A DNA stretch of 44,644 nucleotides from Nocardia ninae NBRC 108245 (GTDB lineage Bacteria; Actinomycetota; Actinomycetes; Mycobacteriales; Mycobacteriaceae), in the NCBI RefSeq assembly GCF_007990755.1, contig NZ_BJXA01000074.1:1-44644 (forward strand). Direction: 5' to 3'. The translations under genes were made by a program, and so were the position numbers. Numbering within the stretch: position 1 is the first letter of the stretch; each line of letters starts with the position of its first letter. The notes under the pieces are model-generated. The model worked only from the letters and a program-made list of their open reading frames with translations, made no database searches and was not told the DNA's origin. Positions 1-44,644 of the stretch are shown one piece after another.

Positions 1-217
1 CTCGGCGGCCACGGCGGCCGGACCGCTCGTTGTCCACCTTCTGCACCAGATCCTGCACGGTCAGCGGGGCGGCGCCCGGGTCTGCCGTTGCGTCGGTATG
101 ACGGGATCGCCGGGACGACCGGCCACCGTCTCGCTCGGTGTTGTCCTCCGTGGGATAGCGCTCCCACGGGGCGCGATCTCCGGGCCGTGGCGAACGCCCG
201 TGCCGATCGTCACCCAC
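1..217 (-). CDS. LCP (LytR-CpsA-Psr) family protein, N-terminal part only
   Basis: An open minus-strand frame starts at GTG 217 and runs off the left edge after 72 codons without a stop. A GAGG sits about 7 nt upstream of the GTG. The visible residues are a polar, Arg-rich cytoplasmic head followed by the segment LTVQDLVQKVD and a run of SGRRGRR. That arrangement is what actinobacterial LCP proteins, which attach arabinogalactan or other polymers to peptidoglycan, show before their transmembrane helix. The catalytic LCP domain lies outside the window, so the assignment rests only on this head region. The neighbouring dusB is on the same strand, 191 bp upstream. Confidence 0.6.
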   Translation of the reverse strand, partial: MGDDRHGRSPRPGDRAPWERYPTEDNTERDGGRSSRRSRHTDATADPGAAPLTVQDLVQKVDNERSGRRGRR

Positions 218-408
218 CAACGAACCTCGCTTTTCGTCTACGTCGCCGCCTCGGGCCGTACTCGACCGGCATGACCGATTCCGCAATGATAACGATTCCG
301 CCACGGCGGGCCACTCGAGTACGAAATCGAATTGGCCACAGTGTCGTTTGGATACCCGATTCGCCGTCGCTTCGCCTGGGTGTCAGCCCTGCCGATGTCG
401 CTCGGTTC

Positions 409-1551
409 TCAGCCGCCGCTGTGCATTACGTCGGCGCCGTGCGGGACCGCCGGGTCCTGTGGGTCGTCGAGCCAACCGTGCGGCAGCGCGACTTTGCCTG
501 GGGAGCCTTGTCTTCCGCGCGGACCCTCAGCGTCCCTGGGGAACGGAGCCGTCGGATCGAGCTGTCCGACAAGGTCTTCCAGCTCTACGAGGCTGGATAC
601 CGTCGCGAACGAGCGGCGCAGCTCGGCGCCGACCGGGAAGCCCATCAGATACCAGGCCATGTGCTTGCGCAGGTCGCGCATGGCCTTGTCCTCGCCGACG
701 TGCTCGGACAGCAGGGCGCCGTGCCGGTACAGCACCTCACCGACCCGGCCGAGGTTCGGGGGTTCGGGCAGCTCCTCGCCGCGCAGTGCGGCCTGGAGCT
801 CGGCGAACAGCCACGGGCGGCCGAGGCAGCCACGACCGACCACGACACCGTCGCAGCCGGTTTCGGCCATCATCCGGACCGCGTCGGCGGCGGAGAAGAT
901 ATCGCCGTTGCCGAGCACCGGAATGGTGGTGACGGCCTCCTTGAGCCGGGCGATGGCGGTCCAGTCGGCCTGCCCGGAGTAACGCTGGGCGGCCGTCCTG
1001 GCGTGCAGCGCAACCGCTTGCGCGCCTTCGGCTTCCGCGATGCGTCCCGCGTCGAGGTAGGTCAGGTGTTCGTCGTCGATGCCGATCCGGAACTTCACCG
1101 TCACCGGGACGCCCGCCGGTTCGGCGGCCGCCACCATGGCGTGCACGATCCGGCTGAACAGCGCCCGCTTGTACGGCAGCGCGGCGCCGCCGCCGAGCCG
1201 GGTGACCTTGGGCACCGGGCAGCCGAAGTTCATGTCGATGTGATCGGCCCAGCCCTCACCGACGATGATCCGCACCGCCTCGGCGAGCGTGGCCGGGTCG
1301 ACGCCGTAGAGCTGCATCGACCGCGGCGACTCGTCGGCGTCGAACGACATCATCTCCAGGGTCTTCTCATTGCGCTCGACCACCGCCCGCGCCGTGATCA
1401 TCTCGCAGACATAGATCGAGCTCGGGCTACCGAATTCGCGGCACAGCTTGCGAAACGCCAGATTCGTGATGCCCGCCATCGGCGCGAGCACCACCGCCGG
1501 ATCGACCGGATACGGCCCGATCCGCAGCGCGCTCGGCACTCCGGTAGTCAT
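409..1551 (-). CDS. dusB: tRNA-dihydrouridine synthase DusB
   Basis: Predicted FMN-dependent reduction of uridine to dihydrouridine in the D loop of tRNA. The 380-residue product has a TIM-barrel entry with PMAGITNLAFR (flavin-binding loop), the catalytic cysteine in the motif NFGCPVPKVTRLGGG, the basic KFRIG strand, the HART segment and the GRGCLGRPWLF phosphate-binding loop. These are DusB/Nifr3 signatures. The frame is open to 1668, but the ATG at 1551 gives the usual N-terminus (MTTGVPSALRIG), and the longer form would run into the promoter of the divergent toxin-antitoxin genes. The last ~40 residues are a poorly conserved tail rich in Pro and Gly. It is probably a single housekeeping gene. 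Confidence 0.93.
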   Translation of the reverse strand: MTTGVPSALRIGPYPVDPAVVLAPMAGITNLAFRKLCREFGSPSSIYVCEMITARAVVERNEKTLEMMSFDADESPRSMQLYGVDPATLAEAVRIIVGEGWADHIDMNFGCPVPKVTRLGGGAALPYKRALFSRIVHAMVAAAEPAGVPVTVKFRIGIDDEHLTYLDAGRIAEAEGAQAVALHARTAAQRYSGQADWTAIARLKEAVTTIPVLGNGDIFSAADAVRMMAETGCDGVVVGRGCLGRPWLFAELQAALRGEELPEPPNLGRVGEVLYRHGALLSEHVGEDKAMRDLRKHMAWYLMGFPVGAELRRSFATVSSLVELEDLVGQLDPTAPFPRDAEGPRGRQGSPGKVALPHGWLDDPQDPAVPHGADVMHSGG

Positions 1552-1625
1552 CGTCACGCCGTCCAGTCTCTCATTGACCGCGTCGGAGCTGCCGCTTCCC
1601 CTCGCCGGAGTGGTGTCAAATTGCA

Positions 1626-1642
1626 ACCATTGCCGGTATGGT
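1626..1642. promoter_or_regulatory. palindrome at the toxin-antitoxin promoter
   Basis: ACCAT (1626-1630) and ATGGT (1638-1642) form an inverted repeat directly before the GGAGG ribosome site and ATG of the antitoxin. TATGGT (1637-1642) could be a -10 hexamer, with TGTCAA (1614-1619) 17 nt upstream as a weak -35. Autoregulation by the ribbon-helix-helix antitoxin binding here would be normal for such modules. The site is short and inferred only. Confidence 0.35.
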
Positions 1643-1648
1643 GGAGGC

Positions 1649-1873
1649 ATGACCACCAAGCCGACCACACCTGTGACCCTTCGCCTGCCGAATGACGTGC
1701 ACGCGCGCGTGGCCGCGTTGGCGGAGGCTGCTCACATCAGCCTGAACGCGGCGCTGGTTCAGGCCGCAGAGCTGTGGGCCACCGAGCGTGCGCACGGGCA
1801 GATTGTCGCGTACGCGGTGGATGACGTGATGACCCGGCGTAGTGAGCTGCTGGCGCGGTTGCGGGACGCATGA
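1649..1873 (+). CDS. ribbon-helix-helix antitoxin of a Doc-type module
   Basis: A 74-residue protein starting at ATG 1649 with GGAGG just upstream. Its N-terminal half, with VTLRLPNDVHARVAALAE, has the beta-strand then two-helix pattern of ribbon-helix-helix (Arc/MetJ) DNA-binding proteins. The C-terminal half is helical and probably binds the toxin. The stop codon overlaps the toxin start (ATGA at 1870), so the two are translationally coupled. The antitoxin is expected to neutralise Doc and repress its own promoter. In the classical P1 module the antitoxin is Phd; here it is an RHH protein, a common variant in Actinobacteria. Confidence 0.8.
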   Translation: MTTKPTTPVTLRLPNDVHARVAALAEAAHISLNAALVQAAELWATERAHGQIVAYAVDDVMTRRSELLARLRDA

Positions 1874-2238
1874 TCTACCTGACCACCGAAGATGTGATCA
1901 GAATCAACGGACTGCAGCTGGGCGGGAGTCCTGCTGTGCGCGATGTCGGCCTGGTCGCCTCTGCGGTGGCGCGCCCCGCGACGGTCGCATTCGGTGTCGA
2001 GGCGTATCCGGCAGTCGATCACAAGGCGGCAGCGCTGTTGCACTCGATCGTATGCAACCACCCGTTTGTGGATGGCAACAAGCGAACTGGCTGGGTGGCG
2101 TGCGAAGCATTTCTCCTCGCGAACGGATACCGCACTTCGCTGTCCGACGATGATGCTTTCGACCTGGTGATCAGAACTGCTACGACATGCTCGGACATCG
2201 AAGTCGGTGACATCGCAGCAGCTCTGCATGTGCGCTGA
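1870..2238 (+). CDS. doc: Fic/Doc family toxin
   Basis: A 122-residue protein with the Fic core motif HPFVDGNKRTGW at about residues 64-75, matching HxFx(D/N)GNKR. Doc toxins phosphorylate elongation factor Tu and stop translation, while longer Fic proteins AMPylate. The small size, the motif and the overlapping antitoxin gene favour Doc. The N-terminal YLTTEDVIRIN also fits Doc. All the core residues (His, Asp, Gly-Asn-Lys-Arg) are present, so the toxin looks intact. The pair sits between two minus-strand housekeeping or lipid genes as a compact two-gene island. Confidence 0.9.
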   Translation: MIYLTTEDVIRINGLQLGGSPAVRDVGLVASAVARPATVAFGVEAYPAVDHKAAALLHSIVCNHPFVDGNKRTGWVACEAFLLANGYRTSLSDDDAFDLVIRTATTCSDIEVGDIAAALHVR

Positions 2239-2248
2239 GGCCAGTCGA

Positions 2249-3127
2249 TCAACCCAGTGCAGGTAGGCGCGCGGCCAGATCCGCGAGCTGCCACGGTCCG
2301 TCGGTTTCGATGGTTCCGGTGGCGGTCCAGCCGGTGAGGGCGGAGATGGCGCCGCCCTGGACGGCGAAGACCTGGCCGGTGATGGGGCATTTCTCCTGGG
2401 CGAGGTAGGCGACGACGGGGGCGATGTTCTCGGGGGCGAAGGCATCGAATTCGCCGGCGGGGACCTCTGCGGCGAACATAGCGCCCATGCCGGGGGTGGC
2501 GAGGGTGAGGCGGGTGCGGGCGACGGGGGCGATGGCGTTGACGCGCACGCCGTATCGCTCCAGTTCCAGCGCGGCGACCTGGGTGAGTGCGGCGATGCCC
2601 GCCTTGGCGGCACCGTAGTTGGCTTGCCCGGGGTTCGGCAGGAAGGTGCCCGAGGCGGAGGCGGTGTTGATCACCGATGCGGCGACCGGCTGTCCCGCTT
2701 TCGACTGCGCTTTCCAGTACGCGGCGGCATGGTGCAGTACCGCGAAGTGGCCCTTGAGGTGTACCGCGATCACCGCATCCCACTGCGCCTCGTCCATCGC
2801 GGCGATGAACGCGTCGCGCAGGATGCCCGCGTTGTTCACCAGGATGTCCAGTCCACCGAAGGCGGTGATCGACTGCTCGACAAGGGCTTTCGCGCCCGCC
2901 CAGTCGGCGATGTTCGCGGTGTCGGCGATCGCGCGCCCGCCCGCCGCGGTGATCTCGTCGACCACCTGCTGAGCCGGTCCGGCGTCGGCGCCGACGCCTT
3001 CGTTGTTCCCGCCGAGGTCGTTGACCACGACGGCCGCTCCTTCGGCGGCCAGCAGCAGCGCGTGTGCGCGGCCGATGCCGCGGCCTGCGCCGGTGACAAT
3101 CGCGACGCGTCCGTCCAGCGAACCCAT
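2249..3127 (-). CDS. short-chain dehydrogenase (HSD17B4/MaoC-operon type)
   Basis: A 292-residue SDR. It has the Rossmann motif TGAGRGIG near residue 12, NNAG, a catalytic Ser in NTASASG and the YGAAK (YxxxK) pair. The insert with NDLGGNNEGVGAD after strand 2 and the long C-terminal tail are typical of the peroxisomal 17-beta-HSD4-like dehydrogenases that oxidise 3-hydroxyacyl-CoA. The ATG at 3127 follows the SRPBCC gene by 29 nt, so it is the last gene of a four-gene minus-strand run. With the MaoC hydratase in the same run it could supply consecutive hydration and oxidation steps of beta-oxidation. The substrate is not evident. Confidence 0.88.
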   Translation of the reverse strand: MGSLDGRVAIVTGAGRGIGRAHALLLAAEGAAVVVNDLGGNNEGVGADAGPAQQVVDEITAAGGRAIADTANIADWAGAKALVEQSITAFGGLDILVNNAGILRDAFIAAMDEAQWDAVIAVHLKGHFAVLHHAAAYWKAQSKAGQPVAASVINTASASGTFLPNPGQANYGAAKAGIAALTQVAALELERYGVRVNAIAPVARTRLTLATPGMGAMFAAEVPAGEFDAFAPENIAPVVAYLAQEKCPITGQVFAVQGGAISALTGWTATGTIETDGPWQLADLAARLPALG

Positions 3128-3156
3128 GTCGTTCCTTTCGAGGTGCGTGAGCGCGG

Positions 3157-3591
3157 TCAGGCCAGCAGACCGGCGAGGTTGGTGAGGGAGGCGTCGAGTT
3201 CCTTGGTGCTGGCGCGTTCGATCGCGCCGCCGATGGCGCCGACCATCATCTGGCTGACGAACTCCGCGTCGATGCCGACCTCGGAAGCGTTGTCGCCCTT
3301 GGCCGCAACGGTGAGCGTGAAGGTGATCCGCGCGCCCGCCAGTCCGGTACCGGAGAACTTCGTCGAGTTCGGCGCGTCGTAGTCGTCCACGGTGAAGGTG
3401 ATGGTGTTCGCCATCCCCATGATGGTGAGCACCTCGGTCATGGTGGCCCCGGTGGACAGCTGGGCGGGCGGCGGCTCCTTCCACTTGGTGTGCACCGTCA
3501 GCCATTCCGCGAAGCGGTTCGGGTCGGACAGCACTGCCCACACCTTCTCCTGGGCGGCCGGTAACTCCTTGGAAACCTTGGCTTGCGCCAT
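3157..3591 (-). CDS. SRPBCC (START-like) family protein
   Basis: A 144-residue protein of the polyketide-cyclase/START-like fold. It opens with the typical AQEKVWAVLSDPNRFAEWL pattern (first helix and W in the pocket rim) and ends with the long C-terminal helix. These proteins bind hydrophobic ligands in a deep cavity. The ATG at 3591 is chosen over the GTG at 3606 because a GAGGAG ribosome site lies just upstream of 3591 and would be inside the longer form. It sits between the thiolase and the SDR, so a lipid or acyl-CoA ligand is likely, but no reaction can be named. Confidence 0.82.
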   Translation of the reverse strand: MAQAKVSKELPAAQEKVWAVLSDPNRFAEWLTVHTKWKEPPPAQLSTGATMTEVLTIMGMANTITFTVDDYDAPNSTKFSGTGLAGARITFTLTVAAKGDNASEVGIDAEFVSQMMVGAIGGAIERASTKELDASLTNLAGLLA

Positions 3592-3636
3592 GGGTGTTCT
3601 CCTCACTTCGGTAAAGCGATTGGCGTAGTGCCGAAT

Positions 3637-4836
3637 TCAGCGATCGGCCGGCCGGTACGCGGTGACGATCGCCGCGCCGCCCAGCCCGATGTTGTGGGCC
3701 AGCGCGACTTTCGCGTCGCCGACCTGGCGGGCCTGGGCCTCGCCGCGCAATTGCCAAGTCAGCTCGGCACACTGGGCCAGACCGGTGGCGCCGAGCGGAT
3801 GCCCCTTGGAGATCAGGCCGCCGGACGGGTTGACCACCCACCGCCCGCCGTAGGTGGTGTCCCCGGCGTCGATCAGCTGGTGTCCCTCGCCGGTACCGCA
3901 CAGGCCGAGCGCCTCGTAGGTGAGCAGTTCGTTGGGGGAGAAGCAGTCGTGCAGCTCGATCACATCGAGGTCGGCGGGGCCGATGCCGGCCTGCTCGTAC
4001 ACCTTTCGCGCGGCCGCGGCGCTCATGTCGACACCGACGAGCGAGCGCGCCGTCTTGGTGGCGAAGGTGGATTCTAGGTCGGTCACCATGGCTTGGCCGA
4101 CGATCTCCACGGCTCGGTCACCGAGACCGTGCTCGTCCACGAAGCGTTCGCCGGCCAGCACCGCCGCGCCGGAACCGTCGGAGGTCGGCGAGCATTGCAA
4201 CCGGGTCAGGCCGAGCGGCTCGTAAACCATTTTGGCACTGGTGATCTCGTCGAGTAAGTACACGTCCTGGAACTGCGCGTACGGATTGTCGGCCGAATGC
4301 CGGTGGTTCTTCTCCGCGATCTTGGCGAAATGCGCTGGGGTGGAGCCGTATTGCTCCATGTGCTCGACGCCTGCCGCGCCGAACATCCAGGGCGCCACCG
4401 GCATCGCGAAGTCCCGCAGCTGGGCCAAGGCCTCGATATGGCGCAGCAGCGGCTGCTCGCGATCGGTGTACCCGGCCTCCAGCGAACCCGATTGCATCTT
4501 CTCGAAGCCGAGCGCCAAAGCGCAGTCGGCGAGCCCGCCGCGAATCGCCCTGGCGGCCAGGTACAGCGCCGACGACCCGGTGGAGCAGTTGTTGTTCACG
4601 TTGACCACCGGCAGACCGGTCAGCCCGAGCTCGTAGACGGCGCGCTGGCCGCTGGTCGAATCGCCGTACACATAGCCGACATACGCCTCCTGCACCTGCT
4701 CGTAGCGGATGCCCGCGTCCGCGAGTGCCTTGCCGCCGGATTCCTTCGCCATGGCCGGGTAGTCCCAGCCTTCGCGGCGGCCCGGCTTCTCGAACTTCGT
4801 CATGCCGACACCGATCACGAAAACTCTGTTGGTCAT
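3637..4836 (-). CDS. lipid-transfer protein / SCP-x-type thiolase
   Basis: A 399-residue thiolase-fold protein. The nucleophilic Cys is in [15 protein letters not shown]. The second active-site region [17 protein letters not shown] contains the conserved His. The usual C-terminal Cys of degradative thiolases (CxGxG) is replaced by HNIGLGGAA, which is characteristic of the lipid-transfer-protein (SCP-x, Ltp) branch. In Actinobacteria these act as thiolases or retro-aldolases on sterol and branched acyl-CoA side chains. The ATG overlaps the MaoC stop by 4 nt (4833-4836), so the two are coupled. Whether this one is catalytic cannot be decided from sequence alone. Confidence 0.88.
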
Positions 4837-5819
4837 GTTGTTTCCTTGTCGATTGCGGGCTCGAACTCCGCGAGCCCGTCCTGGATGACGAATCGGTCGC
4901 TGTCCGATGAGGTTTCGAAGGCGTAGCGGTCCCGCCCGTCCCGGTGGCCGGCCGCCCACGTCGCGGTGGTGATGGTCTGTCCCGGGAATGCGGGGGAACT
5001 CAGCCGCACGGCAAGCCTTTTCAGCCGGGTCGGGTCGTCCGGGCTGATCCGGGTGATCAGCGCGTGCGAGACGAACGCGATCGTGCACAGGCCGTGGATG
5101 ATGATCCCGGGCAGCCCCATCGCCTTGGCGAACTCGTCGACGAGGTGGATCGGCATCGGATCGCCTGCGGCCCGGGCGTATCGGAAGGTCTGATCCGCGT
5201 CGAAGGTCTGGTCGGTGACGAAATCCGGCTCGCGGTCCCGCAGGTTCTCCTCGAAGGAGTGCGCCGGGCTCGGCTCGCCGCGGGCGCCGTCGAATCGGCC
5301 ACCGCGGAAGAATCCGACGAAGTACTGCTCGTTGACGAGGTCGCCGCCGCGCACGCTGTAGGTCTCGATGTGTGAGGTGACGACCACGCCCGAGGATTTG
5401 CCCTCGATCCCGACCGGCCGCGCGCGCACCTCCAGCAGCTCGCCGGGCTCGATCGGCCGGTGGAACCGGAAGTCGTGCTTGCCGTGCAGGATCCGCAGCA
5501 TCAGATCGTCGGGCACCACCGACATCGCCGCGTCGGCCATCATCACGGTGATCGGCACCACGGCGAAAACCGGTGGCGCGTATACCCCGTCGAGATGTTG
5601 CCGGATCGGATCGTTGGTCGCTGCGGCGTAGGCGATCGTGCGCGCCCGATCCACCTCGAACCGGTCCCGCGCACCCCAGCTGCCCAGCCGGTCCAGGTTG
5701 AAGGTCGTCCCGTCCGGCACCGCCGCCGGTGTGCCGCGCGAGTTCCCGCGCTCCGGCATGCAGACGAGCGCCGCGCCCTGTGTCTCGTCCGGCCGCTCGG
5801 CCGTCGCGTCGTTGCCCAT
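4833..5819 (-). CDS. MaoC-like acyl-CoA hydratase with two hot-dog halves
   Basis: A 328-residue protein made of two hot-dog segments. The C-terminal half carries the hydratase-2 motif [17 protein letters not shown] followed by [12 protein letters not shown], with the catalytic Asp and His of R-specific enoyl-CoA hydratases. The N-terminal half (about residues 50-190) has the related [12 protein letters not shown] segment, in which the motif is degenerate. Such double-hot-dog MaoC proteins hydrate bulky enoyl-CoAs, including steroid intermediates. It is the promoter-proximal gene of the MaoC-thiolase-SRPBCC-SDR run and is divergent from an AraC-type regulator 122 bp away. Confidence 0.87.
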
Positions 5820-5901
5820 AACTCAACGCTAGGAATCGGCTTCGCCGCTCGGGATGACCGCGCGGCGCACGTTCGGTGACCGCCGCGCTCACCGCATCCG
5901 G

Positions 5902-5925
5902 CCTGGTAGGTTCGCCTCGACCAGG
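5902..5925. promoter_or_regulatory. inverted repeat just upstream of the AraC gene
   Basis: CCTGGT (5902-5907) and ACCAGG (5920-5925) are perfect 6-bp arms separated by 12 nt. They lie between the divergent MaoC operon and the AraC gene, ending 16 nt before the GTG. This is a possible operator for the adjacent regulator, inferred from position only. Confidence 0.3.
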
Positions 5926-5941
5926 GACGCAGGAGGTAGTG

Positions 5942-6985
5942 GTGACGGCGAGGACGGTGCCGATCGACTTCGTGCGCTCCGCCGTCGCCACCGCCGAGCG
6001 CGAAGGTGTCGACATCGGCCAGCTGCTCGGCAGCGTCGGGGTCGCCCCCGAGCTGCTCGCCCAGGATCGCGCGCGGGTGACGGTCGAGCAGATGGCCGCG
6101 ACCATGCGTCAACTGTGGCGGATCACCGACGACGAACTGTTCGGCCTCGGTCCGGCGCCGGTACCGCGCGGGTCGACCCGGCTGGTCGGCTTCGGCCTGG
6201 TCGGCTGCCCCGATCTCGGTGCGGCGATCGCGCGGTTCGGCGAATACCAGCGACTGCTGCCCGGATTGCCGCCGATGGTGGTGACCACGGCCGGCGGGCG
6301 CACCCGGTGCACGCTCGATACCAGCGTGCTCGCCGCGGCCGAAGAGCTGCTCACCGTGTTCCTGCTCGCGGCGATCCACCGGATGATCTCCTGGGGCATC
6401 GGCCGCCGGGTTCCCTTGCGCCAGGTCGAGTTTCCTTATCCGCGGCCACGCAATGTCGCCGACTACGACCTCGTCTTCGGCGCGCCGCTCGTCTTCGAGG
6501 CCGCCACCGCGGCGATCACCTTCGACAGCGAACTACTCGCCGCCCCGCTCACCAAGACTGAGGAAGACCTCATCGACTGGGCCCGCAACGCCCCGATAGA
6601 CGTGCTGTCCCGGCGCGACTACGGGACCTCGCTCGCCGAGCAGGTGCGCAAGATCCTCGCGCGCGGCCTGCACGGCGGTCGGGCAACGGCAGCCGGCCGG
6701 GCGGGTGAACACTGGCCTACCGCGGACGAGGTGGCCAAGCGGCTCGCCATGAGCCCACAGACGGTGCGCCGCAAGCTCGGCGAGGAGGGCACCTCGATCA
6801 CCCAGATCCGCGAGGACATCCTGCGGGACGCCGCGGTGGCCAGCCTGGTGCGCGGCGACGAGACGGTGGAGGCGCTGTCGGCCCGGCTCGGCTTCTCCGA
6901 ACCCAGCGCGTTCCGGCGCGCGTTCCGGCGCTGGACCGGGAGCCCGCCCGGTTCCTACCGAGGTGCAGCGTCGGCGGAGAGCTGA
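5942..6985 (+). CDS. AraC-family regulator with arabinose-binding-type sensor domain
   Basis: A 347-residue regulator read from GTG 5942, with AGGAGG 5 nt upstream (a GTG one codon earlier is also possible). Residues ~15-190 match the ligand-sensing domain seen in OruR/GadX-like proteins. The C-terminal ~95 residues form the double helix-turn-helix: [19 protein letters not shown] is the first and [20 protein letters not shown] the second, closing with the [10 protein letters not shown] signature. It is divergent from the lipid operon at 2249-5819, so it most likely controls that operon in response to a lipid-related metabolite. Confidence 0.9.
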
Positions 6986-7112
6986 ATCCAGCCGCGGGAG
7001 GCATTGCCGTGCGAGCGATCGGGTGCCACGGCGGGCGAAGTGGAGGTCGGCGGGTCACGGTGAGCGAACTCCTTCGGCCCGGACGCCGAATTCGGCTCGG
7101 GGCAGCAACTTC

Positions 7113-7979
7113 TCACTCTCCGCGCAAACGACGGTGATACTTCTCCCTGATCTCCGGATCGGGCTGGGCGTAAGCCGTTGTCGCCCCGGTGATTCGCGCG
7201 ACGACGAGCTGCGCCCGATACGGCAGCAACTGCGCGGACTTGATGATCGCGGCCAGCCTGCGCGGCACCGTGACCAACGGCTTGCCCTCGAGCACCGTCC
7301 GCACGATCGCCTGCGCGACATCCTCGGGATCCACGGTCGTCATCGGCTCGATCCACCCCGGCATGTTCGCACCGGCGGACAGCTCGGTGCGCACGATGCC
7401 CGGCAGCACCGCCGAGACCTGCACGCCGTGCTCCTTCAGTTCCAGATGCAGCGCGGAAGTGAAGCCGACCACCGCGTGCTTGGTCGCACAGTAGGTGGCC
7501 AGCCCCGGAAAGCCTTGCGTCCCAGCCAGTGACGCGATGTTGATGAGGTGCCCGCTGCCGCGCGCCAGGAACCGCTGGGTGGCCAGCCGCGACCCGTGGA
7601 TCACCGCGCGCAGGTTGATGTCGACGATCCGGTCGGTCATCGCCTCGTCCTCGTCCGCGAACAGTCCGGTCGGCATGATGCCCGCGTTGTTGACCAGTAC
7701 GTCCAGCGGACCGAGCTCCTTTTCGAGGGTGTCCAGGAACGCGGCGAACGATGCGCGGTCGGTCACGTTCAGCGGCAGGCCGATGATCCTGGCCGCCGGG
7801 TCGGCGCCGAGCTCCACCGCGGTCTTGTCGACCAGCTCCACATCGATGTCGCCGATCGCGACCGCGGCGCCCGCCCCGAGAAACGCCTCGGCGGTGGCTC
7901 GGCCGATCCCGCGCGCTCCGCCGGTGATCGCGACGACCTTGCCGCTGAGCGGAGCGTCGCCATTCGGTGCACTGGTCAT
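7113..7979 (-). CDS. short-chain dehydrogenase/reductase
   Basis: A 288-residue classical SDR. It shows TGGARGIG (NAD(P)-binding), an acidic residue after strand 2 (IGDIDVE, suggesting NAD preference), NNAGIM, catalytic Ser in NIASLAG and the YCATK (YxxxK) pair. The C-terminal extension with PRRLAAIIKSAQLLP is typical of the SDR subgroup next to lipid genes in mycolic-acid bacteria. The start ATG at 7979 leaves a 150-bp gap to the acyl-CoA dehydrogenase on the same strand, so they may share a transcript. The substrate is unknown. Confidence 0.87.
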   Translation of the reverse strand: MTSAPNGDAPLSGKVVAITGGARGIGRATAEAFLGAGAAVAIGDIDVELVDKTAVELGADPAARIIGLPLNVTDRASFAAFLDTLEKELGPLDVLVNNAGIMPTGLFADEDEAMTDRIVDINLRAVIHGSRLATQRFLARGSGHLINIASLAGTQGFPGLATYCATKHAVVGFTSALHLELKEHGVQVSAVLPGIVRTELSAGANMPGWIEPMTTVDPEDVAQAIVRTVLEGKPLVTVPRRLAAIIKSAQLLPYRAQLVVARITGATTAYAQPDPEIREKYHRRLRGE

Positions 7980-8129
7980 GTTCTCGGCCTCCCTGTGGCC
8001 CGTGGGGTTCGGCAGGGGCGGCCTGGCCCGTCGATCCCAGCCACCTCGGCGCTGTATCCAGTGTCGACGCTCGGCGAAGGATAGATTGCGGATTCGGCAA
8101 TCACGATGCGGCGGAGAAATATCGGCCGC

Positions 8130-9275
8130 TCAGAGCCCGCGCGCGATGATCTCCTTCATGATCTCGTTGGTGCCGCCGTAGATCTTCTGGATCCGCGAAT
8201 CGGTGAAGATCCGCGCGATCGGATACTCGGCCATGTAGCCGTAGCCGCCGAACAGCTGCAGACAGCGGTCGGCCAGGATGTTCTGCTGCTCGGACAGCCA
8301 CAGCTTGGCCTTGGCCGCGGTCGGGATGTCCAAATCGCCGGCGACGTGCTTCTCGATGCAGTCGTCGAGGAAGCTCCAGCCGACGGTGACCGCCGTATCG
8401 CATTCGGCCAGCGTGAATTTGGTGTTCTGGAACGCGAAGATCGGCTTGCCGAAGGCGCTGCGTTCCTTGGTGTACTCCAGGGTCAGCTCGACCGTCTTCT
8501 CCATCGTCGCCATCGCGGTGACGGCGATGATCAGCCGCTCCTGCGCGAGTTGCTGCATCAGCTGGATGAAGCCCATGTTCTCGGCCTCGCCGATGAGGTT
8601 CGCGCGCGGCACCCGTACCTCGTCGAAGAACAGCTCGCAGGTGTCCTGCCCGTGCTGGCCGATCTTGTGCAGATTGCGCCCGCGTCGGAAACCTTCCCGG
8701 CTCGTCTCCACTGCGATCAGCGACAGACCGCCCGCGCCGCCCGCCTCGTTGGTCTTGGCGACCACCAGCACCAGGTCGGCCAGGAAACCGTTGGAGATGA
8801 ACGTCTTCGCGCCGTTGACGACGTACTCCTCGCCCTGCACGGTCGCGGTGGTGCGGATCGCCTGCAGGTCCGATCCGGTGCCGGGCTCGGTCATCGCGAT
8901 CGCCGCGACGATCTCCCCGGAGGCCAGCTTCGGCAGCCAGGTCTTCTTCTGCTCGTCGGTGCCGTAGCCGGCGATGTAGTGCGCGATGATCGTGCTGTGC
9001 ACCGGTCCGCCGAAGCTGGGGGCCAGCGCGCGCACCTGCTCGATGGCGATGACCGCGTCGTAGCGGAAGTCGCCGCCCCCGCCGCCGTACTCCTCCGGGA
9101 TGCTGGGGCACAGCAGGCCGAGCTCGCCCGCGCGCAACCACACCTCGCGATCGATGTGTTGCTGCTGGGCCCACCGCTCCTCGTGCGGCGCGCACTCCTT
9201 GCCGAAGAAATCGCGCGACAGTTCGGCCAGCGCGTCCATCTCCGCATCCATCCACCGTGAGCGGTGCCTTGCCAT
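8130..9275 (-). CDS. acyl-CoA dehydrogenase
   Basis: A 381-residue FAD-dependent acyl-CoA dehydrogenase that introduces the first double bond in beta-oxidation. It has the flavin loops AIAMTEPGTGSDL and ISNGFLADL, the FGKPI segment, QLFGGYGYM and the catalytic glutamate in IYGGTNEIMKEI near the C-terminus. Length and motifs are standard for the short/medium-chain ACAD fold. It starts at ATG 9275. It is a second lipid-degradation unit with the SDR at 7113-7979, separate from the MaoC operon on the far side of the AraC gene. Confidence 0.93.
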   Translation of the reverse strand: MARHRSRWMDAEMDALAELSRDFFGKECAPHEERWAQQQHIDREVWLRAGELGLLCPSIPEEYGGGGGDFRYDAVIAIEQVRALAPSFGGPVHSTIIAHYIAGYGTDEQKKTWLPKLASGEIVAAIAMTEPGTGSDLQAIRTTATVQGEEYVVNGAKTFISNGFLADLVLVVAKTNEAGGAGGLSLIAVETSREGFRRGRNLHKIGQHGQDTCELFFDEVRVPRANLIGEAENMGFIQLMQQLAQERLIIAVTAMATMEKTVELTLEYTKERSAFGKPIFAFQNTKFTLAECDTAVTVGWSFLDDCIEKHVAGDLDIPTAAKAKLWLSEQQNILADRCLQLFGGYGYMAEYPIARIFTDSRIQKIYGGTNEIMKEIIARGL

Positions 9276-9593
9276 GTTCGCCCGTCCCTTCGCGCATCCG
9301 ACGCCGTCGTCGTGTCCTCACGGTAGAAACCGCCGGAGCGCACGGGTAGGACCGAACCGCCCGAATCCGATGACCGCAGCGCTCTCGTACGGGCGACGGG
9401 ATAATCACCGATTCGGCGCTTCGACTAGCGGCCCATCAATGGCGTGACGAATGGGTTCGAGTCGAATACAACCTGCGGTCGGCGAACGACGCGACCGAGT
9501 TCGAAAATTTCTGGTTCCACCTGGAAGATGGCCGATTCCGGTGGAATCGACGCCGCGCCCTGCGCGGTAAACAGCGACGGCGGCGATGTTTGA

Positions 9594-9633
9594 AGGTTTA
9601 TTGCGTCGAAGCGATCTTCGACGCAATAAACCT
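9594..9633. repeat. perfect 18-bp inverted repeat with 4-nt loop
   Basis: Positions 9594-9611 and 9616-9633 are exact reverse complements separated by CGAT. The arms contain AGGTTTATTGCG then TCGAAG, so they are unusually AT-rich for this genome. There is no following T-run, so it does not look like an intrinsic terminator, and the desaturase already has its own terminator 44 bp away. It could be a cruciform-prone operator or the footprint of a small mobile element. Confidence 0.85.
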
Positions 9634-9676
9634 CAAAACTCGGTAATTGCTGAGGGCGAGGTAGCCGAACATACGC

Positions 9677-9709
9677 GAGCCGCCGCCCGGACAGTCCGGG
9701 CGGCGGCTC
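9677..9709 (-). terminator. GC-rich terminator hairpin of the desaturase gene
   Basis: GAGCCGCCGCCCGGAC (9677-9692) pairs exactly with 9694-9709 across a single A, so the real loop is probably the central GACAGTC. It lies 20 bp past the desaturase stop. There is no T-run, as is usual in GC-rich actinobacteria. Confidence 0.7.
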
Positions 9710-9729
9710 GAGGTCTATCGGAAGCGAGC

Positions 9730-10701
9730 TCAGCTCGCGGTGCTGCTCGCCATCTGGCGTTCGGCCTTGGCGGCCTCGCGGGCGAGCATGCGGTCGCGCT
9801 GCTCCTCGAACTTCACCACGTCCTTGCCGAGCTTGTCGAGGTACGCGGCGAGCCGCTCGCGGCAGGCCTCACCGCGACCGGTGAAGTCGGTGCGGTCGAA
9901 GATGTTCCACTTCTTGAGCACCGGCTGCACCACCTCTTCCATGTGCTGGCGCAGGTCGTAGATGCCGTGCTTGGCCATCAGTACGCCGTTGCGGCGGAAG
10001 TTGGGCATACCGGCGCCGGGCATCTGGAAGTTCTCCAGGATCAGCGTGATGGCCTCGATCGTCTGGTCCGGGGCCAGGTCGAGCGCGGCGCCGCACATGT
10101 TGCGGTAGAAGATCATGTGCAGGTTCTCGTCCGCGGCGACGCGCTGGAGCATGCGGTCGGCGATCGGGTCGTCACACACCTTGCCGGTGTTGCGGTGGCT
10201 CACTCGGGTGGCCAGCTCCTGGAACGTCACGTACGCGACGGAGTGCAGGAAGCCCGCGTCGGCCTCGGTCGGCGACGCGAAACCGTTGGTCATGTGGATC
10301 ATCCGCGCCTCTTCGAGGGCGACCGGGTCGACGCCGCGGGTGACCACCAGGTAGTCCCGCATCACGATGCCGTGCCGGTTTTCCTCGGCGGTCCAACGGC
10401 CGACCCAGGTGCCCCACGCGCCGTCCTGCGAGAAGTTCTCGGCGATCTCGCGGTGGTAGGAGGGGAGGTTGTCCTCGGTGAGCAGGTTGGTGATCATGGC
10501 GGCTTTCGCGACCTCGCCCAACCGGGACTGTTCAGGATCCCAGTCGATGCCCCCGAGTGCGGCGAAATTGCGGCCTTCATCCCACGGGACGTAGTCGTGC
10601 GGATGCCATTCCTTTGCCAAGGAGAAGTGCCGGTTGACGTTTTCTGCGGCAACCGGCTCCAACTCCGTAAGAAGCTCGAGTTGAGTCAGATCCCTTGCCA
10701 T
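9730..10701 (-). CDS. desA: acyl-ACP desaturase (DesA-type, fatty acid desaturase family 2)
   Basis: A 323-residue soluble di-iron desaturase that inserts a cis double bond into acyl-ACP, in mycolic-acid bacteria feeding membrane lipid or meromycolate synthesis. The two iron-binding helices are visible: TAEENRHGIVMRDYL and ADENLHMIFYRNM (both ExxH). HDYVPWDEGRNFAALGG and YLTEDNLPSYH-like segments fit plant-type stearoyl-ACP desaturase relatives. The ATG at 10701 follows GAAGGG; a longer frame to 10839 covers promoter sequence and was not used. The C-terminus is an Ala-rich tail. A strong terminator follows, so the gene is probably monocistronic. Confidence 0.93.
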   Translation of the reverse strand: MARDLTQLELLTELEPVAAENVNRHFSLAKEWHPHDYVPWDEGRNFAALGGIDWDPEQSRLGEVAKAAMITNLLTEDNLPSYHREIAENFSQDGAWGTWVGRWTAEENRHGIVMRDYLVVTRGVDPVALEEARMIHMTNGFASPTEADAGFLHSVAYVTFQELATRVSHRNTGKVCDDPIADRMLQRVAADENLHMIFYRNMCGAALDLAPDQTIEAITLILENFQMPGAGMPNFRRNGVLMAKHGIYDLRQHMEEVVQPVLKKWNIFDRTDFTGRGEACRERLAAYLDKLGKDVVKFEEQRDRMLAREAAKAERQMASSTAS

Positions 10702-10774
10702 GTATGAACCCTTCAGTCTGTGCGTCCGGTCGTGCAGGTCATCCCCCCAAGGTAGACCGATGCCGTGCGGCCAT

Positions 10775-10810
10775 ACCTTACGGCACCGTAGGTGTGATGC
10801 GAAACGCATC
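10775..10810. promoter_or_regulatory. paired palindromes upstream of the desaturase
   Basis: Two palindromes lie about 75-110 bp before the desaturase start. TACGG-CA-CCGTA (10779-10790) is flanked by ACC and GGT, and GATGCG-AAA-CGCATC (10796-10810) is a perfect 15-bp element. Fatty-acid desaturase genes are commonly controlled by lipid-sensing repressors, so these may be operators. Which protein binds is unknown. Confidence 0.4.
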
Positions 10811-10985
10811 CGAATGCCTGTTGATGCCCCGTGATACACGTCATACGCCCTCGTTGGCGTTCGGCGACCACTGTCGAGTGTATGGCTTCGGCCCGCAGCG
10901 AGGGGATTATCGCCACGGGCCGAGGAGTGTTAGCGCAGCGTGCTGTACTGCACACGCGCGGGTAGATCGTTATAGTTCGCCCCGG

Positions 10986-11579
10986 TCAGCGTTTCCCGCC
11001 GAACAGACCACCGAGTACGTTTCCAAGTGCGCCACCGGCGTTCTTGGCCAGCGCCTCGCCGATCGCGCCGCCGATGCCACCGCTTTTGCTACTGCCGCCG
11101 AGCAGACCGCCGAGCAAGTCACCGATCCCGCCGTTGCCGGCCTGCGGCTGGGTCTGCGGCGCGGCGTTTCCGCCGCCGCCGGTCAGCTGCTTGGCCAGGT
11201 AGGCGAGCACGATCGGCGCGAGGATGGGCATCAGCTTGGCGATCAGGTCGTTGCCGCCGGTGCCCTCGGTGGCGCCGAGCGCGCTGATCACCGTGTTCTT
11301 CTCATCGCCGAAGACGTTCTCGACGATCTTCGAGCCGTCCGCGACGTCGACCTGGTCGATGTCCACCTGGCCCGCGCCCTCGACCAGACCACCGTGGTTG
11401 TCCAGTGCGCCGACCAGCGAGGCCGCGCCTTCGGGCTGGGTCGCGTTCGCCTGCAGGCCGCCGAGCAGCGTGGGCAGCGCCGCCTGGACCGCGGTGGTGG
11501 CGGTGTTCTCGTCTACGCCGAGCTTCGCGGCGATCTGGGCGATGGGTACCTGAGCGAGCAAATCATCGAAGGAAGTCAT
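10986..11579 (-). CDS. DUF937 domain protein
   Basis: A 197-residue protein starting MTSFDDLLAQVPIAQIA. The N-terminal 120 residues form the helical DUF937 pattern with repeated VPIAQIAAKLGVD / LPTLLGGLQANA blocks. The C-terminal third is low-complexity Gly-rich sequence (GGIGDLLGGLLGG, GGLFGGKR). No signal peptide or membrane helix is seen. DUF937 proteins have no established role; a YidB-like fold has been described for relatives. It lies between the desaturase promoter and tRNA-Lys and appears monocistronic. Confidence 0.82.
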   Translation of the reverse strand: MTSFDDLLAQVPIAQIAAKLGVDENTATTAVQAALPTLLGGLQANATQPEGAASLVGALDNHGGLVEGAGQVDIDQVDVADGSKIVENVFGDEKNTVISALGATEGTGGNDLIAKLMPILAPIVLAYLAKQLTGGGGNAAPQTQPQAGNGGIGDLLGGLLGGSSKSGGIGGAIGEALAKNAGGALGNVLGGLFGGKR

Positions 11580-11710
11580 CAGCTCCGCCTTGTCGAGGGA
11601 AGACCAGGATTGCCCCTGTCGCGCTCACAGTAGGGGAATGCTCAGAGGGAGTGCGGTCTTTCCGATCCCGCGCGCCGGGGGCGCGATGACGGCCGCTGGG
11701 AAACGAGAGC

Positions 11711-11735
11711 GGGCGCCCGGTAGAACCGGGCGCCC
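11711..11735 (-). terminator. hairpin downstream of tRNA-Lys
   Basis: GGGCGCCCGG (11711-11720) pairs perfectly with CCGGGCGCCC (11726-11735) over a 5-nt loop. It begins 6 nt beyond the tRNA 3' end on the minus strand, with TTTCC a little further. It is the likely tRNA-Lys terminator. Confidence 0.7.
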
Positions 11736-11741
11736 GATGAG

Positions 11742-11814
11742 TGCCCCCAGTAGGGCTCGAACCTACGACCTGCGGATTAAAAGTCCGTAGCTCTACCAAC
11801 TGAGCTATAGGGGC
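11742..11814 (-). tRNA. tRNA-Lys (anticodon TTT)
   Basis: 73-nt minus-strand tRNA. The acceptor stem GCCCCTA pairs with TGGGGGC (one G-T pair) and the discriminator is A. The D arm is AGCTCAGTTGGTAGAGCT, the anticodon loop CTTTTAA places TTT at positions 34-36, and the T arm is AGGTTCGAGCCCT-like. CCA is not encoded. Confidence 0.96.
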
Positions 11815-12246
11815 GCGGTGGGCCAGTGTAGTAGGCGCTGCCGCGATGGCCCAAATGGGGGAGCGGGCGCGTCGCGGGTTCGCCGCTGCCGCGGTGCGCG
11901 GGGGTCGGCGGGTGATGGCAATCCGGCGCCGAGACTTGTTGTGGCGCCTGGTAACGCGGGGCGTCTGGCGCACGATCTTGTCGGTAAACATTTGGTACCC
12001 AACTTTGTTCATCGCGCCGATAATTGGCTACCATCCAATCATGTTGGCTAGCAATGTCTTTGGATTTGCGGGGGGTGAGGGGTCTGAGCTCGGGTGCGTG
12101 CGCCGGTGGGGTGAGCGGGCAGGCGCGCGGCCGAGGATCGGCGGGCCGGTCGGCCGGTCTCCTCGGGTGAACGTTGCTGCGACGCTGTCGAATTGGGGGA
12201 ACGGGTATGCGCCGAAACTTGGTTGCGAGATGTTTGCTGTAACAGT

Positions 12247-12281
12247 AAACCGACCCGGTCAGTTACCTGACTCGTCGGTTT
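12247..12281. repeat. nested inverted repeat AAACCGAC...GTCGGTTT
   Basis: AAACCGAC (12247-12254) pairs with GTCGGTTT (12274-12281), and inside it GTCAG (12258-12262) pairs with CTGAC (12267-12271) around TTAC. The outer half-site resembles the CGGTTT half of butyrolactone autoregulator elements. It lies about 400 bp upstream of the butyrolactone-receptor-like TetR gene. Confidence 0.6.
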
Positions 12282-12324
12282 GCCGCGTGTCGGATGGAGT
12301 TTCCGGGTACGGTGACGACTTGAT

Positions 12325-12367
12325 GAATTCCGAAAGAATCGCCGACTGGTCCGGTGATTCGGAATTC
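12325..12367. repeat. 10-bp perfect inverted repeat with 23-nt spacer
   Basis: GAATTCCGAA (12325-12334) and TTCGGAATTC (12358-12367) are exact reverse complements. The structure could fold as a stem-loop in RNA or bind a dimeric protein. No gene ends or starts at it. Confidence 0.6.
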
Positions 12368-12467
12368 GGCTTATCGTTGATGTGCCCGAACTTGTCGCGA
12401 CCGGTCCGGCCGATCGCGGCTTCCCTGAACACAACGCCGCAGGAGGCAGATCCGAGACAAAGGAATA

Positions 12468-12499
12468 CCCGGGTGCGCACCCCCTGCGGTGCACCCGGG
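12468..12499. terminator. 9-bp GC-rich stem-loop
   Basis: CCCGGGTGC (12468-12476) pairs with GCACCCGGG (12491-12499) over a 14-nt loop that could pair further through GCACC and GGT. It resembles a terminator, but no gene is recognised upstream on either strand, so it may end an unannotated transcript. Confidence 0.4.
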
Positions 12500-12543
12500 C
12501 AGGAAAACTATACCAGCTGGTGTGTTTCAGGTTTTTCGCAAGT

Positions 12544-12583
12544 TTTCGTACCGAAAGTTTGAAACTGGGCGAAAACCCGGTTT
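12544..12583. promoter_or_regulatory. two adjacent palindromes in the TetR promoter region
   Basis: TTTCG-TAC-CGAAA (12544-12556) is followed by AAACTGGG (12562-12569) and CCCGGTTT (12576-12583), a 22-bp dyad with one mismatched pair. Both lie 95-135 bp upstream of the TetR start. Butyrolactone-receptor repressors bind ~22-bp dyads with GGTTT-type half-sites near their own promoters, so the second is a candidate autoregulatory site. This is inference from spacing and sequence. Confidence 0.45.
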
Positions 12584-12676
12584 GAAGTATTGATAAAACT
12601 CATAACTTCGCGCCAAGGGCCCGTTCCTTTGGGGGTGGCTGTTTGGCGGCGAGTAGGCTTCGGAGGCGTTTCGAGC

Positions 12677-13342
12677 ATGGCACGGCAGCAAGAGCGGGCC
12701 CGCCGGACACGTGCGGCGATTATCAGGTCCGCCGCCGTTGAGTTCGGGAAGAGCGGCTATGCCGCTGCATCGCTCAACCGCATATTGGAAGGGTCGCGTG
12801 CCACCAAGGGCGCCATGTACTTCCATTTCGATTCCAAGGAAGATCTCGCGCGCGCCGTACTGGAGACGGCGGTCGAACGCTATCGCGCATCGGCCGAGCG
12901 TTGGCTCGGCCGAACGGATCTCGGACCACTGGACATCATGCACGGCATGGTCGACGAGATGGCACTACGGCTCGAACACGACATCATCGTGCAAGCCGAA
13001 TACCGGTTGATCATCGAACCGGACTTCTATCGAGACGTGCAAAGCGGTGGCGGACGGATCCTCGGGCGCGCCACCCGCGCGCTCACCGTCCGCGCCATCG
13101 ATCAGGGACAGCTGCGCGCTGACGCGGACGCCGACCGATTCACCCGCACGCTGACCGCAGCCCTGGCCGGCCAGCGATACCTGGTCGACGCGCAAGGCAC
13201 CGGCATCGACCTGCGCGCTCGCTTCGAGGAAGCGCTCGAGGTCGTCGTCGAGTCCATGGCCACCCCGGAATGGACCGAGAAGTTCCGCAACGACGGCTGG
13301 CGCACACGCGCACGGCTCGAAGAGCTCAGTTTGGGCCTTTGA
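12677..13342 (+). CDS. TetR regulator of the gamma-butyrolactone-receptor type
   Basis: A 221-residue repressor from ATG 12677 with GGAGG at 12662-12666. The N-terminus has the pattern of ArpA/ScbR-like receptors: TRAAIIRSAAVEFGKSGYAA, then ILEGSRATKGAMYFHFDSKEDLARAVLE. The first two helices plus the KGAMYFHF recognition helix are diagnostic of this branch. The C-terminal ligand domain is helical with few recognisable motifs. In Streptomyces such proteins sense butyrolactones and control secondary metabolism. No butyrolactone synthase (AfsA) is in the window, so the ligand is open. The long palindrome-rich leader suggests autoregulation. Confidence 0.85.
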   Translation: MARQQERARRTRAAIIRSAAVEFGKSGYAAASLNRILEGSRATKGAMYFHFDSKEDLARAVLETAVERYRASAERWLGRTDLGPLDIMHGMVDEMALRLEHDIIVQAEYRLIIEPDFYRDVQSGGGRILGRATRALTVRAIDQGQLRADADADRFTRTLTAALAGQRYLVDAQGTGIDLRARFEEALEVVVESMATPEWTEKFRNDGWRTRARLEELSLGL

Positions 13343-13437
13343 CCAGCCGGTTTGGGAAACGAGTCCGGTCTGTCATAAGCTAACCGGGCTCCCAACGGAC
13401 AGCCGTTGAAGCCGGTTCCGGAGAAATCCGGAGACGA

Positions 13438-13510
13438 GCCCCCTTCGTCTAGCGGCCTAGGACGCCGCCCTTTCAAGGCGGTAGCGCGGGTTCGAATCCC
13501 GTAGGGGGTA
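13438..13510 (+). tRNA. tRNA-Glu (anticodon TTC)
   Basis: 73-nt tRNA. The acceptor GCCCCCT pairs with AGGGGGT (terminal G-T) and the discriminator is A. The anticodon stem CGCCC/GGGCG-like encloses CTTTCAA, giving TTC. The T loop is GGGTTCGAATCCC. It is the first of three plus-strand tRNAs within 310 bp. Confidence 0.96.
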
Positions 13511-13538
13511 CGGTCTTCGGACCGTTGGTAGTACGCAA

Positions 13539-13612
13539 GGCCCTGTGGCGCAGTTGGTTAGCGCGCCGCCCTGTCACGGCGGAGGTCGCGGGTTCGAGTC
13601 CCGTCAGGGTCG
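13539..13612 (+). tRNA. tRNA-Asp (anticodon GTC)
   Basis: 74-nt tRNA. The acceptor GGCCCTG pairs with CAGGGTC (one G-T) and the discriminator is G, as in most tRNA-Asp. The anticodon loop CTGTCAC gives GTC. The T arm is CGGGTTCGAGTCCCG. Confidence 0.96.
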
Positions 13613-13621
13613 CAGAAGAGG

Positions 13622-13639
13622 CGCCGGAGCAATCCGGCG
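13622..13639 (+). terminator. small hairpin between tRNA-Asp and tRNA-Phe
   Basis: CGCCGGA (13622-13628) pairs with TCCGGCG (13633-13639) over GCAA, a GNRA-type loop, then TTTCG. It lies 10 nt past tRNA-Asp and is a likely terminator or processing signal. Confidence 0.6.
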
Positions 13640-13671
13640 TTTCGCGTATGGCATTCAACTCGGGTGCCTGC

Positions 13672-13745
13672 GGCCAGGTAGCTCAGTTGGTACGAGCGTC
13701 CGCCTGAAAAGCGGAAGGTCGCCGGTTCGATCCCGGCCCTGGCCA
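13672..13745 (+). tRNA. tRNA-Phe (anticodon GAA)
   Basis: 74-nt tRNA with a perfect acceptor GGCCAGG/CCTGGCC and discriminator A. The anticodon loop CTGAAAA gives GAA. The T arm is CCGGTTCGATCCCGG. It is the last gene of the Glu-Asp-Phe cluster. Confidence 0.96.
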
Positions 13746-13759
13746 CTTCACTCGTAGGC

Positions 13760-13792
13760 GAGCCCTGCACGCGGAATGCGCGTGCGGGGCTC
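13760..13792 (+). terminator. terminator after tRNA-Phe
   Basis: GAGCCCTGCACGCG (13760-13773) pairs with CGCGTGCGGGGCTC (13779-13792) with one T-G pair over a 5-nt loop, followed by GTTTCGTT. It begins 15 nt after the tRNA-Phe 3' end. Confidence 0.8.
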
Positions 13793-13808
13793 GTTTCGTT
13801 CGTGTCTT

Positions 13809-14120
13809 GTGGGGGTGCAACCCCCACGCCCCGCTCGGCGGGGCTTCGCCCCCCGAACCCCCGGACCGTGGTTGCGTTGGTGGGCAGGTGCGGATTTGGC
13901 TGCAACGTGCTCGGTGGGGCTTCGCCCCCGAACCCGCCCACCGTGGTGGCGTTGGTGGGCGGGTGCGGATTTGGCTGCAACGTGCTCGGTGGGGCTTCGC
14001 CCCCGAACCCGCCCACCGTGGTTGCGTTGGTGGCGGGTGCGGATTTGGCTACAACGTGCTCGGCGGGATTTCGCCCCCCGAACCCCCGGACCGTGGTTGC
14101 GTTGGTGGGCAGCTGCGGAA
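13809..14120. repeat. tandem array of a ~75-bp repeat with short GC hairpins
   Basis: Four tandem copies begin at 13833, 13909, 13984 and 14058 (periods 76, 75 and 74), the last one partial. Each copy contains GGGCTTCGCCCC, then CCGTGGT, GCGTTGGTGG, GTGCGGATTTGGCT and CAACGTGCTCGG. The array starts with a GTGGGGGT/ACCCCCAC hairpin (13809-13827) and a GCCCCGC/GCGGGGC hairpin. Each unit has its own GGGGC-TTC-GCCCC hairpin. Peptides encoded through it on both strands are repetitive and appear to be by-products. There are no unique spacers, so it is not a CRISPR. With the following ~300 bp to 14423 there is no gene. Confidence 0.85.
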
Positions 14121-14423
14121 TTGACTGGTACGCGCCGGGTGGGTTCGTCGTCGGCAGCATTATCGGTGGAAGGGCCTCGCCGCCTCGACCATGCGCCAGA
14201 TCGGGTCCGACCGCCGCCGCGGCGAGCTATCCGGCCGGGCCCAGACCCGCGGGTCGCCTGGGTGTCGTTCTGGATCCTGGCGCTTGTGCTGCGGCTGATG
14301 ATGTCCGCCATCATGGCCCGGCGGCGCCAGTCGGTGTTCGCGAGTGGGACTTGCGGGCGGCGAAGTGCGAGTAGCGCCTGCGTGATGTCCCGTTCGAGAG
14401 GCCGTCCGTAGGCTGGCCGGGTC

Positions 14424-15104
14424 ATGGTGACTCTTTTGCTGGCGCTTGCGGGGTTTGCGGTGCTGGATTCGTTGGATGTGTTGTTGGTGGGGGTTACTAC
14501 GGCGGTGGTGGCGGACAGTCGGCTGGGGCGGCGGTCGCCGGTGCCGGGTGGGGTGAGTTTTATTGCGGGGGTTTTCGCGGTTACCACGGGGTTTGGGCTC
14601 TGTACGGTGCTGGGGTTGAACTTCTTGAGCGAGTTGGTGGCGTTCGAGTTGACGCCTGGGGTGCGGTATTGGGGGGAGTTGGGGTTGGGGGTGGTGTTGA
14701 TCGCGGTGAGTGCGGTGCCGGTGGTTCGGCAGCGGGGGACGCCGGCGTGGGCGGGGGTGTTGCGGCGGCGGCCGTGGTTGTTCGGATTCGTCGGGGTGGC
14801 AATCGGTCTCGTGCAGGCGCCTACGGCGGTTCCGTATCTGGCTGGACTAGCGATGATCTCGGCGCAGGATCCGTTGCCGAGTTTCTGGCCGGTGCTCGTG
14901 GTCGCCTACTGTGCGCTTGCTTTGTTGCCGCCGCTACTGGTGTTGTTGCTTTCGCTCAGGAGAACAAGTCGAGCCAGGCGGGTCTACCGCACGATCGTGC
15001 GTGTGCTCACTCGGTACGCCCCGCCGGCATTACGGGTCCTATTCGTGACGTTCGGCGCAATTCTGCTCGTCGACGCGCTGGTCAACTTCCGTCAGCTCGC
15101 GTGA
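14424..15104 (+). CDS. GAP-family (Sap-type) membrane transporter
   Basis: A 226-residue integral membrane protein with about six helices. It begins LLLALAGFAVLDSLDVLLVG and has a TPVRYWGELGLG-like short loop and a Pro-rich loop near QAPTAVPYL. The pattern matches the Gap/Sap proteins of mycobacteria, relatives of the LysE fold that take part in surface glycolipid (glycopeptidolipid or sulfolipid) export. The first 350 bp is rich in TTG and GGG codons, unlike neighbouring genes. The ribosome site is weak, so GTG 14427 is an alternative start. The cargo is unknown. Confidence 0.75.
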   Translation: MVTLLLALAGFAVLDSLDVLLVGVTTAVVADSRLGRRSPVPGGVSFIAGVFAVTTGFGLCTVLGLNFLSELVAFELTPGVRYWGELGLGVVLIAVSAVPVVRQRGTPAWAGVLRRRPWLFGFVGVAIGLVQAPTAVPYLAGLAMISAQDPLPSFWPVLVVAYCALALLPPLLVLLLSLRRTSRARRVYRTIVRVLTRYAPPALRVLFVTFGAILLVDALVNFRQLA

Positions 15105-15217
15105 GTGGCACATGGCTGCGGCAAAACGCGAGTAGTTCGCACCATGGTGTGCCACGCGCGCCAATCGTGATCTTGGAAAAGCAGTGTGGGGGCGGCTGAC
15201 GGTGGAATGCTGGAGGC

Positions 15218-15385
15218 ATGGCTGAGCGCTGGTATTACTGCTTGAAGCACAAGCGGGCCGAGAAAGGTCGGCAATGCTGGTTCCAGGATCGGATGGGGCC
15301 GTATCCGGACCAGGCGACCGCGGAGCGGGCATTGGAGATCGTGAAGGCGCGCAATGCGCAGGCGGATGCCGCGGACTCCGATTGA
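15218..15385 (+). CDS. 55-residue conserved actinobacterial protein (SPOR-like)
   Basis: A small frame from ATG 15218, TGA at 15385, with GGAGG nearly adjacent to the start and GGTGG further up. The residues begin MAERWYYCLKHKRAEKG and continue with DRMGPYPDQATAERALEIV, ending with an acidic tail. I recognise this Trp-Tyr-x-Cys-Leu-Lys-His...GPY...A..AL layout from a widespread small actinobacterial family annotated as SPOR-like or hypothetical. The two Cys and two His could bind a metal, but this is a guess. It stands alone between the Gap gene and ppm1. Confidence 0.8.
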   Translation: MAERWYYCLKHKRAEKGRQCWFQDRMGPYPDQATAERALEIVKARNAQADAADSD

Positions 15386-15644
15386 CGCGACGGTGACCGG
15401 GCGCTTTCTCGCATGTGCTGAGTGGCAACCGATTTCGTTCGAACCGGGGTAACTCGGCGGGTACCGGCTGACTATCGCGCGTCGCCGATGCCGCTCCGGC
15501 GCCTGCTGAGCCGGGCCTGAGGCCCGGAGAGGCGAGGGAGCCCTGTTCAGGTCCATCAAGTACGGTTTCTCAGAACTCAGACGAATGCTCGGTGGTCCTG
15601 ACGTGGGCTGCGGGCTGGACCAGGATCAGCAGGGAGGGCGACCC

Positions 15645-16364
15645 TTGAGGGTTACCGTTGTTGTGCCGACCTACAACGAGCGGGAAAATCTGCCGGTTGC
15701 GGTGGCGCGGCTCACCGCGCTGCCGGTGCCCGACCTGCACGTGCTCGTGGTCGACGACAGTTCACCGGACGGCACCGGTGAGGTCGCCGACAAGCTGGCC
15801 GCGGAGCTGCCGAACGTGGTCGGCGTGCTGCACCGCACCGAGAAGGACGGTCTGGGCCGGGCCTACATCGCCGGGATCACCCGGGCGCTGGACGAAGGCG
15901 CCGACGTGGTGATCCAGATGGACGCCGACCTGTCGCACCCGGCCGAGGTGATTCCGGCCATGCTGGAGCGGCTGACGACCACCGACGCCGGCGTGGTGCT
16001 CGGCTCGCGCTACGTGCCGGGCGGGTCCACGGCCGAGGAATGGAAGTGGCACCGCAAGGCGCTGTCGGCGTGGGCCAACTTCTACGTGAACCTGATCCTG
16101 CGGCTGCATGTGAAGGACGCCACCGCCGGGTTCAAGGCGTGGAAGGCGGACACGTTGCGCGCCATCGACGTCGCGTCGATCCGCAGCAACGGGTATTCGT
16201 TCCAGGTCGAGATGAACTACCGGACGGTCAAGCGGGGCATCGAGATCGCCGAGGTGCCGATCCGCTTCGAGGAGCGCACCCTGGGCGCCTCCAAGATGAG
16301 CCTGAAGGTGCAGCTGGAGTCGGCGCTGATGCCGTGGAAGCTGCTCTTCGGCAAGTCGGTCTGA
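15645..16364 (+). CDS. ppm1: polyprenol-phosphate mannose synthase (GT2)
   Basis: A 239-residue glycosyltransferase that transfers mannose from GDP-mannose to polyprenyl phosphate, giving the mannosyl donor for lipomannan, lipoarabinomannan and protein mannosylation. It has the GT2 start VVVPTYNERENLP, VVDDSSPDGT, the DxD motif in QMDADLSHP (residues 93-95) and the acceptor-side segment RFEERTLGASKMS. No membrane domain is fused, as in the soluble Ppm1/DPM1 group, and the Ppm2-like acyltransferase is not attached. TTG 15645 is the best start because GGGAGGG lies 6 nt upstream; the frame is open to 15585. A strong terminator follows. Confidence 0.92.
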   Translation: MRVTVVVPTYNERENLPVAVARLTALPVPDLHVLVVDDSSPDGTGEVADKLAAELPNVVGVLHRTEKDGLGRAYIAGITRALDEGADVVIQMDADLSHPAEVIPAMLERLTTTDAGVVLGSRYVPGGSTAEEWKWHRKALSAWANFYVNLILRLHVKDATAGFKAWKADTLRAIDVASIRSNGYSFQVEMNYRTVKRGIEIAEVPIRFEERTLGASKMSLKVQLESALMPWKLLFGKSV

Positions 16365-16378
16365 GCACACCACCGAAC

Positions 16379-16427
16379 AACCACACAGGGCCCTATCTCC
16401 GCAATGGAGATGGGGCCCTGTGTGGTT
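16379..16427. terminator. 22-bp bidirectional terminator between ppm1 and the DUF6069 gene
   Basis: Positions 16379-16400 pair with 16406-16427 over GCAAT, with a single T-G pair. The core reads CCACACAGGGCCC and GGGCCCTGTGTGG. It sits between two convergent genes, with TT after the right arm and AA before the left arm, so it can stop transcription from both sides. Confidence 0.9.
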
Positions 16428-16436
16428 CGTGGCGGA

Positions 16437-16871
16437 TCAAGCGGTCAGTCCGCGACGCAGCGCCTCCAGTCCGACGATGATGACCGGTGCGAGCACCAGG
16501 TGCATGACCGACAATGCGACGGTGGTCGCTGCGTCCAGCCCGGCGGTGACGGTCAGTCCGATGGTCGCCACGGCGAGCACGCTGCCGACTACCTGAGCCA
16601 CCCGCAGCACGCCGACCCAGCGGTAGGAAAGCAGCGCGGCCAGAGTCATGCCGATGAGCAGCGGCACCGCAGACGACATGATCACCGTGCCGCCGCCGAT
16701 GTAGGTGGTGACGCCCTTGTCGACCACCTCGAACGAGCCGCCCGCCGCCTTGCCGATCAGCCAGACGACGAGGTTGACGGCGACCGCGACGACGACGCTG
16801 CCGAGGACGGCGACCGGACGGTTGACCGCCGGGATGCGCAGGGTGGGGGCGATGGTTTGCGTGGTGGTCAT
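16437..16871 (-). CDS. DUF6069 family four-helix membrane protein
   Basis: A 144-residue protein with four predicted transmembrane helices, starting after a short polar head (MTTTQTIAPTLRIPAVNRP). The helices lie at about residues 20-41, 62-85, 90-110 and 115-136. The size and helix pattern match actinobacterial DUF6069 proteins of unknown function. A GAGGAG ribosome site precedes ATG 16871. The palindrome at 16923-16942 lies about 60 bp upstream, so the gene is probably under a repressor. Confidence 0.75.
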   Translation of the reverse strand: MTTTQTIAPTLRIPAVNRPVAVLGSVVVAVAVNLVVWLIGKAAGGSFEVVDKGVTTYIGGGTVIMSSAVPLLIGMTLAALLSYRWVGVLRVAQVVGSVLAVATIGLTVTAGLDAATTVALSVMHLVLAPVIIVGLEALRRGLTA

Positions 16872-16922
16872 GATGTTCTCCTCATCCGAAGCTGTGTGCT
16901 TGGTACTGAGAACAATGGTGGA

Positions 16923-16942
16923 ACCTGAACAATTGTTTAGGT
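16923..16942. promoter_or_regulatory. 20-bp palindromic operator candidate
   Basis: ACCTGAACAATTGTTTAGGT is a dyad with nine of ten pairs matched, centred between 16932 and 16933. A related half-site, GAACAAT, occurs 17 bp away at 16909-16915. The element is far more AT-rich than its surroundings and about 60 bp upstream of the DUF6069 start. This looks like a MarR or TetR-type operator; the regulator is not in the vicinity. Confidence 0.55.
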
Positions 16943-17031
16943 CAAGCTGAGAGTTGAGTGGCCTGGATCACAGGCGAAAATGCGCCGCAGTGGAATGCAG
17001 GGCAGCGCAACGGGGTTCGCGCGAGCGCCGG

Positions 17032-18447
17032 TCAGCCCGCGTCGGGCTCCGGCCAGTTCAGCAACGTGTCCAGGTACAGCTGCCGGACCGCCGCGACCTC
17101 GTCGTCCATGTCGTTCGGATCCCAGCCGCTGACGTCGATGGGGTCGAGGATCGCGACGTCCACCGTGCCGGGGCGCGCGACCATCGAGTTGCGCCAGCAG
17201 ATTTCGCCCGCATTGCGGATGACGATCGGGATGATCGGCACCCCGGCCTGGATGGCGATGTGGAACGCACCTTTCTTGAACGGCCCGACATCCGGTGTGT
17301 ACGAACGGGTTCCCTCGGGGGCGACGGCGATCGACAGTCCGCCACGCAAGGTGTCGACGACCGGCGCGAGCGCGGCCTTGGCCTTGTCGGTGCTGGAGCG
17401 ATCGATGAAGGTGACGCCGACGAAGCGCATCAGCGGGCCGAAGACCGGGTTGCGGGTCAACTCCTTTTTGCCGATTCCGGTGACGCCGCCGTTGAGCACC
17501 TCGGGAACGATGATGATGTCGAACTGGCTCTGGTGGTTGAACAGGAACACCGCGGGCCGGGGCGCGCGGGCATTGGCGGCTCCGGTCACCCGCAGGTGCA
17601 CGCCTGCGATGCTCAGGGTGTTTCCCGCGGCGTGCTCGAGCAGCGCGTCGGCCATCTGCCGACGGTCCCTGGTGGGCGACTTGGCCGCGACACCGTAGAA
17701 CGCGCCGCCGAGCAGTCCGGCGAAACCCGCTGTGGTGCGCACGTAGTCGGCGGGGCGCGGGCCTTGCCGAGGCCGGAAGTGCAGCGTCGGCCAATCATGT
17801 TCCGCGGCAACAGCGGTCAGCTGCTCATCGGGGTTCACCGCCGTCGGATGACCGACCAGCGAGAGCAGCGGCAGATCGGCGGCGTTGGCGGTGTAGGCGT
17901 AGCTGCGCGCGAGATCCACGTTGTCGGCGGCGAACTCGCGGACGGCTTCGGCCTTGCCGTTGCGCCACAGCGTCTTGCCGTCGACGTAACCGGTGAGTAC
18001 GCCGTCCTGGGTCGCCATCGGAGTGGACAGCACCTGCTCGATGCCGAGCGCGGCCGCCGTGGGGACGACCTGGAAGCGGGTCAGCGAGCTCGCCAGCACG
18101 ACGGTGTGCCCGGCCGCCTGATGGGTCCGGATCAGTTGCCATGCTTCGTGATACAGGTGGCCGTAAACGGTGCGCCGGAACAGCCGCTCGCCCAGCGCGG
18201 CCAGTTCGTCCTCCGGTTTGCCCGCCAGCGCCGCGGTGAGCTGGTGCAGGTAGCGCCCGTACTCACCGTCGGTGGTGCCGTTGCGGATCCCGCCGAGCAG
18301 GACGGCCTCGACACTGCGGCGGCGAAACAGCCTCGGCCGTCTGAACCCGCTGACGACGGTCCCGCCGAAGTCGAAGATCGCGGCCACCTCGGGACCCTGC
18401 GGACCGGTTCGGATCGCCTCGGTCGCGGCGTGCAGCTCACTGTTCAC
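17032..18447 (-). CDS. plsC: PlsC-like lysophospholipid acyltransferase fused to a degenerate HAD domain
   Basis: A 471-residue two-domain protein. Residues 20-215 are a HAD-IB fold and residues 280-450 a 1-acylglycerol-3-phosphate acyltransferase, with the NHxxxxD motif in FNHQSQFD (His305, Asp310) and EGTRS (379-383). The acyltransferase makes phosphatidic acid from lysophosphatidic acid. In the HAD part the motif I signature DxD reads DFG (Asp26, Gly28), and motif IV reads NAAD where DxxxD is normal, so phosphatase activity is doubtful. The start is GTG 18447, overlapping the plsB stop by 4 nt. The order plsB-plsC matches the Rv2482c-Rv2483c pair of mycobacteria. Confidence 0.88.
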   Translation of the reverse strand: MNSELHAATEAIRTGPQGPEVAAIFDFGGTVVSGFRRPRLFRRRSVEAVLLGGIRNGTTDGEYGRYLHQLTAALAGKPEDELAALGERLFRRTVYGHLYHEAWQLIRTHQAAGHTVVLASSLTRFQVVPTAAALGIEQVLSTPMATQDGVLTGYVDGKTLWRNGKAEAVREFAADNVDLARSYAYTANAADLPLLSLVGHPTAVNPDEQLTAVAAEHDWPTLHFRPRQGPRPADYVRTTAGFAGLLGGAFYGVAAKSPTRDRRQMADALLEHAAGNTLSIAGVHLRVTGAANARAPRPAVFLFNHQSQFDIIIVPEVLNGGVTGIGKKELTRNPVFGPLMRFVGVTFIDRSSTDKAKAALAPVVDTLRGGLSIAVAPEGTRSYTPDVGPFKKGAFHIAIQAGVPIIPIVIRNAGEICWRNSMVARPGTVDVAILDPIDVSGWDPNDMDDEVAAVRQLYLDTLLNWPEPDAG

Positions 18448-20906
18448 CGAGTCTCCCGGTTGGACGGATCGAGCGCGGCCGCCTGCGAGATGCGTGCGCC
18501 GATGGTGCGCAGCCGATCCGCGAATTCCACTCGGCGCTCGGTCAATTCCGCTCTGCGCTTGGCCGAGTCGTTCGACACCGGTTCGAGCAGACCGTAGTTG
18601 TCGGCGAGTTTCAGTGCGCTGGTGAACAATTCAGTGGAGACAGATTCCGGGCTGTGCAGCCGCTGCTGCAGCATCATCTGCTTGCCGACCGCGACGCATT
18701 CGGCGATGAACTGCTTGCGATCGAGCTCGATCTCGGGGTCACGGTCGGCCAGTCGCTCGGCCACCACCAACTGCGCGTCGAAGAACGAGCGGAGCACGCG
18801 GTGCGCCATCATGAAGCCGGAGTCGGTGAGCTTGGCCATCACCTCGGAGCCGAGCGTGTTGTCGCGGGTGTGGCTGCGCCACTGCGGATCCAGCAGCAGC
18901 ATCTCCGCCGTGATCTGCTCGGCGAACTCGGCCCGCTCGGGGAAGAAGAACTCGAACTTCAACAGGTCGCGCAGCCGGAACGCCTCGTCCCAGCCGGTGC
19001 TCAGCTGGTCGGCGCCGTCGCTGTCCAGCGCGGCCAGGATGGACAGTTCGAGAATGGCGCGGTGCACGAACCAGTGCACCGCGCTGTTGCGGTAGAACGC
19101 GGCCTCGAGGTGTGCGCCGGCCTCGATCGAGTACACCGGCTCCAACCCGCCGCGGTAGACCGTCACCACTTTCGCCAGCGAAAGCTGTTCCAGCACAACG
19201 GCCAGACCCTGATCGTCCTGCAAGGTGTCCAGCTCGCCGTGCGGCAGCTCGCGCTTGCGGATGTAGCCGAGCACCGGAGCCAGCACCGTGCGCACCTCAC
19301 CGAGGGTGAGCGCGCGCTCGTGCACACCGAGCAGTGCGAGGGTGACCAGCGCGTTCACCGTCACCGGCGTGACCGCGTTGATCCCGACGGCGATCTCGAA
19401 CGCCAACCGCTGCACGGCCTTACGCTCCAGCTCGGCGACCTCGGGTGCGTCCGGCTCGCCCTGACCGGTCTCGGTGAGTCCGGCGGGCGCGGGCTCGGTG
19501 CGATGCAGCGGGATGGTCAACGGTGGTGTGACGAGCGGGTCACCATGTGCCGCGAGCCGGTCCCGCGCCGAAAGCGGTGCGCCGAACCGCACATACACGT
19601 GTCCGGCCGAATGCTGCTGGCTCCGGATATAACGCGCGAGCCAGGCGAGACCCTCGGGCTTCTTGCGGCCGCCGACCTGTTCGGTGGCGATGGCGCCGAG
19701 TTCGTTGAGCCGCTCGTAGGTGATCGACACCGGAACCAGCATGACGTCCTCGACCCGGTCGGCACGCACCGCCGCCGCAAGGTAATTCAGCAGTCCGTAG
19801 CGCGGCGGGCGCAGCTTGCCGGTGCGGGTGCGGCCGCCTTCGAAGTACCACTCCAGGTTGAATCGCTTGGCCAGCAGGAAGGCGAAGTACTCCTCGACGA
19901 CCGCCTTGTACACCTCGTCGTCGCCGAAACTTCGCCGGATGAACACGGTTCCGGTGCGCCGGGCGATCGGCCCCATCGGCCAGAAGCTGAGGTTGGCCCC
20001 GCCGATCACATGGTTGGGCGGGAAGTCGTTGCGGGCCAGCACATCACCGAGCACGAACGCGTCGACGTAGGAGCGATGCGAGGGCAGGAACACCAGCGGG
20101 TAGCGGCGGTTGAGATCGCGCAGCGCGGCCAGCCCCGAATCGTCGGAGTCCACCTTCCAGGTCGACGCGTGGATCGGCCGCATCGCCTGGGTGAACAGGT
20201 CGGAGACCAATCTGCTTTGCGCGGCGACGAGTTCGTTCAACGCCTTCTCCGCGCGGCGATACACCTCGTGCGGGGCCGCGCCGATCTGGTCGGCGATGAG
20301 CTCGAGCCTGCGCACGAAGTCGGGGGAGTCCATGATTTCCTCGGCTACCAGCCGGGGCACCTTGTACCGGTCGCCGATGATGGTGCGTTCGGCGCGCTCC
20401 AGCGCCACCACCGCGGCGCGCACGATGGCGCGGGCGAACGGCTCGCCCGTGCCCTTGGTGACGAGCGCGGCGGCCTCCGGGTGGTTCGTGCGCAGTTCGC
20501 TGAGCAGCGCGGGCTGCCCGGTCAGCACCACATGCCGGTTCGATTGGCCGACCAGCTTGCGCTGTGCGAGCCGGTTCGGCTTGCGCGGGTTGGTCAGCAG
20601 CGCCATGTCCGCGAAGGTGATCCGCCGGACGCCGTCGCGTTCCGGCGGCAGCCAGAGCACGCGCACCGGCACCACCAGCGGATCATCGTGCCTGCCGACC
20701 AGTCGGGTAGCGATGGCGCCCGCGTCCAGATCCAACTGGGTGATCGGGGCATCGGTGCCGAATTCCTTGGCGATACCGCCCTCGGCCAACCAGGTGCCGA
20801 TGAGTTCGCGCTCCACCCCGGATGCCGCGTCCACCAGCGCCACCACCGAACCCGGTGCCGTCGCTCGCCCGATGTCCGCGGGCGCTCCGCCACGGTGCTC
20901 GATCAT
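18444..20906 (-). CDS. plsB: glycerol-3-phosphate acyltransferase PlsB
   Basis: An 820-residue membrane-associated enzyme that acylates the first position of glycerol-3-phosphate. The acyltransferase core shows FLPSHRSYVDAFVLGD (His277, Asp282), FWPMGPIARRTGTVFIRRSF and EWYFEGGRTRTGKLR, the four conserved PlsB blocks. The C-terminal half is helical, as in E. coli PlsB and mycobacterial PlsB2. ATG 20906 is preferred because AGGAGGG lies 9 nt upstream; the frame could extend to 20963. The stop overlaps the plsC start, so the two enzymes of phosphatidic acid synthesis are co-translated. Confidence 0.95.
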   Translation of the reverse strand: MIEHRGGAPADIGRATAPGSVVALVDAASGVERELIGTWLAEGGIAKEFGTDAPITQLDLDAGAIATRLVGRHDDPLVVPVRVLWLPPERDGVRRITFADMALLTNPRKPNRLAQRKLVGQSNRHVVLTGQPALLSELRTNHPEAAALVTKGTGEPFARAIVRAAVVALERAERTIIGDRYKVPRLVAEEIMDSPDFVRRLELIADQIGAAPHEVYRRAEKALNELVAAQSRLVSDLFTQAMRPIHASTWKVDSDDSGLAALRDLNRRYPLVFLPSHRSYVDAFVLGDVLARNDFPPNHVIGGANLSFWPMGPIARRTGTVFIRRSFGDDEVYKAVVEEYFAFLLAKRFNLEWYFEGGRTRTGKLRPPRYGLLNYLAAAVRADRVEDVMLVPVSITYERLNELGAIATEQVGGRKKPEGLAWLARYIRSQQHSAGHVYVRFGAPLSARDRLAAHGDPLVTPPLTIPLHRTEPAPAGLTETGQGEPDAPEVAELERKAVQRLAFEIAVGINAVTPVTVNALVTLALLGVHERALTLGEVRTVLAPVLGYIRKRELPHGELDTLQDDQGLAVVLEQLSLAKVVTVYRGGLEPVYSIEAGAHLEAAFYRNSAVHWFVHRAILELSILAALDSDGADQLSTGWDEAFRLRDLLKFEFFFPERAEFAEQITAEMLLLDPQWRSHTRDNTLGSEVMAKLTDSGFMMAHRVLRSFFDAQLVVAERLADRDPEIELDRKQFIAECVAVGKQMMLQQRLHSPESVSTELFTSALKLADNYGLLEPVSNDSAKRRAELTERRVEFADRLRTIGARISQAAALDPSNRETR

Positions 20907-21221
20907 GCTCTGGTTCCCTCCTGTTTCGCCTCCCCGAGCATTCAAGCCAGACTCACGTGCCATGGCGGTTGCGTCGGCGACCGGCGGTCAGGAGTTGGGT
21001 CGGCTTCGCCCGTACCCGGTGAGTTACCCATGTTCTCGCGTGATCAGGTGTAGTGCTGGGAGGACCAGCGCTTGATGCGCTGGACTGGATCATAAGGTGC
21101 CGGGGCAGGACAGAGGCGTCAGTTATTGCTTTTCTGCGGCATTGCTCAGGCACTCGGACTGCGAGGCGAACGCGCGGCCAGGGTCCGGCGTTATGCGCGT
21201 CAGCCGAATTACGCTGCGCTG

Positions 21222-21986
21222 ATGGATTGGGCCTTACGCGCGTGCGGGTGGCACGGTCACTACACCTATGCGCCGGACGAGGTGGAGCTGGCCGAACGGC
21301 TGCGGGTCGACACCGTTGCCGGGGTGGCGTGGCGCTGTCTGCGGTGCGGGACCTTCGTGCCGGGTGCGCCGGTGGGGTCGGGGCCTGCCGATCATGCGCC
21401 CGAGGTGCCGCGTGGGCGGCTGCTGCGAGATCGCTGGCTGATGCGGGCCTTGGCGATCGAGCGGTTGCTGCGCGGGCTGCTGCTCGTGGTCGCCGCGCTG
21501 GGGGTGTTGAAGTTCCGGTCATCGCGGGAGACCATGCGGGCCGCGTTCGATCAGGATCTGCCGCTGCTGCGGCCGTTCGCCGATCAGATCGGCTGGGATA
21601 TCGATCGGTCCAAGATCGTGCATCTGATCGATGAGGCGTTCTCCTTGTCGAATACGACACTGTTGTGGGTGGCGGTCGGCATCTTCGTCTATGCGACCTT
21701 GCAGGGCATCGAGGCGCTCGGGCTGTGGCTGGTGAAACGGTGGGGCGAGTACTTCGCCGTCGTCGCGACGAGTCTGTTTCTGCCGCTGGAGATCTATGAA
21801 TTGACCGAGAAGGTGACCGCGCTGCGGGTCGGCGCGCTCCTGGTCAATATCGCCGCGGTGGTGTGGCTGCTGTACTCCAAGCGGTTGTTCGGGCTGCGCG
21901 GTGGCGCGGCCGCGTACCACGCGGAACACGGTGCGGAGAGTTTGCTGAGCGTCGAGCGTTCCGCGTTGGCTGTGCCCGCGAAATGA
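21222..21986 (+). CDS. DUF2127 family membrane protein
   Basis: A 254-residue protein with a soluble N-terminus (MDWALRACGWHGHYTYAPDE, then RCLRCGTF with a CxxC) and about four transmembrane helices in the C-terminal two-thirds, including LLRGLLLVVAALGVLKF and the YLTEKVTALRVGALLVN-type segment. The layout matches DUF2127 proteins, whose function is unknown. The single CxxC with nearby His residues could bind zinc. ATG 21222 is chosen because it gives the typical start; the frame is open to 21126. It is divergent from plsB across about 315 bp. Confidence 0.8.
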   Translation: MDWALRACGWHGHYTYAPDEVELAERLRVDTVAGVAWRCLRCGTFVPGAPVGSGPADHAPEVPRGRLLRDRWLMRALAIERLLRGLLLVVAALGVLKFRSSRETMRAAFDQDLPLLRPFADQIGWDIDRSKIVHLIDEAFSLSNTTLLWVAVGIFVYATLQGIEALGLWLVKRWGEYFAVVATSLFLPLEIYELTEKVTALRVGALLVNIAAVVWLLYSKRLFGLRGGAAAYHAEHGAESLLSVERSALAVPAK

Positions 21987-22033
21987 CCGCGCCGCAATCG
22001 ATCGTTGTGTCCGCGAGCACAGTACGAGCGTAA

Positions 22034-22052
22034 TCAGGTAATGCTAACCTTA
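22034..22052 (+). promoter_or_regulatory. IdeR-type iron box upstream of salicylate synthase
   Basis: TCAGGTAATGCTAACCTTA matches the 19-bp IdeR/DmdR consensus TTAGGTTAGGCTAACCTAA at 15 positions. An overlapping perfect dyad, AGGTAA (22036-22041) with TTACCT (22050-22055), could hold a second dimer. It ends 37 bp before the TTG start, so iron-loaded IdeR should repress the gene. Confidence 0.82.
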
Positions 22053-22089
22053 CCTCTAAAGATGGGCCAGCTAGAGCTTTGGAGGATCG

Positions 22090-23406
22090 TTGTCGACCAC
22101 GGACGAACGCTTGCGGGTTGAGTATGTGACCGATCCGGCGGCAGCGATGTCCCGGCTGGCGGGGGCCGATCGGTTCGGCGAGTACGTGATGTACGAGCGA
22201 CCGGGCGAGTGGGTGTTCGCGGCCGATCCGATCGGCGGTATCGAGCTGGACGTCGAGGAACTGCGGGTCACCTGGGCGGGGCAGACCACCGCCACCCGGT
22301 GGGAGGGCCGCCCGGCCGGCGTCATCGATCGGGCACTCGGCTTGCTGCCGCTCGACGGACGCAACGCCTACGGCTGGATCGGATTCGAGTTCTGCGCGTG
22401 GGCGTTCGACGCGACGCAGTATCTGGACCCGCGGACCACGCTGGTGCAGTTGATGATTCCGCGCATCGAGGTCCGGATCGGCGAGTTCGGCATCCGGGTC
22501 TCCGGTGCCACTCCGGCGGAGACCGGCGACATCCACGACCTGATCACCGAATCGCAGGAAACCGAACTGCCGCAGCCGCATCCGACGGATGTCCGGCTGG
22601 ACCCGACGGCTTACGCGGACCGCGTGGCCAAAGCTGTCGGTGAGATCGAGGCGAACCGCTACCAGAAGGTCATCCTGTCGCGGAAAGTCGATCTGCCGTT
22701 CGTGGTGGATATCCCCGCGACCTATCGGCTCGGTCGCGCGCACAACACGCCCGCGCGTTCGTTCCTGCTGCGGCTCGGTGGGCTCGAAGCGGCCGGGTTC
22801 AGCCCGGAGCTCGTCGCATCCGTCGACGAGAATCGTCTGGTGACCACCGAACCGGTCGCGGGCACCCGTGCCTTCGGGCGTGGCACGGAGACCGATATGG
22901 CGGCGCGGGCCGACCTGCTCACCGACCCCAAAGAGATCGTGGAGCACGCGATTTCGGTGCAGACCTCCTTCGCGGAGATGGCCTCGGTGTCCGATCCGGG
23001 TACCACCGCCGTCTCCGACTTCATGGCGGTGCGCGAGCGCGGCAGCGTGCAGCACCTGTCCTCCACGGTGTGCGGCAGGCTGGCCGCCGACCGGTCCAGT
23101 TGGGAAGCGCTCGAGGTGCTGTTCCCCTCGGTCACCGCCTCCGGGATCCCCAAGCACGCGGGCATCGACTCGGTGTTCCGGCTCGATCACGACCCGCGCG
23201 GGTTGTATTCCGGTGCGGTGGTGACGGTTTCGCCGAACGGCGCACTGGAGGCGACCCTGGTGCTGCGGGCGATCTATCAGACCACCGAAGGTGCCTGGCT
23301 GCGCGCGGGCGCCGGCATCGTCGCGCAGTCCAAGCCGGAGCGAGAATTCGAGGAGACCTGCGAGAAGCTCGGCAGCATCGCGCCTTACGTGGTGCGGGCG
23401 CAGTAG
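22090..23406 (+). CDS. mbtI: salicylate synthase (MbtI/NbtS type)
   Basis: A 438-residue member of the chorismate-utilising MST family that converts chorismate through isochorismate to salicylate plus pyruvate, the first step of nocobactin or mycobactin synthesis. The C-terminal catalytic half shows RYQKVILSRKVDL, PVAGTRAFGRG, KEIVEHAI, FMAVRERGSVQHLSSTVCG, TASGIPKHAGI and GLYSGAVV, the Mg- and substrate-binding blocks. The length is close to MbtI (450). The start is TTG 22090, with GGAGG 4 nt upstream. It is convergent with the salicyl-AMP ligase gene and has an iron box in front. Confidence 0.94.
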   Translation: MSTTDERLRVEYVTDPAAAMSRLAGADRFGEYVMYERPGEWVFAADPIGGIELDVEELRVTWAGQTTATRWEGRPAGVIDRALGLLPLDGRNAYGWIGFEFCAWAFDATQYLDPRTTLVQLMIPRIEVRIGEFGIRVSGATPAETGDIHDLITESQETELPQPHPTDVRLDPTAYADRVAKAVGEIEANRYQKVILSRKVDLPFVVDIPATYRLGRAHNTPARSFLLRLGGLEAAGFSPELVASVDENRLVTTEPVAGTRAFGRGTETDMAARADLLTDPKEIVEHAISVQTSFAEMASVSDPGTTAVSDFMAVRERGSVQHLSSTVCGRLAADRSSWEALEVLFPSVTASGIPKHAGIDSVFRLDHDPRGLYSGAVVTVSPNGALEATLVLRAIYQTTEGAWLRAGAGIVAQSKPEREFEETCEKLGSIAPYVVRAQ

Positions 23407-23437
23407 CGAACGCCTCCGGGCAGTACCGTCGTCGGGT

Positions 23438-23457
23438 AGCGCATCGAAAGGTGCGCT
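23438..23457. terminator. short hairpin between convergent siderophore genes
   Basis: AGCGCA (23438-23443) pairs with TGCGCT (23452-23457) over 8 nt, in the 110-bp gap between the ends of salicylate synthase (plus) and the salicyl-AMP ligase (minus). It is a possible bidirectional terminator, weak. Confidence 0.35.
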
Positions 23458-23516
23458 GCCTGTTGTGTTTTCCGGAATGCCACCTGCACCGGCGAGCTGC
23501 TGTTTCGACGGCCTCA

Positions 23517-25130
23517 TCAGCTTTCGGCGGCGCGCAGTGCCTTCTTGTCGATCTTGCCGACTGCCGTGATCGGCAGCTGAGCCGAGCGGCGCAACACGTC
23601 GGGCAGCTTGTACGTCGCCAAGCCGCGCGCGGCGAGGAAGGTCTTGATCTCGGCCAGCGTCGGCATCTCGCCGTCGACCACCAGTACGGCGCAGACCTTT
23701 TCACCGAGGGCCGGATCGGGCAGCCCGACGGCGGCGGCATGCCGGACGGCCGGGTGGGTGAGCAGGTGCTCCTCGAGCTCGTCGCACGAGATGTTCTCGC
23801 CGCCGCGGTTGATGACATCTTTGATCCGGCCGGAGACCACCAGGTGGCCGCTGGGCAACCGGCGCACCAGGTCGCCGCTGCGGTAGTAACCGTCGGGGGT
23901 GAAGGCGCGGGCGTTGTGCTCGGGCGCGCGGTAGTAACCGCGAATGGTGTACGGGCCCTTGGTGAGCAGTTCACCCTCCGCGCCCGGTGTCACATCGTTG
24001 CCTGCCGCGTCGACGATCCGGATCTCGTCGGCGGGCGACAGCGGCCGCCCCTGTGTGGTGTGCAACAGCTCGTCGGCGTCATCGAGCCTGGTGAAGTTGA
24101 GTAGTCCCTCCGCCATGCCGAACACCTGCTGCAGGGTGGCACCGAGTGCGGGGGTCACCTCGCGGGCGTTGACCTCGGCGAGCCTGGCACCGCCGACCTG
24201 GAGCAGTCGTAGCGAGCTCAGGTCGGCCGCCTCCCATTCGATTGCGGCACACCACAGCTGAGCCAGCGGCGGCACCACGGCGGTCACCGTGACGCCGTAG
24301 CGTTCGATGGTCGCGAACGCGCTCTCCGGACTGGGATCGGTGACGAAGGCGACCGCGCCGCCGACGCTCACCGTGCCGAGGATGCCCGGGCAGGCCAACG
24401 GGAAGTTGTGCGCCGCGGGCAGAGCCGCGAGATAGACGTCGTCCTCGGTGAGCGCGCACACCTCGGCGCTTGCCGTGGCGTTGTAGGCGTAGTCGTCGTG
24501 CGTGCGCGCGATCAGCTTCGGCAGGCCCGTGGTGCCGCCGGAGACCAGCATCAACGCGATATCGCCCGGATCGATCTCCGGCAGCGAACCGCCCTCGCGC
24601 GGTACCGAATTCAGGTCCACGCCGAACCCGGTCTCGCCGAGCACCAGCACGTGCCGCAGCGAGGGCACCGACGCGCGCACGGCGGCGGCCAACTCCCGGT
24701 AGTCGAAATCGCCGAGCTGATCGACGACGATGTACGCGACGGCCTCGGAAAGCGCTGCCAGGTGCTCGATTTCGGCCCGCCGGTGCGCGGGCAGCGTGAG
24801 TACCGGAATGATGCCGGCGCGCAGCAAGCCGAACAGCACGGTCAGGAACTCCGGCATATTCGGCAGCTGCACCACCACCCGGTCGCCGGGTGCGATGCCC
24901 AGCGCCAGCAGCCCGTGCGCCATCCGGTCGGCCTCGGCGTCCAGCCAGGCATAACTGCGCGTGGCCTCGGCATCGAGCAGCGCGGGCCGATGCGGATGCC
25001 GCCGCGCCGTCTCCCGCAACAGGTCGCCCAGCGCGCGCCCGCGCCAGTACCCGGCCGCTCGATACGCCGCGCCCGCCGCCGTGGGGAAGGGCACATAACC
25101 ATCGCGATGCGGGGTGGATGTCGAAGTCAC
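23517..25130 (-). CDS. mbtA: salicyl-AMP ligase (MbtA/DhbE type)
   Basis: A stand-alone adenylation enzyme of about 537 residues that activates salicylate as the AMP ester and loads it onto the aryl carrier domain of the siderophore NRPS. It has the P-loop VSGGTTGLPKLIARTH, the aryl-acid-pocket segment LPAAHNFPLACPG, GMAEGLLNFTRLDD, YRSGDLVRRLPSGHL and the C-terminal catalytic Lys in TAVGKIDKKAL. These match the DhbE/MbtA aryl-acid ligases. GTG 25130 has GAGG 6 nt upstream; GTG 25142 is an alternative. It is divergent from the NRPS gene with an iron box between them. Confidence 0.94.
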   Translation of the reverse strand: MTSTSTPHRDGYVPFPTAAGAAYRAAGYWRGRALGDLLRETARRHPHRPALLDAEATRSYAWLDAEADRMAHGLLALGIAPGDRVVVQLPNMPEFLTVLFGLLRAGIIPVLTLPAHRRAEIEHLAALSEAVAYIVVDQLGDFDYRELAAAVRASVPSLRHVLVLGETGFGVDLNSVPREGGSLPEIDPGDIALMLVSGGTTGLPKLIARTHDDYAYNATASAEVCALTEDDVYLAALPAAHNFPLACPGILGTVSVGGAVAFVTDPSPESAFATIERYGVTVTAVVPPLAQLWCAAIEWEAADLSSLRLLQVGGARLAEVNAREVTPALGATLQQVFGMAEGLLNFTRLDDADELLHTTQGRPLSPADEIRIVDAAGNDVTPGAEGELLTKGPYTIRGYYRAPEHNARAFTPDGYYRSGDLVRRLPSGHLVVSGRIKDVINRGGENISCDELEEHLLTHPAVRHAAAVGLPDPALGEKVCAVLVVDGEMPTLAEIKTFLAARGLATYKLPDVLRRSAQLPITAVGKIDKKALRAAES

Positions 25131-25169
25131 GGTCTGCCTCACAGGTCGCTCACGCCGATCCCGGCGAAT

Positions 25170-25188
25170 GTAGGTAAGGCAACCCTAT
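25170..25188. promoter_or_regulatory. IdeR-type iron box between the ligase and the NRPS gene
   Basis: GTAGGTAAGGCAACCCTAT matches the IdeR consensus at 14 of 19 positions, best in the left half and the GGC centre. It is 40 bp from the ligase start and 74 bp from the NRPS start in a divergent promoter region, so one site could serve both. Confidence 0.75.
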
Positions 25189-25261
25189 CTCAATGCGATA
25201 CGCTCGATCGAGCAGTCTCGATCCGCCGGACACGGCGGCGACCAAGGAGTGACAGCGCCAG

Positions 25262-28200
25262 ATGGAGCCAGCACAGCGACCGGGGGACAGGGCGGAACGT
25301 AAGGACAGCGCAGCCAGGGGGCCGGTGATCGCACGCGCCGACATCCGCGCCGCCCTCGCCGAGCATCTCGGCGTGCCCGCCGAGGCGATCGACGACGACG
25401 CCGACCTCATCCAGCTCGGCCTGGACTCCATCCGCACCATGAAGCTGGCCGGTGGTTGGCGCAAACGCGGCGCCGAGATCAACTTCGCCCAGCTCGCCGC
25501 CGCACCGTCGGTCGCGCAATGGGCGCAGCTGCTCGGGGCCGACGAGGAGATTGCCGCGACACCCGAGGTCGCCGAAACGTCGGATGTCGTCGCGGCAGCC
25601 GACGACGAATTCGCCCCCTTCCCGCTGGCGACGATGCAGCATGCCTACTGGATCGGCCGCTCGGACGAGCAGGATCTCGGGGGTGTCGCCGCCCACCTGT
25701 ACGTCGAATTCGACGGCACCGCAGTTGATCCCGTGCGGCTCGAGCGCGCCGTCGGTGATCTCGTTGCCGCGCATCCGATGCTGCGCACCAGGTTTCTGCC
25801 GGACGGCACGCAGCAGACCATGGCGGCGGCCGGGTGTCCGGTCTTCGCGGTGGTCGATCTGCGCGAACTCTCCGGCGACGCGGCAGAGGCGGAACTGGCT
25901 CGTCTGCGCGACACCAAAACACATCAGCGGCTAACGATCGAGGACGGCCAGGTGCTGGATGTGACGCTGAGCCTGCTCGCCGACGACCGGACCCGGCTGC
26001 ACCTCGATGTCGACATGCTGGCCGGTGACGCGATGAGCTACCGGGTGCTGATCGCCGACCTCGCCGAGCTGTACCACGGCGCGATGTTGCCGCCGCAGGG
26101 CTACAGCTATCGGCGCTACCGCACCGAGCGCACTACGGACACCGCCGCGTGGGAGCGGGATCGGCAGTGGTGGCAGCAGCGGCTGCCCGAACTGCCGGGC
26201 GCGCCCGAGCTGCCGACGATTCCGGTCAGTGAACGCACCGACCCGCACCGCACCGTCCGCTACGACCATTGGCTCGCACCGGAGGCGAAGCAGCGCCTGC
26301 TCGCCGCCGCCCATGCCCGCGGCATCACCCCGGCGATGGCGTTGGCCGCGGTGTTCGCCGAGACCATCGGCGGCTGGTCGGCGCAGAGCCGGTTCCTGCT
26401 GAATGTGCCGCTGTTCCATCGGGAACCGGTGCATCCGGAGGTGGATCGCGTGATCGGCGATTTCACCTCGTCGATCATGCTCGAGGTGGACGTCAGCGCG
26501 GACGTGACGGTCACAGAGCGGGCCAAGGCCTTACAGCGCGCCATGCACGAAAGCGGCGCGCACACCGCGTATTCGGGCCTGGAGGTGTTGCGGGATCTAG
26601 GGCGTCAGCGCGGCGAGCCGGTGCTCGCGCCCATCGTCTACACCAGCGCACTGAACCTGGGCGAGTTGTTCGCCGAGTCGGTGACCGACACCTTCGGCGA
26701 GCCGGTCTGGATCATCTCGCAGGGCCCGCAGGTCTTGCTGGACGCCCAGGTCACCGAGGTACGCGGCGGACTCCTGCTCAACTGGGATGTACGGGAGTCG
26801 GCCTTTCCCGCGGGAATGATCGACGCCATGTTCGCCAGCTACACCGACGCCATCGGCAGGCTCGCGGGCTCGGCCGGTTGGGATGCCGAAGCCGCTGTGC
26901 GCCTGCCGGTCGCGCAGGCTTCGGTGCGCGCCGCAGTGAACGCGACGGACGGACCGGTCAGCGGGCGCGCACTGCACGAGGGTTTCTTCCAGCACGCCAT
27001 CGCCACCCCCGATGCTCCCGCGGTGCTGTGGGGTGCCGACGGCGGCTGGACTTATCGCGAACTGGCCGCCCAGGCGCTCGCCGTGGCAGGAGCCTTGCGA
27101 GACAACGGAGTTCGGCAGGGTCAGACAGTCGCGGTACAGCTGCCCAAGGGGCCCGACCAGATTCTGGCCGTGCTCGGCGTGCTGGCCGCAGGCGCCTGCT
27201 ACCTCCCGATCGGATTCGACCAGCCGGTCGGGCGGCGCGCGGAGATCCTGCGCACCGGCGACGTGGTCGCGGCGCTCACTGTCGACGGCGCGGATCTCGG
27301 CCGCACCGAGATCACCTGCTTGCCACTGTCCACGGCACGCAATCATCCGAACCCACTGCCCGAACCGGTGATTCCCGAGACGGACGCGATCGCCTACGTG
27401 CTGTTCACCTCCGGCTCCACCGGCGTGCCGAAGGGGGTCGACGTGCCGCACAGCGCCGCGATGAACACCATCGACGCGGTGAACAGCTGGTTCGAGGTGA
27501 GCGCGCACGATCGGGTACTCGGGCTCTCCGCCCTGGAATTCGATGCCTCGGTCTACGACATGTTCGGCATGTTCTCGGTGGGCGGCGCCGTGGTCGCATT
27601 GGATGCCGAGCAGCGCGCGGAAGCCACCATCTGGGTGGAACTGCTTCGGCACCATCGGGTTTCGATCCTCAACTGTGTGCCCAGCATGCTGGACATGATC
27701 CTGGACGTCGGCGGCGACCAGCTCGGCGATTCGCTGCGCGCGGTAACCCTGGGCGGCGACTGGGTCGGCGCCGACCTGGCCCGCAGGCTGGCCCGCCAGG
27801 TGCCCGGCTGCCGCTTCGCCGGCCTCGGCGGTGCCACCGAAACCGCCATCCACAACACCATTTGCGAGGTGACCGACCCGCCCGCGCACTGGACGACGGT
27901 GCCCTTCGGGGTGCCGCTGCGCAATGTGCGCTGCCGGGTCGTCAACGCGGCGGGTCGCGACTGCCCCGACTGGGTGCCCGGCGAATTCTGGGTCGGCGGT
28001 GCGAATGTCGCGGCGGGCTACCGCAACGACCCGGTGCGGACCGCCGAACGTTTCGTCCTGCACAACGACATCCGCTGGTACCGAACCGGCGACCTGGCCC
28101 GGTACTGGCCGGACGGCACCATCGAGTTCCTCGGCCGCGCCGACCATCAGGTGCAGATCCGCGGCTACCGGGTGGAACTCGGTGAGGTGGAGAGCGGACT

Positions 28201-28783
28201 GCGCAGCGCCCCCGGCGTCCGGCACGCGGTGGCCGCCGTGGTGGGCGGCGCGGCACCGAAGCTCGTCGCCGCCGTCGCCGGCGCGACCGGCGCCGTCGAC
28301 GAGATCGTCGCGGCGGTCTCGGACCTGCTGCCCGGCTACATGATTCCGTCCAGGATCGAGCTCCTCGATCGAATGCCGTTGACCGACAACGGGAAACTGG
28401 ATCGCCGCGCCGTGCTCGCCCTGCTCGAACCGGCAGGCGCCGAAGCGCGGGACGCCGCGCCGAGCGGTCCGCTGGAAGCGGCGCTGGCCGCGATCGTCGC
28501 GGAAGTACTCGGCCTGGACCGGATCGGCGTGCACGACGACTTCTTCGCGGCGGGCGGCGATTCGGTGCTGGCGACCACGGCTATCGCGCGGGTGCGCGAA
28601 TGGCTCGATGTGGACCACGCGCTGGTGGCCGACCTGCTGATCGGCCGCACCGTCGCCGACCTTGCCCAGCGGCTCACGGCCAGGGAAACCGACCTCGGCA
28701 CCCCCGACCGATTACACGGCGTCGCCGAGCTATATCTGGAGGTTGCCGCGTTGAGCGACGACGAGGTGCTTGCTCGGGCCTGA
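25262..28783 (+). CDS. mbtB: NRPS ArCP-Cy-A-PCP, oxazoline-forming siderophore synthetase (MbtB-like)
   Basis: A 1173-residue NRPS. An aryl carrier domain (LGLDSIRTM, pantetheine Ser56) is followed by a cyclization domain (about 117-550). That domain has the start FPLATMQHAYWIG and the diagnostic DxxxxDxxS as DMLAGDAMS (Asp251, Asp256, Ser259). The adenylation domain (about 580-1020) has FTSGSTGVPKGV, FDASVYDMFG, YRTGDLARY and the A10 motif TDNGKLDRR, and the carrier domain has FFAAGGDSVLA (Ser1101). It should condense salicylate with Ser or Thr (perhaps Cys) and cyclise the ring. MbtB is ~1414 residues with a thioesterase; here the protein ends after the carrier domain. ATG 25262 has AAGGAG 12 nt upstream. 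Confidence 0.92.
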   Translation: MEPAQRPGDRAERKDSAARGPVIARADIRAALAEHLGVPAEAIDDDADLIQLGLDSIRTMKLAGGWRKRGAEINFAQLAAAPSVAQWAQLLGADEEIAATPEVAETSDVVAAADDEFAPFPLATMQHAYWIGRSDEQDLGGVAAHLYVEFDGTAVDPVRLERAVGDLVAAHPMLRTRFLPDGTQQTMAAAGCPVFAVVDLRELSGDAAEAELARLRDTKTHQRLTIEDGQVLDVTLSLLADDRTRLHLDVDMLAGDAMSYRVLIADLAELYHGAMLPPQGYSYRRYRTERTTDTAAWERDRQWWQQRLPELPGAPELPTIPVSERTDPHRTVRYDHWLAPEAKQRLLAAAHARGITPAMALAAVFAETIGGWSAQSRFLLNVPLFHREPVHPEVDRVIGDFTSSIMLEVDVSADVTVTERAKALQRAMHESGAHTAYSGLEVLRDLGRQRGEPVLAPIVYTSALNLGELFAESVTDTFGEPVWIISQGPQVLLDAQVTEVRGGLLLNWDVRESAFPAGMIDAMFASYTDAIGRLAGSAGWDAEAAVRLPVAQASVRAAVNATDGPVSGRALHEGFFQHAIATPDAPAVLWGADGGWTYRELAAQALAVAGALRDNGVRQGQTVAVQLPKGPDQILAVLGVLAAGACYLPIGFDQPVGRRAEILRTGDVVAALTVDGADLGRTEITCLPLSTARNHPNPLPEPVIPETDAIAYVLFTSGSTGVPKGVDVPHSAAMNTIDAVNSWFEVSAHDRVLGLSALEFDASVYDMFGMFSVGGAVVALDAEQRAEATIWVELLRHHRVSILNCVPSMLDMILDVGGDQLGDSLRAVTLGGDWVGADLARRLARQVPGCRFAGLGGATETAIHNTICEVTDPPAHWTTVPFGVPLRNVRCRVVNAAGRDCPDWVPGEFWVGGANVAAGYRNDPVRTAERFVLHNDIRWYRTGDLARYWPDGTIEFLGRADHQVQIRGYRVELGEVESGLRSAPGVRHAVAAVVGGAAPKLVAAVAGATGAVDEIVAAVSDLLPGYMIPSRIELLDRMPLTDNGKLDRRAVLALLEPAGAEARDAAPSGPLEAALAAIVAEVLGLDRIGVHDDFFAAGGDSVLATTAIARVREWLDVDHALVADLLIGRTVADLAQRLTARETDLGTPDRLHGVAELYLEVAALSDDEVLARA

Positions 28784-28810
28784 CCCGGTAGCCGGTTTAG
28801 ACTCGCCGGT

Positions 28811-29689
28811 ATGAGCAGGTGGGATACCTCGTCGATGCCCGATCAGACCGGTCGCAGGTTCATCGTGACCGGCGCGAACAGCGGGCTGGGGGCGGCCACG
28901 GTCCGCGCGCTGGCCGGGGCCGGTGCGCAGGTGGTGCTCGCCTGCCGGAACGTGGACAAGGGGGAGCAGGTGGCCGCGCCGTTCGGCGACCGCGCGGTGG
29001 TGCGCAAGCTGGACCTCGCGGATCTGGCGTCGGTGCGGGAGTTCGCCGCGGCGGCGGAACCGGCCGATGTGCTGATCAACAACGCCGGCGTGATGGCGCT
29101 GCCGGAGCTGCGGACCGCCGACGGCTTCGAAATGCAGGTTGGCACAAACCATCTCGGGCACTTCGCGTTGACCGGGCTGCTGCTGGACAAGATCTCGGAG
29201 CGGATCGTCACCGTCGCCAGCGGCGCGCACACCATCGGCAAGATCGATCTGGACGACCTCAACTGGGAGCGGCGCAAATACCAGCGCTGGGCCGCGTACG
29301 GGCAGGCGAAGCTGGCCAACCTGATGTTCGCCTATGAGCTGCAGCGCAAGCTGACCGCGGCGGGTTCGTCGAAGATCTCCGTCGCCGCCCATCCCGGGTA
29401 CGCCTCGACCGAGTTGCAGTCGCACACCGAGTCGATCCTGGACGCGGTGATGTGGCTCGGCAACCTGGTGCTCGCGCAGAACGCCGAAATGGGTGCGCTG
29501 CCAACGCTGTACGCCGCCACCACGGAGGTCGAACCGGGCGGTTACTACGGTCCGACCGGCCTGCGTGGTTTGCGTGGCTACCCCGGTGTCTCCGGTTCGT
29601 CCAGGGCGTCGCGGGACACCGATGTCGCCCGCGGACTGTGGGAACTGTCGGAGCAGCTGACCGGCGTCACCTACGACTTCGCGAAGTGA
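28811..29689 (+). CDS. SDR oxidoreductase (retinol-dehydrogenase/WWOX-like)
   Basis: A 292-residue SDR. TGANSGLG is the cofactor-binding loop and ACRN follows strand 2 (NADP-type). NNAGVM, the NHLGHF helix, Ser in VTVASGAH and YGQAKLAN (YxxxK) complete the active site. The HLGHF and PGYAST segments place it with the RDH/WWOX-like group that reduces lipid aldehydes or retinoids. It starts 27 bp after the NRPS stop. It is probably not a siderophore enzyme, but it could be read through from the iron-regulated promoter. ATG 28835 is a possible later start. Confidence 0.85.
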   Translation: MSRWDTSSMPDQTGRRFIVTGANSGLGAATVRALAGAGAQVVLACRNVDKGEQVAAPFGDRAVVRKLDLADLASVREFAAAAEPADVLINNAGVMALPELRTADGFEMQVGTNHLGHFALTGLLLDKISERIVTVASGAHTIGKIDLDDLNWERRKYQRWAAYGQAKLANLMFAYELQRKLTAAGSSKISVAAHPGYASTELQSHTESILDAVMWLGNLVLAQNAEMGALPTLYAATTEVEPGGYYGPTGLRGLRGYPGVSGSSRASRDTDVARGLWELSEQLTGVTYDFAK

Positions 29690-29701
29690 ACGCCCGCCGC
29701 G

Positions 29702-30331
29702 TCAGCTGAGGATGTGCAGGTCGTAGAACAGCTGGTAGCGACTCGGATCGTCGGGCAGGAACCAGTGGAACCCCTCCAGCGCGAAGACCGCGACAAGGTT
29801 GATCGCCAGCACGACGCCGAGGAACCACAGCGCGATCAGTCCGATCAGTCGATGTGGGGTCGCCGGGATGGTCCGCGCCGCGGTGCCGTGGGAAAACGAC
29901 AGCAGCGCACCGACGGTCGCGATCGCGGCGACGAAAAGGATCAGGGCCCAGACGTACAGGTGCAGACCCAGCACCGGCGCACCGTAGCCGGGGTCGCCGG
30001 GCAAGATGTGCAGCATGGTCTGCCGCCAGGACGTGAATCCGCCTGCGACACAGCCGACGATGGCCAGGCCCCAGCCCATCGCGTAGTCGCGGGCGGGGAT
30101 CGCTCCGGTCATACCCTTGCGGACGATGAACGCAGCCCCCAGCGCGGCGAGCGCCATGAACATGCGCTGCACCATGCACAGTGGGCACGGATAGTCCCAG
30201 CTGCCGAACTGCACGCCGAGCCCGCCGCAGATCACGCCGGTCCAGCCCACCACGAAGATCACGGAGAGCCAGTACTGGAGTTGTCCTGCAACGGTTTCCG
30301 TCCTCCGGGCGGGCACGGCCTCGGTGGCCAT
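29702..30331 (-). CDS. disulfide bond formation protein DsbB/BdbC-like
   Basis: A 209-residue membrane protein with about four or five helices, starting MATEAVPARRTE. It carries the DsbB motif CPLC (Cys49, Cys52) in WDYPCPLCMVQRMFM at the end of the first helix. No second periplasmic Cys pair typical of E. coli DsbB is seen. DsbB reoxidises a periplasmic thiol oxidase and passes electrons to quinone. The longer frame to 30592 is rejected because the DUF5993 reading frame ends at the ATG in the overlap TGATG. It is convergent with the SDR at 28811-29689 with a 12-bp gap. Confidence 0.85.
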   Translation of the reverse strand: MATEAVPARRTETVAGQLQYWLSVIFVVGWTGVICGGLGVQFGSWDYPCPLCMVQRMFMALAALGAAFIVRKGMTGAIPARDYAMGWGLAIVGCVAGGFTSWRQTMLHILPGDPGYGAPVLGLHLYVWALILFVAAIATVGALLSFSHGTAARTIPATPHRLIGLIALWFLGVVLAINLVAVFALEGFHWFLPDDPSRYQLFYDLHILS

Positions 30332-30495
30332 CAGTAGTTCAACCCGAGGCCGAGTCCGCCGGTGATGTGATGCGCCATCAGCAGCAGCGTGGCGACCAGC
30401 AGTACCCACCAGGCGCCGAGCACCATCCGCCGGGAGCGCTGCCCGCACAGGATGACCAGGACCGCGAGCAGGCCGCCGAAGATGAGCGTATCCAT
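30331..30495 (-). CDS. 54-residue DUF5993-like membrane protein
   Basis: An ATG at 30495 opens a 54-residue frame that ends TGA at 30331-30333, sharing one base with the ATG of the DsbB gene (TGATG). The sequence has two membrane helices (LIFGGLLAVLVILCG and VLGAWWVLLVATLLLM) around a basic turn (GQRSRRM), then AHHITGG. The length, the HH pair after helix 2 and the DsbB neighbour match the DUF5993 family. It probably works with or stabilises DsbB. It was easy to overlook because of its size. Confidence 0.8.
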   Translation of the reverse strand: MDTLIFGGLLAVLVILCGQRSRRMVLGAWWVLLVATLLLMAHHITGGLGLGLNY

Positions 30496-30603
30496 AGCTG
30501 ACGAACATTACTCCGGTCTGGGGACGTCGCTCGTGGACACGCCGCGCTCTGAGCTGCGACGATCGATCGAAATCGGGAGTGGCCCAAGTCACGTGCGCCG
30601 CCG

Positions 30604-30630
30604 AGTCACACTCCGCCGACCCGTGTCGTC
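30604..30630 (+). promoter_or_regulatory. ECF41-type promoter of the CMD gene
   Basis: AGTCACA (30604-30610), a 16-nt spacer and CGTC (30627-30630) match the ECF41 promoter consensus TGTCACA-N16-CGTC in 10 of 11 fixed positions. The -10 ends 39 nt before the CMD start. ECF41 sigma factors classically control CMD, oxidoreductase or epimerase genes, and an ECF41 gene lies at 36145-37050. Confidence 0.65.
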
Positions 30631-30669
30631 CTCTCTGTACAGACGCAGGACAACGACGGAAGGCACCCC

Positions 30670-31140
30670 ATGGAACCCCGCTTCAACCTCTACGCCAACA
30701 CCATCGCCGCGAGCTTCGCCAAGCGACTCAACATGGCGTCCAAGGTCATCAACGACTCCGGCCTGCCCGCCGCCACCTACGAGCTGGTGAAGATCCGCGC
30801 CAGCCAGATCAACGGTTGCGGCTACTGCACCGACATGCACACCAAGGACGCCACACACGCCGGTGAAACCTCCGTGCGACTCAACCTGGTCGCCGCTTGG
30901 CACGAGTCCACTGTGTTCACCGAGGCCGAGCGGGCCGCGCTCGCGCTCACCGAGGAAGCCACCCGGATCGGCGACGGCCGCGCTGTCAGCGACGCGGTGT
31001 GGCAGGAGGTGCGCAAGCACTACGACGACGACCAGATCGCCGCGCTGATCGCCGCCATCGCGATGATCAACGCCTGGAACCGGATGAACGTGATCGCCCG
31101 CACCCCGGCCGGCGACTACGTGCCCGGTCAGTGGGGCTGA
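30670..31140 (+). CDS. carboxymuconolactone decarboxylase family (AhpD-like) protein
   Basis: A 156-residue AhpD-fold protein. The redox motif is NGCGYCTDMHTKDA (Cys50, Cys53, His57), preceded by Glu38, matching ExxxxxxxxCxxCxxxH of AhpD-like alkylhydroperoxidases, with a C-terminal helix INAWNRMNVIAR. These small proteins reduce peroxides or act as unassigned thiol reductases. CMD genes of this type are the usual partners of ECF41 sigma factors, and the sequence upstream carries such a promoter. GGAAGG about 9 nt before the ATG is the ribosome site. A strong hairpin follows the stop. Confidence 0.9.
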   Translation: MEPRFNLYANTIAASFAKRLNMASKVINDSGLPAATYELVKIRASQINGCGYCTDMHTKDATHAGETSVRLNLVAAWHESTVFTEAERAALALTEEATRIGDGRAVSDAVWQEVRKHYDDDQIAALIAAIAMINAWNRMNVIARTPAGDYVPGQWG

Positions 31141-31161
31141 GCTGGTGCCACTGCCGCCGCG

Positions 31162-31200
31162 CGCCGAACGTCGGGCCGGTGCCCGACCCGACGTTCGGCG
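31162..31200 (+). terminator. 14-bp terminator of the CMD gene
   Basis: CGCCGAACGTCGGG (31162-31175) pairs perfectly with CCCGACGTTCGGCG (31187-31200) over 11 nt, in which TCGGG and CCCGA could form an alternative inner stem. It lies 22 nt after the stop. Confidence 0.85.
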
Positions 31201-31274
31201 GGCAGCGCGATATGGGCGGTCGGCGGGCACTGTGCGATACGGCACGGTCCCCGCTCCCCTCGGTACCTGCCTGG

Positions 31275-31280
31275 TACAGT
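31275..31280 (+). promoter_or_regulatory. -10-like hexamer for the DAHP synthase leader
   Basis: TACAGT resembles a sigma-70-type -10 and ends 7 nt before GTG 31288. If it is the promoter, the transcript starts at or within one base of that GTG and is leaderless. No clear -35 is visible, which is common in actinobacteria. Confidence 0.45.
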
Positions 31281-31287
31281 CCCTGAC

Positions 31288-31359
31288 GTGCAGCGCGTGT
31301 ATTTCTGGTTTAGCAAGCCGGCCCTGGGTGGGCAGGTCTGCGGCCTTCAGCTGCGCTGA
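31288..31359 (+). CDS. leader peptide MQRVYFWFSKPA... with Tyr-Phe-Trp-Phe codons
   Basis: GTG 31288 opens a 23-codon frame ending TGA at 31357-31359. Codons 5-8 (31300-31311) are Tyr, Phe, Trp and Phe in a row, all three aromatic amino acids made by the pathway of the downstream gene. The remaining residues are ordinary (SKPALGGQV, CGLQLR). The frame lies 86 bp upstream of the DAHP synthase start, has no Shine-Dalgarno site and has a -10-like hexamer immediately in front, consistent with a leaderless transcript. A stem-loop follows 13 nt after the stop. This is the layout of a ribosome-sensed attenuator. The peptide itself need not have a function. Confidence 0.75.
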   Translation: MQRVYFWFSKPALGGQVCGLQLR

Positions 31360-31372
31360 CAACATTCCACCC

Positions 31373-31396
31373 CGAGCCGGATTATGGACCGGCTCG
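31373..31396 (+). terminator. candidate attenuator stem-loop
   Basis: CGAGCCGG (31373-31380) pairs with CCGGCTCG (31389-31396) over ATTATGGA. CCCC at 31370-31373 and GGGG at 31399-31402 could lengthen it across a bulge, and TTT follows at 31403. The AGCCGG of the left arm is repeated inside the leader at 31316-31321, just after the Tyr-Phe-Trp-Phe codons. That copy can pair with the same CCGGCT, giving two mutually exclusive folds. Confidence 0.6.
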
Positions 31397-31445
31397 ACGG
31401 GGTTTCACGTCCGTGGGGTCGGCCGAAGAAAAGGAACCCACGACC

Positions 31446-32537
31446 ATGACTACCGCTGCCGACATCGATGCGCGGCATTCTGATCTCGACGACCAACGCA
31501 CCCTGAGCGTGAGCCCGCTGCGCTCGCCCGCCGAGGTACGCAATGTGCACCCGATCACCGACGGACTCGCGAACACGGTCCGCCGCGGCCGCGCCGCCAC
31601 CGTGGATGTGCTCAACGGTGTGGACGACCGCCTGATGGTGATCGTCGGACCGTGCTCGGTGCACGACCCGGTCGCCGCCCTCGACTACGCGCGCCGCCTG
31701 GCCGCCAAGGCCGCCCAGCTGGACGACCGGCTGCATGTGGTGATGCGGGTGTACTTCGAGAAGCCGCGCACCACCCTGGGCTGGAAGGGGCTGATCAACG
31801 ATCCGCACCTGGACGGCTCCTTCGACGTCAACACCGGCCTCGGTTTCGGTCGCAAGCTGCTCGCCGACATCAGTGCGCTCGGCCTGCCGGTGGCCTGTGA
31901 GTTCCTCGATCCGATCACCCCGCAGTACATCGCGGACCTGGTCTCCTACGGCGCGATCGGCGCCCGCACCGCGGCCAGCCAGGTGCACCGCCAGCTGAGC
32001 AGCGCGCTGTCCATGCCGGTCGGCATCAAGAACGGCACCGACGGCGACGTGCAGGTGGCGGTCGACGGTGTCCGCGCCGCCGCGGCCAGCCACGTGTTCC
32101 CCGGCACCGACCTGGACGGGCGCGCCGCGCTCATCCGCACCACCGGCAACCCCGACTGCCACGTCATCCTGCGCGGCGGCACCTCCGGCACCAACTACGA
32201 CGCGGCGTCCGTCGCCGAGGCGTGCATGCTGCTGGAGAAGGCCGGGCTGCCGCAGCGACTGGTGGTCGACGCCAGCCACGGCAACAGCAACAAGGACCAC
32301 AACAAGCAGGTCGACGTGGTCACCGATATCGCGGCCCGGCTGGCCGTCGGCGAACCCGGCGTGGTCGGCGTGATGCTGGAGAGCTTCCTCGTGGCAGGCC
32401 GGCAGGACCTGACCCTCGGCCACGCCGACGAGCTCACCTACGGCCAGTCGATCACCGACGCCTGCCTCGATTGGGACACCACCGCCCGCCAGCTCGACCG
32501 GCTCGCCGACGCGATCCAGCAGCGCCGTAACCTCTGA
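31446..32537 (+). CDS. DAHP synthase, class I (3-deoxy-7-phosphoheptulonate synthase)
   Basis: A 363-residue AroF/G/H-type enzyme that joins phosphoenolpyruvate and erythrose-4-phosphate to enter the shikimate pathway. It shows IVGPCSVHD (metal-ligand Cys70), YFEKPRTTLGWKG (PEP site), EFLDPITPQYI, GARTAASQVHR, GIKNGTDG, ILRGG and VVDASHGNSNKDH. The class I fold contrasts with the class II AroG of M. tuberculosis. ATG 31446 has AAGGAA 9 nt upstream, and the frame is open to 31413. It is preceded by the Tyr-Phe-Trp-Phe leader and followed by a terminator, so it is transcribed alone. Confidence 0.95.
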   Translation: MTTAADIDARHSDLDDQRTLSVSPLRSPAEVRNVHPITDGLANTVRRGRAATVDVLNGVDDRLMVIVGPCSVHDPVAALDYARRLAAKAAQLDDRLHVVMRVYFEKPRTTLGWKGLINDPHLDGSFDVNTGLGFGRKLLADISALGLPVACEFLDPITPQYIADLVSYGAIGARTAASQVHRQLSSALSMPVGIKNGTDGDVQVAVDGVRAAAASHVFPGTDLDGRAALIRTTGNPDCHVILRGGTSGTNYDAASVAEACMLLEKAGLPQRLVVDASHGNSNKDHNKQVDVVTDIAARLAVGEPGVVGVMLESFLVAGRQDLTLGHADELTYGQSITDACLDWDTTARQLDRLADAIQQRRNL

Positions 32538-32552
32538 CCGCCGTGCTGTTTT

Positions 32553-32586
32553 CAGCTTCCCGCCCGGAGATCGCGGCGGGAAGCTG
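32553..32586 (+). terminator. terminator of the DAHP synthase gene
   Basis: CAGCTTCCCGCC (32553-32564) pairs perfectly with GGCGGGAAGCTG (32575-32586) over 10 nt, 15 nt after the stop. T-rich GTTTT precedes it, which also lets it work on the minus strand. Confidence 0.85.
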
Positions 32587-32657
32587 ACAGTCACAGCCCG
32601 CCGCCGATCACCGGGCCAGCAACCTCGAAGTGGACCGAGACGCGTCGGCATCGGTGG

Positions 32658-33317
32658 GTGACGATCGACTGTGTGATCGAAATGGCGGCGGTGTTCGGGG
32701 TAGCGGTGGTGGCGTTGGGGTTGGTGCTGACGCCGGGGCCGAACATGATGTATCTGGTTTCTCGGACGGTGTCGCAGGGGCGGCGCGCCGGGTTGGTGTC
32801 GCTGGGCGGTGTCGCGGCGGGGTTCGGGGTGTATCTGGTCGCGGCCGCGGTGGGGATCACTGCGGTGTTCGCGGTGGTGCCCGGATTGTATCTCGCGGTG
32901 AAGCTGGCCGGTGCGGCTTATCTGCTGTGGTTGGCCTGGCAGGCGTTGCGGCCGGGCGGGACTTCGGTATTCGCACCCTCGGCGTTGGCTCCGGATCCGG
33001 CGCGGCGGTTGTTCACGATGGGGTTCGTCACCAACCTGCTGAATCCGAAGATCGCGATCATGTACATGGCGCTGATCCCGCAGTTCGTGTCGCCCGATCA
33101 GGGGCAGGTCTGGTTACAGAGCCTGTGCCTCGGACTGGTGCAGATCGCGGTGGCGTTGACGGTGAACGGGCTGATCGTGCTCGGCGCGGGCAGCATCTCA
33201 ACCTTCCTCACTGGCCGCCCGCTCTGGCTCCGCACCCAGCGGTACGTCATGGGCACCATGCTCGGCACCATCGCGGTCCTCGTCGCCACCGATCGCGCCC
33301 GTCCCGTTCCGGCCTGA
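32658..33317 (+). CDS. LysE/RhtB family amino-acid exporter
   Basis: A 219-residue membrane protein with six predicted helices. It contains the LysE signature LVLTPGPNMMYLVSRTVSQGRRAG near the N-terminus and the conserved GFVTNLLNPKIAIMYMALIPQF in the middle. Proteins of this family export amino acids such as lysine or threonine, or their analogues. GTG 32658 is the longest start; ATG 32682 (MAAVFGVAV) is equally likely. The first half is rich in GTG/TTG codons, as in the Gap gene at 14424. The proximity to DAHP synthase may be coincidental, and they are separated by a terminator. Confidence 0.85.
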   Translation: MTIDCVIEMAAVFGVAVVALGLVLTPGPNMMYLVSRTVSQGRRAGLVSLGGVAAGFGVYLVAAAVGITAVFAVVPGLYLAVKLAGAAYLLWLAWQALRPGGTSVFAPSALAPDPARRLFTMGFVTNLLNPKIAIMYMALIPQFVSPDQGQVWLQSLCLGLVQIAVALTVNGLIVLGAGSISTFLTGRPLWLRTQRYVMGTMLGTIAVLVATDRARPVPA

Positions 33318-33385
33318 CGCTGCGTCTCGTCTCATCCGCGCCTGTCGGTGCGGTGTGTGTGGCGGGATATGACACGGTGAGCGGC

Positions 33386-34093
33386 ATGGTGGATTTCGGT
33401 GCGGGGGTGTCGGCCGCTCACTTCGGGCTCTCGGTCGACGCGGTGCAGCATATCGGCGAGTTGTTCGGGGTTTTCGCGTTCGCGAGTTCGGGTGCGCTGC
33501 TGGCCGTGCGGCGCGATTTCGACATCTTCGGCATCCTGGTGCTCGCGTGCGCCACCGCGCTCGGCGGCGGCATCATCCGGGATCTGCTGATCGGCCGCAC
33601 ACCGCCCGCCGCGTTCGTCGACCTCAGCTATCTGTACACGGCGATGCTGGCCGCGGCGGTGATCTTCTTCTGGCATCCGTCGCGGCGGCTGACCCGCGGC
33701 CCGCTCGAGGTCGCCGACGCCTTCGGGCTCGGCTTGTTCTGCGTGACCGGGACGGTCATCGCCTACTCACGCGGCCTCGGCGCCCCCTCGGCGGCGCTGC
33801 TCGGCCTGGTCACCGCGATCGGCGGCGGCGTGATCCGGGATCTGCTCGGCGGGCAGACGCCGAATGTGCTTCGGCCGGACCAGATCTACGCGGTGCCCGC
33901 CCTGATCGGGGCCGCCGCCACCGCGACACTGCTGCACTTCGGCGTCTATCAGGCGTGGACCGGGGCGCTGGCCGCGCTCGGCGCCATCGCCTTCCGTTTG
34001 CTCGCGCTGCGCTTCGGATGGCATGCGCCGCAAGCCCGTCGGTATCCGCGCACCCGGCCACCAGCCGATCCGACGCTGCCGCACCCGTCCTGA
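33386..34093 (+). CDS. TRIC/UPF0126 family membrane protein
   Basis: A 235-residue protein with two tandem UPF0126 repeats. The first has LFGVFAFASSGALLAVRRDFDIFG and GGGIIRDLLIGRTPP, and the second has AFGLGLFCVTGTVIAYSRGLG and GGGVIRDLLGGQTPNVL. About seven helices are expected. The repeated GGGxIRDLL is the pore motif of trimeric intracellular cation channels found in bacteria. ATG 33386 is used; a GTG at 33377 would add three residues. The tail after helix 7 is basic and Pro-rich. Confidence 0.88.
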   Translation: MVDFGAGVSAAHFGLSVDAVQHIGELFGVFAFASSGALLAVRRDFDIFGILVLACATALGGGIIRDLLIGRTPPAAFVDLSYLYTAMLAAAVIFFWHPSRRLTRGPLEVADAFGLGLFCVTGTVIAYSRGLGAPSAALLGLVTAIGGGVIRDLLGGQTPNVLRPDQIYAVPALIGAAATATLLHFGVYQAWTGALAALGAIAFRLLALRFGWHAPQARRYPRTRPPADPTLPHPS

Positions 34094-34123
34094 TCGGAAT
34101 GCAGGACGGGTGCCGCACGACGG

Positions 34124-34672
34124 CTAGCGCGACAACCGGTAGCGCAGCTCCGCCCACTGCCCGTTGTGCGTAACCTCGACGAGTTTCATTCGCGCGGAAA
34201 GGATTCGGCGCGGCAGCACCGGCGCACCCGCGCCCAAGGTCACCGGCGCGATACCCGCGATGATCTCGTCGAGCAGCCCGGCGTCGGCGAACTGACCGGC
34301 CAGGTCGCCACCGCCGAGGACCCAGATATTCTGCTCGCCTGCGGCTTCCGCCATTTCCTTGTGCACCGACTCGACCGAGCCGGACACGAAACGCAGGTTG
34401 GCGCCCGGGATGGCAGGCAGTGTGCGATGGGTGAAGACCCAGCACGGGCGGTCGCCGTAGTTCTTCGCCCAGTTCTCCGGCGGGTCGTTGACCACGATCC
34501 ACTCGTAGGTGGTCGCGCCCATGCACATCGCACCGACGTTGCCGAGAAACTCGGTGATGTTGTGCTCTGCGGCGCCGTCGGCGTCGTCGATTTGAAACAG
34601 CCAGTCGAGCGAGTTGTGCTCGTCGGCGATGTAGCCGTCGAGGCTGGTCGCGGTGAAGTATTGGGTTGCCAT
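34124..34672 (-). CDS. dihydrofolate reductase-like (RibD C-terminal family) protein
   Basis: A 182-residue NADPH-dependent reductase fold. It begins MATQYFTATSLDGYIADEHNSLDWLF, the standard start of the YyaP/YwjB-type DHFR-like proteins, with MGATTYEWI, PCWVFTHR, the cofactor loop IWVLGGGDLAGQFADAGLLD and an ending LVEVTHNGQWAELRYRL. These small enzymes resemble the C-terminal reductase of RibD. Their substrate is usually unknown. It is a single gene, convergent with the TRIC gene. Confidence 0.88.
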   Translation of the reverse strand: MATQYFTATSLDGYIADEHNSLDWLFQIDDADGAAEHNITEFLGNVGAMCMGATTYEWIVVNDPPENWAKNYGDRPCWVFTHRTLPAIPGANLRFVSGSVESVHKEMAEAAGEQNIWVLGGGDLAGQFADAGLLDEIIAGIAPVTLGAGAPVLPRRILSARMKLVEVTHNGQWAELRYRLSR

Positions 34673-34739
34673 GCGTCATACCCTGTCAGCGAACCTCGAC
34701 AGGGTGTGTCAGGTTTTCCGGCGGATCTCCGCGCGCGGT

Positions 34740-35909
34740 TCAGCCGGCCGTGCGGAGGCGGCGCACGCCTTCGTCGAGCGTCTCGTCGCGTTTGCAGAAG
34801 GTGAAGCGCACCAGATGACTCCATGCTGCGGCATCGTCGGCGAAAACACTGACCGGAACCGCGGCGACACCGAGCCGCTTGGGCAGCTCGCGGCAGAAGG
34901 CGAGACCGTCGGACGCGCCGAGGGCCGTGATGTCGCCGCACACGAAATAACCACCCGCACTGGACTTCACCCCGAACCCGGTGTCGGCGAGCGCCGCGGA
35001 GAGGCGAAGACGCCGGTCGGACAATGTGTCCCGCAGTCCGGCGACCCACTCCAGCTCGTGGTTCAGTGCGTGCGCGACCGCGGGCTGGAACGGCCCGCCC
35101 GCGACGAAGGTCATGAACTGCTTGGCGGCGAGCACACCGTCGATCAGCCCCGCCGGGCCACACGCCCACCCGGTCTTCCAGCCGGTGACGTTGAAAGTCT
35201 TTGCCGCACTGGACACCACGATGGTGCGCTCGGCCATGCCGGGCAGCGTGGCCAGGCTGATGTGCTCGACGCCGTCGTACACGAGATGTTCGTAGACCTC
35301 ATCGGTGAGCACCAGAATGTCGTGCTCGCAGGCGATTTCGGCGATCGCCTGGAGATCGGCGCGGCCGAGCACGGTGCCGGTCGGGTTGTGCGGGGAGTTG
35401 ACGATCAGCATCCGGGTCGCCGGGGTGATCGCGGCACGCAGGCTGTCCAGGTCGAGCACGAACCGATCACCGTCGGCGACCAGTCGTGCGGTGCGTCGTT
35501 GCGCGCCCGCCAAAGCGACTGCGGCGGCGTAGGAGTCGTAGTACGGCTCGATCAACACGACCTCCGACCCCGGCTCCACCAAGCCGAGCACGGCGGCGCT
35601 GATCGCCTCGGTCGCCCCGACGGTCACCAGCACCTGGGTGTCGGGATCGTACTGGGTGCCGTAGCGGCGGGCCCGGTCGTCGGCGATCGCCCGCCGCAGC
35701 ACCGGCATCCCGCGCCCCGGCGGGTACTGGTTGAGACCGTCGGCGATGGCCTGCCTGGCGACCTCGAGCATGCCGGCGGGCCCGTCGGTGTCGGGAAAAC
35801 CCTGGCCCAGGTTGACCGCGTCGTACCGGACGGCGAGCTCGGTCATCTCGGCGAAGATGGTGGCGGCGAACGGGCGCAGTCGAGCAACGGTGGCGGGTTG
35901 CGAAGGCAT
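34740..35909 (-). CDS. dapC: class I/II aminotransferase, DapC-like
   Basis: A 389-residue PLP enzyme. It has NLGQGFPDTDGP at the N-terminus, YPPGRGMPVLRRAIA, VTVGATEAI, NSPHNPTGTVL, DEVYEHLVYDG and the PLP lysine in SSAAKTFNVTGWKTGW. It matches the Rv0858c group annotated as N-succinyldiaminopimelate aminotransferase (lysine/meso-DAP synthesis). Related branches are kynurenine or methionine aminotransferases, so the substrate is not certain. In M. tuberculosis this gene lies close to ercc3, as it does here (the XPB gene is 2 kb away). Confidence 0.85.
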   Translation of the reverse strand: MPSQPATVARLRPFAATIFAEMTELAVRYDAVNLGQGFPDTDGPAGMLEVARQAIADGLNQYPPGRGMPVLRRAIADDRARRYGTQYDPDTQVLVTVGATEAISAAVLGLVEPGSEVVLIEPYYDSYAAAVALAGAQRRTARLVADGDRFVLDLDSLRAAITPATRMLIVNSPHNPTGTVLGRADLQAIAEIACEHDILVLTDEVYEHLVYDGVEHISLATLPGMAERTIVVSSAAKTFNVTGWKTGWACGPAGLIDGVLAAKQFMTFVAGGPFQPAVAHALNHELEWVAGLRDTLSDRRLRLSAALADTGFGVKSSAGGYFVCGDITALGASDGLAFCRELPKRLGVAAVPVSVFADDAAAWSHLVRFTFCKRDETLDEGVRRLRTAG

Positions 35910-36144
35910 GTTCGGAGACTAGCCCAGCATTCGTGGTGTGAATCCGGCCACATCGGGGGTCGACGGATCCGTACCCGGTCTGCTACGGCGGGTCGGTCAC
36001 GACCTGGTCGCGCGGCCGATCCCAGGCCATGGATCGCCGCCGGTTACCGGCCTGAGCGGCTCTGGTGCTGGTTCGGTGACTGCTCCCATCCCGGTCGACA
36101 CCGTGATGGCGGGCCGCCGGGCCCGGCGCTGCGGAGCGGTGGGC

Positions 36145-37050
36145 TCAACCCAATCGAATGCCGGTGAGCTTGGCCGGGTTCGCGAGATCGTAAGTGCCCC
36201 AAACCAGTCCGTCGCACACCGTGAAGCCCATGACCCGAGCGGGATGCCCGTTCCCCGCGGCGACCACCAACCCCAGTTGTCCATTGACCGAAGCGAATTC
36301 GTAGTCGTACGCCGGTTCCACGTCGGTGCCGTCCAGTCCGTACTTGCGCACCAGCCCAAGGTAGAACCGCGCGATTCGATCCGCGCCGCGCAGGATGTTC
36401 ACCGCAGTCGACGTGGTCCCGTCGGCGTCGCCGATCACCACCGAATCCGGGTGCAGCGCAGCGGTTACCGCGCCGACATCACCGGAACGCAGCGCCGTCA
36501 GGAACCGCTGCACCGCGACCTCGTGCTCGGCATCGGGCACCGGCGGCGGTGTCTGCGCCACGGCCTTGCGCGCCCGCACCGCGAGCTGCCTGGCCGCGTC
36601 GGGGGATACCTCGAGAATCTCGGCGATCTCGTCGAACGGCACCGAAAGCCCGTCGTGCAGCACGAAAGCCACCCGCTGCGGCGGGGTCAGGCTGTCCAGC
36701 ACCACCATGGCCGCGAGGCGGTATTCCTGCTTGCGCACCACCGTCTCCAACGGGTCCGGCGTGCTCGACGGCGTGCGGCCGGTCACCACCGGCTCCGGCA
36801 GCCATTGCCCCACATAGCTTTCCCGGCGCACCGCGGCGCTGCGCAGCCGGTCCAGGCAGATGCGGCTCACCACCGTCGTGAGCCAGGCGCGGGGGTCGTC
36901 GATCTCGGATTGCCGGGCGCCGGCCAGGCGCAGCCAGCTCTCCTGCACCGCGTCTTCGGCGTCGCCGACGCTGCCCGTCAGCCGATACGCGACCGAGAGC
37001 AGATGCGCTCGATGTGATTCGAACAGTCCAGCAAGCAGAGCGGCAACCAT
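36145..37050 (-). CDS. sigJ: ECF41-family sigma factor (SigJ-like)
   Basis: A 301-residue sigma factor. Region 2 (FESHRAHLLSVAYRLTGSVGDAEDAVQE) and region 4 (LTPPQRVAFVLHDGLSVPFDEIAEIL) are followed by a SnoaL-like C-terminal extension that acts as a fused regulator. WLPEP sits in the inter-domain stretch and NGHPARVMGF / NPAKL near the end. These are the ECF41 signatures. ECF41 proteins are not paired with a membrane anti-sigma; the C-terminus activates and restrains the core. The upstream region at 37121-37147 carries a candidate autoregulatory promoter. The usual CMD neighbour is not adjacent but at 30670-31140. Confidence 0.9.
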   Translation of the reverse strand: MVAALLAGLFESHRAHLLSVAYRLTGSVGDAEDAVQESWLRLAGARQSEIDDPRAWLTTVVSRICLDRLRSAAVRRESYVGQWLPEPVVTGRTPSSTPDPLETVVRKQEYRLAAMVVLDSLTPPQRVAFVLHDGLSVPFDEIAEILEVSPDAARQLAVRARKAVAQTPPPVPDAEHEVAVQRFLTALRSGDVGAVTAALHPDSVVIGDADGTTSTAVNILRGADRIARFYLGLVRKYGLDGTDVEPAYDYEFASVNGQLGLVVAAGNGHPARVMGFTVCDGLVWGTYDLANPAKLTGIRLG

Positions 37051-37082
37051 CAGGGGGATTCTACGAGCTCCCCGCGGTGCGA

Positions 37083-37117
37083 TTTACCGCGGCGCCGCCG
37101 ACCGAACACGCGGTAAA
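37083..37117. repeat. 9-bp inverted repeat in the sigma-factor leader
   Basis: TTTACCGCG (37083-37091) and CGCGGTAAA (37109-37117) are perfect reverse complements separated by 17 nt. They lie between the candidate ECF41 promoter and the sigJ start, in the expected 5' untranslated region. Confidence 0.55.
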
Positions 37118-37120
37118 CCC

Positions 37121-37147
37121 GATGATCCCACCGGGCGATTCGTGACA
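37121..37147 (-). promoter_or_regulatory. candidate autoregulatory ECF41 promoter of sigJ
   Basis: Read on the minus strand, TGTCACG (37147-37141), 16 nt and CATC (37124-37121) match TGTCACA-N16-CGTC at 9 of 11 fixed positions. The -10 is 70 bp upstream of the start at 37050. ECF41 factors normally control their own gene. Confidence 0.55.
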
Positions 37148-37157
37148 ACATGACTCG

Positions 37158-37760
37158 ATGGACGCACAAGCGCTGTCGAACGGAACCGTCTGGCTCTCCA
37201 TCCCCACCGAGGCGGACATCGACGTCATCACCGAGTGCTGTCAGGACCCGTCCATCGGCGAGTGGGTGACCATCCCGGTGCCCTATACCCGCGACAATGC
37301 CCAGACCTTCATCGATGACATCGTCCGCCCCGGCTGGGCGGGCCACAGCCCGACATGGGCGCTGCGCCTGTACGAGAGCGGCCCCGTCGTCGGCATGATC
37401 GGCCTCGGTGAACGCGACGAGTCGTCCGCCGAGATCGGCTACTGGCTGGCCCCAGGCGTGCGGTCCCGCGGCCTGATGACCCAGGCCGTGAACCTGGTCT
37501 GCGACTACGGCTTCCGCCCCGCAGGCCTGGCCTTGCAGCGCATCAGCTGGCGCGCCTTCGTCGGCAACTACGCCTCCGCCGCGGTCGCCCGGCGGGCCGG
37601 CTTCCACTACGAGGGCCTGTCCCGCCAAGGCAGCCTGCAGCGTGGCCGCCGCCGCGATCACTGGCTGGCCGCCCGCCTGCCCACCGACCCGCCGGGCCCC
37701 GCCCTCGACTGGCCGGCGGAGTTCCACCGCACCCTCGAACAGACCCCTCGACCGCACTGA
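37158..37760 (+). CDS. GNAT N-acetyltransferase (RimJ/RimL type)
   Basis: A 200-residue acetyltransferase. WLAPGVRSRGLMTQAVNLVCDYGF is the acetyl-CoA P-loop region (Q/RxxGxG/A variant), and QRISWRAFVGNYASAAVARRAGFHYEG is the C-terminal motif found in RimJ/RimL enzymes that acetylate N-termini of ribosomal or other proteins. It is divergent from sigJ across 107 bp and shares that promoter region. The true substrate is unknown. Confidence 0.87.
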   Translation: MDAQALSNGTVWLSIPTEADIDVITECCQDPSIGEWVTIPVPYTRDNAQTFIDDIVRPGWAGHSPTWALRLYESGPVVGMIGLGERDESSAEIGYWLAPGVRSRGLMTQAVNLVCDYGFRPAGLALQRISWRAFVGNYASAAVARRAGFHYEGLSRQGSLQRGRRRDHWLAARLPTDPPGPALDWPAEFHRTLEQTPRPH

Positions 37761-37864
37761 GCCTGCCCGCGCCGAGTCCGCGATTGTCGTGGTCAGGGAC
37801 CCGGCCGTGCCGGGCTGTCGGAGGTCTCAGGGAGAATGGTCCGGAATCGACGCGAGGAGGGGCT

Positions 37865-39523
37865 GTGACGGACGGTCCGCTGATTGTGCAGAGCGACAAG
37901 ACGCTGCTGTTGGAGGTCGACCACGAGTTGGCCGACGCGGCGCGGCAGGCCATCGCGCCGTTCGCCGAGTTGGAGCGGGCGCCCGAGCATGTGCACACCT
38001 ACCGGGTGACCCCGTTGGCGCTGTGGAACGCGCGGGCGGCGGGGCACGACGCCGAGCAGGTGGTGGACGCGCTGGTCAGCTTCTCCCGGTACGCGGTGCC
38101 GCAACCGTTGCTGGTGGACATCGTGGACACGATGGCGCGCTACGGGCGATTGCAGCTGGTCAAGCATCCGGCGCACGGGCTGGTGCTGGTCAGCCTGGAT
38201 CGGGCGGTGCTGGAGGAGGTGCTGCGGCACAAGAAGCTGGCGCCGATGTTCGGGGCCCGCCTCGACGACGACACGGTGATCGTGCACGGCTCCGAGCGCG
38301 GCCGGATCAAGCAGATGCTGCTGAAGATCGGCTGGCCCGCCGAGGACCTGGCCGGGTACGTCGACGGCGAGGCGCACCCGATCGAACTGGACTACTCCGA
38401 CGACAAGTGGCACCTGCGCGACTACCAGGAAATGGCCGCCGACTCGTTCTGGGCGGGCGGGTCCGGTGTGGTGGTGCTGCCGTGTGGCGCGGGCAAGACG
38501 ATGGTCGGCGCCGCGGCGATGGCCAAGGCCAAGGCGACCACGCTCATCCTGGTCACCAACACCGTCGCGGGCAGGCAGTGGCGCCGCGAGCTGCTGGCGC
38601 GCACCTCGCTGACCGAGGAGGAGATCGGCGAATACTCCGGCGAGCGCAAGGAGATCCGCCCGGTCACCATCGCGACCTACCAGGTGATCACCCGCCGCAC
38701 CAAGGGCGAGTACAAGCATCTCGAGCTGTTCGACAGCCGCGACTGGGGCCTGGTCATCTACGACGAGGTGCATCTGCTGCCCGCGCCGGTCTTCCGGATG
38801 ACCGCCGACCTGCAGTCGCGCCGCCGCCTCGGCCTCACCGCGACGCTGGTCCGCGAGGACGGCCGCGAGGGCGACGTGTTCTCGCTGATCGGCCCGAAGC
38901 GCTACGACGCGCCGTGGAAGGACATCGAGGCGCAGGGCTGGATCGCCCCGGCCGAGTGCATCGAGGTGCGGGTGACGCTCACCGACGCCGAGCGGATGTC
39001 CTACGCGACCGCCGAGCCGGAGGAGCGCTACAAGCTGTGCTCCACCGCGCGCACGAAAATCCCCGTGGTGCAGTCCATCCTGGCCAAGCACGCCGACGCG
39101 CCGACCCTGGTGATCGGCGCCTACCTCGATCAGCTGGACGAGCTCGGCGCGGCGCTCAACGCGCCGGTGATCCAGGGCTCGACGAAAACCAAAGAGCGCG
39201 AAGAGCTCTTCGAGGCGTTCCGGCAGGGCGAGATCCCGGTGCTGGTGGTGAGCAAGGTGGCCAACTTCTCCATCGATCTGCCGGAAGCGTCGGTCGCGGT
39301 ACAGGTTTCGGGCACCTTCGGCTCCCGGCAGGAGGAGGCCCAGCGCCTCGGCAGGCTGCTGCGGCCGAAACACGATGGCGGCCAAGCCCATTTCTACTCG
39401 GTGGTGGCCCGGGACACCCTCGATGCCGAATACGCCGCGCACCGCCAGCGTTTTCTGGCCGAACAGGGGTATGCCTACCGCATCATGGACGCCGACGACC
39501 TGCTCGGTCCGGCCATCGGATAA
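37865..39523 (+). CDS. ercc3: XPB/Rad25-family DNA repair helicase
   Basis: A 552-residue superfamily 2 helicase. Residues ~70-160 are the damage-recognition-like N-terminal part; Walker A is CGAGKT (Lys211) and Walker B is DEVH (Asp300). Other blocks are GLTATLVREDG, a thumb insertion, YLDQLDELGAAL, and SKVANFSIDLPEA then QVSGTFGSRQEEAQRLGRLLRP (motifs V and VI). Bacterial XPB unwinds DNA during excision repair. GTG 37865 follows GAGGAGGGG at 37853-37861; the upstream frame is rejected. It corresponds to M. tuberculosis Rv0861c. Confidence 0.95.
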   Translation: MTDGPLIVQSDKTLLLEVDHELADAARQAIAPFAELERAPEHVHTYRVTPLALWNARAAGHDAEQVVDALVSFSRYAVPQPLLVDIVDTMARYGRLQLVKHPAHGLVLVSLDRAVLEEVLRHKKLAPMFGARLDDDTVIVHGSERGRIKQMLLKIGWPAEDLAGYVDGEAHPIELDYSDDKWHLRDYQEMAADSFWAGGSGVVVLPCGAGKTMVGAAAMAKAKATTLILVTNTVAGRQWRRELLARTSLTEEEIGEYSGERKEIRPVTIATYQVITRRTKGEYKHLELFDSRDWGLVIYDEVHLLPAPVFRMTADLQSRRRLGLTATLVREDGREGDVFSLIGPKRYDAPWKDIEAQGWIAPAECIEVRVTLTDAERMSYATAEPEERYKLCSTARTKIPVVQSILAKHADAPTLVIGAYLDQLDELGAALNAPVIQGSTKTKEREELFEAFRQGEIPVLVVSKVANFSIDLPEASVAVQVSGTFGSRQEEAQRLGRLLRPKHDGGQAHFYSVVARDTLDAEYAAHRQRFLAEQGYAYRIMDADDLLGPAIG

Positions 39524-39564
39524 GCGGAGGCTTTTCCTCCGCAAACTGTGCTAGGAATAGGGAC

Positions 39565-40233
39565 GTGCGACGCTTCGAATTTCCGGTGGACCGCAAGCAT
39601 GCCCATGCGGTCAACGAAGTCTTCGCCGACCAGCGGCGACTACGGATCATGGCGCTGGCCGCCGCGGTCGTCGCTACGGCGTGCGCCGCGTATCTGATCT
39701 GGCTGGACCACCCGTGGGCCTATCTGCTGGCGGTCGCCTTCGTGCTCGGCGCGGTGGTGGCGCTGTGGGTGGCCTTCTGGACCGCGCGGCACGCCAGCAT
39801 CGACAAGCTGTACACCGACGGTGAGCTCGTGCCCGCGGTGGTCTCGGAGACCTATCCGTCGAGCGTGGTGCTGCTCGCCCTGGTCGATGTGGCCAAGCCG
39901 GGCGCCGCCGACTCTCGCTACGCGCTGGTGATCCGCCGGGTCCGCGCGCTGCCCGGCCATGCGGCGGAGGCGGGGGAGCGGGTGCCCGCGGTCGCGGTGC
40001 GCACCGATCGCGCGCCGCGGCAGGTGGGTGAGCGCTGGCAGTCGGTCAGCGCCATGCCGATCGCCTGGGGCACCACCGACGCGGAGGTCATCGAACGCGC
40101 CCGCGCCGCGATCAGTGACATCGAATGGCGTTTGCTCACCGACAATCTCGCGCTCACCGACAAGGTGCGGCGCGCGCCCGCCAAGCGGCTGCTGCTGGAT
40201 CCGGACCAGTTGCCGGGCGATCTCGGCTCCTGA
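39565..40233 (+). CDS. DUF3239 family membrane protein
   Basis: A 222-residue protein from GTG 39565. It opens RRFEFPVDRKHAHAVN, then has two hydrophobic helices (about residues 29-49 and 51-73) and a soluble C-terminus with ALVIRRVRALPGH and the terminal KRLLLDPDQLPGDL. I recognise this layout as DUF3239 from Corynebacteriales. No enzymatic motif is visible. It begins 41 bp after the XPB stop and may be co-transcribed. Upstream stretches of the same frame overlap the helicase in another frame and are not coding. Confidence 0.75.
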   Translation: MRRFEFPVDRKHAHAVNEVFADQRRLRIMALAAAVVATACAAYLIWLDHPWAYLLAVAFVLGAVVALWVAFWTARHASIDKLYTDGELVPAVVSETYPSSVVLLALVDVAKPGAADSRYALVIRRVRALPGHAAEAGERVPAVAVRTDRAPRQVGERWQSVSAMPIAWGTTDAEVIERARAAISDIEWRLLTDNLALTDKVRRAPAKRLLLDPDQLPGDLGS

Positions 40234-40285
40234 GTCCGCCGGCGATCTACCCTTTTCGGGTTGCGCACCCGCTTAGACTCCGTAA

Positions 40286-40924
40286 ATGGTTCCAATGTCC
40301 AACCTGCTGGCGTTTCTCGCGGCGGCGACCATCCTCATCATCGTCCCCGGACCCGGTGTGCTGTTCACCATCGGGCGAGCGCTCACGCTCGGCAGGCGCG
40401 CGGCGCTGCTCTCGGTGGCCGGGCACTGCATCGGTGTCTTCTTCGTGCTGCTGCTGGTCGCGGTGGGGCTCGGCACCTTGCTCATGGCCTCGTCGCTGGC
40501 GCTCACCGTGATCAAGTTCGCGGGCGCGCTGTACCTGATGTACCTGGGAGTCCAGGCGTTCCGTGAGCGCAAGTCGCTGCGTGCCGCGCTGGGTACCACG
40601 ATCGAGTCCGTGCCGGATGCGAAGGTGCTGCGGCAGAGCATCATCGTCGGGCTGACCAACCCCAAGGCGATCGTGTTCTTCGCGGCGATCCTGCCGCATT
40701 TCGCCGAGCCCGCCGCCGGCTCGCTGCCGCTGCAGTTCCTGATCCTCGGCTCCGTCTTCCTGGCGGTGGCCGTGGTGTCCGACAGTGCCTGGGCCCTGCT
40801 CGCGGCCTCGGCCCGGACCTGGTTCGCCCGCTCGCCGCGCCGGCTCGAAGCGGTCGGTGGGGCAGGCGGAATGATGATCGTCGGCCTCGGCGCGTCGGTG
40901 GCGCTCAGCGGCAGCACGGACTGA
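40286..40924 (+). CDS. LysE family translocator
   Basis: A 212-residue six-helix exporter. It has FLAAATILIIVPGPGVLFTIGRALTLGRRAAL (the LysE signature with PGPG), ALYLMYLGVQAFR and a central VGLTNPKAIVFFAAILPHFAEP motif. It is related to RhtB-type amino-acid or homoserine exporters. ATG 40286 is the longest start; ATG 40295 is an alternative. It is the second LysE-type gene in the window and is not adjacent to a regulator. It starts 52 bp after the DUF3239 gene on the same strand. Confidence 0.86.
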   Translation: MVPMSNLLAFLAAATILIIVPGPGVLFTIGRALTLGRRAALLSVAGHCIGVFFVLLLVAVGLGTLLMASSLALTVIKFAGALYLMYLGVQAFRERKSLRAALGTTIESVPDAKVLRQSIIVGLTNPKAIVFFAAILPHFAEPAAGSLPLQFLILGSVFLAVAVVSDSAWALLAASARTWFARSPRRLEAVGGAGGMMIVGLGASVALSGSTD

Positions 40925-40994
40925 ACCGGCTACCATCCATCGGGGTCGGTACAGCCGTACCGAAAGGTGGGGGGCGAAAAGGGGTGGTTGTCGA

Positions 40995-42398
40995 ATGAGG
41001 TTGTCCGGCTGGATAAGCGCCGCGGTCGTGGGCGCACTGGTCACCGCCGCGGTGCCCGCTGCCGCCGAACCGCCGCCCGACCCGATCACCGGGTCGTCCG
41101 GGCTCGGCGACCCGTACTACCCCGAGGACGGTAACGGCGGCTACGACGTCCGCCACTACGACGTCACCATCGACTACGACCCGCCGAGCCACCAGCTCAC
41201 CGGGTCGGCCCGCATCGACGCCGTGTCGACCCAGGCGCTGCGCGCGTTCAACCTCGACTTCGCCGGGCCGGACGTGCGGGTGGTGTCGGTGAACAATCTC
41301 CCCGCCGCGTTCCACCGCAACGGCGCGCACGAACTCACCGTCACGCCCCTGCTGCCGCTGCTGCCCGGACTGCCTTTCACGGTGACCGTGGACTACGCCG
41401 GTCCCGCCGTGAACACCGAGGGCGAGGGCTGGACGTTCGCGCCGAGCGGCGGCGCCTTCGCGGCAGGCGAGCCGCATTCGGCCACCACCTGGTACCCGCT
41501 CAACGACACCCCGCTGGACAAGGCCACTTTCGCGCTGCACGCCACCGTTCCGGCGGAATGGGAGGTCGTCTCCAATGGCCTGCGCACCCAGGACGTGGTG
41601 CAGGGCGAGCGGCGGACCGTCAGCTGGGAGGCGCGCCAGCCGGTGCTCGGCTACCTGACCACCGTGGCGATCGACAAGTTCAGTTTCCTGGATCAGCAGC
41701 GCGCCGACGGCACCCCGCTGATCAGCGCCTTCGCCCCGGGGGCCGAACGCAACCGGGAGACCGAGCAGCGCCTGCCGGAGATCCTCGACTTCATCGAAAG
41801 CCTCTACGGCCCTTACCCGTTCGACTCGTCGGGCGGCATCTACGTCGACGCCGACATCATGTTCTCGCTGGAGACCCAGACCCGCCCGATCTACGCGCCG
41901 TGGACGGACCTGCCGACCGTGGTGCACGAGCTCGCGCACCAGTGGTGGGGCGATTCGGTGTCGGTGCGCCAGTGGTCCGATATCTGCCTGAACGAATGCT
42001 TCGCCAGTTACACCGCCGACTACCTGTGGCCGGAGCACAAGGAAGGCAAGAACGTCGACCAGCAGTACCGCGAGACCATTCAGAAGTTCCTGGGCAACAG
42101 TGAGTTCTGGCAGATATCGCTGGGAAATCCCGGTGCCGGAACGGAATTCACCTCCGTCTACTACCGCGGTCCGCTGTTCCTGCACGCGCTGCGCAAGCAG
42201 CTCGGTGACGACGTGTTCTTCGCGGCGGTGCGAGAGTTCAACGCGCGCCACGTGTATGGGAATGCGTCCATGCCCGAGTTCCGCACGTTCGTCCAGTCGA
42301 AGTCGCCTACGGACCTGACCGGGTTCTTCGACGCCTGGCTCGACCAGACGGCGCCGCCACCGGAGGAGTACCTCTTCCCCGGCGGACTGCGCGGCTGA
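40995..42398 (+). CDS. secreted M1 family metallopeptidase
   Basis: A 467-residue zinc peptidase with a signal peptide (LSGWISAAVVGALVTAAVPAAA, cleavage near Ala24). The active site is HELAHQWW (His311, Glu312, His315) with the third ligand Glu334 in NECFASYTADYLW. The N-terminal beta-sandwich is present. The exopeptidase motif GxMEN is replaced by SLETQT before RPIYAPW, so it may act differently from classical aminopeptidase N. ATG 40995 is used. The gene starts 70 bp after the LysE stop. Confidence 0.92.
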   Translation: MRLSGWISAAVVGALVTAAVPAAAEPPPDPITGSSGLGDPYYPEDGNGGYDVRHYDVTIDYDPPSHQLTGSARIDAVSTQALRAFNLDFAGPDVRVVSVNNLPAAFHRNGAHELTVTPLLPLLPGLPFTVTVDYAGPAVNTEGEGWTFAPSGGAFAAGEPHSATTWYPLNDTPLDKATFALHATVPAEWEVVSNGLRTQDVVQGERRTVSWEARQPVLGYLTTVAIDKFSFLDQQRADGTPLISAFAPGAERNRETEQRLPEILDFIESLYGPYPFDSSGGIYVDADIMFSLETQTRPIYAPWTDLPTVVHELAHQWWGDSVSVRQWSDICLNECFASYTADYLWPEHKEGKNVDQQYRETIQKFLGNSEFWQISLGNPGAGTEFTSVYYRGPLFLHALRKQLGDDVFFAAVREFNARHVYGNASMPEFRTFVQSKSPTDLTGFFDAWLDQTAPPPEEYLFPGGLRG

Positions 42399-42439
42399 GC
42401 CGGGAGCAAGGGGAACCCTCGGTCGGCCAGTGGATTTCG

Positions 42440-43261
42440 TTACTCGCCGTCGACGCGCTCCCGCGCCCGCTCGACCCACCGCTCCACCCGATCGAGCTGT
42501 CGCTGCGCCGAACGCAACTGGTCCTGGGCCGTGCGTTCGGTCGTGCGACAGAACTGCCGCTCCTGCTCCGCCCGGGCGAGCTCTTCCTTCAACTCGGTGA
42601 TCCGAGCGTCGATGTCACCCAGTTGATCGGCAGCCCGCTCGACCTCCTCGTGCGCTGAATCCCTTGCCGCACGGGCGGATTCGAGGGCCTCCAGCGCGTC
42701 GTCCAGTTCCTGGCGGGGATTGTCCTCGGCCGGTTCCTCGGCGGCGGGCTCGGGTGCTTCGTCGTCGACCGCGACCAAGCCGGGACCGGCGGGGCCGAAT
42801 CCCTCGTAGGTCGCCGCGGTCGCCAACGTTCCTGAATGCACCTGTTCGGCGACGTCCGGGTCGGCGAGCGCCGCGGTCAAGGTCTGGCCGATCTCGCGCA
42901 GCACGCCCTCGTTCACCGGGTGTCCGTGCTGCTCGGCCAGTGCTCCCGCCTTCTTCGCCAGCGCGTTGACCGCCTGCTGCCGCTGTCCGGTGAGGCTGCG
43001 CAGCTCGTCGCCGGAGAGTTTCCGCTGCGCCGAGCGCAGTGCCGCGCCCAGCTGTAGCAGCGCCTCGACGTCCGCGGGCGCCTCGCGGGCCAGCAGGTTC
43101 ACCGTCCACGCGGTGACCGTGGGTCTACGCAATTTGCCGATGGCGGTCGCGAGCTCCTTGTCGCCCGCCTCCTTGGCCTGTTTGACCTGAGCCGTGCGGG
43201 CAGCGACGAACTCACTCGGAGCGAGTCCGTACAAGTCGCGGGCAACGTCGTCCAGCGTCAT
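42440..43261 (-). CDS. coiled-coil protein of unknown function
   Basis: A 273-residue protein beginning MTLDDVARDLYGLAPSEF. The N-terminal ~110 residues are basic and helical (ELATAIGKLRRPTVTAWTVN). An acidic linker (EAPEPAAEEPAEDN) follows, and the last ~100 residues (ARDSAHEEVERAADQLG...) form a long coiled coil with ELKEELARAEQER. The N-terminal pattern is recurrent in actinobacteria and always hypothetical. ATG 43261 is preferred; a TTG at 43270 adds three residues. It is divergent from the small ORF at 43357. Confidence 0.8.
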   Translation of the reverse strand: MTLDDVARDLYGLAPSEFVAARTAQVKQAKEAGDKELATAIGKLRRPTVTAWTVNLLAREAPADVEALLQLGAALRSAQRKLSGDELRSLTGQRQQAVNALAKKAGALAEQHGHPVNEGVLREIGQTLTAALADPDVAEQVHSGTLATAATYEGFGPAGPGLVAVDDEAPEPAAEEPAEDNPRQELDDALEALESARAARDSAHEEVERAADQLGDIDARITELKEELARAEQERQFCRTTERTAQDQLRSAQRQLDRVERWVERARERVDGE

Positions 43262-43310
43262 ACTGGCCAAGCGTAACGACTCGGTCTGTCGAAGCGAAAG
43301 AACCCACGTA

Positions 43311-43340
43311 TTGGACGAACGTCCACGTTACGGGTGATAC
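43311..43340 (+). promoter_or_regulatory. promoter with embedded 14-bp palindrome
   Basis: TTGGAC (43311-43316), an 18-nt spacer and TGATAC (43335-43340) form a good sigma-70-type promoter. TGGACG-AA-CGTCCA (43312-43325) is a perfect dyad overlapping the -35, a classic place for a repressor such as TetR. It reads toward the small ORF at 43357. Confidence 0.6.
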
Positions 43341-43356
43341 GCGAAAGGCGTTGCTA

Positions 43357-43443
43357 GTGAACTTCTTTGGATTGCAAGTGCTCGGCAGTCTGCTCCCGAG
43401 GATCCTCGGGTACGCGTTGCTCGGCATGTCCTACATGTTTTAG
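43357..43443 (+). CDS. 28-residue hydrophobic ORF
   Basis: GTG 43357 to TAG 43443 encodes a short hydrophobic peptide that begins MNFFGLQVLGSLL and ends with GYALLGMSYMF, with one Arg in the middle. It is preceded by AAAGG about 10 nt upstream and by the promoter above. It could be a small membrane peptide. No homolog is known to me, and the peptide alone is weak evidence. The promoter and dyad are the reason to keep it. Confidence 0.4.
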   Translation: MNFFGLQVLGSLLPRILGYALLGMSYMF

Positions 43444-43562
43444 GCCCGTCGCATCCCGTCCGCCGATATCACCCCAGGAGCTGATGCGGCCGTACTCGGC
43501 GTCCGGGTATCCTCACCGCGTTCGCGAGCGGCGTGAATGTGTTCGGTGAGAGAGGTTTTCAG

Positions 43563-44093
43563 GTGAAGTTTCCAGGAGCGAGGCTGCTGGCACGCGTGGT
43601 GCTTGCCCTCGTAGCGGTGGCGGCGGTGGTCGTCACGGTGGTCGGTTGTTCGGCGGCCAAGGATGCCAGCAAGTCCGACACGGCCAAGGCCAACGTCGGT
43701 GACTGCATCAATGTCACCAAGAGTTCGTCGACCGACGCCAAGACCGAGCCGGTGGACTGCTCGTCGGAGAAGGCGGTCTACAAGATCGCGCAGACCTTCG
43801 ACAAGAAGACCGAGTGCCCGACGGACTACACCTCTTATGAGGAGACCCTCGCGGGCGGCACCACCGCGTTCCTGTGCCTGGCGCCCAACTTCAAGCAGGG
43901 CAGCTGCTACAACGAGAGCCCGGCCACCGGTTACAAGCACGTGGACTGCACGACCCCCGAGGCGAGCTTCAAGGTGGTGAAGCGGATCGACGGCGAAGCC
44001 GACGAGCTGCTGTGCGGGGCCGACGCGGACAGCTTCCGCCTGATCTCGGAGACCCCGAAGATCACCTTCTGCCTGGCCAAGCCCAAGGCCTGA
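43563..44093 (+). CDS. Cys-rich lipoprotein (LppU-like)
   Basis: A 176-residue lipoprotein from GTG 43563 with a 28-residue signal and the lipobox VVGC (Cys29), then a KDASKSDTAKA linker. The mature part has six spaced Cys (NVGDCIN, PVDCSS, TECPTD, FLCLAP, GSCYNE, HVDCTT, LLCGA, TFCLA), suggesting disulfides. The pattern resembles the LppU family of mycobacteria. GTG 43563 follows AGAGAGG; ATG 43533 is a longer alternative. It is convergent with the WYL-like gene with no gap. Confidence 0.8.
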   Translation: MKFPGARLLARVVLALVAVAAVVVTVVGCSAAKDASKSDTAKANVGDCINVTKSSSTDAKTEPVDCSSEKAVYKIAQTFDKKTECPTDYTSYEETLAGGTTAFLCLAPNFKQGSCYNESPATGYKHVDCTTPEASFKVVKRIDGEADELLCGADADSFRLISETPKITFCLAKPKA

Positions 44094-44644
44094 TCATTCG
44101 AGCAGGGCGACCGACGCGATCCGGTGCAGCGTGAAGTGCCGGACCGCGCCGGTCACCGGGTCGAGCGCGTCGAGCTGGCCGTTGCCGACCTTGAGCGGTT
44201 CCACCACACGCTGCGTCGCCACGCCGGAGGCGTCGACGTAGCCGATGTTCACCGACCGCCGCACCCGCGCCGCCAATTGCAGCAGCGCCAGGGTCGCCGC
44301 GGTATTGGTGCGGGTGCCGTCCATCCGCACCGACTGTCCGGAGCGGGCGCTGGTGGCGCGATCGGCCGCGCGCAGCTCGGTGACGAGTAGTTCCAGCTGT
44401 TCGGTGCTCGGCGGCGTCGGCCGCCACGGCGGCCTGGCATTGGGCCGCGCCGAGATCCGGGCGCCCCGCTGGCGCAGATCCACGATGATGCCGGAGGAAT
44501 CCTCGCCCGCAGGCGCGAAACCGGCCGCGCGCAGCTGCTCGAGCACCTCGCCGAGCGGCGCTTGGGCGATCGCCACCGTCGGTGCGATGGCCCGCAGCGC
44601 CAGCGCCCCGGCCACCGGCGCGGCCAGCACCTGAGCCAGCAGCG
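44094..44644 (-). CDS. helicase-associated WYL-like protein, C-terminal part
   Basis: A minus-strand frame ends at 44094 and stays open to the right edge, so only the C-terminal 183 codons are visible. It contains TATLALLQLAARVRRSVNIGYVDASG and PLKVGNGQLDALDPVTGAVRHFTLHRI, which resemble the WYL-type C-terminus of the Rv0862c-like proteins (XPB-linked helicase-associated domain). That gene lies beside ercc3 in mycobacteria; here it is 4.6 kb from it. GTG 44630 is only an internal codon of the longer gene. Confidence 0.75.
   Translation of the reverse strand, partial: LLAQVLAAPVAGALALRAIAPTVAIAQAPLGEVLEQLRAAGFAPAGEDSSGIIVDLRQRGARISARPNARPPWRPTPPSTEQLELLVTELRAADRATSARSGQSVRMDGTRTNTAATLALLQLAARVRRSVNIGYVDASGVATQRVVEPLKVGNGQLDALDPVTGAVRHFTLHRIASVALLE

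Follow-up and report, generated by a model that had tools for sequence, protein, structure and literature searches.

The class I DAHP synthase gene of Nocardia ninae NBRC 108245 is preceded by a short reading frame with consecutive codons for all three aromatic amino acids, which raises the question whether ribosomes translating this frame sense the aromatic supply and, if so, at which level they control the gene. We followed this question in a 44,644 nt stretch of DNA analysed at its full length (the window; contig NZ_BJXA01000074.1, to which all coordinates refer), in the corresponding loci of other genomes and in predicted RNA folds.

The leader peptide gene and its promoter

The following elements make up the promoter, the leader and the gene behind it.

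31272..31280, plus strand: extended -10 promoter element TGG-TACAGT, 7 nt upstream of the leader GTG
31288..31359, plus strand: leader peptide gene of 23 codons, MQRVYFWFSKPALGGQVCGLQLR, with the GTG start at the predicted 5′ end and the TGA stop at 31357-31359
31300..31311, plus strand: control codons TAT TTC TGG TTT (Tyr Phe Trp Phe)
31431..31435, plus strand: Shine-Dalgarno sequence AAGGA of the DAHP synthase gene, within stem P4
31446..32537, plus strand: class I DAHP synthase gene of the aroFGH type (TIGR00034, E 1.4e-145)

The leader frame reads GTG CAG CGC GTG TAT TTC TGG TTT AGC AAG CCG GCC ... CGC TGA, so that the 23-codon GTG frame with a Tyr-Phe-Trp-Phe run which an earlier note had described at 31288-31359 is present as stated. 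Its stop (31359) and the start of the DAHP synthase gene are 86 nt apart. The run includes the rare codon TTT: in the high-GC3 frames of the window, TTT accounts for 11 of the 233 phenylalanine codons and TAT for 29 of the 171 tyrosine codons. The -10-like TACAGT proposed in the same note (31275-31280) was confirmed 7 nt 5′ of the GTG, and a preceding TGG (31272-31274) makes it an extended -10 element.

The position of this promoter is conserved. TGN-TANNNT stands 6–8 nt 5′ of the leader start in 70/70 loci of the genus, and TANNNT stands 5–7 nt 5′ of it in 47 of 50 loci from other genera, a set in which three loci have no start codon at the first position of the model and a few genomes were entered twice. 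The chance rate of TANNNT 5–9 nt before ATG or GTG is 11/1464 in the window. Shine-Dalgarno-like sequences upstream of the leader start were found in none of 120 loci. As the promoter position is conserved and such sequences are absent, the leaderless transcript claimed before is well supported on the side of promoter conservation, and the predicted arrangement is that of leaderless short ORFs, whose start codon coincides with the transcript 5′ end without a Shine-Dalgarno sequence.

The gene at 31446-32537 is the sole class I match in the 9.7 Mb genome, which encodes a class II DAHP synthase elsewhere as a second isozyme. Because no aromatic leader was seen by eye before the class II gene, the leader would control one of the two isozymes. 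At the class II gene, TATTCT stands 6 nt 5′ of a GTG (locus L238, around positions 1400–1420), and this gene may itself be leaderless. Three further observations concern the window at large. A LysE/RhtB-type amino-acid exporter gene (32658-33317) lies directly 3′ of the class I gene. Between an AhpD-like gene and the leader promoter, a strong inverted repeat, GCCGAACGTCGGGC/GCCCGACCCGACGTTCGGC (31163-31203), is perhaps the 3′ end of the upstream gene. Positions 10316-10383 match the ASdes sRNA family RF01781 inside a 373-aa ORF on the same strand.

Recurrence of the leader within and beyond Nocardia

The class I enzyme was detected at E ≤ 1e-60 in 84 of 119 genomes, that of N. ninae included, and these comprised 69 of 70 relatives from the same genus. 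A leader precedes each of the 70 primary class I orthologues of the genus, the window included, and starts 143–165 nt 5′ of the gene; together with the TIGR00034 match, this bears out the claim of a leader with all three aromatic residues before a class I DAHP synthase. When a similar ORF filter was applied to 221 control stretches of the window, 2 were positive and 0/221 contained all three aromatics. A chance occurrence of the leader can thus be dismissed, given 70/70 orthologues as against 2/221 control stretches. Loci L082–L088, which had no tblastn anchor, were left out, and the locus-by-locus analysis covered the set without L095–L103, L114, L117, L118, L122, L123, L209, L210, L228 and L230–L237.

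The run is YFWF in 68 of the 70 leaders and YWF in 2; the codons TGG and TTT are fixed in 70/70, and TAT is found in 68/70. Around the run the peptide follows the pattern QR-YFWF-S-PA-GG, and after the control codons CCG (69/70), GCC (70/70) and GGG (70/70) recur. One codon among these fixed ones varies, encoding Leu in 35 leaders, Pro in 25, Arg in 7, Gln in 2 and Ser in 1. Variation of this residue, together with invariant third codon positions at sites of possible RNA pairing, points to a constraint at the RNA level. Ten second, diverged class I genes in genomes of the genus (L071–L078, L089, L090) have no aromatic leader according to the ORF filter. Locus L250 is a class I copy with one in-frame TGA, at which no leader was found.

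A covariance model, R1, built from 41 dereplicated sequences of the genus, revealed one convincing site in the genome of N. ninae (E 6e-32); with the next best match at E 0.58, a second copy of the leader there was rejected. Throughout the order, 60 of 397 genomes contained one convincing site each (E ≤ 0.01, with five matches above 1e-4), including several genera of the family and many members of the family that contains Amycolatopsis. Named class I genes were represented by the 80 best of at least 591 loci; in this set an aromatic leader was found before 27 of 32 actinobacterial genes (Tyr, Phe and Trp within the first 16 residues in 26) and before 36 of 48 genes of other phyla (all three aromatics in 27). 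Conservation of the aromatic run among relatives, on which the earlier note had made the leader depend, is observed in Nocardia and Rhodococcus and extends far beyond them.

Outside Actinobacteria, class I genes with short ORFs carrying dense aromatic runs were seen in Xanthomonas, Burkholderia, Bradyrhizobium, Devosia and others, with runs such as SFYFWYYGF, SYFWYFSY and KFYFYFFWH. These ORFs lie upstream of position 1501 in L141, L146–L148, L150–L152, L154, L156–L158, L161, L162, L164, L169–L175, L181–L183, L185, L186, L188, L192, L194–L197, L199, L200, L202 and L203.

Even sampling across the bacterial class to which Nocardia belongs yielded 30 class I genes in 158 genomes, 22 of them with a leader and 8 with none by the filter. 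The run holds all three aromatics in 12 of these 22 leaders and only Tyr and Phe in the other 10, which come from one family and are of the RRYPYFAQ type; Trp is therefore not universal in the run. In each of the 22, TANNNT stands 7–8 nt 5′ of the chosen start, a tally that leans towards a -10 as starts were picked among the in-frame ones to fit it. The peptide differs widely in relatives (RRYPYFAQ, RAYWRFIE, YRWFRQ), and the arrangement is kept.

RNA stems and their predicted response to ribosome position

Seven pairings were considered in the leader RNA; the counts refer to the 41 dereplicated genus sequences.

31291..31358, plus strand: P0, CAGCGC (31291-31296) with GCGCTG (31353-31358), closing the leader ORF; paired in 39–41 of 41
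31318..31336, plus strand: P1, CCGGCCC (31318-31324) with GGGCAGG (31330-31336), a hairpin just 3′ of the control codons with one mismatch in the window; paired in 33–41 of 41
31317..31423, plus strand: A1:D, candidate anti-sequestor, GCCGGCCC (31317-31324) with GGGTCGGC (31416-31423); paired in 37–41 of 41
31326..31372, plus strand: A2:B1, GGGTGG (31326-31331) with CCACCC (31367-31372); paired in 36–41 of 41, one row being gapped at one pair
31374..31395, plus strand: P3, GAGCCGG (31374-31380) with CCGGCTC (31389-31395); paired in 39–41 of 41
31413..31441, plus strand: P4 (D:E), the putative sequestor, GTGGG (31413-31417) with CCCAC (31437-31441), enclosing the DAHP synthase ribosome-binding site
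31302..31436, plus strand: codon–Shine-Dalgarno pairing, TTTCT (31302-31306) with AGGAA (31432-31436), five pairs including one G-U, in the ribosome-free window fold

P3 is the stem that the earlier note had taken for the attenuator (31373-31396). The stem exists, and the AGCCGG of its left arm is indeed repeated at 31316-31321; on correction it measures 7 bp with a short GC extension, and it is followed by a short TTT rather than by a U-tract. It was predicted in the window folds of every ribosome state tried. The assignment of this stem as the attenuator was therefore not upheld, and P3 was rejected as a typical intrinsic terminator, as it has no U-tract and does not switch in the window folds.

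In the 41 genus sequences P0, P1, A2:B1, P3, A1:D and P4 can mostly form, and none of them showed covariation, the sequences being too alike: A1:D has no two-sided change, and P0 and P1 are nearly invariant. A double change from GC to AT in A2:B1 was seen by eye in L079/L080. The analysis was extended to 75 R1 matches from many genera, whose sources were hand-chosen, mostly because R1 or the leader was known to occur there, and include two pairs of loci from the same genomes (L132/L213 and L080/L116). In this set P4 showed two-sided changes in 5 of 6 pairs, with 83.7% of cells paired and with variants such as GTGGGT/ACCCAC, GCGGGT/ACCCGC and TCGGG/CCCGA. All 3 pairs in the GC extension of P3 showed two-sided changes, with 83.6% of cells paired; P0, P1 and P3 proper had none. 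The whole structure contains 8 double-change pairs as compared with 4.6 expected from shuffles, of which 2 in 500 reach 8, and with 2–6 in slid controls.

As the alignment of the 75 sequences had been fitted to the structure, alignment-free pairing tests, which do not correct for shared ancestry, were run as well. The partner-swap set comprised 69 of the 75 matches (left out were L165, L226 (truncated), L221, L223, L227 and L229) and 48 sequences after dereplication. The pairing of D with its own E exceeded the mean obtained with E segments of dissimilar sequences in 40/48 (p 4e-7). Permutation of P4 gave p 5e-5, the floor, over all sequences, 0.012 within Nocardia and 5e-5 in other genera. 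For the same 48 sequences, swaps gave p 0.73 for A:D and p 0.06 for A:B, which is thereby only hinted at. Permutation of C:D gave p 5e-5 outside Nocardia versus 0.054 within it, and the anti-sequestor partner is uncertain because C:D is supported only outside the genus. A five-segment chain with C:D holds outside Nocardia and not inside it. A long A:B helix option (GGCTCCGGG with CCCGGAGCC) was noticed by eye in L135, L140, L142, L160 and L190, which are of Mycobacterium, Williamsia and Dietzia type.

The response of these stems to the ribosome was predicted by footprint folding at assumed equilibrium, in which all RNA up to the leading edge of the ribosome was removed and the openness of the last 16 nt upstream of the gene plus its start codon was computed. 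With a 13-nt edge, the mean accessibility of the ribosome-binding site in the 70 genus leaders was highest with the ribosome at Tyr (0.54) or Trp (0.52) and lower with it at the last Phe (0.42) or the stop (0.40). Relative to the stop state, it rose by more than 0.05 in 41/70 leaders at Tyr and in 36/70 at Trp and fell in 0/70; the remaining 29/70 showed no clear rise for a ribosome at Tyr. With the ribosome at the last, invariant Phe codon, the fold hardly alters (up in 8 and down in 1 of 70). The corresponding values for the window are 0.73, 0.75, 0.41 and 0.40. Shuffles of segment A reached the window values in 3 (Tyr) and 6 (Trp) of 200 cases, and in 24 genus leaders, taken as every third, the observed value exceeded the shuffle mean in 21 (Tyr) and 18 (Trp). 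After one shuffle of segment A per leader, accessibility was still up in 19/70 and down in 7 (p 0.0003). The single shuffle of the window gave 0.78, a rise that repeated shuffles do not reproduce.

With a 16-nt edge, a ribosome at Trp no longer opened the site in the window (0.41), and the mean at Trp was 0.37 versus 0.34 at the stop (68 leaders, L004 and L014 left out); opening was kept for ribosomes at Tyr and at the first Phe. In 37 leaders of other genera, six of 43 sequences having been left out, 18 went up and 2 down, both at Tyr and at Trp. In the predicted window folds, A1:D appears when the ribosome is at Tyr or at the first Phe; it is also already the fold preferred by window RNA free of ribosomes, in which the control codons pair with the Shine-Dalgarno sequence. 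Folding with and without a stalled ribosome predicts that the stem around the ribosome-binding site, which the earlier note does not mention, opens and closes, while the stem put forward in that note stays static. The proposal that one leader senses all three aromatics would, in these models, apply to Tyr and the first Phe; for Trp it would require a leading edge of 13 nt, and for the last Phe there is hardly any effect.

Level of control and alternative explanations

No hairpin with a U-tract was found between leader and gene in the window. The same terminator filter was positive in 6/70 loci of the genus and in 2/43 R1-type close relatives, as compared with 11/21 loci of other Actinobacteria; of the 16 among these with a leader, 10 were positive. 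Positive examples are Mycobacterium colombiense, Kribbella, Micromonospora and Williamsia; among the loci with the long A:B option, L135, L142, L160 and L190 have a hairpin with U-tract and L140 does not. On account of these counts we read the Nocardia form as probably acting mainly on translation.

The locus shares with ribosome-mediated attenuators of the leader-peptide type a short ORF that carries a run of codons for pathway products upstream of a biosynthetic gene. Starvation-sensitive codons upstream of aromatic genes are likewise found in the pheA and trp leaders of E. coli, which sense a single amino acid, are led by a Shine-Dalgarno sequence and use a U-tract terminator. The aroR-aroF leader of Corynebacterium glutamicum, reportedly to be attributed to Neshat et al. 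2014, resembles the Nocardia locus in that aromatic codons in a leader precede a class I DAHP synthase gene. As described, aroR has consecutive Phe-Tyr-Phe codons (PMC11802643, PMC4046766, PMC3890552) that are tied to ribosome stalling; it differs, by its published description, in having no Trp in the run. Its effect is given in one source as enhanced transcription under Phe limitation with no effect of Tyr (PMC11802643), and in another aroR is called a translational regulatory leader peptide of aroF acting through Phe and Tyr (PMC7356990). None of 401 sampled genomes contained a match to a 19-base pattern taken from the region 5′ of aroR.

In E. coli, aroF and aroH are described as controlled by TyrR/TrpR (PMC11802643). 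Seliverstov et al. 2005 (PMC1262725) predicted actinobacterial trp, ilvB and leuS attenuators and a LEU element, with Nocardia farcinica included; these resemble our locus in that leader peptides with control codons precede amino-acid genes, in some cases with no terminator evident. For phenylalanine or tyrosine operons, the passages cited here report that no conserved structure lies 5′ of them. The leader peptides named in the cited parts of two other surveys are eight in Streptomyces lividans, none of them for DAHP synthase (PMC8079986), and those of trp, ilvB and leu in C. diphtheriae (PMC5784534). Cysteine-responsive leaderless short ORFs of mycobacteria (Canestrari et al. 2020, as described in PMC9031893) are similar in that control codons set downstream expression and differ in their cysteine codons and operon. 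Rfam gave no match above the gathering score at the window leader or in the loci of 20 relatives, and the openly licensed literature searched yielded no published DAHP synthase leader of such kind outside Corynebacterium.

On balance, we favour a ribosome-sensed attenuator of the first step of the shikimate pathway, which in its Nocardia form would act mainly on translation; its type is probably a leaderless, multi-aromatic, translational attenuation of the class I DAHP synthase. Transcription would begin at or beside the GTG, and the ribosome would start on the 5′ end. With ample charged tRNA, it would run through Tyr-Phe-Trp-Phe to the TGA and cover segment A and part of B1, so that D:E (P4) could pair around the DAHP synthase Shine-Dalgarno sequence and little translation would follow. 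When aromatic aminoacyl-tRNA is short, the ribosome would wait at the aromatic codons just 5′ of segment A, and A might then pair with B1 (A2:B1) and with D (A1:D); in related genera it might instead be C that pairs with D. This would free E together with the Shine-Dalgarno sequence, and the enzyme would be made. We infer translation of the leader, stalling, the segment that opens P4 and control at translation rather than termination.

The chief rival to translational control, if a doubtful one, is attenuation of transcription, in which P3 and its GC extension (31370-31402), or Rho, would terminate RNA polymerase in the manner of trp-type attenuators. Such a mechanism would suit the transcriptional effect described for aroR (PMC11802643), the hairpins with U-tract in 11/21 other actinobacterial loci, the two-sided changes in the P3 GC extension and the short TTT behind the window stem. 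It is difficult to reconcile with the terminator counts for the window, the genus and the R1-type relatives, and with P3 being predicted in all window ribosome states tried; moreover, covariation extends 3′ of P3 to the ribosome-binding site, which would be superfluous for a pure terminator. An arrangement resembling the LEU element, in which the control codons pair with the Shine-Dalgarno sequence of the gene and any ribosome on them frees it, appears improbable. The leuA LEU element is described as having a base stem between leucine codons and Shine-Dalgarno sequence (PMC1262725), and in the ribosome-free window fold the TTTCT/AGGAA pairing and its neighbouring pairs indeed amount to 6.5 expected pairs. 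At least 4 expected pairs are nevertheless predicted in only 15/70 genus leaders and at least 2 in 19/70, and the covarying P4 would be left unexplained.

An arrest peptide, i.e. a nascent leader peptide through which a free aromatic amino acid would halt the ribosome, seems very unlikely. Conservation of the peptide around the run in the genus would speak for it; one residue after the run varies, however, third codon positions are invariant at sites of possible RNA pairing, and the diverse peptides of relatives retain the arrangement. We would hardly expect, either, that the frame merely serves simple translational coupling or, as a leaderless uORF, ribosome loading without aromatic sensing. 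Leaderless short ORFs that influence downstream genes are described (PMC9031893), yet aromatic runs recur before the same enzyme in distant phyla (27/32 and 36/48 versus 2/221 controls), and the leader stop lies 86 nt 5′ of the gene start.

The synthesis of all aromatic amino acids starts with DAHP synthase. Tentatively, the multi-aromatic ribosome sensor may be an ancestral, bacteria-wide control of the class I enzyme whose output changed repeatedly. It would be a terminator in the Mycobacterium, Streptomyces, Kribbella and Micromonospora types; Nocardia, Rhodococcus and Pseudonocardiaceae would have a leaderless transcript with a covarying sequestor of the Shine-Dalgarno sequence, and there one leader would integrate the supply of Tyr, Phe and Trp. 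If so, a single small leader would integrate three amino acids, its sensing part would be far wider spread than reported, and, depending on the lineage, the same sensor would be wired either to termination or to the initiation of translation. The evolution of attenuators would then become directly testable, and the leader would be a point of intervention for producing aromatics in Rhodococcus and Amycolatopsis.
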